Positions 1-48,318 of a stretch of DNA of 48,318 nt are shown here, in pieces (the first letter of the stretch is position 1; every line of letters begins with the position of its first letter). Made by a program: the position numbers and the translations under genes. This DNA comes from Sulfuricurvum sp. (GTDB taxonomy: Bacteria > Campylobacterota > Campylobacteria > Campylobacterales > Sulfurimonadaceae). The stretch lies in NCBI GenBank assembly GCA_011391735.1, contig JAABPY010000146.1, positions 1-48,318 of the forward strand, in the 5' to 3' direction. The notes beneath the pieces were generated by a model. That model ran no database searches and was not told where the DNA came from. It worked only from the letters and a program-made list of their open reading frames with translations.

Positions 1-959
1 TTTTCATTTCCAAAGATCAAGTCGTTAATCCCCGGAACGAAGGCATTAATGTCATGGTACCCCAAAAGTGATAGAGCGTAAGGGATTTGAACATCCCCAA
101 GGAACTCTTCAAGCTCATCTCCTATCTCTTTTTCGGGGTTAAGAATACCAAAGGCGACGATGCCCGCACGCCCCTCACCAGTGTAAAGTCCCTCCATGGC
201 CGCCAATTTCATCGGCTGTTTTTGCGCTACTTGATGTGCCGATTCATCGCCGCTAAGAAGTAAAAAGAAAGAGGCAAACAATCCAAACGATGCCGCCACA
301 ATAATACTGCGACGGGCAAATTGCGTCTCTCTACCTCGAAGAAGAAACCACGCCGAGACCCCCACAACAAAAATCGATGCCGTCACATACCCGCCACCAA
401 TAGTGTGGAGAAATTTCGCTACTGCAACAGGGGAGAAGATAACTTCCCAGAAATTACCCATCTCATAACGCATTGCATCAGGGTTGAAGTTCATCCCTAC
501 AGGATATTGCATCCACCCATTGGCAACGAGAATCCACAATGCCGAAAGGTTCGTCCCAATCGCCACCAACCATGAGGAGAGGAGATGAAATTTTTTGGAG
601 ACACGGTTCCATCCGAAAAAGAGGACAACAAAAAAGGTCGATTCGAGGAAAAAGGCAAATATCCCCTCAATCGCCAGCGGAGCACCGAAAATATCCCCGA
701 CAATCCACGAGTATGCCGCCCAGTTGGTACCAAACTCAAACTCCATAATAAGTCCCGTAGCCACCCCGATAACGAAGTTGATCCCAAAGAGCTTAACCCA
801 AAATTTGGTAGTGGTGAGCCATTTTTGATCCCCAGTCGTAACGTAAATAGTCTCCATAATGGCAACAAGAAAAGAGAGTCCCAACGTGAGTGGAACAAAC
901 AAAAAGTGATAAATAGCCGTTAGTGCAAACTGTGCACGTGACCAATCAACGAGATCCAT
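1..959 (-). CDS. cydA: Cytochrome bd ubiquinol oxidase subunit I (CydA), 3' part beyond the window
   Basis: The frame is open from the ATG at 959 to the window edge and gives the first 319 or so residues, so the C-terminus is missing. CydA is the haem-bearing subunit of the cytochrome bd quinol oxidase in the inner membrane, which reduces oxygen with high affinity. Visible hallmarks are the early histidine in IYHFLFVPLTLG (haem b595 ligand), the segment LAIEGIFAFFLEST with its two conserved glutamates, and the histidine in FLHTIGGGYVT (haem b558 ligand), among several hydrophobic helices. The part after about residue 255 matches the periplasmic Q-loop region. The start overlaps the end of the small upstream membrane gene by 14 bases, so the two are probably translationally coupled. 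Subunit II should lie just beyond the left edge. Confidence 0.95.
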   Translation of the reverse strand, partial: MDLVDWSRAQFALTAIYHFLFVPLTLGLSFLVAIMETIYVTTGDQKWLTTTKFWVKLFGINFVIGVATGLIMEFEFGTNWAAYSWIVGDIFGAPLAIEGIFAFFLESTFFVVLFFGWNRVSKKFHLLSSWLVAIGTNLSALWILVANGWMQYPVGMNFNPDAMRYEMGNFWEVIFSPVAVAKFLHTIGGGYVTASIFVVGVSAWFLLRGRETQFARRSIIVAASFGLFASFFLLLSGDESAHQVAQKQPMKLAAMEGLYTGEGRAGIVAFGILNPEKEIGDELEEFLGDVQIPYALSLLGYHDINAFVPGINDLIFGNE

Positions 960-1176
960 AGTCTTCCTTTGTAGGTAATGATGGGTAAAGTTTTAGTTTT
1001 TCCGCAATGGCTGATGGGGCATTACGAGGGGAGGCTTTATAGGGATTATCATAAAGATAATGAAACAACACCCATAGAAAAAGAAGTTTTGCAATAAGAA
1101 CAGGAAGAAGAATATTTTTCAAACGTAATGAGCGAAAAAACTCTTGATAAATACAAAGAAAGGGGTAACGTTCCAT
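946..1176 (-). CDS. Small membrane protein preceding cydA, DUF4492-like
   Basis: This 76-residue protein starts at the ATG at 1176, which has GGGAAG a few bases upstream; a TTG 18 bases earlier is a weaker choice. It has a basic amphipathic N-terminus, one clear transmembrane helix (around residues 20-40, rich in Leu, Phe and Val) and a polar tail. Its length, single helix and position directly in front of cydA fit the DUF4492 family, found beside cytochrome bd genes in Campylobacterota and Bacteroidetes. The assignment rests on context and shape, not an alignment. It may be an accessory subunit comparable to CydX or CydS, but that is inference. It overlaps cydA by 14 bases. Confidence 0.65.
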   Translation of the reverse strand: MERYPFLCIYQEFFRSLRLKNILLPVLIAKLLFLWVLFHYLYDNPYKASPRNAPSAIAEKLKLYPSLPTKEDYGSR

Positions 1177-1248
1177 AATGACTTCCCATTGCAAAATTTC
1201 ACCGTACGATGCTCGCCTAAAATCAGTGTAGCATTGATACTAAACGGG

Positions 1249-1278
1249 ATTATACTAAGGGTTTCTTTATCTTATCAA
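1249..1278 (-). promoter_or_regulatory. Sigma-70 promoter for the cyd operon
   Basis: On the minus strand a TTGATA box (1278-1273) is followed after 18 bases by a perfect TATAAT (1254-1249). Transcription would start near 1242, giving a leader of about 65 bases before the ATG at 1176. The stretch 1279-1420 between this and the divergent promoter has no gene; it is AT-rich and holds a 14-bp perfect palindrome at 1307-1320 that could bind a regulator. Confidence 0.6.
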
Positions 1279-1420
1279 AGAGTTTTATCTATAAGTCTAT
1301 CTTTTAATATTTATAAATATAAGTAGGATATTTTCAAGAACCGTTCGGGAAAAAATAGGGGAATAGGCTTGGGTGGGTACATTGCCTTTAAAAATCGATC
1401 CTCACGATTAAAATCCGTGC

Positions 1421-1426
1421 TATAAT
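1421..1426 (+). promoter_or_regulatory. Extended -10 promoter for the secretion ATPase operon
   Basis: TGC is followed directly by a perfect TATAAT, which is an extended -10 element. It would place the transcript start near 1433, only about 10 bases before the ATG at 1443, so the leader would be very short. No convincing -35 box is visible. Confidence 0.5.
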
Positions 1427-1442
1427 TGCCTAAAAAGTACCG

Positions 1443-3005
1443 ATGAATCTAAAGAAAATTTTGACACCAAAGCAGTTGGACGTATGTCAAAAAGAGCAGT
1501 ATTATTACAAACAGCTTGGGCGGAAGAAACATCTTTTGGATATTGCCCTCAGTCACCATTTTGTCCAAAAAAAACCCCCCCGTCCCCCTTTTAATCTTGA
1601 ATTAATCCGTGAATATGAGATGGTCGTTCTCAATGAGGATGAGACGACGTTACGTATTGAGCGAAAAGAGCTTTTGGGGGAGACGTTATTAGCACAGCTG
1701 GAAGCGAAAATCGGGAAGAAGGTGGAGCAAAAGACCATCCCCGTTCGTGAGTTTCATCACAAATATGAAGCGTTGTTGGGGGTTGATAGTGAGCTGTTAG
1801 AGCGAAAAATTAAACAGTATAATGATTTGGACGTTGATGAGACGAGTGCGGTGGAGATTTTCGAAATGATCCTTCATTATGGGGCACAAAGTAGAGCAAG
1901 TGATATTCACATCAATCCCCATGAAAATTTTACGTGGTTGCGCTATCGAATCGACGGGAAAGTACAAGCACGGTATCTGATCAATCATGAGTTGGGGAGA
2001 CGTTTCTCTTTGATTATCAAAGAGCGGTGTTCACTCGATTTGATTGCGATTAATACCCCTCAAAGCGGTGGGTTTAGCGGAATGTTTCGGGAAAATGTCC
2101 TCGATTTTCGCGTAGAGATCGCCCCTGCCCAGTATGGGGAAAATACCGTTATTCGGTTGTTGGATAAATCGAAAAATCTTAAAACCCTCAAAGCTATTTT
2201 CCCCAAAGAGCACCCCATGGCAGAACATATCAACCATTTTACCAACCTCTCTAATGGTCTTTTTCTGGTCGTAGGCCCCACAGGAAGTGGAAAAACTACC
2301 ACCCTCAATGCGATCATCTCCCAACGAGATCGTCTTCATGAGATCATCTATACCATCGAAGACCCCATCGAGTATAAGCTTGATTTCGTCACGCAGTATC
2401 AAATTCATGAAGAAGCAGGGTTTACGTTTCCTGCAGCTATCAAATCGGTCATGCGTCAAGATCCTGATGTGATCGTGATCGGTGAGATGCGCGATCGTGA
2501 AAGTATCCATACAACCCTCAAAGCGGCCCATAGTGGGCATATGGTCTTTTCGACGTTGCATACCTCGAACAGTTTTATGGCGATGGAGCGCATCCGTGAC
2601 GAAGGGGGGGATTTGTTTATTCTCGCCTATTCTCTTAGCGGTGTTATTGCTCAGCATCTTGTCCCCAAACTGTGTGATTGTAAAGTCCCCTCTTCCGATG
2701 GTCAAGGGATGAGTTTTTTCGAGAGCAACAAAGGGGGATACGAAGCGGCAGGGTGTATTCGGTGTAATTTTACGGGATATTTTGGTCGAACGCTTTTGAG
2801 TGATATGGTCTTTATCCCCTACGATATGAAAGTACGGTATCAGTTTTATCTCGCACTCAAAGAGAGCACCGTGTTCAAGGCATGGGATTTGTTTATCACC
2901 TTTAGCTATTTTCAGTCGGCAAAATATCTATTTGAAAACGGTCAAAGCGATTATGCTGCCCTCTCTAGTGAACTTCTCTCTCTAGGCTATATTCGTGAAG
3001 ATTGA
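1443..3005 (+). CDS. GspE/PilB-family type II secretion or type IV pilus assembly ATPase
   Basis: This 520-residue cytoplasmic ATPase powers extension of a pilus or pseudopilus. Residues 140-240 carry the family's N2 domain (SDIHINP, RYRIDGKV). The nucleotide-binding domain has Walker A GPTGSGKT at 278-285, the Asp box TIEDPIEY near 304, the Walker B segment QDPDVIVIGEMRD at 339-351 and the His box ending in FSTLHTS near 375. The metal-binding element is unusual: the first pair is C411-x-C413 instead of CxxC, while the second is C438-x-x-C441. The gene opens a three-gene set, and its last 11 bases overlap the GTG start of the membrane protein. Whether it serves secretion or a pilus cannot be told from sequence. 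Confidence 0.92.
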   Translation: MNLKKILTPKQLDVCQKEQYYYKQLGRKKHLLDIALSHHFVQKKPPRPPFNLELIREYEMVVLNEDETTLRIERKELLGETLLAQLEAKIGKKVEQKTIPVREFHHKYEALLGVDSELLERKIKQYNDLDVDETSAVEIFEMILHYGAQSRASDIHINPHENFTWLRYRIDGKVQARYLINHELGRRFSLIIKERCSLDLIAINTPQSGGFSGMFRENVLDFRVEIAPAQYGENTVIRLLDKSKNLKTLKAIFPKEHPMAEHINHFTNLSNGLFLVVGPTGSGKTTTLNAIISQRDRLHEIIYTIEDPIEYKLDFVTQYQIHEEAGFTFPAAIKSVMRQDPDVIVIGEMRDRESIHTTLKAAHSGHMVFSTLHTSNSFMAMERIRDEGGDLFILAYSLSGVIAQHLVPKLCDCKVPSSDGQGMSFFESNKGGYEAAGCIRCNFTGYFGRTLLSDMVFIPYDMKVRYQFYLALKESTVFKAWDLFITFSYFQSAKYLFENGQSDYAALSSELLSLGYIRED

Positions 3006-4047
3006 GGCGACCCCCTTTTTACAAACCCTTCATCTCACCCTCAAAAGTGGTAAAAATCTCAGTGAGGGGCTAAAATTGATGGAAGGGTTTGGCAAGGATA
3101 CGGATGAACATCGGGTGTATGGTGCTATTCGTCAGGATCTACAGCGGGGAATCCCTTTTTCAGAAGCCTTTGGGGCGCATGTCAGTGCTCCGAGGGATAT
3201 TGTCCAGTTTATTGCCATGGCGGAAAAAGGGGCATCTTTTGGGACGATGATTGCACGGATTTTGCATTATTTGGAAATGAAAGAGAGGTTTTACCGTGAA
3301 TCCAACGATAAAATTGCCCTCCCCATCCTCTACTTTATATTATCAACCTTAATTGTCCTTTTTGTCCGTTTTTACGCTATTCCTGACCATATTCACGAAT
3401 CGCTTCAATATGATCCCGCCATTCAAAAGCTTATCGCCGACCATTTGAGTATTGCCCAAACGATGGGGGATGTGTTGTTTGGATTGCTGTTGATGAGCGG
3501 TGCGTATTTTTTGATCGTTATGGTGGCACTGTTTAGCCAAAAAGAGATCATTCAAGGGATGGCTAAACCTGTGGCGTTAATCCTCCCCGTCTCCTCAGAA
3601 CTTCTTCGCTATTTCGAGAAATTTGTCCTCTTAACCCTTTTGGGGGAGATGCTTCAAAACGGAATCTCCTTTAAGAGGGCGATACAAAGTGCCCAACTCT
3701 CTACGGATGTGACGGAGTTTAAAGAGGGGTTTGAGGCAATGGTACAGCGTATTAACCGTGGCGAACATGATCGCTGGAATATCCCCTTTTTTGAAGAGTT
3801 GGAGCAGCGACTGTTGATGGGGGCTGGTTCGATGCACCAAGCAGGTGGCGTGATGGTACAGCTAGCCGAACACGCACGGCTGAATGCCCTTATGTTGGGA
3901 AGCCGTTTTTTTCGTCTTATGAGTGTACTTGCTATTTTGTTAATGGCATTGGCGGTTTTTGTGGAGTTCTTCACCGTCGTTTTGACCCAAGTTTTGATTC
4001 AAAAAGGGATGATTAGTGCCGTTGATGGAGTCCAAAGTGCTTTTTAA
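2995..4047 (+). CDS. GspF/PilC-family inner-membrane platform protein
   Basis: This 350-residue protein matches the GspF/PilC platform that the ATPase acts on. It has two cytoplasmic four-helix-type domains (first around residues 5-110, second around 215-300) separated by hydrophobic segments near 115-130 and 155-180, and a final transmembrane helix near 310-340. That order is typical of the family, although about 400 residues is usual, so the N-terminus is short. Translation begins at a GTG inside the end of the ATPase gene. The end overlaps the pseudopilin gene by 23 bases, so all three are likely translationally coupled. Confidence 0.88.
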   Translation: MKIEATPFLQTLHLTLKSGKNLSEGLKLMEGFGKDTDEHRVYGAIRQDLQRGIPFSEAFGAHVSAPRDIVQFIAMAEKGASFGTMIARILHYLEMKERFYRESNDKIALPILYFILSTLIVLFVRFYAIPDHIHESLQYDPAIQKLIADHLSIAQTMGDVLFGLLLMSGAYFLIVMVALFSQKEIIQGMAKPVALILPVSSELLRYFEKFVLLTLLGEMLQNGISFKRAIQSAQLSTDVTEFKEGFEAMVQRINRGEHDRWNIPFFEELEQRLLMGAGSMHQAGGVMVQLAEHARLNALMLGSRFFRLMSVLAILLMALAVFVEFFTVVLTQVLIQKGMISAVDGVQSAF

Positions 4048-4699
4048 AAAAAGAGGGGGATTTCTCCTTGTAGAGGCGATGATTACGGTGATTATGGCAG
4101 GGGTTATCGCCGCTATATTTAGTGCCATCAGTTATTACACTTATATCCAATCCAATCTTCTCAAGCGACAAAATACAACGATGATCCTTGAAGTGATACG
4201 AAGCCGTTTGTTAGTGTTAGCCCAAAATCCTGATGGGGATGAATACTTTGAGCTACCCAAAGAGACAGCGTCGAACGGTGTTCCTGTGAATGTGGGGATG
4301 GTGAATGATGGATGGGGACGACCGATTCGTTACACCCCTATTGATTTGGTGGGGCTACCTAATGGGGATAGCACTTTAACGAATAATACGACATCGATTT
4401 CACCCAATGAAAATATATTAGGACGATTAATTAGCGGAGGGGAGGATGGAAATATCACTACCACCGCTACCGATGCTGTTGCACAAGGGGATGATGTGAT
4501 GCTGGAAATCGGCATTGGGGAGATGAATCATTATAAGCTCTATGGAGGGTCAGAGATCACAACCCAAACACGAGGCTATAACAGTGCCATTGTTTCAGAC
4601 GTTGAACCAACAAGTCCGATTGAGGGGACGTTGTGGTATGACAAAACAAACAGTATAATGAAAATGTATAAAGCTGGGAGCTGGATTGATCTACCCTAA
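4025..4699 (+). CDS. Type IV prepilin-like (pseudopilin) protein with a C-terminal adhesin-like tail
   Basis: The product is about 224 residues from the ATG at 4025 (a GTG at 4016 is an alternative). It has a short basic leader and a type III signal: cleavage is expected after Gly in RGG-FLLVEAMI, with the conserved Glu at +5 and a hydrophobic helix of about 20 residues. The globular part is unlike a common major pilin. The last 30 residues (EGTLWYDKTNSIMKMY followed by a Gly-Ser-Trp turn) resemble short beta modules at the ends of phage tail fibres and surface adhesins. Co-transcription with the ATPase and platform genes suggests this is the assembled subunit. No prepilin peptidase, secretin or second pilin is in the window. 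Confidence 0.8.
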   Translation: MESKVLFKKRGGFLLVEAMITVIMAGVIAAIFSAISYYTYIQSNLLKRQNTTMILEVIRSRLLVLAQNPDGDEYFELPKETASNGVPVNVGMVNDGWGRPIRYTPIDLVGLPNGDSTLTNNTTSISPNENILGRLISGGEDGNITTTATDAVAQGDDVMLEIGIGEMNHYKLYGGSEITTQTRGYNSAIVSDVEPTSPIEGTLWYDKTNSIMKMYKAGSWIDLP

Positions 4700-4709
4700 G
4701 ATCGGTGCT

Positions 4710-5657
4710 TTACATCTTCTCCAACAAACAGATAAAAAACCCATCAATCGTATCGGTCGGTAATATCCGTACGCCGTTTTGAATCCGCTCGTCATACACC
4801 TCTTTTCCCCATCTTTTTAGAGGCTTTTGAATATTATCGAAAGGCAATATAAGGGGTAACGTCTTCAAATGGTCGCTATGGCGTTCTAATAGATATTGAA
4901 GTGAACTTTCATTTTCTTCGGGAGAGAAAGAACAGGTGGAATAAAGTAATTTCCCCCCTACTTTGAGCGCATCGAATGCGGATAGGAGTAAGCGCCGTTG
5001 GAGCTTGGAGGTCTCTTTGACTTTGTGGATCGACCAAAAGCTCATCGACTTGGGTTCATGGGTTTTGAAACGGGCTTCGGAGGAACACGGGGCATCAAGC
5101 AGTATTCGGTCAAACATCTCGGGGCATTTTTTCCCCACACTTCGCCCATCGGTCATATAGGTATGGGCGTTGGTCACCCCTTGGGATTTGAGGTTGTCAC
5201 ACATTCGGAAAAATCGTTCTCGTGAGAGCTCTACGGCAGAAAGCCACCCTGTGTTTTCCATCATCCCTGCTAACATCAGTGTTTTACCCCCAGGGGCTGC
5301 GGCGAGATCGAGAACCGTCTCTTCAGGTTGGGGCGCGAGTAAAATAGGGGCAATCATCGAGGAGAGGTTTTGGATATAAAGTCTTCCACCGTAAAACGCA
5401 TCGGTTTTGGTAAGGGTGAGTTTATCCTCTGGGGCGATACGGTAGACCCCCTCTAAAAAGGTTGTTTGCCACCCTACTGTCTCAAACGGTATGTTTGCTT
5501 TTGTTAGTTCAGCCTCAAGCTCTTGAGGTGTCGATTTGAGGGTGTTAACGCGAAAGGTGACCTGCTTGGGGGTATCAAATGTTTTGAGGATTGATCCAAA
5601 CTGCTCTGGGGGGACAATTTTTTCCAATCGTTCTTGAAACGCTTCGGGGAGGCTCAT
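4710..5657 (-). CDS. RsmB/NOP-family RNA (cytosine-5) methyltransferase
   Basis: This 315-residue SAM-dependent enzyme belongs to the RsmB/RsmF family that makes 5-methylcytosine in rRNA. The SAM loop reads LDLAAAPGGKT, followed by two catalytic cysteine motifs, DAPCSS and YSTCSFSPEENE. In this family the TCS cysteine is the nucleophile and the PCS cysteine releases the product. The N-terminal 90 residues hold the RNA-contact region (FRVNTLKS). Which ribosomal base it modifies cannot be said. Its ATG overlaps the stop of pcm as ATGA, so it is the last gene of the nrdB operon. Confidence 0.9.
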   Translation of the reverse strand: MSLPEAFQERLEKIVPPEQFGSILKTFDTPKQVTFRVNTLKSTPQELEAELTKANIPFETVGWQTTFLEGVYRIAPEDKLTLTKTDAFYGGRLYIQNLSSMIAPILLAPQPEETVLDLAAAPGGKTLMLAGMMENTGWLSAVELSRERFFRMCDNLKSQGVTNAHTYMTDGRSVGKKCPEMFDRILLDAPCSSEARFKTHEPKSMSFWSIHKVKETSKLQRRLLLSAFDALKVGGKLLYSTCSFSPEENESSLQYLLERHSDHLKTLPLILPFDNIQKPLKRWGKEVYDERIQNGVRILPTDTIDGFFICLLEKM

Positions 5658-6295
5658 CGGATAACTCCATCAAGAATAGGGACAAAATCACACGTTTCGA
5701 GGGGCTCTTCGATGATTTTATTTCCCCTCTTCGTGAAACGGGTAATGATCTGTTGATGCCCTTTTTCCATAGGGGCGATTAAAATCCCCCCCTCTTTGAG
5801 CTGATCGAACAGTTTTTGGGGGATAGCTCGTGCCGAGGCAGAGAATAAAATCCGCTCAAACGGAGCGTATTGCTCCCATCCATTTTGCCCATCATCAGTG
5901 CGGGTGTGAATATTGCCTAGCTTGAGATGGCGAAATCTCTCTTTGGCATCACGTAAGAGGGATTCGATTCTTTCGATGGTAAAAACACGGCGAAAAAGAT
6001 GGGAGAGGACGGCAGCTTGGTAGCCACTACCGCATCCGATTTCCAAGACACTGTCACATCCCTCAGGGGTGAGATACTGGGTCATTTTGGCAACGGTAAG
6101 GGGAGAAGAGATGTACTGCTGTGCCCCGATGGGGAGAGCGTCAAGACGATAGGCATTGTGGCGCATAGCAAGAGGGACAAATGCCTCGCGATTGGTTTGG
6201 ATAAGGGCGTTTTTAATGATGGGACGAAGAACAAACTTTTTGTTAATCTCCTCTGCCATCCGTGTGGTTTTAATAATGGTTACTTTGTCGGTCAC
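5654..6295 (-). CDS. pcm: Protein-L-isoaspartate O-methyltransferase
   Basis: This 213-residue methyltransferase repairs isoaspartate residues in ageing proteins by SAM-dependent carboxyl methylation. Family features are QYISSPLTVAKMTQYL near residue 60, the SAM loop VLEIGCGSGYQAAVL and the acidic strand VFTIERI. The start is a GTG at 6295 that overlaps the stop of the upstream hydrolase as GTGA; an in-frame ATG twelve codons later is the alternative. It overlaps the RsmB-like gene by four bases downstream, indicating tight coupling. Confidence 0.92.
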   Translation of the reverse strand: MTDKVTIIKTTRMAEEINKKFVLRPIIKNALIQTNREAFVPLAMRHNAYRLDALPIGAQQYISSPLTVAKMTQYLTPEGCDSVLEIGCGSGYQAAVLSHLFRRVFTIERIESLLRDAKERFRHLKLGNIHTRTDDGQNGWEQYAPFERILFSASARAIPQKLFDQLKEGGILIAPMEKGHQQIITRFTKRGNKIIEEPLETCDFVPILDGVIR

Positions 6296-7020
6296 GATTT
6301 TATCCCTATATCAAGATAGCGACGCATGGAGCGTACGGTGTGCTCTTCATACATCGAAGTGAGCGCTTCTAAACCATTGTTGCGCAATTCGCTGCCGAAG
6401 GGGTTAATAATTCCGCTCATTCCACTGGTATCCTTATTATGGGCATCACTAGCGACTACGTAACACTCATTCATTACCGCAAGGGCATTGGTGAGAGTAA
6501 GGAAGTGTTCCGTTCGGATCTTCCCCCACTGTGCGGGAATGGCAATAATATCGCACCCCTCTAATTGTTGCCACAACGATTTAAACCGCAATTCAAAACA
6601 AATCAGTATCCCCATTTTGATCCCATTATGGGTGAATTTGAGGATATTCCCCTCTTCCCCTACACTAAAGTGCTCCGTCTCCCCACCAAGGTTAAAGAGC
6701 TTCGCTTTGGCTTGAGCATGGAGTATTGTCCCCTTATGAAGAGCGTAGGCGACATTGTAAAACTGATCGTCGATTTGGGTAATGGCAGTAAAAATGAGGA
6801 GACGATTTCCCACCCAATCACTAAGTTTTTGCAAAGCGATAGAGGTAAAGGCGGCCGCTTCTTCGAAACGATCATAGGCAAATCCCGTTAGACACACCTC
6901 AGGGGCAACAATAATGGCATCCGCAGGGGCTTGCGCTAGAAGCAAAATAAGCTTGGTAAGGTTATTTTCAAAAGAGGTATCGGTGGGGATACAAAGGGAA
7001 ACGATAGGTTTAGAAATCAT
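6292..7020 (-). CDS. Carbon-nitrogen hydrolase (nitrilase superfamily)
   Basis: The 242-residue product has the Glu-Lys-Cys triad of the nitrilase superfamily: Glu in [14 protein letters not shown], Lys in [15 protein letters not shown] and Cys in ILICFELRF. Such enzymes hydrolyse small amides or deaminated glutathione-like compounds in the cytoplasm; the substrate cannot be read from sequence. The ATG at 7020 is chosen because the family's first strand begins there (ISKPIVSLC); upstream in-frame codons lie inside nrdB. It overlaps nrdB by 11 bases and pcm by 4. Confidence 0.88.
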
Positions 7021-8029
7021 CAAAACTAAGGCTTCCCTTGGAGTAGTTCGTGACGGTTCCCTCAAAAAAGTTCGTTTTTTGGTCATTAAACTTCGAAAAA
7101 TCATCGACCCATTTGATGGGATTAGCAACATTATAAAGGGGTTTTAGACCTACGGCATGAAGGCGTACATCAGCGAGATATTGGATGTATTGGGAGACAA
7201 TGTCATTCGTAAGACCCAATATTTGCCCTTGGGTGATGTATTGCCCCCATGCGATTTCTAGTTCCACCGCTTTACGAAACATATCATAGACCTCTTCGAT
7301 AAGCTCTTCGGTAAACAAATCTTTACGCTCTCGTTTGAGCGTGTTGATGATGTTTTGAAACAAAACCAAATGGGTCACTTCGTCCCGTTGGATAAAACGG
7401 ATCATCTGAGCCGACCCTAACATCTTTCCTGAACGAGCTAAGGTATAAATATAGGTAAATCCACTATAAAAATAGATCCCCTCTAAAATCTGATTGGCAA
7501 AACACGCCTTGACAAACGCGCTCTCACTGGGATCATTGGCAAGCTCATCGTAGCGGGCGGCAATGGAGTCGTTTTTGGTTTTGAGCATCATATCTCTACG
7601 CCATAAGTCGTAAATCTCGGCACTATTTTGACTAATGGAGTCCACCATAACGGCATAGCTTTGGGAGTGGAGTGCCTCTTCAAAACTTTGACGTACCAAA
7701 ATTAGATTGATTTCGGGGGCGGTTACGTAGGGGTTGATATTGTCCATCAAGTTGTTTGTTTGGAGACTATCCATAAAAATGAGCTGGGAGAGGGCTTTAT
7801 CGTACGCCGTTTTTTCCATCTCCGTGAGGTATTTGTAATCAACGGCATCACGGGTCATATCGACCTCTTTGGGAAACCATGTGTTGTTGAGCATCATCTC
7901 CCATAGATTATATGCCCATTGGTATTTGATATTGTTAAGCTCAAAAATACCTGTGGGGTTTCCACCAAAAATACGACGGTCGTTCACATGTTCAGAGGAG
8001 TTTGGATTGTATATTTTTTTGCGTTGCAT
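7010..8029 (-). CDS. nrdB: Class I ribonucleotide reductase small subunit
   Basis: The 339-residue protein is the di-metal radical subunit that makes deoxyribonucleotides together with NrdA. Metal ligands are visible in order: Asp in FMDSLQ, Glu and His in EEALHSQSY, Glu in ILEGIYFY, and Glu and His in RDEVTHL. The tyrosine of HSQSY is where the radical tyrosine lies in E. coli NrdB (Y122). The C-terminal SLSFDDF resembles the tail that docks on the large subunit. The nrdA gene is not in this window. It heads the overlapping operon with the hydrolase, pcm and rRNA methyltransferase. The 104-base gap upstream is AT-rich; I saw no NrdR box. Confidence 0.95.
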
Positions 8030-8133
8030 GTGAATAACCTATGTAGTAAAATGGTGAAATGAAGAGTCGCATTATGTCGAAATATAGATTTAGATATGCT
8101 AAAAGTAAAGATTGAATAGCGACATAGAATTTT

Positions 8134-9993
8134 TTATTTTTTGTTACTTTGAAAAAGGGTGATATCTTTGGGGATGCGAAGTCCAAAAGTACTCCCTTCT
8201 CCTTGTTTACTTTTGACAAAAACCGTTCCATGCAGAAGCTCCTCGGTAATCTTTTTGGTGAGGTAGAGCCCCAGACCCGTCCCTCCCGCTTTCACTTTTA
8301 GATGAGATTCAAAGCGTTCAAACGCTTCAAAGAGTTTGGTCTGATCCTCTATATTAATACCGATACCGTTGTCGGTAACGCTGATTTTGATCTCTCCTTC
8401 TTCCTCTTCGATTTGTAAGATGATCGTGCCACTTTGATCCGTAAATTTCACCGCATTGCTCAGGAAATTGAGGAGGCACTGATAGAGGCGCCGCCGGTCG
8501 CTTTGCATCGAAATATCCTCCCCCATCTCAACAGTAACAAAAAGCCCTTTGGGATTGGCGACCACCTCTATCTCCTCTTTTGCCTCACGGAGCAGTTCTT
8601 TCAAAGAAAATGTCGTTACGACTGCTTCAATGCGCCCCGCTTCGATCTTGGAGATGTCGATGACATCGGAAATCAGTGAAAGGAGGTGCTGCCCCGCTAA
8701 TTTCACTCGAGAGAGATACTCTGTTTGTTTCTCATTGATCTCACCTGTCAGCCCTTGTAAAATGATCCCCGTAAAACCGATGATAGAGTTAAGGGGGGTT
8801 CGAAGTTCATGGCTCATAGAGGCGATGAACATCGACTTGAGCTGATCCAGTTCTTTTAGCTTACGGTTGGCTTCGAGTAATTCATCTGTCCGTCTTGTAA
8901 CTTCAGATTCAAGCATTTCATTTGAGGCTTCTAACTTTGAGTGAATCTGAATCAACTCCATAGCCATTGTATTAAAATGGTCTGCCAACTCCCCTATCTC
9001 ATTATGATTATGAAAAGGGAGGGGCTCATGGATGCCCTTTACTCTAAAATTTTTAAGGGCATCTCCTATTTTTCTGATCGGTTCCATAACCGTATTGGAG
9101 ATATAAAAGAAGAGTATGACTATCGCCAAGATCATTATTATTATAACCATTGTGATGACGATGATCTGATTGAAAAAGGGGGCGATGATTGCATCATGAG
9201 TCATATTGGTTATTAACTTAAATCGTTGCTTCTGAAGGTTAAAAGTCTCTATATGGGAGTAGACCTTTTGACCAAAAATATCTTTTTGAAATCCTTCGTG
9301 TGTAATAGATGAGAGGGTACTAGCAAGGACAATAGAGGGATTTTTATGGGCAACAATACGCCCTTTTGAATCGGTTAGATAAATATCCGTCCCCTCTGAC
9401 AATTTTAGATCTGCAAATAGCCCCCACACTGGTTTTAGTCGTACTTTAGCAATAATGACACCTAAATTTTCTTTGGTGACTATGTCGTATATCGGATAGG
9501 CGATCGTGATTAAAGGCTCATCAATCTCTGAATCGTTGTAAATTTTGGAGTAATAGAAGGTACCGCTTTGTGCAGGAATGGTATAAACATCATCACGAAA
9601 GAGCTCCTCTTTTGTGGCTTCATGCGTAAGATTTTTATTACTTACGCTTATCATTATGTCATCTTTTTTACTCAAATAGATGACCGAGGTAAAATATTTT
9701 CGGTTTGCAAGAAGCAAATAGAGGGTACGTCTCTTCTCTGTCTCGTTTAAAGTGGTGAAGTTCTGATATCGATTCACACTTTCCATCAGATGCTCTATTG
9801 TGGAGAAATAGGTCTCCACCTCCAGAAGTACTCTCGCACTTAACTCTGTTTGAAAAAGGGCAATAGTATGCAATCGTGTAGTATAGTTTTGCCCTATAAC
9901 GATGATACCTGCAAAAAAGACAGGTAGGATCGAAAAGAGTAAAAAAGCGACAATGATTTTCGGGCGCAGCCCCCATATCGGACTATGATTCAT
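8134..9993 (-). CDS. Membrane sensor histidine kinase with periplasmic Cache-like domain
   Basis: This 619-residue kinase has a first membrane helix at about residues 12-34, a periplasmic region to about 270 that looks like a double Cache sensor (YFTSVIYLSKKDD, ITIAYPIYD, GTDIYLTDSKGRIVAH), a second helix near 275-298, HAMP, a coiled coil, HisKA with the phosphorylated histidine in SMSHELRTP (about H395), and a HATPase domain (NAVKFTD, DNGIG, GGTGLGLYL). No response regulator lies beside it. It starts two bases after the stop of the solute-binding protein gene, so that protein is a likely partner in ligand sensing. It is the last gene of the cytochrome c-porin-binding protein-kinase run. Confidence 0.92.
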   Translation of the reverse strand: MNHSPIWGLRPKIIVAFLLFSILPVFFAGIIVIGQNYTTRLHTIALFQTELSARVLLEVETYFSTIEHLMESVNRYQNFTTLNETEKRRTLYLLLANRKYFTSVIYLSKKDDIMISVSNKNLTHEATKEELFRDDVYTIPAQSGTFYYSKIYNDSEIDEPLITIAYPIYDIVTKENLGVIIAKVRLKPVWGLFADLKLSEGTDIYLTDSKGRIVAHKNPSIVLASTLSSITHEGFQKDIFGQKVYSHIETFNLQKQRFKLITNMTHDAIIAPFFNQIIVITMVIIIMILAIVILFFYISNTVMEPIRKIGDALKNFRVKGIHEPLPFHNHNEIGELADHFNTMAMELIQIHSKLEASNEMLESEVTRRTDELLEANRKLKELDQLKSMFIASMSHELRTPLNSIIGFTGIILQGLTGEINEKQTEYLSRVKLAGQHLLSLISDVIDISKIEAGRIEAVVTTFSLKELLREAKEEIEVVANPKGLFVTVEMGEDISMQSDRRRLYQCLLNFLSNAVKFTDQSGTIILQIEEEEGEIKISVTDNGIGINIEDQTKLFEAFERFESHLKVKAGGTGLGLYLTKKITEELLHGTVFVKSKQGEGSTFGLRIPKDITLFQSNKK

Positions 9994-9995
9994 TT

Positions 9996-10976
9996 TTACT
10001 CTTTGATGACATGATCTGCCTGCTTGATACTGTATTCAGGAAGTTTAAGACCAATTTTTTTCGCCGTTGCGCCATTGAGGATGAATTGGTTCTCTGCAAG
10101 TTCTACCGGAATTTTATCCGCTGGTATGCCGCTGAATATCTGATGCACCATTCTCCCCGCTTGTTGGCCCAACTCATAGTGAACATGACCGTAGCTAAAG
10201 AGAGCCCCTTTTTCGACTTGTAGAAAACTTGGGACGCTTAGAGGAATTTTGTGCGCAAGAGTGTAGTGTACAAAAGGCTCAATACGGCTCTCCATCCGAC
10301 TGTCGCGCGGTATAAAGATGGCATCAGAACCTTTGGCAAAGGTGAGAATAGTTCGAGCCTCATCGGATTCAAGAAATCCCTTGAGATGAAGCGTTATCCC
10401 CAAATTTTTTGCTATGGGTGTAATCTGCTCTATGCTAGCAAGTGCCCCTTTGTCATCAAACGTATAGGGTACATACAGACTCTGTAAATCGGGTACGAGC
10501 TCTTTAAACCATTTTAGCCGTTGATCCTCTCCATTGACAAGTTTGACCCCCGTAATATTTGCCCCTGGCTTTTTTAAACTCTCCACCAAACCAGCAGCGA
10601 CTGGATCACTCACGGGGCAGAAGAGAATGGGAATTTTGCTATTGCCAAATTCCTTTTTAATAGCAATAGCTGCTGGCGTACTGGAAACGAAAATAAGATC
10701 AAGGTGATTTTTTCTCAGACTTTCAACGCGCTTTTGAAAATTTTCTTCCATATTCACGATCGGACCGTCATAATAATAACGGATATTATCCCCTTCATGA
10801 TAGTTTAATTCAGAGAGCTTCTCTTTCAAGCCCTTGATTGTCATATTATCAACCTCTGTCAGACTCACAATTCCTACGTTATACTGCTTTTGAGAGGGGG
10901 TACTCTTCTCTATTAAAAAAAACGTGCCCGCTATGACGATACTGATAATAAGAACGGTAATAAATTTATACAACAT
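9996..10976 (-). CDS. Membrane-anchored substrate-binding protein (TrpX/ABC_sub_bind family), no transporter nearby
   Basis: The 326-residue protein has one N-terminal hydrophobic segment (residues 4-22) without a lipobox, so it is either secreted or anchored in the inner membrane. The rest matches the TrpX-like ABC substrate-binding family: YNVGIVSLTEVDN at the mature N-terminus, DLIFVSSTPAAIAIKK, IPILFCPVSDPVAAGLV and a C-terminal YELGQQAGRMVHQIFSG. Relatives bind aromatic amino acids or other small ligands. No permease or ATPase gene accompanies it. GGGAGG ahead of the ATG gives a strong ribosome site. The adjoining sensor kinase suggests it presents a ligand to that kinase, which is inference. 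Confidence 0.85.
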   Translation of the reverse strand: MLYKFITVLIISIVIAGTFFLIEKSTPSQKQYNVGIVSLTEVDNMTIKGLKEKLSELNYHEGDNIRYYYDGPIVNMEENFQKRVESLRKNHLDLIFVSSTPAAIAIKKEFGNSKIPILFCPVSDPVAAGLVESLKKPGANITGVKLVNGEDQRLKWFKELVPDLQSLYVPYTFDDKGALASIEQITPIAKNLGITLHLKGFLESDEARTILTFAKGSDAIFIPRDSRMESRIEPFVHYTLAHKIPLSVPSFLQVEKGALFSYGHVHYELGQQAGRMVHQIFSGIPADKIPVELAENQFILNGATAKKIGLKLPEYSIKQADHVIKE

Positions 10977-10997
10977 AGCTTAAACCTCCCTCTCAAA

Positions 10998-12311
10998 TTA
11001 AAAATCATATCGGAAACGCATTTTGTATTGTTCCAGATTGTTGGGTTGATTTTGTTCATTTTTGCGCATAAGATGGGCATACTCAAATCCGACAAGAGCA
11101 TTTGGTATGGGGATCCACATGAGATTGATATGCTCTGAATCGGCTTTTTTACTGACGGTAGTAGGGAGAGTAGCGCAATTGTTATCGGCCCCGCTCATAT
11201 TGTACGCCACGGTTGAATGGAGGGTATCATTCCACCCGTGGCGATAGGCAATGTTTGCTCCGTATGAATCCTGCAAATCGATATTGCCAGATGCATCGAC
11301 AGATCCGCCGTTGTACGTCCCTTCAGCAAAATAACGCCCTAATGCATTACCGTATTGGAATCCTAAAATGATGTCATCCCGCTCTGCTACGGCTATTTTG
11401 GCAGAGGTATTAACTCCCCATCCGTACACTTCGTCACTGTTGGGTAATACCGTACCGTTTACCGTCGCATGATCTTGGCGGAGTTGGCGCAGAATCACAG
11501 CCGCCGCTAGGTCGCCCCAATCCGAATGGTATTGAACTCGTGCGGCAAAATCGGGAAATCGATCATCCTCAGGTAAAACCCGTGCCCCTGTGTAGTCCGT
11601 CAGAGTACTCTCTGGATTTTCCATAGAGAAATCATAATGAAACGTAGCATTACCATCCCCCCAGCTCAAAAGAGGCTGTCTGGCATAGACCTCATTGACT
11701 GGATCGATAATCAGATCTGGTGTATAGAGTGTGGTAAAAAGTGAATAAGTCTGCCCCAAAGTAAAACCGTTTAGCGTTACGTATGCATTTCGCAATCTTG
11801 GTGCATGGGAGTTCGTATTTCTCTCATTACCCGTCCCACTCCAGAAATCCACTTCAATCAAACTTCGTAATACGCCAAGATCAGTGGGGGTTTGCGTTTT
11901 AAACCAAAGGCGACTGTCTCGTGCATTGGCACTCAGTTGTTTCGCCTCCCCCTCAACCGCAGGTTTGTACGCAGCATCAAAAAAAACGCCTACATCCGGA
12001 TCACTGAGATAGGTATTAAACTCTATGCGTCCCCCCAGTGTCATGGTTGTATCATTGGAACTTAGTTCTACAATCCCTTTATGGGTATGATATTGCCCAT
12101 CTTGGGGGGGTGAGTCCACCAAAGGAGCCGTATTTTTTTGAGCTGGCACAATTTTTGTAGCAGATCCTTGCTGTTGCTCAAGTTGTTCAATACGCTTTAT
12201 CATTTGTAGCGACATCTGACGTAGCTCACTGAGTTCTTTTTCAATATCACTTTGTCCACAAAGGGGAGATACCATCAGCAAACTGATCAATGACAGATTG
12301 ATTTTTTTCAC
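10998..12311 (-). CDS. DcaP-like outer-membrane porin
   Basis: A GTG at 12311 opens a 437-residue protein with a signal peptide (KKINLSLISLLMVSPLCG), a short coiled coil (residues about 22-50, IEKELSELRQMSLQMIKRIEQLEQQ region) and a beta-barrel ending in RFRYDF. The block VDFWSGTGNERNTNSHAPRLRNAYV and the GQTYSLF strand are typical of the DcaP trimeric porin family, which uses an N-terminal coiled coil for trimer formation. An upstream in-frame reading would overlap the cytochrome c gene and lacks signal-peptide logic. The substrate is unknown; DcaP relatives take up dicarboxylates and similar organic anions. Confidence 0.82.
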   Translation of the reverse strand: MKKINLSLISLLMVSPLCGQSDIEKELSELRQMSLQMIKRIEQLEQQQGSATKIVPAQKNTAPLVDSPPQDGQYHTHKGIVELSSNDTTMTLGGRIEFNTYLSDPDVGVFFDAAYKPAVEGEAKQLSANARDSRLWFKTQTPTDLGVLRSLIEVDFWSGTGNERNTNSHAPRLRNAYVTLNGFTLGQTYSLFTTLYTPDLIIDPVNEVYARQPLLSWGDGNATFHYDFSMENPESTLTDYTGARVLPEDDRFPDFAARVQYHSDWGDLAAAVILRQLRQDHATVNGTVLPNSDEVYGWGVNTSAKIAVAERDDIILGFQYGNALGRYFAEGTYNGGSVDASGNIDLQDSYGANIAYRHGWNDTLHSTVAYNMSGADNNCATLPTTVSKKADSEHINLMWIPIPNALVGFEYAHLMRKNEQNQPNNLEQYKMRFRYDF

Positions 12312-12322
12312 ACCCACCCCCC

Positions 12323-12814
12323 CTACTGAATTTTTGGGCCGTTTGGATTGAACTGCGCATGACATCTGTTGCAGGTTTTCGTCATATTTTGGATCTCTTC
12401 ATTGAGTGCTTTCATGTTATAGGTTGAAGCGATACTCTTGATATTGTCTCCATGGAGTCTCAACTGATCTGCCAGACTCAAAAAATCCCCCCTCTTTTCC
12501 AAAGTATTAAAACGCTCGTGGTCGTCCTCTTGGGGATATTTTTTAATCTCTTGTGAGAGAGTCATTAATGTAGCTGAGAGTTTATAGGCATAACGTTGCC
12601 TCTGCTCATCACGCTCCAGTTCACTTTTATGACGTTCATACAAGACACTGCTCATATCCTGCATCACTCTTTTTATATGTTTACTGCCTTCGATATGCGG
12701 TTGTCCTTTGGCTCCACCTTGCATTGCAACTTGCGGTTCTTTTGTACACCCTGAAAAGAGTGTAGCTACGGTTATAGCCAATATCAAGCTGATCACTTTT
12801 CCCTTTGTCCACAT
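12323..12814 (-). CDS. Cytochrome c lipoprotein with C-terminal haem site
   Basis: This 163-residue protein has a lipoprotein signal with lipobox LFSGC at about residues 19-23, then a mainly helical, charged body and a single CNRCH haem c site near the C-terminus. A haem motif at the end of a four-helix body is the layout of cytochrome c'-type proteins. It is expected to be membrane-tethered in the periplasm. It is the first gene of the run that continues with the porin (12-base gap), the solute-binding protein and the sensor kinase. Its role there could be redox sensing or electron transfer; the sequence does not decide. Confidence 0.8.
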   Translation of the reverse strand: MWTKGKVISLILAITVATLFSGCTKEPQVAMQGGAKGQPHIEGSKHIKRVMQDMSSVLYERHKSELERDEQRQRYAYKLSATLMTLSQEIKKYPQEDDHERFNTLEKRGDFLSLADQLRLHGDNIKSIASTYNMKALNEEIQNMTKTCNRCHAQFNPNGPKIQ

Positions 12815-12930
12815 ACCTACACCTTTTCATTTTTAACAATAGTAACAGTTTTTACATAAAATTGTATAATATGATCCAATTAGATTAAATTGCGGAGGAG
12901 AAGAGCTGCTTGGCGGTGAGGTCTATAGCG

Positions 12931-13755
12931 TTACCCATCGTGCTTCACGTGAGTAACCATTTGAGGAAGAGGGACGGTAATGGAATGTTTGTCAAACTCT
13001 AGTTTTATTGCTTCAATGAGTTCAAATCGAACACCAAGATACTCCTGTGTCAAAACCCACGGTTGAACAAATAGCTGAACAGAGTTAGTAGCCAATTCCC
13101 CTACGGCAACGACATAAGGGGGTTCACTTAACACTTTTGGATGGGCTTCAAGCACCTGCGTAATCACCTCTTTGGCTAATTTTAGATCATCATTATAATC
13201 AATGTTAAAAATCATATCAATCCGACGCTCAGCGTTACCCGTATTGTTAATAATATTTCCAGCTACCAACGTCCCATTAGGGATAATAATCGAACGATTA
13301 TCGGAAGTAGTGAGGGTTGTGGAGAAAAGATTGATAGACCGCACCGTCCCCATCACCCCTGAAACTTCAATAAAATCACCCACCTTGAAAGGGCGAAAAA
13401 AGATAATGAGTACCGCAGCACCCACATTGGCAAGGGTATCTTTGAGTGCCAACCCTATCGCTAACCCAGCTGCTCCGAAGATGGCGATAAAGGAGGAGGT
13501 GTTAACCCCTAAATTACTTGTTGCTGCAACAACAATAGCAAGGATAAGGGCAACATAAACCACATTACTAGAAAAAGAGATCAATGTCGCATCGACGTGT
13601 GCTTTCTCCATCCCATGACGCATAAGTTTGATAACTTGTCGGGCAATCCATTTTCCGATAAAAAAGATGGCAACCGCACCCAAAATTTTTAATCCATACT
13701 CTGTAGCATATTGCAGTGCAAGATCGGTATAGTATTCCATCTTTTGAACGATCAT
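12931..13755 (-). CDS. mscS: Small-conductance mechanosensitive channel (MscS family)
   Basis: The 274-residue protein has the MscS core: transmembrane helices around residues 20-40, 60-80 and 85-110, the pore helix region rich in Gly and Ala (IFGAAGLAIGLALKDTLANV), and the beta domain FRPFKVGDFIEVSGVMGTVRSI. It releases solutes on hypo-osmotic shock. The length is close to the E. coli MscS (286). It begins 12 bases after the nitroreductase stop and ends the rhodanese-DUF309-nitroreductase run. Confidence 0.93.
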   Translation of the reverse strand: MIVQKMEYYTDLALQYATEYGLKILGAVAIFFIGKWIARQVIKLMRHGMEKAHVDATLISFSSNVVYVALILAIVVAATSNLGVNTSSFIAIFGAAGLAIGLALKDTLANVGAAVLIIFFRPFKVGDFIEVSGVMGTVRSINLFSTTLTTSDNRSIIIPNGTLVAGNIINNTGNAERRIDMIFNIDYNDDLKLAKEVITQVLEAHPKVLSEPPYVVAVGELATNSVQLFVQPWVLTQEYLGVRFELIEAIKLEFDKHSITVPLPQMVTHVKHDG

Positions 13756-13767
13756 CCTAACCCCTTT

Positions 13768-14388
13768 TTAGCGATATTCGACGATTTGTTGTAACTCAAG
13801 TCGTTTTTGTTCACTTTGAGGATTGACCCGATACCCAAAGGCACAGATGACCGCTACACTTCGACCATAATCGAGATCCAAAATCGCCTCAACCCCCTCT
13901 TTGTCAAACCCCTCTATGGGACAGCTATCAATCTCGAGGGTTGCTGCGTAGGTCATCATATTGGCTAAAGCGATATAACACTGTTTCGCCGTCCAATTTT
14001 CAAGCAACTCCTCATCCGCTTCGATGGGGGAGAGATAGTTTTTATAGACACCGAGATAGGTATCGACCATTTCAGAAGACATCCCCCGACGCTCAAACAT
14101 TTTACGTACATAGGGGGAGTCGCTTCGGACAATGTCATTATCGGTGGTAAAAATAACGAGTTCCGAACACTCTGTGATTTGACCTTGGTTCCAGCACGAC
14201 GATTTGAGTGCTTTGCGCAATTTTGGATCACGCACCACGATCAATCGCCACGGCTCCATCCCAAACGACGAAGGGGAGGTTCGTGCGACGTCTAACATCG
14301 ATTCAAACGCTTCACTTGGGATCTGTTTTTCGGTATCAAACTGCTTGCACGCATGACGAAATGCCATTGCTTCTAAGAATTGGGACAT
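13768..14388 (-). CDS. Nitroreductase-family NAD(P)H flavin oxidoreductase
   Basis: This 206-residue FMN enzyme belongs to the NfsB/nitroreductase fold: FRHACKQFD at the N-terminus for FMN phosphate contact, SPSSFGMEPWRLIVV, and the C-terminal CPIEGFDKEGVEAIL segment with a GYR end strand. The physiological electron acceptor cannot be read from sequence. The start overlaps the end of the DUF309 gene by 16 bases. Confidence 0.9.
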   Translation of the reverse strand: MSQFLEAMAFRHACKQFDTEKQIPSEAFESMLDVARTSPSSFGMEPWRLIVVRDPKLRKALKSSCWNQGQITECSELVIFTTDNDIVRSDSPYVRKMFERRGMSSEMVDTYLGVYKNYLSPIEADEELLENWTAKQCYIALANMMTYAATLEIDSCPIEGFDKEGVEAILDLDYGRSVAVICAFGYRVNPQSEQKRLELQQIVEYR

Positions 14389-14711
14389 GATATTCTCCTG
14401 TTTTGAATAAGTTCGTCTATTTTAACATACGTTGAACAATGTTTACCCGTGACCTTTTTTAAAAGGGGGCGATATTTTAGATACGTTTTCCATGCGGTCT
14501 CGGAGGCTTTTTCCCTTCTCTTTTTCATCAACTCAAAACACACTGCTGCATTAATAAACCCTTTCCACAGCTTCACCTCATCATTATCTTCAAAACGGCG
14601 AGGAAACCAAAGAGCTTCAATATCCTCATGAGCATCGTAATAACGCTCTTCATTAAGAGAGAGGATAAATGCCTCACACGCTTGCATTATAGCTGGTAAT
14701 TCTTGCGCCAA
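14373..14711 (-). CDS. DUF309-family protein
   Basis: The 112-residue helical protein carries the family's pattern: FILSLNEERYYDAHEDIEALW, then LWKGFINAAVCFEL. DUF309 proteins have no established function. The conserved His-Glu and later polar residues suggest a possible metal or ligand site, but none is proven. It overlaps both neighbours (25 bases with the rhodanese-like gene, 16 with the nitroreductase). Confidence 0.75.
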   Translation of the reverse strand: MAQELPAIMQACEAFILSLNEERYYDAHEDIEALWFPRRFEDNDEVKLWKGFINAAVCFELMKKRREKASETAWKTYLKYRPLLKKVTGKHCSTYVKIDELIQNRRISCPNS

Positions 14712-14995
14712 TATCCACTCCCCCCTCGCAAACTAATACAGACATAATGGGGAAACTTTGTCCGAAATTCTGCCAACCGAGAGAGAGTCCCTTTGCCGCT
14801 GTAACAATAAAAAACAAATACGCTCCCTTGGGGATATTCACGCATCACAGGAGGGTTATAAATAAGGGTTTGCTCCCCCTCTATGGGGTTAAGAATAGTA
14901 TCCACTAATACAACCCTCACCCCTTGCGATTCTAAAACCGTTTTAGCAGCTAGATACTCCCGTTGCGTCCACTCATCAACGCTTAGATCGACCAT
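14687..14995 (-). CDS. Rhodanese-like domain protein (single domain, 102 residues)
   Basis: The ATG at 14995 has AGGGTG upstream at good spacing and is preferred to a farther in-frame start. The product ends with a pattern like the rhodanese active-site loop and following helix: FVFYCYSGKGTLSRLAEF then CISLRGGSGYW. In rhodaneses the loop cysteine carries persulfide sulfur; here it would be the Cys of FYCYSG. The loop is not canonical CxxGxR, so catalytic activity is uncertain. It leads the run into DUF309, the nitroreductase and MscS. Confidence 0.55.
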   Translation of the reverse strand: MVDLSVDEWTQREYLAAKTVLESQGVRVVLVDTILNPIEGEQTLIYNPPVMREYPQGSVFVFYCYSGKGTLSRLAEFRTKFPHYVCISLRGGSGYWRKNYQL

Positions 14996-15080
14996 AATAA
15001 TCACCCTATTTGATTGTTTTTCAAAAGTGTAGCAAAACAATAAAAGCATACCCCTTAGAATTTTTCGCTACACTTACACT

Positions 15081-17921
15081 ATGGCAAAGAAAAAGAAAAA
15101 AACAATGAAACTTAATGGGCAAATGCGCTCTTTTTTTGGTGGCGAACCGTTTGATGAGGGGATTGTCAGAGTTCCCAATGAAACACTTATAGCAATGGCG
15201 CATCATATTGGAATTTTTGATGGCACAACCAACAAAGAACTTCTCGTCAAAACCTTTCGACGGTTATGGTCTCAAGAACAAGACGATCATCGAGAATTAA
15301 TCGTCGATTTTTTCATCCATGATGGCAAACGGTACCCCAATCCAACTCCACGTGAAAAACCGCATGAGAGGGAAGAGAGGATCGATGAGCTTCTGGATAA
15401 TGTTGAGCTAACTCGTGATGAACACGTGGCATTGCATGCAGCGTTTAGTGATATACGTACCCGTAAAATCACGCTAGAAAAAATAGCCTCCAAGCTAGAG
15501 CATATCCGCTATCTTCAAAAACGGGAAATACTGGAGAAAGCATTAGAGGGGAAGTTTGATTACGATGATCGACTCGAATTTTATGCCTCCATCCGTTATG
15601 ATGTAGGAGAGGAACATTTTAGTAAAATTCATGTCCTCAAAACTTCCCCACTGGATAACAAGAGGCTTCATGAAGAGAGTGTGGAGGTGTTAAGCCACGA
15701 GATTACTCTCCTCAAAGAGGAGTTTACTGCCCAAAAGCAAACGCAAATCACCACGTTCCTTGCGTCACTAAAACTGGACAATCATCGTTATCTTACCCAT
15801 GATGAGATCATTACCGCCCTCAAAAGCGCTCCACCATCGAATAAAAATATCTTCTTCCCCCTCACAATGGAGACACTAAAGCGGGTATTACCCGCACACG
15901 CTATTGGGATCGAATTTGTAGGGGAAGAGTTGCTCATTGAGTATCCCCAAGCCATTGCCCTCCCCTACCGTGATGAGCCACTGTTTCATACAACCCACCT
16001 ACAGCTAAGCCATTTCGAGATTACCCGTCTGATATGGAGCCAAGAGGATCTCGTCTTTGATAAACAATTCGATATTCAAGGAAAAGAGCTTCGGGAGGTG
16101 TTCTTACGGGAACTGGAGACGTTGATAGAGGCGTGTCGTGACCATGCAAGACTGTTAAACCTTAGTGATAGTGTTTTATACGAGATGGTCTATGAGATTT
16201 TACTTCCACAGCTTGCCGAATCGCTTCATATTAGCACCAAAGTTATCCGTCGAGTACTCTTCGCCTTTGATCGCCGTATTGCCAGTGAACTGCTCAAAAA
16301 GCAACGGCAAGAACTGTTGGCACGAACGGTACGAGATTTTAAAAACCTCTTCCCCCTTGCCCGCTCACTACGCCGTAAACTCATCTTACATATCGGACCT
16401 ACTAACAGCGGTAAGACCTATACGGCGATGGAGCAGCTTCATCGTGGGGGGACGGGATATTATCTCGCCCCATTGCGTTTACTGGCACTGGAGGGGTATG
16501 AGGATCTAAAAGAGCACGGAATTAACGCTTCCCTCATTACAGGAGAAGAGCAGATCGTTGATGAGGATGCGACCCATATTAGTTCTACCATTGAGATGCT
16601 CAGTTTCGAAACCGAGGTTGATGTGTGCGTGATCGATGAGGTACAGATGATCGGCGATCGAGATAGAGGATGGGCATGGGCGAATGGGATCATTGGTGCC
16701 CCCGCCAAAGTGGTCATTATGACAGGCTCCCCCAACTCTCGTGAAGCGATTGTTGCATTGGCAGAGTATTTGGGTGAACCGTTGGAAATTATCGAGTTTG
16801 AGCGTAAAAATCCTCTTGAACTCATGAGCCACGTCACCGCACTCAATGCCATCGAACCCCAAAGTGCCATTATCGCCTTTAGCCGTTCCAATGCGCTACG
16901 CCTTAAACAACAACTCTCGTCAACCTATAAAACCAGTATTATCTACGGAAACCTTAGCCCTGAGGTACGCCGCGAAGAGGCACGCCGTTTCCGAGAGGGG
17001 GAGACCGAAATTCTCGTTGCCACGGATGCCATTGCGATGGGGCTTAATCTCCCTATTAAAACACTCCTCTTTTCCAAGGCGGATAAATTCGATGGGCAGA
17101 GTCAACGAACCCTCACCGCCAGTGAAATACACCAAATATCAGGACGGGCAGGACGGTATGGATTGGAAGAAAAAGGGTTTGTGGGAGCACTCTCTCCCGA
17201 TGTTCTACGCAAAATCACCCCCCTATTTTCCAAAGAGGCAGAAGTGATCAAAATCCCTTTTAATGTCATGGCAAATTTTGATCATATTCAACTTGTTTCG
17301 ACCATCTTGGAAGAGAAGTCCCTCTCGGCAATTCTTCGCTTTTTTGTCGATAATATGAAATTTGAAGGGCCATTTCGGGCAATAAACCTCGAATCCATGT
17401 CCGAAGCCGCCGCCATTGTTGACCGTTATGATCTCGATATGCGCACCAAATACACTCTCTCTACCGCCCCTCTCTCTACGGGATCAATATTGGTAATGGC
17501 GGCATTTGAACGATACGTTCGCTCCCTCGCACAAGCCAAGCCCATCGCCTATATTCCTCCTCGCCATTTGGGTTCACACGCTCAAACAACGGAAGAGCTC
17601 CAAGAGGCAGAAGATCAGATAAAAGAGATTAGTTTGTATTTATGGCTTTCGTACCGTTTGGGGGAATTTTTTGTTGATAGTGAAAAAGCCCGCTCCTATC
17701 GGGGAGAACTGAACCGTTTTATCGAAAATTCTCTCAAGCAAAGCCATTTCGTCCCCCGCTGTAAAACGTGTGGAAAACCGCTGGCATTGGGAAGCGAATT
17801 TAGCATTTGTCAAAGTTGTTTTCACAATCTCAACCGTGCAAAAAGAGGGGTTATAACTTCAGTAAATCCGAATAATCATACTCAGCGGGATTCAAGAAAA
17901 TCTTCCCCTCGCGGACGATAA
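15081..17921 (+). CDS. Suv3-like DExH RNA helicase with long N-terminal region and C-terminal zinc motif
   Basis: The 946-residue protein has Suv3-type helicase motifs: motif I GPTNSGKTYTA (from about residue 439), motif II DEVQMIGD (from about 519), motif III TGSPNS, motif V ATDAIAMGLNLP and motif VI HQISGRAGRYG. Such enzymes unwind RNA with ATP and often work with exoribonucleases. The first 430 residues are charged, helical and not recognised. After the helicase core a helical domain resembles the Suv3 C-terminus, then comes a CKTCGKP...CQSC pair (from about 894) that would bind zinc. The start is strongly basic (five lysines in a row). The end overlaps the convergent HTH gene by 71 bases. 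Confidence 0.85.
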   Translation: MAKKKKKTMKLNGQMRSFFGGEPFDEGIVRVPNETLIAMAHHIGIFDGTTNKELLVKTFRRLWSQEQDDHRELIVDFFIHDGKRYPNPTPREKPHEREERIDELLDNVELTRDEHVALHAAFSDIRTRKITLEKIASKLEHIRYLQKREILEKALEGKFDYDDRLEFYASIRYDVGEEHFSKIHVLKTSPLDNKRLHEESVEVLSHEITLLKEEFTAQKQTQITTFLASLKLDNHRYLTHDEIITALKSAPPSNKNIFFPLTMETLKRVLPAHAIGIEFVGEELLIEYPQAIALPYRDEPLFHTTHLQLSHFEITRLIWSQEDLVFDKQFDIQGKELREVFLRELETLIEACRDHARLLNLSDSVLYEMVYEILLPQLAESLHISTKVIRRVLFAFDRRIASELLKKQRQELLARTVRDFKNLFPLARSLRRKLILHIGPTNSGKTYTAMEQLHRGGTGYYLAPLRLLALEGYEDLKEHGINASLITGEEQIVDEDATHISSTIEMLSFETEVDVCVIDEVQMIGDRDRGWAWANGIIGAPAKVVIMTGSPNSREAIVALAEYLGEPLEIIEFERKNPLELMSHVTALNAIEPQSAIIAFSRSNALRLKQQLSSTYKTSIIYGNLSPEVRREEARRFREGETEILVATDAIAMGLNLPIKTLLFSKADKFDGQSQRTLTASEIHQISGRAGRYGLEEKGFVGALSPDVLRKITPLFSKEAEVIKIPFNVMANFDHIQLVSTILEEKSLSAILRFFVDNMKFEGPFRAINLESMSEAAAIVDRYDLDMRTKYTLSTAPLSTGSILVMAAFERYVRSLAQAKPIAYIPPRHLGSHAQTTEELQEAEDQIKEISLYLWLSYRLGEFFVDSEKARSYRGELNRFIENSLKQSHFVPRCKTCGKPLALGSEFSICQSCFHNLNRAKRGVITSVNPNNHTQRDSRKSSPRGR

Positions 17922-18492
17922 GCCGTTCGTCTTCCGTGGAGGTCGCTGCTTCAAACCGTTTTTTGATCTTCTTTTTGGTTTTATCGTCCACTTTTTTGAG
18001 TTTCAAAACCGATTTTAGTGAGACCCACTCATCAATTTCGATGATTTCCACATTGATAGCACTGTCGTTGGGATGTTCCCCCATTGCCTCCTCCATCACC
18101 GCCTCTTCATTCCCATGCGATACAAATTTCGTCGCCACGAGATGAAGGATACTGCGAAGCTGCGCATCTCTCTCTTTGTAAATCTTTTCGATGGTTAGAC
18201 GCTCATCGAGTAACATCTGCTCACGCTGATTGCGCAAACGAACCGTCTCTTTTTCAAGAACGTCCACTTTTTCACGTAGACGACAATTTTCACTCTCAAT
18301 ATACTGCGTATAGCGATTGTCACTTTGAGAAAGAGGCGTTGGGGCAACACTCTCTTCTTCGGAAAGGAGGGTGACATACTTCACCCCATTTTCAACAACA
18401 CAATTGAGACTCCCCCTACGGATACGGTTATGAATCGCCTCTTTAGAGACACCGAAATGTTCGGCGGCATCAACGATTGTTAGTTTTTCCAT
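17851..18492 (-). CDS. HTH plus coiled-coil protein, resembles DUF3972
   Basis: The ATG at 18492, preceded by AAGGGGAG, gives 213 residues. The N-terminal 45 residues form an excisionase/MerR-like helix-turn-helix (VDAAEHFGVSKEAIHNRIRR). A coiled coil rich in Glu, Arg and Leu spans about 65-115, and an acidic then basic C-terminus follows. This layout recalls the Campylobacterota DUF3972 family, whose function is unknown. It is the last gene of the YajQ-HD-GYP run, and its final 71 bases are antisense to the end of the RNA helicase gene. Confidence 0.6.
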   Translation of the reverse strand: MEKLTIVDAAEHFGVSKEAIHNRIRRGSLNCVVENGVKYVTLLSEEESVAPTPLSQSDNRYTQYIESENCRLREKVDVLEKETVRLRNQREQMLLDERLTIEKIYKERDAQLRSILHLVATKFVSHGNEEAVMEEAMGEHPNDSAINVEIIEIDEWVSLKSVLKLKKVDDKTKKKIKKRFEAATSTEDERLIVREGKIFLNPAEYDYSDLLKL

Positions 18493-18506
18493 CAAGTAAT
18501 CTCCCC

Positions 18507-19448
18507 TTATTTCCGCAACATTTTGATAAACTTACGCACCATATCCATATCCAAATGACCTACCATCTGTTGCTTCATCAAACTCAATGACTCGAATGAG
18601 CTCATGGGATCTTTATAGGAGCGTTTCGTGGAGAGGGCATCAAAAACATCGCATATCCCGATAATGCGGGCAAACTGACTAATTTGATCTCCTTTGAGAT
18701 TATCAGGGTAGCCTCCCCCCTCTATTTTTTCGTGGTGGTGCCGAATCCCACTTAGGATACGCACATCTGTAATCCCCAGCTTTAGAGCAATCTCATGCCC
18801 CAAGGCAGGATGTTTTTTCATTTGTGTAAACTCGTCGTCACTGAGCTTCCCATTTTTATTAATAATTTCATAATCCACTTTGCTTTTCCCCAAATCATGG
18901 AGGATGGCAGCCATCCCAAGAGCTTCAAGATCTTTCCCTTCTATCCCTAAAAAAGATCCGAAACTAAGGGTATAAACGCTGACATTGATAGAGTGGGTAT
19001 GGGTATAATAATCGTGGGCGGTAATTTTCATCAACGATTTAATGGCACAATCATCATGTAATATAATACTAATAAAATTATCTACAACGGGTTGAACATT
19101 TTTAATATTTTCCAGTGACTCTGGATTTTTAAACATCGAATCAAGCACTTCAGCCGCTTTTTCGTAAACAATCCTCCCTTTTTGTTCGGTGGGCATATCA
19201 CTATTTTGGGCAATACTTTGAAGATGGTGACCAACATACTCCTTGTAGCGGGGTATATCCTCCTCCGACACGTACAGCATCTCCACTTCTCGAAGCTTTA
19301 CCTTGGCATTCCCATCCACAGCACTGTCACTTTGGAGAAATAAAGACATCGCCGTTTTGGTCTCATTGGTCAAAAAAAGGTCAAAATCAATACGTGATCC
19401 TTCGGTTATCAGCCTTTTATCAATAGAAGTATACTTTTTTTGACTCAT
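18507..19448 (-). CDS. HD-GYP c-di-GMP phosphodiesterase
   Basis: The 313-residue protein has an unassigned N-terminal half (to about residue 125) and a complete HD-GYP domain: ILHDLGKSKV with the metal His-Asp pair, KKHPALGHE, and HHHEKIEGGGYPDNL carrying the GYP signature. HD-GYP enzymes hydrolyse c-di-GMP. No membrane segment or receiver domain is seen. It lies 9 bases after YajQ, a c-di-GMP-binding family, and downstream of a diguanylate cyclase, so it probably acts on the same signal. Confidence 0.9.
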   Translation of the reverse strand: MSQKKYTSIDKRLITEGSRIDFDLFLTNETKTAMSLFLQSDSAVDGNAKVKLREVEMLYVSEEDIPRYKEYVGHHLQSIAQNSDMPTEQKGRIVYEKAAEVLDSMFKNPESLENIKNVQPVVDNFISIILHDDCAIKSLMKITAHDYYTHTHSINVSVYTLSFGSFLGIEGKDLEALGMAAILHDLGKSKVDYEIINKNGKLSDDEFTQMKKHPALGHEIALKLGITDVRILSGIRHHHEKIEGGGYPDNLKGDQISQFARIIGICDVFDALSTKRSYKDPMSSFESLSLMKQQMVGHLDMDMVRKFIKMLRK

Positions 19449-19457
19449 AGCAAATCC

Positions 19458-19955
19458 TTAGCGGAAGTTTTCAAACACCAAGGGGGCTTCCCACTCCATC
19501 GCCTTGATATGCGCCATAATTTTTTGAAGCTCATCAATTTGTTTGGATTTTACCCGAATATACTCCCCCTCGATAATAGCGGAGGCTTTGGTTTTGAGAT
19601 TTTTGATTTCAGCAATAATCTTTTTTGCCTCTTTGGCTTCGATGGTGTCGACAATTTTGTAGGTTGCTTTGCGAGATCCACCGCTTGCATCTTCGGTTTT
19701 TAGCTCTTCAAGTGCTTTGGACGAAAGACCCCGTTTGATCAGCTTTCCAATAACAATATCTTTAAGAGCATCCAGTTTATTATCACTCGATGCCGTAAGG
19801 ACAAGCTGTTTCTCTTTCTCACGGTAGTTAATTTCGTACGTAATTCCTTTAAAATCATACCGTCCGATTGCCTCTTTTTCCGATTGAGCGATTGCGTCTT
19901 TGAAGGCTTGAAGGTCAATTTTTGCAGAGATGTCGAGAGAGTGTTCTGATGCCAT
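19458..19955 (-). CDS. yajQ: YajQ-family nucleotide-binding protein
   Basis: This 165-residue protein covers the whole YajQ fold: SLDISAKIDLQAFKDAIAQ at the start, RYDFKG, and IVDTIEAKEAKKI and YIRVKSK later. YajQ relatives bind c-di-GMP or other nucleotides and act as effectors in some species. It sits between the fumarate reductase iron-sulfur gene (62-base gap) and the HD-GYP gene (9-base gap). A candidate promoter in the first gap means it may also be transcribed separately. Confidence 0.93.
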   Translation of the reverse strand: MASEHSLDISAKIDLQAFKDAIAQSEKEAIGRYDFKGITYEINYREKEKQLVLTASSDNKLDALKDIVIGKLIKRGLSSKALEELKTEDASGGSRKATYKIVDTIEAKEAKKIIAEIKNLKTKASAIIEGEYIRVKSKQIDELQKIMAHIKAMEWEAPLVFENFR

Positions 19956-19990
19956 ACTACTATCCTATAAAAAGTTTTTTTTAGTCTATT

Positions 19991-19996
19991 AGTATA
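19991..19996 (-). promoter_or_regulatory. Extended -10 promoter candidate for yajQ
   Basis: On the minus strand TGT precedes TATACT, an extended -10 element, inside the gap between the iron-sulfur subunit and yajQ. Transcription would start near 19984, about 29 bases before the ATG. The element lies inside an imperfect TTAGTgtgttatACTAA dyad that could be an operator. Confidence 0.45.
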
Positions 19997-20017
19997 ACAC
20001 ACTAAAACCCTATTGTT

Positions 20018-20719
20018 TTAAAAAATCGGGCTCCCAAAATCCAATCCGCCACCGAAATTCATCGTAGGATCGTTATACCCCATCCTTCCACTTTTGGTTC
20101 GCAACATCCGTATATCTTGGACGGGAGCGATATTTTGGGGGCATACAGGGACACACTCTCCACACAAGGTACAATCCCAAATTCCATTGGTTTGAACCGC
20201 CGCTAGTTTCCTATGACTAGAGAGTTCTCTGGGGTCACTCACGTATCGCCACACACGAGTAAGGGCAAAAGGGCCGATAAAATCAGGGTTTACCGCATAC
20301 ACAGGGCAGGCACTCGCACACGAGGTACACAAAATACAATCACTTTGCGTTTGGATACGCTCCATCTCCTCATCTTCAACATTTCCTTCACGAGACCCCT
20401 CACTCCACGCCAATCCTGCACGATTAAAAATATCTATCGAACCTGAGTCAACGACCAAATCCCGTATCACTCTCGCATACCGAATTGGTTCTACGGTATC
20501 GCCGCAGCTGGGCTTATAGGTGCACATGAGCTCTTCACGTCCATTGACCCGCACCGCACAACTACCACAAATTCCACTGCGGCATCCATGGGAATAGGTG
20601 AGAGTCGGATCGATTTTGGTTTTAATATGGTTGAGAAGAGTCAACAAGGTGACGTTTTCCAAATCGACGTTATAGCTTTGTTTTTCTTCGTTAGGAGTGC
20701 GCTTAATTTTAATTTCCAT
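20018..20719 (-). CDS. Fumarate reductase/succinate dehydrogenase iron-sulfur subunit
   Basis: The 233-residue subunit passes electrons between the flavoprotein and a quinone or other partner. It has the 2Fe-2S motif CRSGICGSC with the later Cys of LMCTYK, then a 4Fe-4S motif CILCTSCASACP. The third motif is CTLCGECVPVCP: the position three residues after the first Cys, which is Val or Ile in E. coli FrdB and SdhB and gives a 3Fe-4S cluster, is Cys here. That predicts a second 4Fe-4S centre, as in archaeal and other non-classical enzymes. Its ATG overlaps the stop of the 23-codon frame as TAATG. No cytochrome b or CCG-type anchor gene is adjacent. Confidence 0.92.
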   Translation of the reverse strand: MEIKIKRTPNEEKQSYNVDLENVTLLTLLNHIKTKIDPTLTYSHGCRSGICGSCAVRVNGREELMCTYKPSCGDTVEPIRYARVIRDLVVDSGSIDIFNRAGLAWSEGSREGNVEDEEMERIQTQSDCILCTSCASACPVYAVNPDFIGPFALTRVWRYVSDPRELSSHRKLAAVQTNGIWDCTLCGECVPVCPQNIAPVQDIRMLRTKSGRMGYNDPTMNFGGGLDFGSPIF

Positions 20720-20790
20720 TAGTCACACCACTCTTTCTCATCGTCTTCATCGTCGTAAAAATCATCATTTTCTTCATTTTCAATCATCAT
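20719..20790 (-). CDS. 23-codon acidic small ORF between the two reductase subunits
   Basis: An ATG at 20790 (second ATG at 20787) begins two bases after the flavoprotein stop, and the TAA overlaps the iron-sulfur start as TAATG, so the frame fills the gap exactly. The peptide starts MMIENEEN and ends KEWCD; 13 of 23 residues are Asp or Glu and there is one Cys and one Trp. It may be a real micropeptide, or a translated linker that couples the two subunits. No strong ribosome site precedes it beyond GGAATAA, consistent with re-initiation. I do not know a family for it. Confidence 0.5.
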   Translation of the reverse strand: MMIENEENDDFYDDEDDEKEWCD

Positions 20791-20792
20791 AT

Positions 20793-22394
20793 TTATTCCA
20801 TAAAATTCGTACATAACACTCCCCCTTCTTTCCATGTAATCGTATGCGCCCCAAATAACCCATCCTTACGCATAGGAGCATCAACACGATAATGGGCTCC
20901 ACGACTTTCCACGCGACGCAGTGCACTCATTACAATAATCTCCGCCAACTCGACTTTATTCCCAAACTCGATAAACTCAACCAAATTCGTGTTACAGATT
21001 TTTGATTTGTCCTTGGGAGCCATCAACGGCAACTCTTTTTGCATTTGTAAAACCTCATCCAATACCGCCGTAAGTCCCATCTCCTCACGTACTAACCCAA
21101 CGTTGTTATAAAAGAGAGTGGCTAACCTCTCTTGTTTTTCGTAAAAGTCAATTTCATTCAAAGAGAGCATCACTTCATGGATAAAATTACTATCCTTGGA
21201 ACATTGGGAATTCTCAAGAGGGAGAGTAGGATTTTTAACCCCAAATTCCGCCGCATTTTTTCCACACTGACGACCAAACACGACCACTTCCAACAGAGAA
21301 TTCCCCCCCAATCGGTTGGCTCCATGGGTTTTGTGGTTCGCACACTCCCCCACAGCAAAAAGCCCGTTCACCCTACTCATGCACCTCTCATCCACCTCAA
21401 TTCCCCCCATACTGTAATGGGCAGAGGGTTTGATGGGGATGAGTTCATACACGGGATCAATACCTTCATAAATTTGCGCCAATTTTCGCTCTTGAGGGAG
21501 TTCATGATTGATAAACGCTTCCCCTAGATGGCGAATATCAAGATAGACCGCACCGCTTTTGGAAATCTCTTCATGAATGGCACGGGCAACGACATCACGA
21601 GAAGCCAGCTCATTCGTAAAACGCTCTTGGTACCCATTGAGCAAATACCCCCCAGCACCACGGGCACTCTCACCAATCAAAATAGAGGAATCAAGGAGCC
21701 CAGTCGGATGAAACTGGACAAACTCCATATCCGCCAATGCGGCCCCAGCTCGTATCGCTGCTGCAATCCCATCACCACTGCTTCCCACCGCATTAGTTGA
21801 GTGCTTACCATAAAGAGCTGCGTATCCCCCCGTTGCCACGATCACTGCATCGGCACGAACTTCTTCCACCTCCCCTGTAGAGATATTGAGAAACGTAGCC
21901 CCTAATGCACGGTTGCTTGCTTCATCAACAATCATATTGAGCAAAAACCGCTCATTTCTAAAGTCAATGCCTACCTTGAGACATTGGTCATACAAAGTAT
22001 GTAGCAGCTTTAGCCCCGTATAATCTTGCGCATAACACGCACGTGGTGCCGACGCTCCCCCCAGACGACGACGGGCAATTTCTCCCGAAAGATCACGGCT
22101 AAAGGGTAACCCTAGACGATTACACCAACGCACGGCATCGGAAGCGTTTTCACACATAAACGCAATTTGTTTTTCATCCCCTAATCCTGCACTAGAGCGT
22201 AGAGTATCGGCAATATGATCCTCTACCGAGTCATCATTACCTAGCACCGCATTCATCCCCCCTTGCGCCATCGAGGTTTGGGAACGAGTGGGAAGTGTCT
22301 TGGACACGACGATCACTTCAGATCCTGCCTCGTGTGCGGATAATGCACCAACTAGCCCTGCGCCACCACTACCGATAATTAATATTTTAGCCAT
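20793..22394 (-). CDS. Fumarate reductase/succinate dehydrogenase flavoprotein subunit
   Basis: The 533-residue FAD subunit has the dinucleotide loop IIGSGGAGLVGALSA, the substrate-site segments FHPTG, ASRDVVARA and HYSMGGIEVDE, and HGANRLGGNSLLE with the active-site arginine. It interconverts succinate and fumarate with its iron-sulfur partner. The place where the covalent FAD histidine sits in E. coli FrdA (RSHT..A.GG) reads RSQTSMAQGG, with Gln at residue 39, so FAD is probably non-covalent. L-aspartate oxidase also lacks that His, but the iron-sulfur gene next door argues against that role. No Tat signal is present, so the active site is cytoplasmic. The start overlaps the diguanylate cyclase end by 8 bases. 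Confidence 0.9.
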   Translation of the reverse strand: MAKILIIGSGGAGLVGALSAHEAGSEVIVVSKTLPTRSQTSMAQGGMNAVLGNDDSVEDHIADTLRSSAGLGDEKQIAFMCENASDAVRWCNRLGLPFSRDLSGEIARRRLGGASAPRACYAQDYTGLKLLHTLYDQCLKVGIDFRNERFLLNMIVDEASNRALGATFLNISTGEVEEVRADAVIVATGGYAALYGKHSTNAVGSSGDGIAAAIRAGAALADMEFVQFHPTGLLDSSILIGESARGAGGYLLNGYQERFTNELASRDVVARAIHEEISKSGAVYLDIRHLGEAFINHELPQERKLAQIYEGIDPVYELIPIKPSAHYSMGGIEVDERCMSRVNGLFAVGECANHKTHGANRLGGNSLLEVVVFGRQCGKNAAEFGVKNPTLPLENSQCSKDSNFIHEVMLSLNEIDFYEKQERLATLFYNNVGLVREEMGLTAVLDEVLQMQKELPLMAPKDKSKICNTNLVEFIEFGNKVELAEIIVMSALRRVESRGAHYRVDAPMRKDGLFGAHTITWKEGGVLCTNFME

Positions 22395-23763
22395 TATAAA
22401 TCTCTACCCTATTTCTACCATTCTTTTTTGCTTCATAAAGAGCCTTATCGGCTTTTTCAAAAAGGCTCCTTTTCACATCATGACTCACGAGTTGCGCTAC
22501 CCCAAAACTTGCGGTTATCCCCTCTTCAACATAATTAAAAGTGTAGGATGCAATAATCTTTCGTAGCTTCTCCGCCAAATTAGAGGCACCAGTGATATCG
22601 GTTGAGGGGGTCAAAATAACGAACTCTTCCCCTCCCCATCGTGCGAAAATATCCCTATTTTTAATGCTGCTTCCTACCACCGTGACCAAATCGATCAAAA
22701 TAACATCCCCCGCTTGATGCCCATAAGTATCATTCACCAACTTAAAATGGTCGATATCGAAAATGATTAAGCTCAAAGGGGTATTGTTTTGTTTTGCACT
22801 GGCGATTTCGACGCTAAACATATCTTCAAAATTTTCCCGATTACTAATGCCTGTAAGATTATCTTTGTACGCTTTTTTCTCCAAGGTGTTGGTCATAGAA
22901 TATAGCTCATCTACTTTGTGTTTCATCGCTTTGTTGATGTTACGTAACTGCTGCTTTGTCTCTTCTAGCTCGGTAATGTCGTGCCTAATTGCAATGTATT
23001 CAACCACATCTCCATCGACATCCAATATGGGGATCACCGTCGTATCCACGATATACTGACCCCCATCTTTTTTCATATTGGTCACTACCCCATTCCAACT
23101 CTTTTTTGCTTTGATGGTGTTCCACAACTCTTTGAACGCTTCTCGAGGCATATCAGGGTGTCGGATGATGTTGTGCGGTTTACCAATAAGCTCCTCTCTT
23201 GCGTACCCCGATATTTCGCAAAACTTGTCATTCACGTAAGTAATTACCCCTTTGGGATTGGTTTTGGAGACAATATTACTCAAATCCACCGCCCTTTTGT
23301 ATTCGGCTAGAAGATTGGAATTTTCACTTTTATAATTGCGATTGCTACTTATAATCACTTCAAAATTGGTTGCCAAATCATTCGCCATTTGCAATGAGAG
23401 GGAATCAATCTCTTTTTGCAATGAAAAAGAGAGATTTCCACCCTCAAAAATCACCTGTTCAATGGCATTTTTGAGTTTGGTAATCAAGGTAAAAAGGTCG
23501 GCAGTCGTCACACTGTAATTATTGAGAAGCTCCAAAAACTCCATTTTGACTTGACACTCCGAAATAGTAGTACGCCACTCAATAACGCCAATAAAACAGT
23601 CACAAAACTGATGAAAAAGGTGGGTATTTTTCTCAATAATCGGCAACGAATGGCGATGAAGAACATTTTGTACCTCACTTTTCTCCATCCACCCTTTGAT
23701 AATTGCATTTCTATTAATGCGCAAAAAGTAGGAAAATTCCTCACTATCGATAATTTTAATCAT
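22387..23763 (-). CDS. PAS-GGDEF diguanylate cyclase
   Basis: The 458-residue soluble protein has a helical N-terminal domain of about 160 residues, not recognised, that could be a globin- or helical-bundle-type sensor; a PAS domain around 165-285 (TNPKGVITYVNDKF, KPHNIIRHPDMP, of the Aer type); a short coiled coil; and a GGDEF domain with GGEEF in RWGGEEFVIL. It should make c-di-GMP. The inhibitory-site motif RxxD reads KNRD here, so product inhibition may be weak or absent. It is the first gene of the operon, and its last 8 bases overlap the flavoprotein start, so the two are translated together. Confidence 0.9.
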   Translation of the reverse strand: MIKIIDSEEFSYFLRINRNAIIKGWMEKSEVQNVLHRHSLPIIEKNTHLFHQFCDCFIGVIEWRTTISECQVKMEFLELLNNYSVTTADLFTLITKLKNAIEQVIFEGGNLSFSLQKEIDSLSLQMANDLATNFEVIISSNRNYKSENSNLLAEYKRAVDLSNIVSKTNPKGVITYVNDKFCEISGYAREELIGKPHNIIRHPDMPREAFKELWNTIKAKKSWNGVVTNMKKDGGQYIVDTTVIPILDVDGDVVEYIAIRHDITELEETKQQLRNINKAMKHKVDELYSMTNTLEKKAYKDNLTGISNRENFEDMFSVEIASAKQNNTPLSLIIFDIDHFKLVNDTYGHQAGDVILIDLVTVVGSSIKNRDIFARWGGEEFVILTPSTDITGASNLAEKLRKIIASYTFNYVEEGITASFGVAQLVSHDVKRSLFEKADKALYEAKKNGRNRVEIYNG

Positions 23764-23791
23764 ACAAACCCATTTTTTTAAATTCTATTCA

Positions 23792-23827
23792 CACGTTTTG
23801 TCTCTATTATAGCCACGTTTTTGTCTC
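23792..23827 (-). promoter_or_regulatory. Promoter of the diguanylate cyclase-reductase operon, with paired operator-like repeats
   Basis: A perfect TATAAT (minus strand, 23811-23806) lies between two copies of a direct repeat read on the minus strand as GAGACAAAAACGTG (23827-23814) and GAGACAAAACGTG (23804-23792). They are about 22 bases apart, or two helical turns, so a protein could bind both on one face. One copy covers the -35 to -10 spacer and the other the start region. That looks like a repressor site, but no regulator is known. Confidence 0.55.
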
Positions 23828-23830
23828 TCT

Positions 23831-24925
23831 TTAGCTGAGTAGAATCATCCTTTGTTCATTGCTCTCAGCGTATTGAAGGGCTGTATCTAAGATCCCCTCA
23901 ACCGTTATCATAAATGCCTCAATAACGTCAGGATCGAATTGTATCCCTTTTTCCCCAAGCAAATAAGCAACTGCCATTTTATGCGACATTGGCTCTTTGT
24001 AGGAGCGACGGCTAATAATAGCATCGTAGACATCGGCAACTGCCATAATGCGTCCCCATAGCGGAATATCTTCCCCTTTTAACCCTCTTGGGTACCCTGT
24101 TCCGTTCCATTTTTCATGATGGGCACCGGCAATGTCTTTTGCAATGAGGAGTGTATCATTATCTTTGAATTTTAATTCCGCCAAATGGATTGTCTCTTCA
24201 CCAATGAGGGGATGCGTTTTCATGATTTCCCACTCTTGGGAGGTAAGCGGTCCCTCTTTGAGTAAAATAGAGTCTGAAATAGCGATTTTTCCCAAGTCAT
24301 GAAGGGGTGCTGCGTTGGTGATGAGCTCGATGATGCGAGGGGTAAGCACTTTTGTATATTTGGGAAGTTTAGAGAGTTCCCATGCGATAAGATTCACATA
24401 TTTTTTCGTTCGGCTGATGTGTGCACCAGTTTCAGGATCACGATGTTCCGCTACCATTCCCATTGCTTCAATAACAGATTCTTGGGCTTTTTTGAGCTCG
24501 TAGGTACGTTGAGAAACCAGCTCTTCAAGATGATTTCGATGCCGTTTAAGCTCTAGATGATTGCGGACACGGGCACGGACAATAGCAGGATTAATCGGTT
24601 TTCCGATGTAATCGACAGCTCCAAGCTCTAGCCCTTTGGCCTCGTCGTCTACTTCGGTTTTAGCGGTAATGAAAATGATAGGGATATCTCGTGTTCGCAT
24701 ATCTTTTTGGAGGTATCGGCACACTTCGTATCCATCCATCTCAGGCATCATAATATCCAGTAAAATCATATCGGGTTTAGGATCTTGGGATGCCAATTCG
24801 ATCGCTTTGGCTCCGTTGGTTGCTGCGATAACGGTGTAATTAGTTTTAAGTATATTTATCAACATCATCAGATTTTCGGGGAGATCATCGACAATTAAAA
24901 TTTTTTCTCTTTTAGCAGGTTCCAT
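23831..24925 (-). CDS. RpfG-like response regulator with HD-GYP phosphodiesterase domain
   Basis: The ATG at 24925 has GGAG six bases ahead, inside the end of the kinase gene; an ATG 12 bases earlier has no such site. The 364-residue protein has an N-terminal receiver (ILIVDD, then [11 protein letters not shown] with the phospho-acceptor Asp, and the Lys of GKPINP), a coiled linker and a complete HD-GYP domain ([21 protein letters not shown]). It should hydrolyse c-di-GMP when phosphorylated. The hybrid kinase just upstream, whose gene overlaps it, is the expected partner. Confidence 0.92.
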
Positions 24926-27900
24926 CGGCCTCTCCATTGGTTTTTAGGGTTAATTGCACTATTAATTGATTAAGGATCTCTCGTTGTTTTTGGGTATCAA
25001 ACATCTCAATAGCCCTTTGGAGTGCATCAAGCATCTCTTTATCAATACCGTGTTGGGGGAGTACTTTTACCCTTTCAAAGGTATCAAAAACAATCCCGAC
25101 ATCCGATTCAATATGGTCTAAAATTGTTTTTAAGTTCAGAAGAACATTGTTGCATTCGCCAACATCTTCTCTTTCGATAGTAGCCTCTTCCAAATGGTTT
25201 AAGAAAGATGCAATTGAGTCAAGCAAGGCAGTAAACTTTTCGTATACGTCTTGGAGAAACTCCAGTGGAGGAGAAACTCCATTTTTGAGAAGAGAATCCA
25301 TTTTTTCCAATTGTTCGTGTAATCCCGTCGCACCGATATTGCCACAAAGCCCTTTGAGGGTGTGAACAATTGCTTCGGCTTCTTCGAGTTTATTTGTGTT
25401 GATTAATTCCATAATCATCTCAAGATGATGGGGATAGGTTTGGATAAACATTCGTAGTAGCTTAACAAAAAGGGTTTCGTTGTTAAGAAGTCGGTTCATC
25501 ACTTGTGAAATATCAATCTCTTTAAGAAGAGAAAAATCGATACGCACACTGGGGTGTTTTGCAACAGGCTCATCGACGATAGGGGTATGAATATGAATCC
25601 ATTCAAGGAGTGTTGAAAATAAACGTTGAGGATCAATGGGTTTGACAACATAGGCATTCATCCCCGATGCAAGACTTCGATCAATATCACTATGGAGGGC
25701 ATTGGCACTTAGAGCAATGATCGGAACACTGCTGTAATAAGGGTCTTCGAGAATTTTACTGAGCTTACGGATACGCCGTGTTGCTTCGATTCCATCAAGA
25801 TTGGGCATTTGAATATCCATCAAAATAGCATCATAACGATGCCCTTTGACCTGCTCTATGGCTTCAAACCCATCATGCGCTTCATCGACGATTAGCCCTT
25901 CACCACGTAAAAGTTCTCCGGCAAATTCGCGGTTAATCTCATTGTCTTCGACGAGAAGAATATGGGCACCTTGGATGGGTGAGAGGGAGAGGATTTTATT
26001 TTTAGCGGTGACATTAACATTCTGATGAAAACCCAATACTTGCAATAAAGTATCCAGTAGCGTAGAGGGGGAGATCGGTTTAATCAGTAGCCCATCAAGA
26101 TTTGCTTCTTGGATATTTTTGAGAACATCTTCACGTCCGTAGGCAGTAACAATAACGATTTTTGGGCTGTTTTTGTCTCCAAAACGGGATCGAATAGCAT
26201 GCGCTGTTTCGATTCCGTCCATCTCTGGCATCTTCCAATCCATCAATACAATATCGTAGTGGTATGTATCCAAAAGAGCAAGAGCCTCTTTTCCCCCTGT
26301 CACCACATCACACAAGGCCCCTAAAGAGAGGACGATTTTAGTGAGATAATCACGTGCAGAGGCATTGTCATCCACGACAAGGATGCGAATATCTGAGAGG
26401 CTCTTTCCTATAGCATGAATACGATCGTCTAATTTTTTTAGCTCAACCGTAGAGATACCAAATTCAGCAGTAAAGCAAAGGGTACTTCCTAGTCCAGGGA
26501 TGCTGTTTTCGATCCATATTGAACCATTCATCATCTCACAGAGCTTTTTACTGATGACCAGCCCCAATCCAGAACCGCCAAATCGTCGTGTCATACTCGT
26601 ATCGGCTTGAGAAAATTCATTAAAAAGGCGCTTTTGCTGTTCTTCCGACATCCCGATACCGCTATCTTGAAGACAAAATTGGAGCGTCGCAGAGTGCTCA
26701 TCTTTGCGAATAAGCGTAATGGAAAGATCGACTGAGCCATTTTTCGTGAATTTTACAGCGTTATTCCCAAGGTTTATCAAAATCTGTCCCACACGTAAAG
26801 GATCGCCAATAAGGGCGATAGGGACATCTGGGTCAAGATCAATTTTAAACTCAAGCCCTTTTTCCTGCGCTTTATAGCCAATAACATTACTAAAATCTTC
26901 AAGCACTTTTTCGAGGGTAAATGAGATCATCTCAATATCAAGTTTACCTGCTTCGATTTTTGAAAAATCGAGAATATCATTGATAATTCCCAGTAACGAG
27001 GCGGCTGCACTTTGAGATTTAGTGATGTAATTTTTTTGCTGAGAATCAAGAGGTGTTTTCTCAAGGAGATAGTGCATCCCCATAATAGCGTTAATCGGGG
27101 TACGAATTTCGTGACTCATATTGGCCAAAAACTGACTTTTTGCCTGATTGGCATCTTCGGCTATTTTTTTGGCATCACTGAGTTCATCGGCCAAACGTTG
27201 AAGCAAACGGTTACTCTCTTCAAGCTCAAGAGTGCGGGCTTTGACCCGTTCTTCAAGTTGTTCATTGGCAAGACGTAGTTTATACTCACTCTCTTGAAGT
27301 GACCCATTCGTTTGGCTGATTTTGGTATTTTGACTGTTCACCGTTTCAATCATCAAATTAAATGCGGTGACCAAATCTCCAAGTTCATCATCGTTGTATC
27401 GACGGGCTTTGAGGGTATAGTCTTTGCTTATGGCGATGGTTTGAGCCGTTTTCGTCAAATCATCAATGGGTTCGGAGATAAGCCGTTGAAGACGTGCTGC
27501 CATGATGTACGTTAACCCTGATGCGAGAAGCAAAAGGATACCGGAGAGGAGGAGAAAATTGCTCCATTTTAAGTCAAATTCACGTATATCTGCGAGGATA
27601 AAAACATTACCAATCGGTTTCCCCTCCATAAGAATCGGTTCCATAAGACGGATAAAACGATTTTCGTAAGTTACCCCCTTTTCGTTCACCCTTTTGGGAA
27701 GAAGAACAGAACGTTCACTGGGATTTTGATAGTAGGCGAACAGCATACCTGATTCATCGTAGAGTGCTGCTGCGGTAACAGAGCGGTTAATGCGCAAGGA
27801 GGAGAGGGTTTCCGTTGCTGCTTTTTCATCCCCAAACATCAATGCGGCAGTGGATCGATCACCAATCATCAATGCCATTGAAGAGAGATTTTGGACGATA

Positions 27901-28034
27901 TCCTCTTTACTTCGAGTACGGTCTTGAACGATAAAGCCAATCCATGTGAGAAGTAAGACGGTAAACGAGGTTGTTACCACAATAACAATTATCTTGCTCT
28001 TGATGGGGAGGTTTTTAAATGTAAAAAGTGCCAT
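24912..28034 (-). CDS. Hybrid sensor histidine kinase with periplasmic CHASE8-like domain, two receivers and HPt
   Basis: The 1040-residue protein has a membrane helix at about 13-36, a periplasmic domain to about 152 ([17 protein letters not shown] and later [11 protein letters not shown]-type segments, similar to the YfiN CHASE8 type), a second helix at about 157-178, HAMP, a coiled coil, HisKA with H308 in NMSHEIRTP, and HATPase (NAVKFTK, DSGIG, GGSGLGL). Two receiver domains follow with acceptor Asp near 599 and 740, then an HPt domain with H891 in [12 protein letters not shown]. It forms a complete phosphorelay. The YfiR-like periplasmic gene is upstream (6-base gap) and the HD-GYP regulator overlaps downstream. 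Confidence 0.9.
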
Positions 28035-28040
28035 CTCTGT

Positions 28041-28550
28041 TTACCTTATTTTAGCAAGTTCGAGGAGTTTCGAACTAATTTTTAGATTGGTTTTAGAGAC
28101 AGCCAATAAGTTGATTTCAAAACGGATTTTACCGTTATCCCAAAAGAGGGTGATAATTCCACCACGCTCACTAAAATGTTCATTGTCGCTAACAGTAAGA
28201 GTGTTTTGCTCTTTGGCTGAATTGAGTAACGTATCCACCTCTCGATTGGATCCATTTAGATAAAGAATCTGACATTCGGCAGGATTGATTTTTGATCCAG
28301 AAATAACGGTAAATTTCTCCTGACCCCCCTGTTTTGATGCTAAATCTTCAAGTAGCTTGCCCAGTGAATCATCTCCCGTGACGCAAATTTGGATTGCTTT
28401 CCCTTTTTTATCGGGCCAATCGACAAATTTGGTGAAGTTGTAAAGATACGCCGCTTTAATCTTCGTCTCAAGAGGATTTTGAGCAGCGTAGAGGATGGAT
28501 GAAAAAACCGTTAGCCCCATCCACACAAAAAAAGTGCGCCAATAGATCAT
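28041..28550 (-). CDS. YfiR-family (DUF4154) periplasmic protein
   Basis: From the ATG at 28550, nine bases after the receptor stop, the product is 169 residues (a GTG two codons earlier is possible). It has a signal peptide ending near ILYAAQ and the family signature KAAYLYNFTKFVDWP at the mature N-terminus. YfiR binds the periplasmic domain of the YfiN cyclase in Pseudomonas and holds it inactive. Here the same family stands between a TonB receptor and a kinase with a YfiN-like periplasmic domain, so it probably regulates that kinase; this is inference. Confidence 0.88.
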   Translation of the reverse strand: MIYWRTFFVWMGLTVFSSILYAAQNPLETKIKAAYLYNFTKFVDWPDKKGKAIQICVTGDDSLGKLLEDLASKQGGQEKFTVISGSKINPAECQILYLNGSNREVDTLLNSAKEQNTLTVSDNEHFSERGGIITLFWDNGKIRFEINLLAVSKTNLKISSKLLELAKIR

Positions 28551-28559
28551 TCCCACACC

Positions 28560-30623
28560 CTAAAACGTGACAAGAACACTAGCGTATGCGTTAAAACCAG
28601 GATCGATAAATCCCCATGGCATAACGTAGCGACGATCGGCAATATTGTTGAGTTCCACTAAAGCATTGATCGAATACTCACTATTGCGTAGGATGTTTTT
28701 TTGAAGTTTGGCATTAATTAGAGGGTAATTCCCAAACTCACTGCGAGAAGATTTAGAGGTACTATCGTAATATTTTCCCACGTATTGAATGTACCCAGAG
28801 GAGGTCACTTCCCACGGTAGCAAAGTTGTTATTCCAATATTGGCAACATAGTTCGGGACAAAAGGGATAGCTGCCCCATCTGAATCACTATGTTGCGACT
28901 CTTCAACATGGGTATTCGTGTAGGTAAAATTGGCAAAATATTCCCATGTCTCCTCCACACGGTGCTTCATATCCAGTTCGACACCTCGTGCGACCGTTTG
29001 TCCCGCATTAAACGATTGACTTTGTGAGGGGGACGTTTTGATGACACTATCGACGATGGCATCCTTGATTTTATTATAAAAAAATCGCATACCGTATTGA
29101 AGATGCTCATTTGCGTGCCACTCAAATCCAATATCATTGCCCATGCCAAATTCACTTTGCAGCGAAGCATTCGAGAGTTGTCCACTGTCTGTGAGAGGAT
29201 TGGTAATGGTTCCTCCTACTTGCTTGGCTGAGGGGGTCATAAAACTAGTACCGCTATTGGCATACCACGAAAAAGTAGGGCTCATATTCCAACGAGCTCC
29301 TATATTCCAAAGCGTATGAAACCATGAAGCCTCCTTGTCTTCAGGAGTGACACCACCTAAAAGCGTATAATCGTGACGGATATGGTTATAGCGAACTCCA
29401 CCTCGAACGATCCACTCCCCTAGTTGCACTTTTTCTTGGAGGAAGAGACCATTAGAGCGTGCTTTGACATCATTTTGTGACGATATTGCCAAGAGAGCAT
29501 CTGTTCGATACGATTTGAAATGGTTCCACTGTGCATCCGTTCCGAGGGTTAAAACATTGCCATCTCCATGTTTATAGTTCAACGTAGCATCGACTGGGAC
29601 AATGGTTTGACGGTAGTGATCGGTATTGGTATAGCTTAAATCGATAGGGTAGTTATCGTTCACAAACTGACGCGTATAATCACGCAATCCCCCTTGTATC
29701 TGTAACTCAAGAGCATCACTGAGTTTGGCATTGTATTTAAGATTAAGGGTTTCATAGCGGTGATCGAAATCTCGATACACCCTTCCTGTATCACCTGTGT
29801 GGTCGGTATGGTGAAAAAAGAGGGAAACTTTCTGATTCGGACTCACATCATACGCCATTTTTCCGTACAACTTTGTTTTCTGATAATCAGGATTATTGAC
29901 AGTTTGAAGCCATGAGAGGGCTTCACCGTATTGGGTATAGTTGGATTTTTCAAGATTTGCACCGACAAAATAGCTTAGATCCCCTTTTTTGTCTTGGTGA
30001 TAGGCACGGGCATTTTGGGTGCTATAGCTTCCAATCCCCAATTGCAGACGGCTCATTTGACGGTCGATTTTGTCTTTGAGGATAAAATTGGTGGTTCCCG
30101 CAAGCGGTGCTTCGTTTCCAGCAAAATCCATACTCATATAGTTGGAGTAAAGAATGGATGCCGGCCCTTTTTGTACCTCTACACGCTCAAAAGCCCATGG
30201 ATCAAGGCTCATCGCATCAACAAAGGAATCCATAGGAAGACCATCAAGCATATAAGTATTGTATTTTGCCCCTAACCCCGCATAACTTCCCCAGTTAGCA
30301 TCGTTACGTGAGAGGATATTAACGAACTGCCCAGAGGTATATTGGAGAAGTTCCGCCAGATTGCGACGATTTTTCCCCAGTCGCTCAAACTCTGTTTGAT
30401 CAATGACCTGAATATTTTGGGTAACACTATGTACAGATTGGGCGATTTTGGTATCCGTTACGATAACTTCGCTAAGTTCTTCGAGGCTGAGGGCATCGAC
30501 AAATTTATCAATAGGGAGAAGTTCCAAATACCCTTTTGTGATTGGATTAGGAGACTGTGCCGATAAAAGCGTTAACGGATAAAAAGCTACTACAAAAAAA
30601 GAGGTGATTCGAGAAAGTAGCAT
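28560..30623 (-). CDS. TonB-dependent outer-membrane receptor
   Basis: The ATG at 30623 follows GGGGGT and gives 687 residues. It has a signal peptide ending near LSAQ, a TonB-box-like stretch EVIVTDTK, a plug domain (IQVIDQTEFERLGKNRRNLAELL, NTYMLDGLPMD, FERVEVQKGPASILY) and a beta-barrel ending in Phe (SVLVTF). Such receptors import siderophores, cobalamin or other scarce ligands. The substrate is unknown; no iron-regulatory site was seen upstream. Linkage to YfiR and a hybrid kinase suggests it also feeds a sensory pathway. Confidence 0.93.
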   Translation of the reverse strand: MLLSRITSFFVVAFYPLTLLSAQSPNPITKGYLELLPIDKFVDALSLEELSEVIVTDTKIAQSVHSVTQNIQVIDQTEFERLGKNRRNLAELLQYTSGQFVNILSRNDANWGSYAGLGAKYNTYMLDGLPMDSFVDAMSLDPWAFERVEVQKGPASILYSNYMSMDFAGNEAPLAGTTNFILKDKIDRQMSRLQLGIGSYSTQNARAYHQDKKGDLSYFVGANLEKSNYTQYGEALSWLQTVNNPDYQKTKLYGKMAYDVSPNQKVSLFFHHTDHTGDTGRVYRDFDHRYETLNLKYNAKLSDALELQIQGGLRDYTRQFVNDNYPIDLSYTNTDHYRQTIVPVDATLNYKHGDGNVLTLGTDAQWNHFKSYRTDALLAISSQNDVKARSNGLFLQEKVQLGEWIVRGGVRYNHIRHDYTLLGGVTPEDKEASWFHTLWNIGARWNMSPTFSWYANSGTSFMTPSAKQVGGTITNPLTDSGQLSNASLQSEFGMGNDIGFEWHANEHLQYGMRFFYNKIKDAIVDSVIKTSPSQSQSFNAGQTVARGVELDMKHRVEETWEYFANFTYTNTHVEESQHSDSDGAAIPFVPNYVANIGITTLLPWEVTSSGYIQYVGKYYDSTSKSSRSEFGNYPLINAKLQKNILRNSEYSINALVELNNIADRRYVMPWGFIDPGFNAYASVLVTF

Positions 30624-30642
30624 CAATGACCCCCTGTTGTTC

Positions 30643-30648
30643 TGTATA
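30643..30648 (-). promoter_or_regulatory. -10 box candidate for the TonB receptor operon
   Basis: TATACA on the minus strand, about 20 bases before the receptor ATG. No -35 box stands out. The divergent transporter promoter is 80 bases away. Confidence 0.35.
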
Positions 30649-30727
30649 CTCGATCTGATTTTAAATGTTTGACCCTTAAAAATAGCTTGAGTGTTTATTC
30701 TTGGATTTATTTATCCGTTTTTTCCAC

Positions 30728-30733
30728 TATAAT
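30728..30733 (+). promoter_or_regulatory. -10 box for the AEC transporter
   Basis: A perfect TATAAT on the plus strand would start transcription near 30740, 28 bases before the ATG at 30768. Its position rules out the farther in-frame start at 30669, which would lie upstream of the transcript. Confidence 0.5.
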
Positions 30734-30767
30734 CCTATCAACCAATTTTATTAACAAGACAATTTTT

Positions 30768-31679
30768 ATGACACTACAAACCCTCCTCTCCCTCCTTGGT
30801 ATCTACCTCTTCATTGCCATCGGTTTTATCGCCAAATGGAGCTTCAAAGAAAAAATCGACGACCGTACGATTACCCTCCTTAGTGTCTATTTTCTCCAAA
30901 TTTTTCTCACTTTTTGGGGATTACTCAAACGCCCCATTGAACCACAGCTCCTCTTTGCCCCCTCTCTTTATCTTGCTATCACCCTCATTTCATTGCTTTT
31001 GATGATACCGCTTTCAAGGCTTCTTTTTAGTGACACCAAAGAGCGTTCCATCGCCACCATTGCAGCCCTTATTGGTAATACGGGGAACTTAGGAATTCCT
31101 CTTGGCATAGCATTGTTCGGTGAAGAGAGTGTCCCCTATCTCACCCTTATCAATCTCGTCAACGTCTTTGTTGTCTATACCATAGGGGTCTTTTACTATT
31201 CACGAGGAGAGTTTAGTATCCGCCAATCGCTGCTAAACATCATCAAGCTTCCCGTATTGTGGGCAGCAATGGTTGCAATAGTCCTCAATCTCGTTGGCTA
31301 TGTCCCAAGCATTGCCGTCGATAAAACCCTAATGATGGGGGCGTATGCGTCGATGACCATGCAGTTAGTCTTGTTTGGGATCTATCTCTATGGGATTAAA
31401 CTTACCGAAATCAATCTACGCCTTACCGTATGGGTAAGCGCAACGAAATTTATTCTAATACCGTTGATTGCCTTAGTCGTATTGAGAATGGTGGAGATGA
31501 ATCCGATGGTCAAAGGGATTTTATTTTTGGAGCTTATTGTCCCCTTGGCAGTAGCAAATGTCAATCTTGCCTCACTGTATAATTGTTCCCCCCGTAGTGT
31601 GACGGTGCAGGTATTTGTAACTTCGGTATTATTTTTGGGAATAGCGTTGGTGTTACCTATGCTGTTACGAATACTTTAA
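30768..31679 (+). CDS. AEC-family (auxin efflux carrier-like) permease
   Basis: From the ATG at 30768 the product has 303 residues with about ten hydrophobic helices in two sets, the arrangement of the AEC family. The conserved central NTGNLGIPLGIALFG segment matches the family. Bacterial AEC members export or import small organic acids such as malate or malonate; the substrate is not deducible. It stands alone, divergent from the TonB receptor. Confidence 0.85.
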   Translation: MTLQTLLSLLGIYLFIAIGFIAKWSFKEKIDDRTITLLSVYFLQIFLTFWGLLKRPIEPQLLFAPSLYLAITLISLLLMIPLSRLLFSDTKERSIATIAALIGNTGNLGIPLGIALFGEESVPYLTLINLVNVFVVYTIGVFYYSRGEFSIRQSLLNIIKLPVLWAAMVAIVLNLVGYVPSIAVDKTLMMGAYASMTMQLVLFGIYLYGIKLTEINLRLTVWVSATKFILIPLIALVVLRMVEMNPMVKGILFLELIVPLAVANVNLASLYNCSPRSVTVQVFVTSVLFLGIALVLPMLLRIL

Positions 31680-31696
31680 TCTCTTCGATCAATTTT

Positions 31697-31954
31697 TTAC
31701 CCATGAGCTTTCAATCCATCTGAAATCAATAATTTTAGATACGATTGATAGGGAATGTCGCATTTATTGGCTTGAATTTTTAGTGTTTCAATCATATCAA
31801 TAGGCATACGTATCGAGATTGTTTTAGCACTTTTTTGCAGATTTACCAATCGCACTGGTTTGGCTTTATTCCAGTCAATATACTCAGTTGAATCATGTTC
31901 ATCCCAAAAAGTAGAAATTTCTTCTTCTGTTTTTAGTTCAGGCATTTTTTTCAT
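31697..31954 (-). CDS. brnA: BrnA/CopG-type antitoxin
   Basis: The 85-residue protein matches the BrnA antitoxin type: an acidic N-terminal toxin-binding part with FWDEHDSTEYIDW, then a ribbon-helix-helix-like C-terminus (ISIRMPIDMIETLKIQA, YQSYLKLLI). It would neutralise the toxin and repress the operon. GGAG upstream of the ATG gives a good ribosome site. It overlaps the toxin gene by 17 bases, which fits the BrnT-BrnA order. Confidence 0.85.
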   Translation of the reverse strand: MKKMPELKTEEEISTFWDEHDSTEYIDWNKAKPVRLVNLQKSAKTISIRMPIDMIETLKIQANKCDIPYQSYLKLLISDGLKAHG

Positions 31955-32243
31955 AATAGCTTCTCTCCTTTTTATTCTGTGATCGTGCCGAAATTACCCG
32001 AATTTTTTGTTGTCGCACTGTAAACACTACAAATAAATATTGTGAATCATCCATTTTTCCCAATGCGTAGCATCGGCACTCTTGCTCTGAATGAGACTTA
32101 TCTTCATAGATAAGTAGCGGTTCATTGAAAAATATCTCTTCAATAAGCCAGTAATCAAGCCCATGCTTGAGCTTATTTTTCTGAATATTGCCATCATCCC
32201 AGTCAAATCCGCATAATCGTTCAACATCAAGGTAATCAAACAT
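31938..32243 (-). CDS. brnT: BrnT-family ribonuclease toxin
   Basis: The 101-residue protein has the family pattern: GFDWDDGNIQKNKLKHGLDY at the start, the EIFFNEPLLIYEDKSHSE segment and the end RVISARSQNKKERSYYE. BrnT toxins cleave RNA and stop growth until BrnA is replenished. AAGGTGA precedes the ATG. The module stands apart from the restriction island but could have been acquired similarly. Confidence 0.88.
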   Translation of the reverse strand: MFDYLDVERLCGFDWDDGNIQKNKLKHGLDYWLIEEIFFNEPLLIYEDKSHSEQECRCYALGKMDDSQYLFVVFTVRQQKIRVISARSQNKKERSYYEKNA

Positions 32244-32283
32244 TAGTCACCTTCTAATAAATTGTATGGAATGATTATATACA

Positions 32284-33222
32284 TTAATGGCGAACATTGT
32301 CAATATTCAAACGAATATTCTCCACCGTCGCAGCAATCAACCTCTCACGCGCTTCCACGGATGTCCAAGCGATATGAGGGGTAATATAAAGTCTTTCGGG
32401 ATGTTTCACTGCCAAAAGAGGATGAGGACTTTTCATCGGTTCTTTCACTAACACATCCAAACCAACAAAAATCGGTTTTACGTCGATAATGACGGAGAGA
32501 GCATCTTCATCAACGATTCCCCCACGACCTAGATTGAGAAGCACTGCTCCATCTTTCATTTGCAACAGTTCGGAGTGGGAGATGAGATTCTCCGTCGATT
32601 TGTTCAATGGAGCATGAATAGAGATGATGTCACTCTTCTCAATCAAACGGCTGAGAGTTGTTTTTTCAAAATCGCTATTCTCATTTTTACCCGATGTAGA
32701 GTAGTAAACAACGTTTGCACCAAAGGCACGAGCCACCGTCGCCACACTTCGCCCGATTTCACCCAGCCCGATAATTCCCCACGTTTTCCCCCGAAGTTCA
32801 CTAAACGAAGGACCGATATGGGTAAATACCGCCTCTTTTTGCCATGCTCCACTTTTGACGTACTCATCGTAATAGCGCGAATGCCCCATCAGATAAAAGA
32901 GCATACTAAACGTGTGTTGAACGACAGCATCAGTCGAATAACCTGCTACGTTCTTAACTGCGATTCCACGACGTTGTGCCGCTTCATGGTCGATGTTATT
33001 CATCCCCGTAGCCGCAACACAAATGAGTTTTAGATGGGGAGAGGCTTCCATTGTTGCATCGTTAATTACCACTTTATTCGTGACGATTACCTCGGCACCT
33101 TTAACACGTTCGATTGTTTCATCCTCGGACGTGATTAGATACGATGTTACGTCGCCTAGTGTATCAAACGCCTCTAGTGATGTATCCCCAAAGGTAAGGG
33201 TATCAAGAAGTACAATTTTCAT
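32284..33222 (-). CDS. D-2-hydroxyacid dehydrogenase (glycerate/hydroxypyruvate-type)
   Basis: The ATG at 33222, a few bases after the purT stop, gives 312 residues. The NAD-binding loop reads GIIGLGEIGRSVA. The catalytic residues lie in LLNLGRGGIVDE (Arg), the later Glu, and TPHIAW (His). The family reduces 2-keto acids such as hydroxypyruvate or glyoxylate; which one is unknown. It is the downstream gene after purT. Confidence 0.88.
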   Translation of the reverse strand: MKIVLLDTLTFGDTSLEAFDTLGDVTSYLITSEDETIERVKGAEVIVTNKVVINDATMEASPHLKLICVAATGMNNIDHEAAQRRGIAVKNVAGYSTDAVVQHTFSMLFYLMGHSRYYDEYVKSGAWQKEAVFTHIGPSFSELRGKTWGIIGLGEIGRSVATVARAFGANVVYYSTSGKNENSDFEKTTLSRLIEKSDIISIHAPLNKSTENLISHSELLQMKDGAVLLNLGRGGIVDEDALSVIIDVKPIFVGLDVLVKEPMKSPHPLLAVKHPERLYITPHIAWTSVEARERLIAATVENIRLNIDNVRH

Positions 33223-33226
33223 ACGG

Positions 33227-34390
33227 TTAAACATCCTTGATTTTTGCGATCAATTTTTCTGCTTTTTTGAGCGCTTTTTTCACTTTATCAAAGACCAAGA
33301 CCACCGCCATCCGTCGCCCAATATGCGCTTCAGGTTTTCCGAACACACGGACAAAACTATTATCCCCAAACACCTCATCGGCAATATCAATCACAGGCTC
33401 GGTGGATTCTACGGTCGATTTAAATGCCGCACTTGCCCCATCACCATAAAAGGTAAATCCAAGAGGCAATCCAAGAACAGCACGAATATGGAGAGCAAAT
33501 TCGCTTTGGCTTTGGGTAATAAGGGTCACCATCCCCGTATCGTGTGGACGAGGACTCACTTCACTGAAATAAACGTCATCCCCAGCGATGAAAAGTTCCA
33601 CACCGAACAATCCACGTCCCCCCAAGCCATCGGTAATTTTTTGGGCAATATCACGAGAACGTTTCAACGCTTTTTTCGACATCTCCATCGGTTGCCAGCT
33701 AAAAATATAGTCTCCATCTTTTTGGATATGACCAATCGGTTCACAAAAGACGGTCTCTGTCCCATTGCGTGCGGTGAGAAGAGTAATCTCATAATCAAAA
33801 CGGATAAACTCCTCAACGATCAACTCACTCGCATCCCCGCGCGCTTCTTTGGCAATCTCCCATGAGTGTTCCAAATCAAACGGACTTTTGGCGATACTTT
33901 GTCCATGTCCCGAACTACTCATAACGGGTTTGATAACACACGGGAAACCGACATCCTCAGCTGCCGTGCACATCTCCTCGTAGGTACTCACAAAATGATA
34001 ACGGCTGGTTTTAAGTCCTAATTCTTCCGCAGCAAAACGGCGGATGTTTTTACGGTTCATCGTTTTACTCACCGCTTCGGCATTCGGGATAACACAAAAT
34101 CCTTCCGCTTCGGCATCAAAAAGGGCATCAATACTGATGGCTTCGATTTCAGGGAGGATATAATCGGGTTTTTCGAGACGGATGATCTCTAATACCGCTT
34201 GGCGATCTTGCATATTCACCACGTGAGAGCGGTTGGCAACAAGGTGCGCTGGAGCGTGAGCATAGCGATCAACAGCGATCACTTCGATCCCAAGGCGTTG
34301 CGCTTCAATAGCGACTTCACGACCCAGTTCACCAGAACCTAAGAGCATTATTTTCGTAGAATTGTTTTTAAGAGGGGCACTAAAGAGCAT
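33227..34390 (-). CDS. purT: Formate-dependent phosphoribosylglycinamide formyltransferase
   Basis: The 387-residue ATP-grasp enzyme makes formylglycinamide ribonucleotide from formate, ATP and glycinamide ribonucleotide in purine synthesis. The N-terminus [20 protein letters not shown], the segment [14 protein letters not shown] and the C-terminal [13 protein letters not shown] region are typical of PurT. It is full length and has an AGGAG-like stretch upstream of the ATG. Confidence 0.95.
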
Positions 34391-34443
34391 AGGAGAGCCT
34401 TGCGTGTAAATTTAAAGGTAGTGTAACATAAGGGATTTTAAAA

Positions 34444-34456
34444 GGGGATAATCCCC
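34444..34456 (-). terminator. Rho-independent terminator candidate after mscL
   Basis: Read on the minus strand, GGGGA-TTA-TCCCC forms a five-pair hairpin followed by TTTTAAAAT. It lies 40 bases after the mscL stop. Confidence 0.5.
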
Positions 34457-34495
34457 ATCTTTATTGTGATCCACTCATCAAATCAAATTCTTTCT

Positions 34496-34933
34496 TTACT
34501 GCGCTGTTTGGCAGTACGGACACGTTTTCGCAGCTAATGGAATCCCCATAGCACATTCTGGGCACACTTTAGTCGTAGGAGCTGCTGGTGAAGCTTCAGG
34601 TTCTGCTACTTTTAGCTTATTATAGGCTTTTACTATCATAAACATTACAAATCCCAAAATAGTAAACGAAATCGCATCATTTACAAAAAGGCCGAGTTTG
34701 ATTGCCGGAGCGCCTGCTGCATCTAAAGCAGATAGTGATGCATATTCTTTACCATCCAGTGCAATAAACAGTGATGAAAAATCAACACCACCCATTAAAA
34801 GCCCAATCGGAGGCATTATCACATTGGTGACTAATGATTTGACTACAGTTGCGAAAGCCGCACCAAAGATAAATCCGACTGCCATATCAACGACATTTCC
34901 TGAAATAAGAAACTTTTTGAATTCACTGAACAT
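34496..34933 (-). CDS. mscL: Large-conductance mechanosensitive channel with C-terminal zinc ribbon
   Basis: The 145-residue protein has the MscL N-terminus FKKFLISGNVVDMAVGFIFGAAFATVV and the second helix around residues 75-100. After a short Ala/Pro linker comes VCPECAMGIPLAAKTCPYCQ, a four-cysteine ribbon that would bind zinc, in place of the usual helical tail bundle. The channel releases solutes on severe osmotic downshock. AAGGAG precedes the ATG. Similar zinc-ribbon tails occur in other bacterial MscL proteins. Confidence 0.92.
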   Translation of the reverse strand: MFSEFKKFLISGNVVDMAVGFIFGAAFATVVKSLVTNVIMPPIGLLMGGVDFSSLFIALDGKEYASLSALDAAGAPAIKLGLFVNDAISFTILGFVMFMIVKAYNKLKVAEPEASPAAPTTKVCPECAMGIPLAAKTCPYCQTAQ

Positions 34934-34962
34934 GTGAAACTCCTTTAAATTATGGTACTCAT

Positions 34963-34968
34963 ACTATA
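34963..34968 (-). promoter_or_regulatory. -10 box candidate for mscL
   Basis: TATAGT on the minus strand, about 30 bases ahead of the ATG and 18 bases ahead of the AAGGAG ribosome site. A clear -35 box is not seen. Confidence 0.4.
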
Positions 34969-35108
34969 CAGTGAAATTGTTCGTAAATAGTTGAAAAAAA
35001 TCATATATTTTAATCGTAACAAAGTGAATTATTTATAGTTAATCGAATCCTCAGCTAAATAAATCGAAAATATTAGCAGGTATTATTTTATTTTCAGGAG
35101 TGAAAGTT

Positions 35109-36293
35109 ATGAATAGAAAACTCAGCATTGTATTGGCAAGTTTGATTGGCATTAATGTTTACGGATTTGATTTTGGTAAGATAGGTTCTAGTGTTGAAAG
35201 CGTTTTTAGTGAAGTTGAGGGAGGACTTTTAACGAAGAAATCAACAGCTAAAGAACCAAAGGTAGAGGCATCTCTATCGACGATGGGTTCATCAGCGATT
35301 ATGGGATGGAATAAATATGATTTTATCCCCGGAGATCGGGTAATCTTTGAAGATGATTTGAGAGGGGAAAGGAATGGAGAATTTCCATCTAAGTGGGATT
35401 TAGTTCAAGGCAGTGTCGAAAATGCAACATTAGACGGGGAAAATGTCATCTATTTTATGAGATGCAATATGAACAGTGGCGGTGGGATCGCCCCTCTTCT
35501 AAAAAACAGTCAATCCGATTATCTTCCGGATGAGTTTACGATTGAACTCGACGCCTATTTTGAAGGGGCAAGAGGGGGGCTTGACTATGTAATTTATTTG
35601 GTGGACGGAAAAAATCAGAGAAACTTGGATAAATCCTATCGTTTCAGCGATAAATGGGTTCGTTTTTCAAAAAATGGTGCAGAATACAAGCAAGACGTAA
35701 GTACCAACTATTATCCGGGAACCAATAGCAATACAAAATCTTCGCCGATGTGGAGGCATATTGCAATATCGTTTAATCAACGAGCGTTGAAGCTCTATAT
35801 CGATGATACCCGCATACTGAATATCCCAAATTTGGGCTACAACCCTACGGGAGTTATGATTGGTTCACACAACCCAAGTAGTACAATCAAAGGGTACATC
35901 AAAAATATCCGTATAGCGCAAGGGGCTGTTCCGCTGTATAACAAAATGATGAGTGATGGCAAAATAGTCACGACGGGAATACGTTTTGACGTAAACCGTG
36001 CAACGATAAAGCCTGAATCGATGGGGGTTATTAACGAAATAGTGGCACTCATGCAACAGACCCCTTCACTAAATTTTAGTATTGAAGGGCATACTGATAG
36101 TGATGGGGACGATAAAGCCAATCAATATCTCTCACAGGAGCGTGCCGAGGCGATTAAAAGGGTATTTATAAACGCTGGGATTGATGCTTCGAGGCTAAAA
36201 ACCAAAGGGTTGGGAGAGAGTAAGCCTATGAGCGACAACGCTACGCACGAAGGTAAAGCAAATAATCGACGTGTTGAGTTTATAAAATTTTAA
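35109..36293 (+). CDS. OmpA-family protein with a LamG/concanavalin-like domain
   Basis: CAGGAG lies at proper distance before the ATG at 35109, so that start is preferred to the GTG at 35100, giving 394 residues. A signal peptide covers about residues 1-20. The middle (about 75-265) has the beta-sandwich pattern of LamG/concanavalin-like domains (IFEDDLRGERNGEFPSKW, RHIAISFNQRALKLYIDD). The end carries an OmpA peptidoglycan-binding domain (GIRFDVNRATIKPES, EGHTDSDG, LSQERAEAI, NRRVEF). It probably sits at the outer membrane and links it to peptidoglycan; what the sandwich binds is unknown. Confidence 0.88.
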   Translation: MNRKLSIVLASLIGINVYGFDFGKIGSSVESVFSEVEGGLLTKKSTAKEPKVEASLSTMGSSAIMGWNKYDFIPGDRVIFEDDLRGERNGEFPSKWDLVQGSVENATLDGENVIYFMRCNMNSGGGIAPLLKNSQSDYLPDEFTIELDAYFEGARGGLDYVIYLVDGKNQRNLDKSYRFSDKWVRFSKNGAEYKQDVSTNYYPGTNSNTKSSPMWRHIAISFNQRALKLYIDDTRILNIPNLGYNPTGVMIGSHNPSSTIKGYIKNIRIAQGAVPLYNKMMSDGKIVTTGIRFDVNRATIKPESMGVINEIVALMQQTPSLNFSIEGHTDSDGDDKANQYLSQERAEAIKRVFINAGIDASRLKTKGLGESKPMSDNATHEGKANNRRVEFIKF

Positions 36294-36390
36294 CGTTGCA
36301 AGGAGATAGAGAACGGTGTTGATCTTGATCCACTATTACCTTGGCATGTTGTGCTGGGGTGATTTAGCTAAATTGGTGGATTGTGAATAA

Positions 36391-36441
36391 GGGGATTACT
36401 AAAAAAGAGCAAGGTGCACCCTAGGGTACGAGAACCTCTTT
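36391..36441. repeat. Direct repeat copy 1 flanking the restriction island
   Basis: A 51-base stretch identical to 39490-39540; imperfect similarity continues about 30 bases on (to 36471 and 39570). It lies directly downstream of the HaeIII-like methyltransferase stop. It has the palindrome ACCCTAGGGT and, on the minus strand, a T-rich tract (CTTTTTT), so it may also act as a terminator. The 97 bases before it, from the OmpA stop, hold no convincing gene. Confidence 0.85.
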
Positions 36442-36464
36442 AAGGTAGCCAAAAGGTCGAAGCA

Positions 36465-37526
36465 CTAAGAGGCATTTTTTTCATACTTTAAAGGATTTAT
36501 TGGACTCAAAGTAGTATTTTCACTCACACCAGCAGGTGTTATGACACTCGATAAACTCTCCTGTATCTTTTTAGCCAAATAATAAGCCAAATTGGGGGGA
36601 ACCGCATTCCCCACCATTTTATAACCCGCTGTTACATTCGTATAATAAAAGGTATGCGTATCAGGAAAGGTTTGAATACGTTCGCATTCTCGAACACTCA
36701 AGCGTCTATAGAGATGCTCGTGAGAGGGGACAAAAACCCGCTTGTTTTGCTCCACAAACTCCATTTTGGGTGCCGATGGATGCAGGGGTGCGTGTCGTCC
36801 ACCCGCTTGAATCGTAAACGAGGGTTCGTCCCAACCTCTCACCCGATTTCTTGACATATACATGGTTGAAAAACCGCCAATCATATATTCGTGATTGGTT
36901 AAAGCGCAACGATCTCCATTGGTATAATTTTTCTCTTTAGCCGCTAAAACATTCTCTTTTAAATCCCAAATGACATCTTTAAGAAACCTTTTTTTTGGGA
37001 ACTCTTTTGGGAACTCAAAATGTATATTTAAATCATTTCGAAATCCTATAAAAAATAATCGCTTGCGGTCTTGTGGGACATTGTAATCATGTGCATTTAA
37101 AAGCTTGAACGAAAGCGTATAGCCACTCTCAATAAAGTGATTTTTTATATTTTCCAATGCTTCGCTATGTTTTGGAGCCAACATGCCTGAAACATTTTCC
37201 GCCAAGAAGAAGAGCGGTTTTTTGTCTCTCAAAACACGAATAAATTCAAAAAACAGTTGCCCACGATGGTCATCTATCCCCCGTGATTTTCCCGCTTCGC
37301 TCCAACTTTGGCACGGAGGCCCACCAATCAATCCTATCGCTTCGGGAATATCACGAGAGGGGACATTGGCGATGCTACGATGATCGAGAGTGGTATTGGG
37401 GAAGTTCTTTTCAAAGGTCTCCCAAATTTCACTGTCGTATTCATTCGCCCAAACAGTCTTAAAGCCTGCTTTTTCAAAACCTAAATCTAAACCGCCAGCA
37501 CCGCTGAAAAGGGAGATGATGTTCAT
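36465..37526 (-). CDS. DNA (cytosine-5) methyltransferase, M.HaeIII-like
   Basis: From the ATG at 37526 the product has 353 residues. Motifs are in order: I (SLFSGAGGLDLGF), IV (GGPPCQSWSEAG, with the catalytic Cys), VI (FLAENVSGML), VIII (QDRKRLFFIGF), IX (RRLSVRECERIQTFPD) and X (YKMVGNAVPPNLAY). The sequence between VIII and IX, including TNHEYMIGGFSTMYMSRNRVRGW and the FTIQAGGR region, is strikingly like M.HaeIII, which methylates GGCC. Specificity is therefore likely GGCC or a related site. It follows the endonuclease gene after nine bases. Confidence 0.92.
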   Translation of the reverse strand: MNIISLFSGAGGLDLGFEKAGFKTVWANEYDSEIWETFEKNFPNTTLDHRSIANVPSRDIPEAIGLIGGPPCQSWSEAGKSRGIDDHRGQLFFEFIRVLRDKKPLFFLAENVSGMLAPKHSEALENIKNHFIESGYTLSFKLLNAHDYNVPQDRKRLFFIGFRNDLNIHFEFPKEFPKKRFLKDVIWDLKENVLAAKEKNYTNGDRCALTNHEYMIGGFSTMYMSRNRVRGWDEPSFTIQAGGRHAPLHPSAPKMEFVEQNKRVFVPSHEHLYRRLSVRECERIQTFPDTHTFYYTNVTAGYKMVGNAVPPNLAYYLAKKIQESLSSVITPAGVSENTTLSPINPLKYEKNAS

Positions 37527-37535
37527 CGAAAACAA

Positions 37536-38279
37536 CTAAATATCAAAATTATCAAAACCTTCATATTTTGAAAAAGAGAGTAAATACAAACTTTTTAAGA
37601 TATTTGGTGAAATTTTTTGAAGCTCTTCAAAAACACTATTTTGCATAATCTCATCGTTTATTGAATTAATAACATCCTCTATAACGATTGGTAATTTTTC
37701 GCAAAGATTTTTAAAAGCTTGTTGTTCGCCAGTAACTATTTCATAAAATTTATCAATGGAAACTCTTCTAATTCTTTCGTCTGAAATTCTACGTTTTTTT
37801 AAACTCACAGACCAAACGATATTTTGACTTCTTTTAGCAATTATTTCTACCAAAAAACATTTTCCATTTGGTTCTTTCAGAATTTTATCTTGCATTACAG
37901 AATATGTTTCGGCAGTTGATTTTGAATTCATAGTATTGTGCTTATTTTTCATCTCAACAAATATTTTTAAATTTTCATTGACAACATCAAAGCCCTCCTT
38001 TGGAACACTCCATCCATTGCCAAAATATTTGAAAATATTTTGATGAAAATATCCGATGTGATTTGTATTGGATTTGTCAATTTGTCGCATGATTTCATCA
38101 TTTATCAGCGAGGGTAAAATTTTTTGATACACCTTACTATCAAATGTCAATTTGATTGGGTCTATTAAATTTTTATTAAACTCTTTTAAATCAATCTTAA
38201 ATCTATACTTTAAGACCGTTTCCTTGACATGATTAAACAAATTTTCATTAGAAATGAAACGTAAGTTGTAATTGTTCAT
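37536..38279 (-). CDS. Type II restriction endonuclease, Eco47II/Sau96I family
   Basis: The 247-residue protein has the core of the Eco47II endonuclease family: GFDVVNENLKIFVEMKNKHNTMNS, with the acidic residue and Glu-x-Lys of a PD-(D/E)XK centre, then LVEIIAKRSQNIVW and the RIRRVSIDKFYEIVTGE segment. The family cuts GGNCC. It overlaps the end of the first methyltransferase by 32 bases. It is visibly more AT-rich than its neighbours outside the island, which fits horizontal transfer. Confidence 0.85.
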   Translation of the reverse strand: MNNYNLRFISNENLFNHVKETVLKYRFKIDLKEFNKNLIDPIKLTFDSKVYQKILPSLINDEIMRQIDKSNTNHIGYFHQNIFKYFGNGWSVPKEGFDVVNENLKIFVEMKNKHNTMNSKSTAETYSVMQDKILKEPNGKCFLVEIIAKRSQNIVWSVSLKKRRISDERIRRVSIDKFYEIVTGEQQAFKNLCEKLPIVIEDVINSINDEIMQNSVFEELQKISPNILKSLYLLSFSKYEGFDNFDI

Positions 38280-39354
38280 TTGTGACCCTTTTTTTACCTT
38301 GGAGATAATTTTTGATTGACAATCCTATATGATACGCTAAATTGACGGGAACAGCATTGCCTATTTGTTTGTATTGTTCTGCCATTCCTCCAACAAATTC
38401 CCAATCATCAGGAAAACTTTGAATTCTTGCATTTTCTCTGACACTAAAAGGACGAAGTTCATCAGGGTGGCATCTATCGGTTTGTTTTTGAGCAGGAGTA
38501 CACAAAACGGTAAGTCCTGCTTCGTTCCATGACATTTTTCGAGCTATGCCAGTTTTTCCGCCACCCAAATGATAGCTTCCTCCTAAATATTCTTTAGCAA
38601 TGTCATCGGGTAAATCTCTCCAGCAACCACCTTGAGAAATAAGTTCAAAAATTTCTTTTTTCTTCTGACTATAGGTCGCGCAAAGTGACTCTGGTACATC
38701 TTGTAAAATATCTTTCAACGTTAATTTTTGATCCAATGGTTCTGGAAAAGTATAATCAAATCCAATTTGCTCTTGTATATCGTTTCTTACACCAATAATA
38801 GCTACTCTTTCTCGTTTCTGTGCAACTGCATAATGCAGTGAATTTAAAACTTGATAATAAACTTTATATCCAACCTCTTCAAAAACACTTATCATAGTTT
38901 GAAGTGTTCGACCATTATCATGACTTACTAAACCTTTTACATTTTCAGCTAAAAACATTTTAGGGTTTAATTCTTTTAAAATTTCAGCATAGCTATAAAA
39001 AAGAGTACCTCTTGTATCTTCAAGCCCTAATTTTTTCCCAGCATAGCTAAATGCTTGGCAGGGATAACCTCCTGAAAGCAAATCAATTTCACCATCAAAA
39101 TTTAAGTATTTTCTTATACCTTCATCCGCTATTTTTGTAACATCTGCTTCCAAAACATTCCAATGGGGTCGATTCTTTCTTAAAGTTTCACAAGCCCATT
39201 TATTGTTTTCAAGGGTGAGTTTTGTATCAAATCCAGCCTTTTCAAGTCCAAGTGCTAAACCACCTGCACCTGCAAAAAGTTCAACAACGGAAAAATTATA
39301 CTTTGCAGTTGATTGTTTTAAGTGATTTAATTCTGTTTTTATGGTAGCGGTCAT
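38248..39354 (-). CDS. DNA (cytosine-5) methyltransferase, probable partner of the Eco47II-like endonuclease
   Basis: The 368-residue protein has motif I (VVELFAGAGGLALGL), IV (GGYPCQAFSYAG), VI (FLAENVKGLV), VIII (QKRERVAIIG), IX (RPFSVRENARIQSFPDDW) and X (YKQIGNAVPVNLAY). It is AT-rich like the endonuclease gene, which it overlaps, so it is the likely matched modification enzyme. I infer protection of GGNCC from the endonuclease family. The gene leads the operon. Confidence 0.92.
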   Translation of the reverse strand: MTATIKTELNHLKQSTAKYNFSVVELFAGAGGLALGLEKAGFDTKLTLENNKWACETLRKNRPHWNVLEADVTKIADEGIRKYLNFDGEIDLLSGGYPCQAFSYAGKKLGLEDTRGTLFYSYAEILKELNPKMFLAENVKGLVSHDNGRTLQTMISVFEEVGYKVYYQVLNSLHYAVAQKRERVAIIGVRNDIQEQIGFDYTFPEPLDQKLTLKDILQDVPESLCATYSQKKKEIFELISQGGCWRDLPDDIAKEYLGGSYHLGGGKTGIARKMSWNEAGLTVLCTPAQKQTDRCHPDELRPFSVRENARIQSFPDDWEFVGGMAEQYKQIGNAVPVNLAYHIGLSIKNYLQGKKRVTNEQLQLTFHF

Positions 39355-39419
39355 TTAAAGAAAAACTTTACTTGGATCAAATTTGACATGATAATTCCTA
39401 ACTATGGGATGATTTTATA

Positions 39420-39449
39420 ATAATAGAATATATTTTTTGGCATAAGCAA
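39420..39449 (-). promoter_or_regulatory. Promoter candidate for the restriction island
   Basis: On the minus strand TTGCTT (39449-39444) and TATTAT (39425-39420) are 18 bases apart, 66 bases before the first methyltransferase ATG. The 217 bases from 39355 to 39571 hold only this, repeat copy 2 and the rpsU trailer hairpins. Its presence means the island need not depend on read-through from rpsU. Confidence 0.4.
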
Positions 39450-39489
39450 TTACATTGCATTTTGTCATAAAATTATCAAGGAAAAAATA

Positions 39490-39540
39490 GGGGATTACTA
39501 AAAAAGAGCAAGGTGCACCCTAGGGTACGAGAACCTCTTT
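39490..39540. repeat. Direct repeat copy 2, abutting rpsU
   Basis: Identical to 36391-36441 over 51 bases, and similar for about 30 bases beyond, reaching the rpsU stop codon. This copy is at the natural 3' side of rpsU and so is probably the original sequence. It has the ACCCTAGGGT palindrome, an ACCTC-TTT-GAGGT hairpin at its edge (39533-39545) and a minus-strand T tract. Confidence 0.85.
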
Positions 39541-39548
39541 GAGGTAAC

Positions 39549-39568
39549 CAAAGTGCCGAAGCACTTTG
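39549..39568 (-). terminator. UUCG-loop hairpin after rpsU
   Basis: On the minus strand CAAAGTGC-TTCG-GCACTTTG forms a perfect eight-pair stem with a UUCG tetraloop, starting four bases after the rpsU stop. No T tract follows at once; weaker hairpins and a T-rich tract come 40-50 bases later. It may protect the rpsU message end or form part of the terminator. Copy 1 of the repeat lacks this stem. Confidence 0.6.
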
Positions 39569-39571
39569 AAA

Positions 39572-39784
39572 TTACAGGCGAGATTCGTAACGTCGCATCA
39601 TATAGAGACGTTTTAACATCTTCTTGCGAGCACTGATTTTGAACTGTTTGCGTTTTTCCGTTTCCGTTATATGGTTACGGCGCGCACGAGCTTCAGTAAC
39701 AACAAGATTACGATCTGTTTGTTTCTTGAAGCGTCGGTAAGCAGCGTCAAAGTTATCATCTTGGCGTAAGATAATTCCAGGCAT
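39572..39784 (-). CDS. rpsU: Ribosomal protein bS21
   Basis: The 70-residue basic protein starts [22 protein letters not shown] and has the family's lysine- and arginine-rich helices. It belongs to the small ribosomal subunit and helps initiation. It is the usual length. Its 3' end is the site next to which the restriction island lies. Confidence 0.95.
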
Positions 39785-39823
39785 TCACATCACCCACTTT
39801 CTATTTAAAATTTTCGAACTGTA

Positions 39824-39829
39824 AGTATA
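39824..39829 (-). promoter_or_regulatory. -10 box for rpsU
   Basis: TATACT on the minus strand, 39 bases before the ATG; transcription would start near 39817. Confidence 0.5.
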
Positions 39830-39868
39830 GCGTAATTAAGTAGATAAATTTCCAATAAAACAATCCTC

Positions 39869-41332
39869 TTAAAAATTCTTATCAAACCAATCCGCAACAT
39901 TACTACGGATCGTATGGCGTAACTGCATCCCTGCGATAAAATCACTGTGCTGTGCTTTGTTGAGAAGTGTTACAAGGGCGTTGCGCCGTTTGGAAAGAAA
40001 AGGGTGGTCGATTTGTCCTGGGTCTCCCATTACCACGAGGCGTGTTTCATCCCCCATACGAGTACCGATAAGCTTTAGTGTTGCATTGGTCATATTTTGG
40101 GCTTCATCAATGATGACCAATTTACGGGAGATGGTCGTTCCACGCATATGGGCAATATCCATTGCCTCGATATTGTATTTTTTCATAAAGAGTTCCGTTG
40201 CATTTTCCCGCTTAACGGAGTTGGTATTACCTGTATATTCAACCCGTGCATCAATGGAATATTTGCTTTGTTGCTCAATGGTGAAGTTGATGGCGGAGTA
40301 CAGGGGATACATAAAGTACCCTAGCTTTTGCTCCTCATCCCCTTTTCGAAATCCAAGTTCCGCTTGCTGATCATTGGAAGTGATCGTATTGCGAGAATAG
40401 ACGATCCCATCAACAATTCCCTCACTGACAAGCTCCAATCCTGCTTGGAGGGCAATAAGGGTTTTTCCCGACCCTGTAGAGCCTGCTGCGACGGTGACGT
40501 AGTTTTGGGGATGGGTAATCATCGAGAAATAAAACTTTTGTTCCAAATTGATAGGGCGTACTAGATTATCATCGAAATTTTCTCCGAAACGGCGATCAAA
40601 ATCACACCACTCAATCTTCCCATGGACACTAAAGGCATACCGTTGAATTCCTGTTTCATAGACCTCATTGGTCGTACTAAGGGCGTTTTGAACAAAGGTA
40701 AGTTGATCGAAGTTATGGTGCTCACTTTGCGCAGGAAGTTGGGGGGTTTGGGTATAGCTATACGTAGCATTAAAATCGATTTCATCAGGGGACTCTACAC
40801 TGCTGTTTTGAATATGTTGGGTGGGTATCCCTCGAATTTCAGCGGCAATACGAAACGACATATCGTTGGTGAGGAGAATGAGATCATAATCATCCGCTAT
40901 CTCACCAATTTTGGCATCATTAAGCCCTTTGGGTTCCGAAAAGGAGGTAGTAATGCGATAATGTTCACGGTGGATAATGAAAAAATGGGTGATAACCTCT
41001 TCCCCCCCATGAAGAGAACGATCGAATTTTAGATCAAGGCGGTAATAGCGGTCATTTTGACAGTGTAAAGGGTCAATGGTATCCACGATACATTGGGGCA
41101 ATTCAATTGCCGCAATAGGCTCTCCAAGGGCAACATCGGCTAAGCGAAAGAACTCTCGTGCCATATAGCCAGCTTCGGAACGAATATCATCTTTTTTGCT
41201 GTTAAGCTCTGCTAAGACAATATTGGTAATCACCACCGCATTGGTATTTTCCTGACTAATTCGTAAAATATTGGTAGGATCATCGAGAATAACGGAGGTA
41301 TCAAGAAGATAGCATTTTTGTGTATCGCTCAT
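39869..41332 (-). CDS. PhoH-family ATPase with N-terminal PIN domain
   Basis: The ATG at 41332 has AAGGAT upstream and gives 487 residues. Residues 1-150 are a PIN-type RNase domain (YLLDTSVILDDP with the first Asp, the Glu in VLAELNSKK, and LLTNDMSFR with a later Asp). The rest is a PhoH ATPase (GSTGSGKTLIALQAG, IIDEAQNMT, GDPGQIDH). The PIN-PhoH pairing is a known bacterial toxin-like RNA helicase/nuclease (PhoH2 type); its targets here are unknown. Confidence 0.92.
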   Translation of the reverse strand: MSDTQKCYLLDTSVILDDPTNILRISQENTNAVVITNIVLAELNSKKDDIRSEAGYMAREFFRLADVALGEPIAAIELPQCIVDTIDPLHCQNDRYYRLDLKFDRSLHGGEEVITHFFIIHREHYRITTSFSEPKGLNDAKIGEIADDYDLILLTNDMSFRIAAEIRGIPTQHIQNSSVESPDEIDFNATYSYTQTPQLPAQSEHHNFDQLTFVQNALSTTNEVYETGIQRYAFSVHGKIEWCDFDRRFGENFDDNLVRPINLEQKFYFSMITHPQNYVTVAAGSTGSGKTLIALQAGLELVSEGIVDGIVYSRNTITSNDQQAELGFRKGDEEQKLGYFMYPLYSAINFTIEQQSKYSIDARVEYTGNTNSVKRENATELFMKKYNIEAMDIAHMRGTTISRKLVIIDEAQNMTNATLKLIGTRMGDETRLVVMGDPGQIDHPFLSKRRNALVTLLNKAQHSDFIAGMQLRHTIRSNVADWFDKNF

Positions 41333-41353
41333 TATGAACATCCTTGGGATAAG

Positions 41354-41382
41354 ATTGTATATCGTAGTGGAATATTTCTTAA
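41354..41382 (-). promoter_or_regulatory. Promoter candidate for the PhoH gene
   Basis: On the minus strand TTAAGA (41382-41377) and TACAAT (41359-41354) are 17 bases apart, a good sigma-70 spacing, just ahead of the ATG at 41332. Confidence 0.45.
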
Positions 41383-41468
41383 TGAGAGATAAGTGTTATG
41401 AGACAAAAACGAAGAATAATGGGTCGTAATGTGAACTAAATTCTTTAAATTCTAAACCGTTTTTTTGT

Positions 41469-41474
41469 TACAAT
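41469..41474 (+). promoter_or_regulatory. Extended -10 promoter for the SurA-like gene
   Basis: TGT directly before TACAAT gives an extended -10 element; transcription would start near 41481, before an AAAGGAA ribosome site and the ATG at 41500. Confidence 0.5.
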
Positions 41475-41499
41475 ACCTTTTTACATACAAAGGAATTTT

Positions 41500-42018
41500 A
41501 TGCACCGTATCCCCCTTATTTTAGCGACTGCCGTTACCTTTGCACTTGCTGCTCCTGCTACTCTTGCTATTGTTGGCACTCAAGCGATCACCTCGGCGGA
41601 TGCCAGCGCTTTTATGTCCAAGGCTATCCCTGGTATGACGTTTGACAAGCTTGATCCGAAAATGAAGCGTCAAGTGGTCGATCAGCTTATCAATCAAACC
41701 CTTATCAAAGGGGAAGTGGTTAAAAGCGGTATCCAAAACACCCCACAGTTCAAACTCGCCTACGCTGCGCTACGGGATGATCTTGCCGTGGATATGTGGA
41801 TGAAACAACAAATGGGAAAAATCACGGTCAGTGATAAAGAGACCAAAGCGTTTTACGATGCCAATAAAGCAAAAATGCAACAAAATGGGAAAGTTGTTCC
41901 GTATGATAAAGCGAAGCTAGAGATTATGCAGTTTGTCAAAATGGAAAAATTTAAAGCCCTAATGAGCAAAACAACCGAAACCCTTCGTGCTTCTACCAAA
42001 GTCGAAGTAAAACTCTAA
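41500..42018 (+). CDS. Periplasmic SurA/PEB4-like chaperone fragment without PPIase domain
   Basis: The 172-residue protein has a signal peptide (residues about 1-23) and then a helical segment like the N-terminal and linker helices of SurA/PEB4 proteins (KMKRQVVDQLINQTLIKGEVV, KITVSDKETKAFYDAN). The parvulin PPIase domain normally between the helical parts is missing, although the C-terminal helix (YDKAKLEIMQFVKMEKFKALM) remains. It may be a dedicated periplasmic chaperone. Nothing in the DNA suggests a frameshift. Confidence 0.7.
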   Translation: MHRIPLILATAVTFALAAPATLAIVGTQAITSADASAFMSKAIPGMTFDKLDPKMKRQVVDQLINQTLIKGEVVKSGIQNTPQFKLAYAALRDDLAVDMWMKQQMGKITVSDKETKAFYDANKAKMQQNGKVVPYDKAKLEIMQFVKMEKFKALMSKTTETLRASTKVEVKL

Positions 42019-42028
42019 TTCACACCCC

Positions 42029-42427
42029 TTATCTCTGGGCTAATCCTAGCCTGAGAGCTTTCTCTATTTCCTCTTTATACCGTGGATTTGCAACTCTTAG
42101 CGCTTTTTCAAACCGCAAAATAATTTTCGAATCGGTATGGGGATGCGTACACAGTTTTTTAAGTAATGCAGAATACTTTTCAAATCCCCGTTGTGTACTC
42201 CCCACCTCGATAAATTTTTCTACGATGATGTTGACCGCATCATTAAGCTCCCTATTGGTCGATGAGGGGTGATGAATAACCGCTTGAAGCGATGCAAACG
42301 TCACAGGGACATCAACATCCTCCACACTTTTTCGTTTGGAACGTCCAATCCATACATAGAGTCCAACAAGAAGTATTAAGATAATGAGTAACGTTCCCAT
42401 AATAAGAAGGGGGGTTGTTTTATCCAT
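42029..42427 (-). CDS. Hypothetical single-span membrane protein
   Basis: The ATG at 42427 gives 132 residues (a GTG three codons earlier is possible). One transmembrane helix covers about residues 8-28, then a basic stretch (GRSKRKS) that places the rest in the cytoplasm, and a helical soluble domain (residues about 45-130). I do not recognise the family. It is convergent with the SurA-like gene, whose end is ten bases away. Confidence 0.6.
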   Translation of the reverse strand: MDKTTPLLIMGTLLIILILLVGLYVWIGRSKRKSVEDVDVPVTFASLQAVIHHPSSTNRELNDAVNIIVEKFIEVGSTQRGFEKYSALLKKLCTHPHTDSKIILRFEKALRVANPRYKEEIEKALRLGLAQR

Positions 42428-42490
42428 AAAAATCACTTTGAGGTAAATAAGGGGGATTGTAGCATAGTTTGGGGAGGTTAGCTGTATGTA

Positions 42491-42512
42491 TTCCCAAGCT
42501 GGAGCTTGAGAA
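42491..42512. repeat. REP-like palindrome, copy 1
   Basis: TTCCCAAGCT-GG-AGCTTGAGAA is an inverted repeat with one mismatch, just after the porin stop. It resembles short palindromes dispersed in many bacterial genomes. A second related copy is at 44208-44231; similarity extends a few bases on the left (CTGTAT). Confidence 0.55.
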
Positions 42513-42523
42513 CGAGAGAACGA

Positions 42524-43972
42524 TTAGAAAAAGAACTGTGAAGTAATTTTGAAACGTGTATCGGTGTAATCACCTAACGATTTTCCGTAGTTATCTTGCT
42601 GAACGGCAAATCCAACTTTGGTTGAATTCCCACGTAGGTACCAGTTAACACCCCCAATTTTTGATGTCAAGTCATAGTTTTCTGTTGCTGAAGCTTCTTT
42701 GAATTTATCCCATGACTCGTAACGGAAAAACGGTGCTACGTAGCCCAAATCGGTAAAGACATACTCCCCTTGTGCATACCAACCTGTTGATGTACCCACT
42801 GTCTTAGTAGCTGCTGTCCAATCTTTTACTACACCGTCAAAATCAAAATACTCCGCTGAAATCGATGCCCCTTTATAGTGAGCCGATGCTTCCAAGTTGA
42901 TCAATTTATGGTCAATAGGCGACATATTTGTATTTGTTTTAATATTGTTTGTTCTCCAGTACGCCGCACCAAGGGTGAAGTGCTGTCCTTGACCCATATA
43001 GGTTTCGGTTAATTTGGTCTCTTCCCAGCCATCAAACGGAGAGAGTTTGATTTTTCCCCCGTAAAAGAAATCTTGTGATAACACTGATCCAGCACCAGTA
43101 GTTACAACAGGAGGAGTAGCTGTTGTTGCACTCAATGCAGTTTTAGACCCATTTAACGTATTTCCTTTAGCATCTTTGAACGCTCCCGAATAAACACCAT
43201 CCCCTGTTGCAATTTGGTACTGTACTTTTTTATTCCAGTCACCATACATTTGGGCATTGGTACCACGGCGATTGTGGGTAATGTACTGTGCCGCTTCGTC
43301 CGCTACGTGTGGGCGATCATAATGGATCGTGTAGGCAGATTTCAATGTTTCCGTACGAGATACGTCGATTTTACCGCGATACAATTTGAAATTAACCAAT
43401 GAACTGTCAAACGGTTTGGCAATATTCAAATACGCATCCCCAACATTAAATGTCCCTTCCCCTTTGTCTTCACTGTTAGCTTGGTCATTACGAACGTCCA
43501 TGGTGAAAGAGGTATGCTTGTCAAATCCTGCTTCAAGTTCGAAACGGACACGGCGCATGTACGCATCGTTGGTGCTGATATCTTTTTTATTATCCACATA
43601 ATCTTTTTCACGTGTTTCAAAAGTTGACTGCAAACGAGCACCTAGCTTAAGATACATATCTTTGTTATCTTTTGCTTTGATTTTCATATTAGGACCTGTT
43701 TCTTGACCCAAGATGAATTTTGGAGATTTTTTATCAATAACCGTAACAGAACCTTTTTCGGCATCTTTATACTCTGAAAAACTTGATTCGATTTCACGGT
43801 CACCCATATCAACCGTTTTCGCATCAACGAAATCGCCCATCTCTACGCGATTCTCACCCGCAGTGGTAAATACTTGACCTGTCTTTGGGTCACTAAAGAG
43901 GGTCATAGCGTCAGCATACACTACACCAGACAACATTACCGCAGCAAGGGCAGAGAAAGTTACTTTTTTCAT
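42524..43972 (-). CDS. Phosphate-selective porin, OprO/OprP type
   Basis: The 482-residue protein has a signal peptide ending near VVYADA, then a strand-rich barrel (MYLKLGARLQSTFE, DAYMRRVRFELEAGF, NFKLYRGKIDVSRT, FFRYESWDKF) ending FKITSQFFF, typical of the Porin_O_P family. These trimers pass phosphate or polyphosphate. The residues about 60-90 look like a linker. Proximity to pstS and a candidate Pho box upstream support phosphate uptake. Confidence 0.85.
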   Translation of the reverse strand: MKKVTFSALAAVMLSGVVYADAMTLFSDPKTGQVFTTAGENRVEMGDFVDAKTVDMGDREIESSFSEYKDAEKGSVTVIDKKSPKFILGQETGPNMKIKAKDNKDMYLKLGARLQSTFETREKDYVDNKKDISTNDAYMRRVRFELEAGFDKHTSFTMDVRNDQANSEDKGEGTFNVGDAYLNIAKPFDSSLVNFKLYRGKIDVSRTETLKSAYTIHYDRPHVADEAAQYITHNRRGTNAQMYGDWNKKVQYQIATGDGVYSGAFKDAKGNTLNGSKTALSATTATPPVVTTGAGSVLSQDFFYGGKIKLSPFDGWEETKLTETYMGQGQHFTLGAAYWRTNNIKTNTNMSPIDHKLINLEASAHYKGASISAEYFDFDGVVKDWTAATKTVGTSTGWYAQGEYVFTDLGYVAPFFRYESWDKFKEASATENYDLTSKIGGVNWYLRGNSTKVGFAVQQDNYGKSLGDYTDTRFKITSQFFF

Positions 43973-44033
43973 TGGTTATCACTCCTGATTTTAATAACGA
44001 TATTGTAGAAAAACAAGATTACCCTAATGTTAC

Positions 44034-44051
44034 GATTACAAAATGGTTACG
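44034..44051 (-). promoter_or_regulatory. Candidate Pho box for the phosphate porin
   Basis: On the minus strand CGTAACC (44051-44045), four bases, then TGTAATC (44040-44034): two seven-base repeats with 11-base period, the layout of PhoB-type boxes. It lies 62 bases before the ATG. A TACAAT -10 is some 28 bases downstream. Confidence 0.45.
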
Positions 44052-44162
44052 ATAAGGAGAATGAATATCTAATAGGAGAGTAAAAAGCCCCAACGCATAC
44101 GCAAGGAGAGGCTATCAAGCTTTAAAAAAGAAGGAAGAAGAAATGAAACATGGGTCGTATTA

Positions 44163-44202
44163 AGACACCTCTAAAAGTACCTAAATACCCTTAGAGATGT
44201 CT
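44163..44202 (-). terminator. Long hairpin after pstS
   Basis: The arms 44163-44174 and 44191-44202 are 12 bases each with one mismatch (AGACACCTCTAA/TTAGAGATGTCT) around a 16-base loop. No T tract follows on either strand, so it is a weak terminator or another RNA structure. The 279-base gap 43973-44251 holds only this, a Pho box and a REP-like palindrome. Confidence 0.4.
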
Positions 44203-44207
44203 GTATA

Positions 44208-44231
44208 TCCCCAAGCTAGCACTTGGGAATA
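44208..44231. repeat. REP-like palindrome, copy 2
   Basis: CCCCAAG-ctagca-CTTGGGA, related to 42491-42512; the left flank CTGTAT is shared. Only two copies are in this window. Confidence 0.5.
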
Positions 44232-44251
44232 AAAGAAGTTTGGCGTGGTAA

Positions 44252-45247
44252 TTATTTACCAGCCCAGTACTCACGTACCATATTGGTTGTTTCTACTGGC
44301 AATGGGATATAGCCTAGTTTGACGGCTGCTTTGTCCCCATTACGGAATGAGTGGTCGAAGAATTTGATAACTTCGGCATTCACGTCCGCTTTTTCACGAG
44401 GAAGAAGGATAAAGGTTGCCGCTACGATTGGATACGCGTTCCCCTCTTGAAGGACAAGTGAGCTGTAGAAGTGATCTTTTTTCGACCATTTTGCTTGTTT
44501 AACGGCATTTTGGAAGTTCGCTGTTGTTGCGGTGATCCATTTGCCACTAGCGGTTTGCAACGTTGCTGCTGAGAGGTTATTTTTCTCTTTGTAGGCATTT
44601 TCGATGTAGCCAATAGAGTATGGAGTTTGTTTGATAAGGTTTGTTACCCCTTCGTTCCCTTTTCCGCCGACACCTACTGCCCAACCGATTGCTTTACCAA
44701 CACCAAATTTGCTTTTCCACATTTTAGATGCGTCGCTCAAATAATCGGTAAATACGTACGTCGTCCCTGATCCATCCGAGCGGTGGGCAACAACGATTTT
44801 TTCAGCGGGAAGCTTAACGCCTGCGTTGTCTGCCATAATAGCGGGATCATTCCACATGGTGATTTTACCCGCGAAGATGTCCGCTACTACACTGTTTTTG
44901 AGTTTGAGTTGCTCATCTTTAACCCCTGGGATATTGTGAGCGACGACGATAGACCCAATAACCGCTGGAAATTGGTTCAATTTCGCCGCATCAAGCTCTT
45001 TGGGTGTCAAAGGGGCATCGGTCGCACCAAAATCGACAATACGTTCAGATATTTGTTTGATACCGCCACCTGAACCGATGGATTGGTAGTTAACGCGGGT
45101 GTGGGTTGCTTTTTGGTAATTGTATGCCCAGTCATAATAACACGGTGCGGGGAAGGTTGCCCCTGCTCCATTGATTTTATCCGCTGCAATCATGGATGTT
45201 GCCGCAACTGCTGCTATTACTAAACCTTTGGTGATGTTTTTGAACAT
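44252..45247 (-). CDS. pstS: Phosphate ABC transporter substrate-binding protein
   Basis: The 331-residue periplasmic protein has a signal peptide ending near SMIAAD and the phosphate-site segments GAGATFPAP, IGSGGGIKQI, DFGATDAPL and RSDGSGTTYVFTDYLS. It delivers phosphate to PstCAB, whose genes are not in the window. A candidate Pho box precedes it. The gene is downstream of nothing on its strand but shares the region with the phosphate porin. Confidence 0.95.
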   Translation of the reverse strand: MFKNITKGLVIAAVAATSMIAADKINGAGATFPAPCYYDWAYNYQKATHTRVNYQSIGSGGGIKQISERIVDFGATDAPLTPKELDAAKLNQFPAVIGSIVVAHNIPGVKDEQLKLKNSVVADIFAGKITMWNDPAIMADNAGVKLPAEKIVVAHRSDGSGTTYVFTDYLSDASKMWKSKFGVGKAIGWAVGVGGKGNEGVTNLIKQTPYSIGYIENAYKEKNNLSAATLQTASGKWITATTANFQNAVKQAKWSKKDHFYSSLVLQEGNAYPIVAATFILLPREKADVNAEVIKFFDHSFRNGDKAAVKLGYIPLPVETTNMVREYWAGK

Positions 45248-45299
45248 AAGTAAAACCCTTGTTTGGAATATTTTAAAGTATGAAAGTGTAAAGGGTTCT

Positions 45300-45317
45300 G
45301 GTAACAGTAAGGTTACA
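45300..45317 (-). promoter_or_regulatory. Candidate Pho box for pstS
   Basis: On the minus strand TGTAACC (45317-45311), TTAC, then TGTTACC (45306-45300): two near-identical repeats with 11-base period. A weak TACACT -10 follows nine bases later. It is the better of the two Pho boxes in the window and lies 53 bases ahead of the pstS ATG. Confidence 0.55.
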
Positions 45318-45449
45318 AAGAGAAAGCCTGTTCATCCCGCTGCACCTTTTGATTTGACTCCCCCCTTTCTCCTTAATCTACTTTTTTATCTACCTTTGAG
45401 ATAATATCCTTGTGGTGTATTTTTTAACTGTACGTACGAAAGGTTTTTT

Positions 45450-46550
45450 ATGTATCCTGATCAACGATTTTTTACTATCAGTGATGATTTTCGCTCCCCG
45501 TATGCTCGGGATCGTGATCGTATCATCCACTCGGGCAGTTTTCGCCATCTTGAATATAAAACACAAGTATTTCTAAATTCTCAAGGTGATTTTTTCCGCA
45601 CACGTCTCACCCATAGCATTGAAGTAAGCCAAATTGCGCGATCCCTTTGCTCCCATTTAGGACTCCAAGAATCTCTTGCAGAATCCATTGCCCTTGCTCA
45701 CGATTTGGGGCATACCCCTTTTGGACATATTGGAGGGGACACGCTGGATGAGTGTTTGAAAAAAAAAGGTTTTGTGCACGGGTTTGAACACAATTACCAA
45801 AGTTTTCGAGTCGTTACGCTGCTCGAACAACGTTATAAAGCTTTCTTGGGACTCAACCTCACCTATGCGACGCTTGAGGGTATTTTAAAACACTCTTACC
45901 CTTATAATAAGCCCTTTTTAGCCCAAGCTGTTCGTACGTCATTTGCCCTTGACACCCACCCAAGCATCGAAGCTATGATCGTTGACCGTGCTGATGAAAT
46001 TGCGTACATTGCCCATGATATTGATGATGGAGTTGCCTCTGGACTAATAACATTTGAGTCCCTAAAATCAAGTGAACTGATCCAAATGATTTTACAAAAA
46101 GTGGTTGAAGAGGGGATTTTGGAAGACGAGGATGAAATGTTTCGGTACCGTTTTAGCTCCCATCTTATCAATCATTTAGTCTACTCACTTCTGGAATATT
46201 CACGAGACAAAATCGATAATACACACGTATTGGCTTCTCTAATCGACTCCAAAACACCTATTCCTATTGGATTTTCACCTGAACTTGAGACACAGATTAA
46301 AAAACTTAAAAAGATTTTATTCCAAAAGCTCTATCAGCATAAAGATATTGTCCGTAAGATGTTTGCTGGAAAACAGGCTATTATTGGGCTCTTTAACGCT
46401 CTTATGGAAGAACCAAAAATGTTACCCCCCTATTTCTATCATCAATTAACACTTCGTAACCAACATCGGGTGGTAAGTGACTATATCGCCAGTTTGTCAG
46501 ATCGATATGCTATGAAACTTTACAATGAGCTCTACGGAAGGGAAGGATAA
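45450..46550 (+). CDS. dgt: Deoxyguanosinetriphosphate triphosphohydrolase-like protein (HD domain dNTPase)
   Basis: The 366-residue enzyme splits dNTPs into deoxynucleoside and triphosphate. The HD-domain ligands are visible: RLTHSIEVSQIARS (first His), ALAHDLGHTPFGHIG (His-Asp pair) and the later Asp in MIVDRADEIAYIAHDIDDG. The N-terminus SPYARDRDRIIHSGSFRHL matches the Dgt family. AAAGG precedes the ATG. The C-terminus is short compared with E. coli Dgt, as in many class-2 relatives. Confidence 0.92.
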   Translation: MYPDQRFFTISDDFRSPYARDRDRIIHSGSFRHLEYKTQVFLNSQGDFFRTRLTHSIEVSQIARSLCSHLGLQESLAESIALAHDLGHTPFGHIGGDTLDECLKKKGFVHGFEHNYQSFRVVTLLEQRYKAFLGLNLTYATLEGILKHSYPYNKPFLAQAVRTSFALDTHPSIEAMIVDRADEIAYIAHDIDDGVASGLITFESLKSSELIQMILQKVVEEGILEDEDEMFRYRFSSHLINHLVYSLLEYSRDKIDNTHVLASLIDSKTPIPIGFSPELETQIKKLKKILFQKLYQHKDIVRKMFAGKQAIIGLFNALMEEPKMLPPYFYHQLTLRNQHRVVSDYIASLSDRYAMKLYNELYGREG

Positions 46551-46627
46551 ATTTAAAAATACTCTTCACCAAGTGATCGGATGGTCCATCATACAAACAA
46601 AGCCTACTTCAGAACCCATCTATTTTT

Positions 46628-46635
46628 GCCGATAT
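46628..46635 (+). promoter_or_regulatory. Flagellar sigma-28-type -10 box candidate
   Basis: GCCGATAT matches the sigma-28 -10 consensus GCCGATAA in seven of eight bases, 30 bases ahead of the YjfB-like ATG. No good TAAA -35 box is present at the right spacing. Confidence 0.35.
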
Positions 46636-46664
46636 ACTCACAATTCTAAAAAAAGAGGAAAATT

Positions 46665-46850
46665 ATGGATCCAATCAGTTCGAATACGGGGAGCGACACA
46701 GGGGTGTACGCTATGAAAAAAGCAATGGAGGTACAAGGTCAAGGGTTAGAGAAACTTTTGGACAGTGCGAAAGCTCCTACTATACCCTCTGCATCATCTT
46801 CGGGTTCCTCTATGACAGGTCTTGGGCAAATGCTCGACATCAAGGGGTGA
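46665..46850 (+). CDS. YjfB-like small motility protein
   Basis: The 61-residue protein has the YjfB pattern: a short Ser-rich start, GVYAMKKAMEVQGQGLEKLLDS and a Gly/Ser tail with GLGQMLDIKG. AGAGGA gives a good ribosome site. YjfB relatives are putative motility proteins with no proven role. A flagellar-type -10 box precedes it. Confidence 0.65.
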   Translation: MDPISSNTGSDTGVYAMKKAMEVQGQGLEKLLDSAKAPTIPSASSSGSSMTGLGQMLDIKG

Positions 46851-46872
46851 TTCCCCCTAATTGATCTTTTAG

Positions 46873-47847
46873 TTAGATCGGTAAAACGCGGATTTTAGAA
46901 GAGAGCTTCTCTTTGAGTGTTGCTTCGATGGCGTACAATGTACCCGTACTTGAACTTGCACACCCATTACATGCACCCAAATAGCGGATATAAACATCGA
47001 TATAATCGGGTGAATCTTTGATATCAATAACTTCCATATTACCGCCATCCATAATCAAAAACTGACGGATAGATTCATCAACGACGCTGTCAATTGCTTT
47101 GATTTTTTGAACAAGAGTCATCCCTTCAAAATCACCGTGCGCTCCTGCATCAGCAGCGCTTTTCATTTTCTCTTGATCCATTTCAGTGCGAACATCTGCC
47201 AAAATATCAACGAGATAATATTCCCGTGCTTCGTGACCACCCGGTTTGATACACGATTTACAAAAGCCACCTGCTTTGGTGTAGTCGGTTACTTGCTCAA
47301 TGGTTTTAAGATCGTTAAGTTTGATTACTTCACGAAGGGTCCCAAGACTTACACGGGCACATTCACAGACAATGATCTCATCTTCGAAACTCGCTTCATC
47401 CACACCAAGATACAAACCTGCCGCTTTTTTGATAACGTCGTACGCCATAACGGAGCAGTGCATTTTTTGAGGTGGAACGGCTGGTGTTTCTGGAGTATCA
47501 CGAAGAGACATCTCTACATCGATATTCGTAATTTTAACCGCTTGTTGAACGGTTTTACCAATACACAACTCCGCCATCATATCGGACGAAGCGATCGCCG
47601 TTCCGCACCCAAAACTTTTGAATTTTGAGTTAACGATAGTGTCACTTGCAGGATCCACTTCCCAGTACAAACGTACCGCATCCCCACAGCTCTCCGCACC
47701 GAAATCAGCAACGATTAGAGTATGTCCTGCAGCGTCGCACTCTTCTTGAGTAATCTCCCCTTGATTGTGAGGATTGTTCATCAATGTTGTTACTTTATTT
47801 GAGTACTGATCCCAAAGAGATCCGCCCAATAGATCATTTTTTGCCAT
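46873..47847 (-). CDS. nifU: NifU-type iron-sulfur cluster scaffold
   Basis: The ATG at 47847 (AAAGGA upstream) gives 324 residues. The IscU-like domain has its three scaffold cysteines in FGAESCGDAV, FGCGTAIAS and MHCSVMA. The middle domain has the Fer2-BFD cysteines (VCECARVSLGTL, CKSC), and the C-terminal domain has GACNGCASS. It receives sulfur from NifS to build clusters. In Campylobacterota this pair is the general assembly system and is not confined to nitrogenase. NifS is 11 bases upstream. Confidence 0.95.
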   Translation of the reverse strand: MAKNDLLGGSLWDQYSNKVTTLMNNPHNQGEITQEECDAAGHTLIVADFGAESCGDAVRLYWEVDPASDTIVNSKFKSFGCGTAIASSDMMAELCIGKTVQQAVKITNIDVEMSLRDTPETPAVPPQKMHCSVMAYDVIKKAAGLYLGVDEASFEDEIIVCECARVSLGTLREVIKLNDLKTIEQVTDYTKAGGFCKSCIKPGGHEAREYYLVDILADVRTEMDQEKMKSAADAGAHGDFEGMTLVQKIKAIDSVVDESIRQFLIMDGGNMEVIDIKDSPDYIDVYIRYLGACNGCASSSTGTLYAIEATLKEKLSSKIRVLPI

Positions 47848-47858
47848 AATAAAATCCT

Positions 47859-48318
<460 letters not shown>

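Follow-up and report, generated by a model that had tools for sequence, protein, structure and literature searches.

The window analysed here, a stretch of 48,318 nucleotides from a Sulfuricurvum sp. assembly, carries on its minus strand a run of four consecutive and tightly spaced open reading frames (ORF list), encoding a cytochrome, a porin, a binding protein and a kinase. The following features were assigned.

12814-12323, minus strand: cytochrome ORF, first gene of the block, 163 aa
12323-12814, minus strand: class-II-type cytochrome c lipoprotein (near-cut-off Pfam c' match, four-helix-bundle model, lipobox Cys, 18-row alignment)
12359-12373, minus strand: CNRCH haem-binding site, residues 148-152 (both C and the H conserved in 18/18 rows)
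12365-10998, minus strand: porin, mechanical ORF, with its ATG at 12365 within the cytochrome gene
10998-12311, minus strand: porin of the DcaP family, read from the probable GTG start (above the Porin_2 and DcaP cut-offs; start chosen by eye)
10976-9996, minus strand: binding protein, 326 aa, PF04392
9993-8134, minus strand: sensor histidine kinase, 619 aa
9277-9822, minus strand: periplasmic dCache domain of the kinase, residues 58-239 (dCache_1 74.6 bits, cut-off 45)
8950-9102, minus strand: HAMP domain, residues 298-348 (Pfam over cut-off)
8635-8838, minus strand: HisKA domain, residues 386-453 (Pfam over cut-off; phospho-acceptor His395 by motif)
8164-8499, minus strand: HATPase_c domain, residues 499-610 (Pfam over cut-off)

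The kinase ATG begins two bases past the stop of the binding-protein gene, and no terminator-like sites were found on the strand of the four genes. Neither base composition nor promoter-like matches were retained as evidence: GC is 38-46% across the four genes and both halves of the kinase and 42.5% in the window, and the 16 promoter-like matches compare with 11.1 ± 4.0 in shuffled sequence. A sequence-only reading had described four genes at this place, the two-base gap and a binding protein with no permease or ATPase gene adjoining; ORFs and their neighbours, coordinates and Pfam matches bear out each of these points. The block looks like two modules side by side, module A consisting of cytochrome and porin and module B of binding protein and kinase. 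The two modules are probably carried in a single operon here and would then be co-transcribed.

The cytochrome scored 26.3 bits with the cytochrome c' profile PF01322, just below the cut-off of 26.5. Its predicted structure is a four-helix bundle and the alignment places CxxCH near the C-terminus, as in class II cytochromes c (c', c-556). It differs from these in being a lipoprotein in most rows, in its conserved His40 (16/18 rows), in its Pfam score below cut-off, and in a stretch, ER..SELERD, present in most Campylobacterota members. The lipobox C was invariant in an 8-row alignment. Met51 is kept in 17/18 rows and is also missing in L066, which lies outside the 18-row count. A Foldseek search with the cytochrome model against solved folds gave no match below E 0.001, and the best VIA Z was 10.1, which for helical bundles is under the caution level (about 13); the unrelated Dps reached 9.3.

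For the porin, the ATG at 12365 lies inside the cytochrome gene; the GTG at 12311, which yields an ordinary signal peptide, is by eye the likelier start. The protein scored 58.5 bits with Porin_2 (cut-off 22) and 40.2 bits with DcaP (cut-off 27). Its model shows 16 long strands by count and an N-terminal helix, and the best solved match was the Acinetobacter DcaP structure 6eus (E 6.3e-23). Profile scores, 16-stranded barrel and modelled N-terminal periplasmic helix all agree with the DcaP family. No full-length match to the porin was found in any of 40 congeners.

Named genomes (Campylobacterota, Thiomargarita, Mariprofundus, other Gammaproteobacteria and Nitrospinota) gave 24 porin loci, and in 19 of these the cytochrome gene lies directly upstream of the porin gene; one of the loci (L106) retains only the end of the cytochrome. 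The upstream cytochrome is missing for porins L121, whose contig starts inside the porin, and L123-L126. The L113 porin, which is in two frames, was left out of sets A6 and A7. Among 297 other genomes of the order, the pair was present in all six that bear the porin, two of which duplicate the 19. Seventeen plasmid records matched the porin and five were opened: the pair was found on a Methylomagnum plasmid, and the four other DcaP genes had no such cytochrome alongside, which sets the paired porins apart from these. With G044 and G318 taken as the same records as L109 and L118 and counted once, 24 distinct pair loci were obtained. Cytochrome and porin divergence was matched over 18 loci (Mantel r 0.93, as high in 0 of 9999 permutations), a fit helped by five close Nitrospinota rows. 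The cytochrome-porin pair is thus a gene pair of its own, widely shared across at least three phyla. In the porin tree, the Methylomagnum pair groups with cytochrome-less porins, so this tree is no demonstration of a single origin of the pair. Genera carrying the pair include known sulfur, iron and nitrite oxidisers.

Module A would stand alone as a unit of the outer membrane, in which a DcaP-type porin has its own monohaem cytochrome at the periplasmic face; this cytochrome probably performs a redox reaction on, or close to, solutes that come in through the porin. A competing explanation is that the cytochrome binds gas (nitric oxide or CO), as a c', or serves as a general stress cytochrome, and that it is merely encoded in the same operon as a nutrient porin, the two proteins having no joint action. 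This has a substantial chance of being correct, if somewhat below an even one. It draws on the weak match to the c' profile, on the four plasmid DcaP genes lacking the cytochrome and on the link of DcaP porins to the use of carboxylic acids given in the available text of PMC12338516. It has to contend with a pair that stays together in at least three phyla with matched divergence. The retained Met51 also speaks against it: a Met in that helix provides the sixth ligand in low-spin c-556 carriers, as opposed to the gas-binding c'.

The pair may represent an unrecognised kind of porin-cytochrome. Compared with the fused cytochrome-porin Cyc2, as far as the available text of PMC8406198 describes it, the present case comprises two genes and two separate proteins instead of one polypeptide, a cytochrome of four helices where Cyc2 has a short N-terminal domain, and a DcaP-type barrel; iron oxidation is not indicated. 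At its most specific, and here we consider it unlikely, the proposal is that the class-II haem protein binds a DcaP trimer of 16-stranded barrels at the trimer's coiled-coil mouth and swaps electrons with small solutes in the pore. The pair would then be an undescribed two-protein outer-membrane porin-cytochrome, a split Cyc2 analogue used by lithotrophs of several phyla, and the binding-protein sensor gained here may report the same solute. If the pair acts jointly, an outer-membrane redox unit common to at least three phyla would be at hand, far smaller than the MtrAB type and unlike Cyc2 in its construction, and the short gene pair would serve as its genomic marker. The pair, whose function is so far a prediction, is the more novel of the two modules.

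The sequence-only reading had taken all four genes as one sensory set, and had named an order not conserved in other genomes as grounds for abandoning this. The order cytochrome-porin-binding protein-kinase was found in none of the 24 pair loci, and neither this binding protein nor the dCache sensor was present in any of them within the available flanks, some of which are short; the single set was accordingly given up. As a rival explanation, the four genes would still form one ligand- or redox-gated sensory device, in which the porin admits the signal and the cytochrome feeds redox state to the kinase. The tight spacing, the single strand and the lack of a terminator-like site on it are in keeping with such a device, as are two of the 24 other loci in which a sensor directly adjoins the pair (upstream of it in L110, as a hybrid kinase, and downstream of it on the Methylomagnum plasmid, as a chemoreceptor). 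Signalling genes of some kind occur in four of the 24, those of L109 and L066 not being adjacent. In the other 22 loci, however, the neighbours examined are not sensors by the profiles used, and they vary; moreover, in genome G131 a binding protein and kinase of this type occur with no cytochrome-porin pair beside them. The one-device explanation is considered improbable. Of the proposed gating of the kinase by ligand or redox state, the ligand part is upheld by the orphan binding protein and its G131 counterpart, whereas the redox part comes down to adjacency in one genome. The account in which an independent cytochrome-porin unit stands beside an indirect ligand sensor with its regulator elsewhere is favoured, with moderate confidence.

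The binding protein matched PF04392 with 153.7 bits (cut-off 25.9), and its N-terminus is hydrophobic (19-residue hydropathy mean up to 2.48), a putative anchor. Relatives with PDB entries are 3lft, 6hni and 3lkv. It was found in 0 of 40 congeners, and a scan of the named-genome contigs with the binding protein alone gave no relative. Plasmid records matching it numbered 142; the one that was opened has a second binding protein alongside and no kinase within 4 kb.

A position before the kinase could also be due to chance, the binding protein being a remnant or part of an ABC importer of aromatic amino acids such as those of CD0873 and TrpX, with which it shares the protein family. PF04392 proteins are true transporter parts in three genomes of the order (G408, G390 and G286), and solved relatives bind Tyr, Phe or Trp according to the available text of PMC6816091. 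Against this, the protein reached 159.4 bits with the NCBIfam TrpX equivalog, far below the cut-off of 390, and the residues at two selectivity positions differ (Ser250 and His266, by our own mapping). Transporter genes elsewhere had been named beforehand as a possible objection to a sensory role. The search covered one permease type, that neighbouring PF04392 in the three true transporters, and gave no match in this genome or in G131; as the present genome is an 85% complete MAG, its absence there is weak evidence. The same kinase neighbour in G131 likewise disagrees with chance placement. A plain aromatic amino acid importer was rejected on the TrpX score, the missing permease and the selectivity residues, and the remnant or chance explanation is given a low probability.

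Module B is the rarer of the two. Neighbouring binding-protein and dCache kinase genes were found, among 398 genomes of the order, in this genome and G131 only; the order-wide searches used samples of 398 or 298 genomes from a larger group. G131 also holds the best match besides this genome for both the binding protein and the dCache half. The alignment between the kinase dCache and the G131 sensor is at 24% (E 4e-18). The two kinases differ in their catalytic halves, so that a sensor unit is kept together with different transmitters. The dCache query gave weak matches, of 31 bits or less, in 18 further genomes, one being G286, whose true PF04392 transporter is on another contig. That G131 is the single other case, that a transporter could be missing from the incomplete MAG, and that all four genes do stand together in this genome, were counted against the two-module account.

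Binding-protein-activated sensor kinases are an established kind of system, including LuxP-LuxQ, TorT-TorS and XylFII-LytS in the available text of PMC6321045. The sensor side of the block is probably of this kind: as in those systems, the binding-protein gene lies next to that of a kinase with a periplasmic sensor domain, here and in G131. The lack of transporter genes seen in those systems may also apply, one permease type having given no match in G131 or in this 85% complete genome. It differs from them, as described there, in a binding protein of the PF04392 (TrpX/CD0873) family that is probably membrane-anchored, in a regulator that is not adjacent and in a protein contact that is a prediction. 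The second case in G131 and the missing permease match support module B as an indirect ligand sensor, LuxP/LuxQ- or TorT/TorS-like. Held by its tether at the inner membrane, the binding protein would bind a small molecule and touch the periplasmic dCache domain, thereby setting kinase activity, and phosphate would pass to a regulator encoded at another locus.

The Pfam search of the kinase matched no receiver domain. Its transmitter is 67, 65 and 52% identical to those of tandem kinases on contig C200, and the key split of the transmitter tree has support 88/98; in this tree, each of three row pairs represents a single sequence taken twice, and L047 sits within the group as a long stray branch. 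This kinase lies beside nrdB in none of the available loci from 29 of 40 congeners, of which L073 lacks flanking sequence at that point and L081 has some 700 bases of it. Three helix-1 positions were dropped as partner evidence, being identical in many unrelated kinases and thus uninformative; counts in this comparison were made without gaps and so underestimate the similarity to kinases whose loop is shorter. That the kinase is a paralogue of those on C200 is no proof of a shared regulator, and the genome has 75 receiver-like matches. In genomes G019 and G028, a lone receiver and a REC-HD protein come after the counterparts of the C200 tandem kinases, and the same two proteins are present in this genome (contigs C200 and C214). 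The suggestion that the output regulator is encoded elsewhere thus gains specific candidates: the lone receiver and/or the REC-HD protein ending the paralogous kinase cluster are, on sequence grounds, the most likely output of the kinase. With a candidate named, the pathway becomes directly testable.

A parallel had also been drawn with a TonB cluster of the same window:

30626-23831: TonB receptor, DUF4154, CHASE8 hybrid kinase and REC-HD protein

This cluster is real; because the protein families differ, the likeness of the four-gene block to it is one of design only.

Profile-based reading of the ORFs gave four successive genes on the minus strand of the window, flanked by a mechanosensitive-channel gene on one side and nrdB (ribonucleotide reductase small chain) on the other:

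12814-12323, minus strand: cytochrome c lipoprotein (class II type)
12365, or more likely 12311 (a GTG start), to 10998, minus strand: DcaP porin
10976-9996, minus strand: PF04392 binding protein
9993-8134, minus strand: dCache-HAMP-HisKA-HATPase kinase

The gaps are 11 (porin read from the GTG start), 21 and 2 bases, the last confirming the spacing previously noted between the binding protein and kinase genes. Short junctions, together with the lack of terminator-like sites on the strand of the four genes, make co-transcription likely. The contig derives from a metagenome-assembled genome (G000; 2.14 Mb, 85% complete). A nitrilase gene adjoining nrdB was common to 28 of 29 loci in congeners, and the kinase adjoined nrdB at none of the 29, two of which had little or no flank there. 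Neither the binding protein nor a full-length porin match was found in the 40 other genomes of the genus; partial porin matches (at most 26 bits) occurred in 15.

The sequence-only reading had taken the four genes as one sensory set and proposed looking for the same order in other genomes. This was not borne out: at 24 other loci where the cytochrome gene adjoins the porin gene (window excluded, duplicates counted once), the four-gene order was not seen and neither binding protein nor dCache sensor was present in the stretch covered. The block thus looks like two modules, a cytochrome-porin pair and a binding protein-kinase pair. A porin search of 298 genomes of the order gave matches in six besides G000, all with a same-family cytochrome directly upstream and none with a binding protein or kinase of the window type nearby (stretch covered). 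Scanning of named genomes yielded 24 porin loci, 19 of which had the cytochrome gene upstream in the same orientation, either overlapping the porin gene or at most some 60 bases from it (137 at L113, Sulfurimonas); of the others, one locus starts within the porin and four carry distant porins without a cytochrome. Pair hosts include Sulfuricurvum, Sulfurimonas, Helicobacteraceae and Campylobacteraceae bins, Thiomargarita, Mariprofundus, other Gammaproteobacteria and Nitrospinota. Another sensor was directly adjacent at two of the 24 pair loci, a hybrid kinase at L110 and, on a Methylomagnum plasmid (L097 5950-10053), a chemoreceptor with a 4HB sensor domain following cytochrome and DcaP porin; at two more, a signalling gene lay at greater distance. 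The cytochrome type was absent at four other plasmid DcaP loci examined. At L110 (3600-11487, Sulfurimonadaceae bin BB10), the adjacent kinase is a PAS hybrid kinase immediately upstream of the pair; the locus also encodes another hybrid kinase along with several receivers. The porin at L113 (6788-8119) is split over two successive frames, so either the gene is broken or the sequence contains an error.

Judged by sequence divergence, cytochrome and porin evolve as a unit. Distances among 18 of each were correlated (Mantel r 0.93, 0 of 9999 permutations as high), a fit to which five close Nitrospinota rows contribute. Of the 22 paired porins in a 30-porin tree, 21 fell on the same side of a branch with support 95/93, the one outside being that of Methylomagnum. 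The porin model (mean pLDDT 76) has 16 long strands, counted manually, and an N-terminal helix; its best solved match is 6eus, DcaP of Acinetobacter. The cytochrome was modelled as a four-helix bundle (mean pLDDT 81); its structural matches, to c'-type and b562 bundles, are of a strength that helical proteins can also reach by chance. All 18 cytochromes retain the haem motif, 17 retain Met51 and 16 His40; in c-556, Met at the Met51 position is an axial ligand.

Searches of open-access literature gave no published description of the pair. The nearest idea is Cyc2, described in PMC8406198 as one haem plus a 16-stranded porin; since Cyc2 is a single fused protein and the pair is two, the likeness would at most be one of working principle. 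Kinases activated by binding proteins are already established, as LuxP-LuxQ, TorT-TorS and XylFII-LytS (PMC6321045), to which the second module would add a new member with a PF04392 protein. The sensor was judged ordinary, and the cytochrome-porin pair the part worth following.

Among 398 genomes of the order, eight including G000 matched the binding protein. Three (G408, G390 and G286) are transporters with an adjoining permease, and three more are weak matches (E 2.7e-5 to 9.2e-4). In G131, the binding protein gene overlaps a following kinase gene by 11 bases. That genome was also the top match to the dCache half (56 bits), followed by 18 genomes at 31 bits or less, including G286, on a different contig from its transporter. 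The G000 and G131 sensors align at 24% (E 4e-18), the latter scoring 35 bits against dCache_1, below its 45-bit cut-off. The kinase of G131 contains PAS domains and has a catalytic half unlike that of the window kinase; in both genomes, then, the binding protein accompanies the sensor while the transmitter (catalytic half) differs. A permease of the transporter type had no match in G131 or in the 85% of G000 represented. By eye, both binding proteins have a hydrophobic N-terminal stretch without the cleavage-site-like end of the transporter versions. Solved PF04392 relatives bind Tyr, Phe or Trp, a choice said to be set by two residues (PMC6816091). These positions map by alignment to Ser250 and His266 in the window protein, so its ligand is probably none of the three. 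Also by eye, the G131 pair (L018 3103-11155) lies downstream of genes resembling a cbb3 oxidase set with CxxCH proteins. A 728-aa protein of G092 (L023 4853-7686) has a weak PF04392-like stretch and a neighbour that by eye resembles a response regulator; it may represent a fusion of binding protein and sensor.

The suggestion that the output regulator is encoded elsewhere can now be extended with candidates, a lone receiver and a receiver-HD protein, their pairing with the kinase being predicted from paralogy. Three tandem kinases on contig C200 share 67%, 65% and 52% identity with the window transmitter, and further pieces on C28 and C43 share 61 and 63%. Within the genus, the transmitter gave E values of 1e-50 or better in only three of 41 genomes (G000, G019 and G028). 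The tandem kinase genes in G019 and G028 precede those for a lone receiver and a receiver-HD protein. The G000 receiver is split between contig ends (residues 1-42 on C200, 39-125 on C214), and on C214 it adjoins a protein that shares 88.5% identity with the G019 receiver-HD protein over 358 residues. C200 kinases 1 and 3 agree with the window kinase at 61 and 60 of 74 DHp positions and kinase 2 at 45; ten G000 kinases outside the family agree at 18-23 (ungapped, which understates those with a shorter loop). Given this paralogy, phosphotransfer from the window kinase to the C200/C214 receiver and receiver-HD protein is predicted. HD proteins of this kind degrade c-di-GMP.

The arrays, of two to five kinases (L009 on G000:C200, L161 on G019:C19, L162 on G028:C4), have near-identical catalytic halves and differing sensor halves, one of which carries a CxxCH haem motif, a pattern of sensor swapping on a common transmitter. 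Elsewhere in the window (23831-30626), a TonB receptor, a DUF4154 (YfiR/HmsC-like) protein, a CHASE8 hybrid kinase with two receivers and Hpt, and a receiver-HD protein are encoded consecutively, a putative chain from outer membrane through periplasm and kinase to output.
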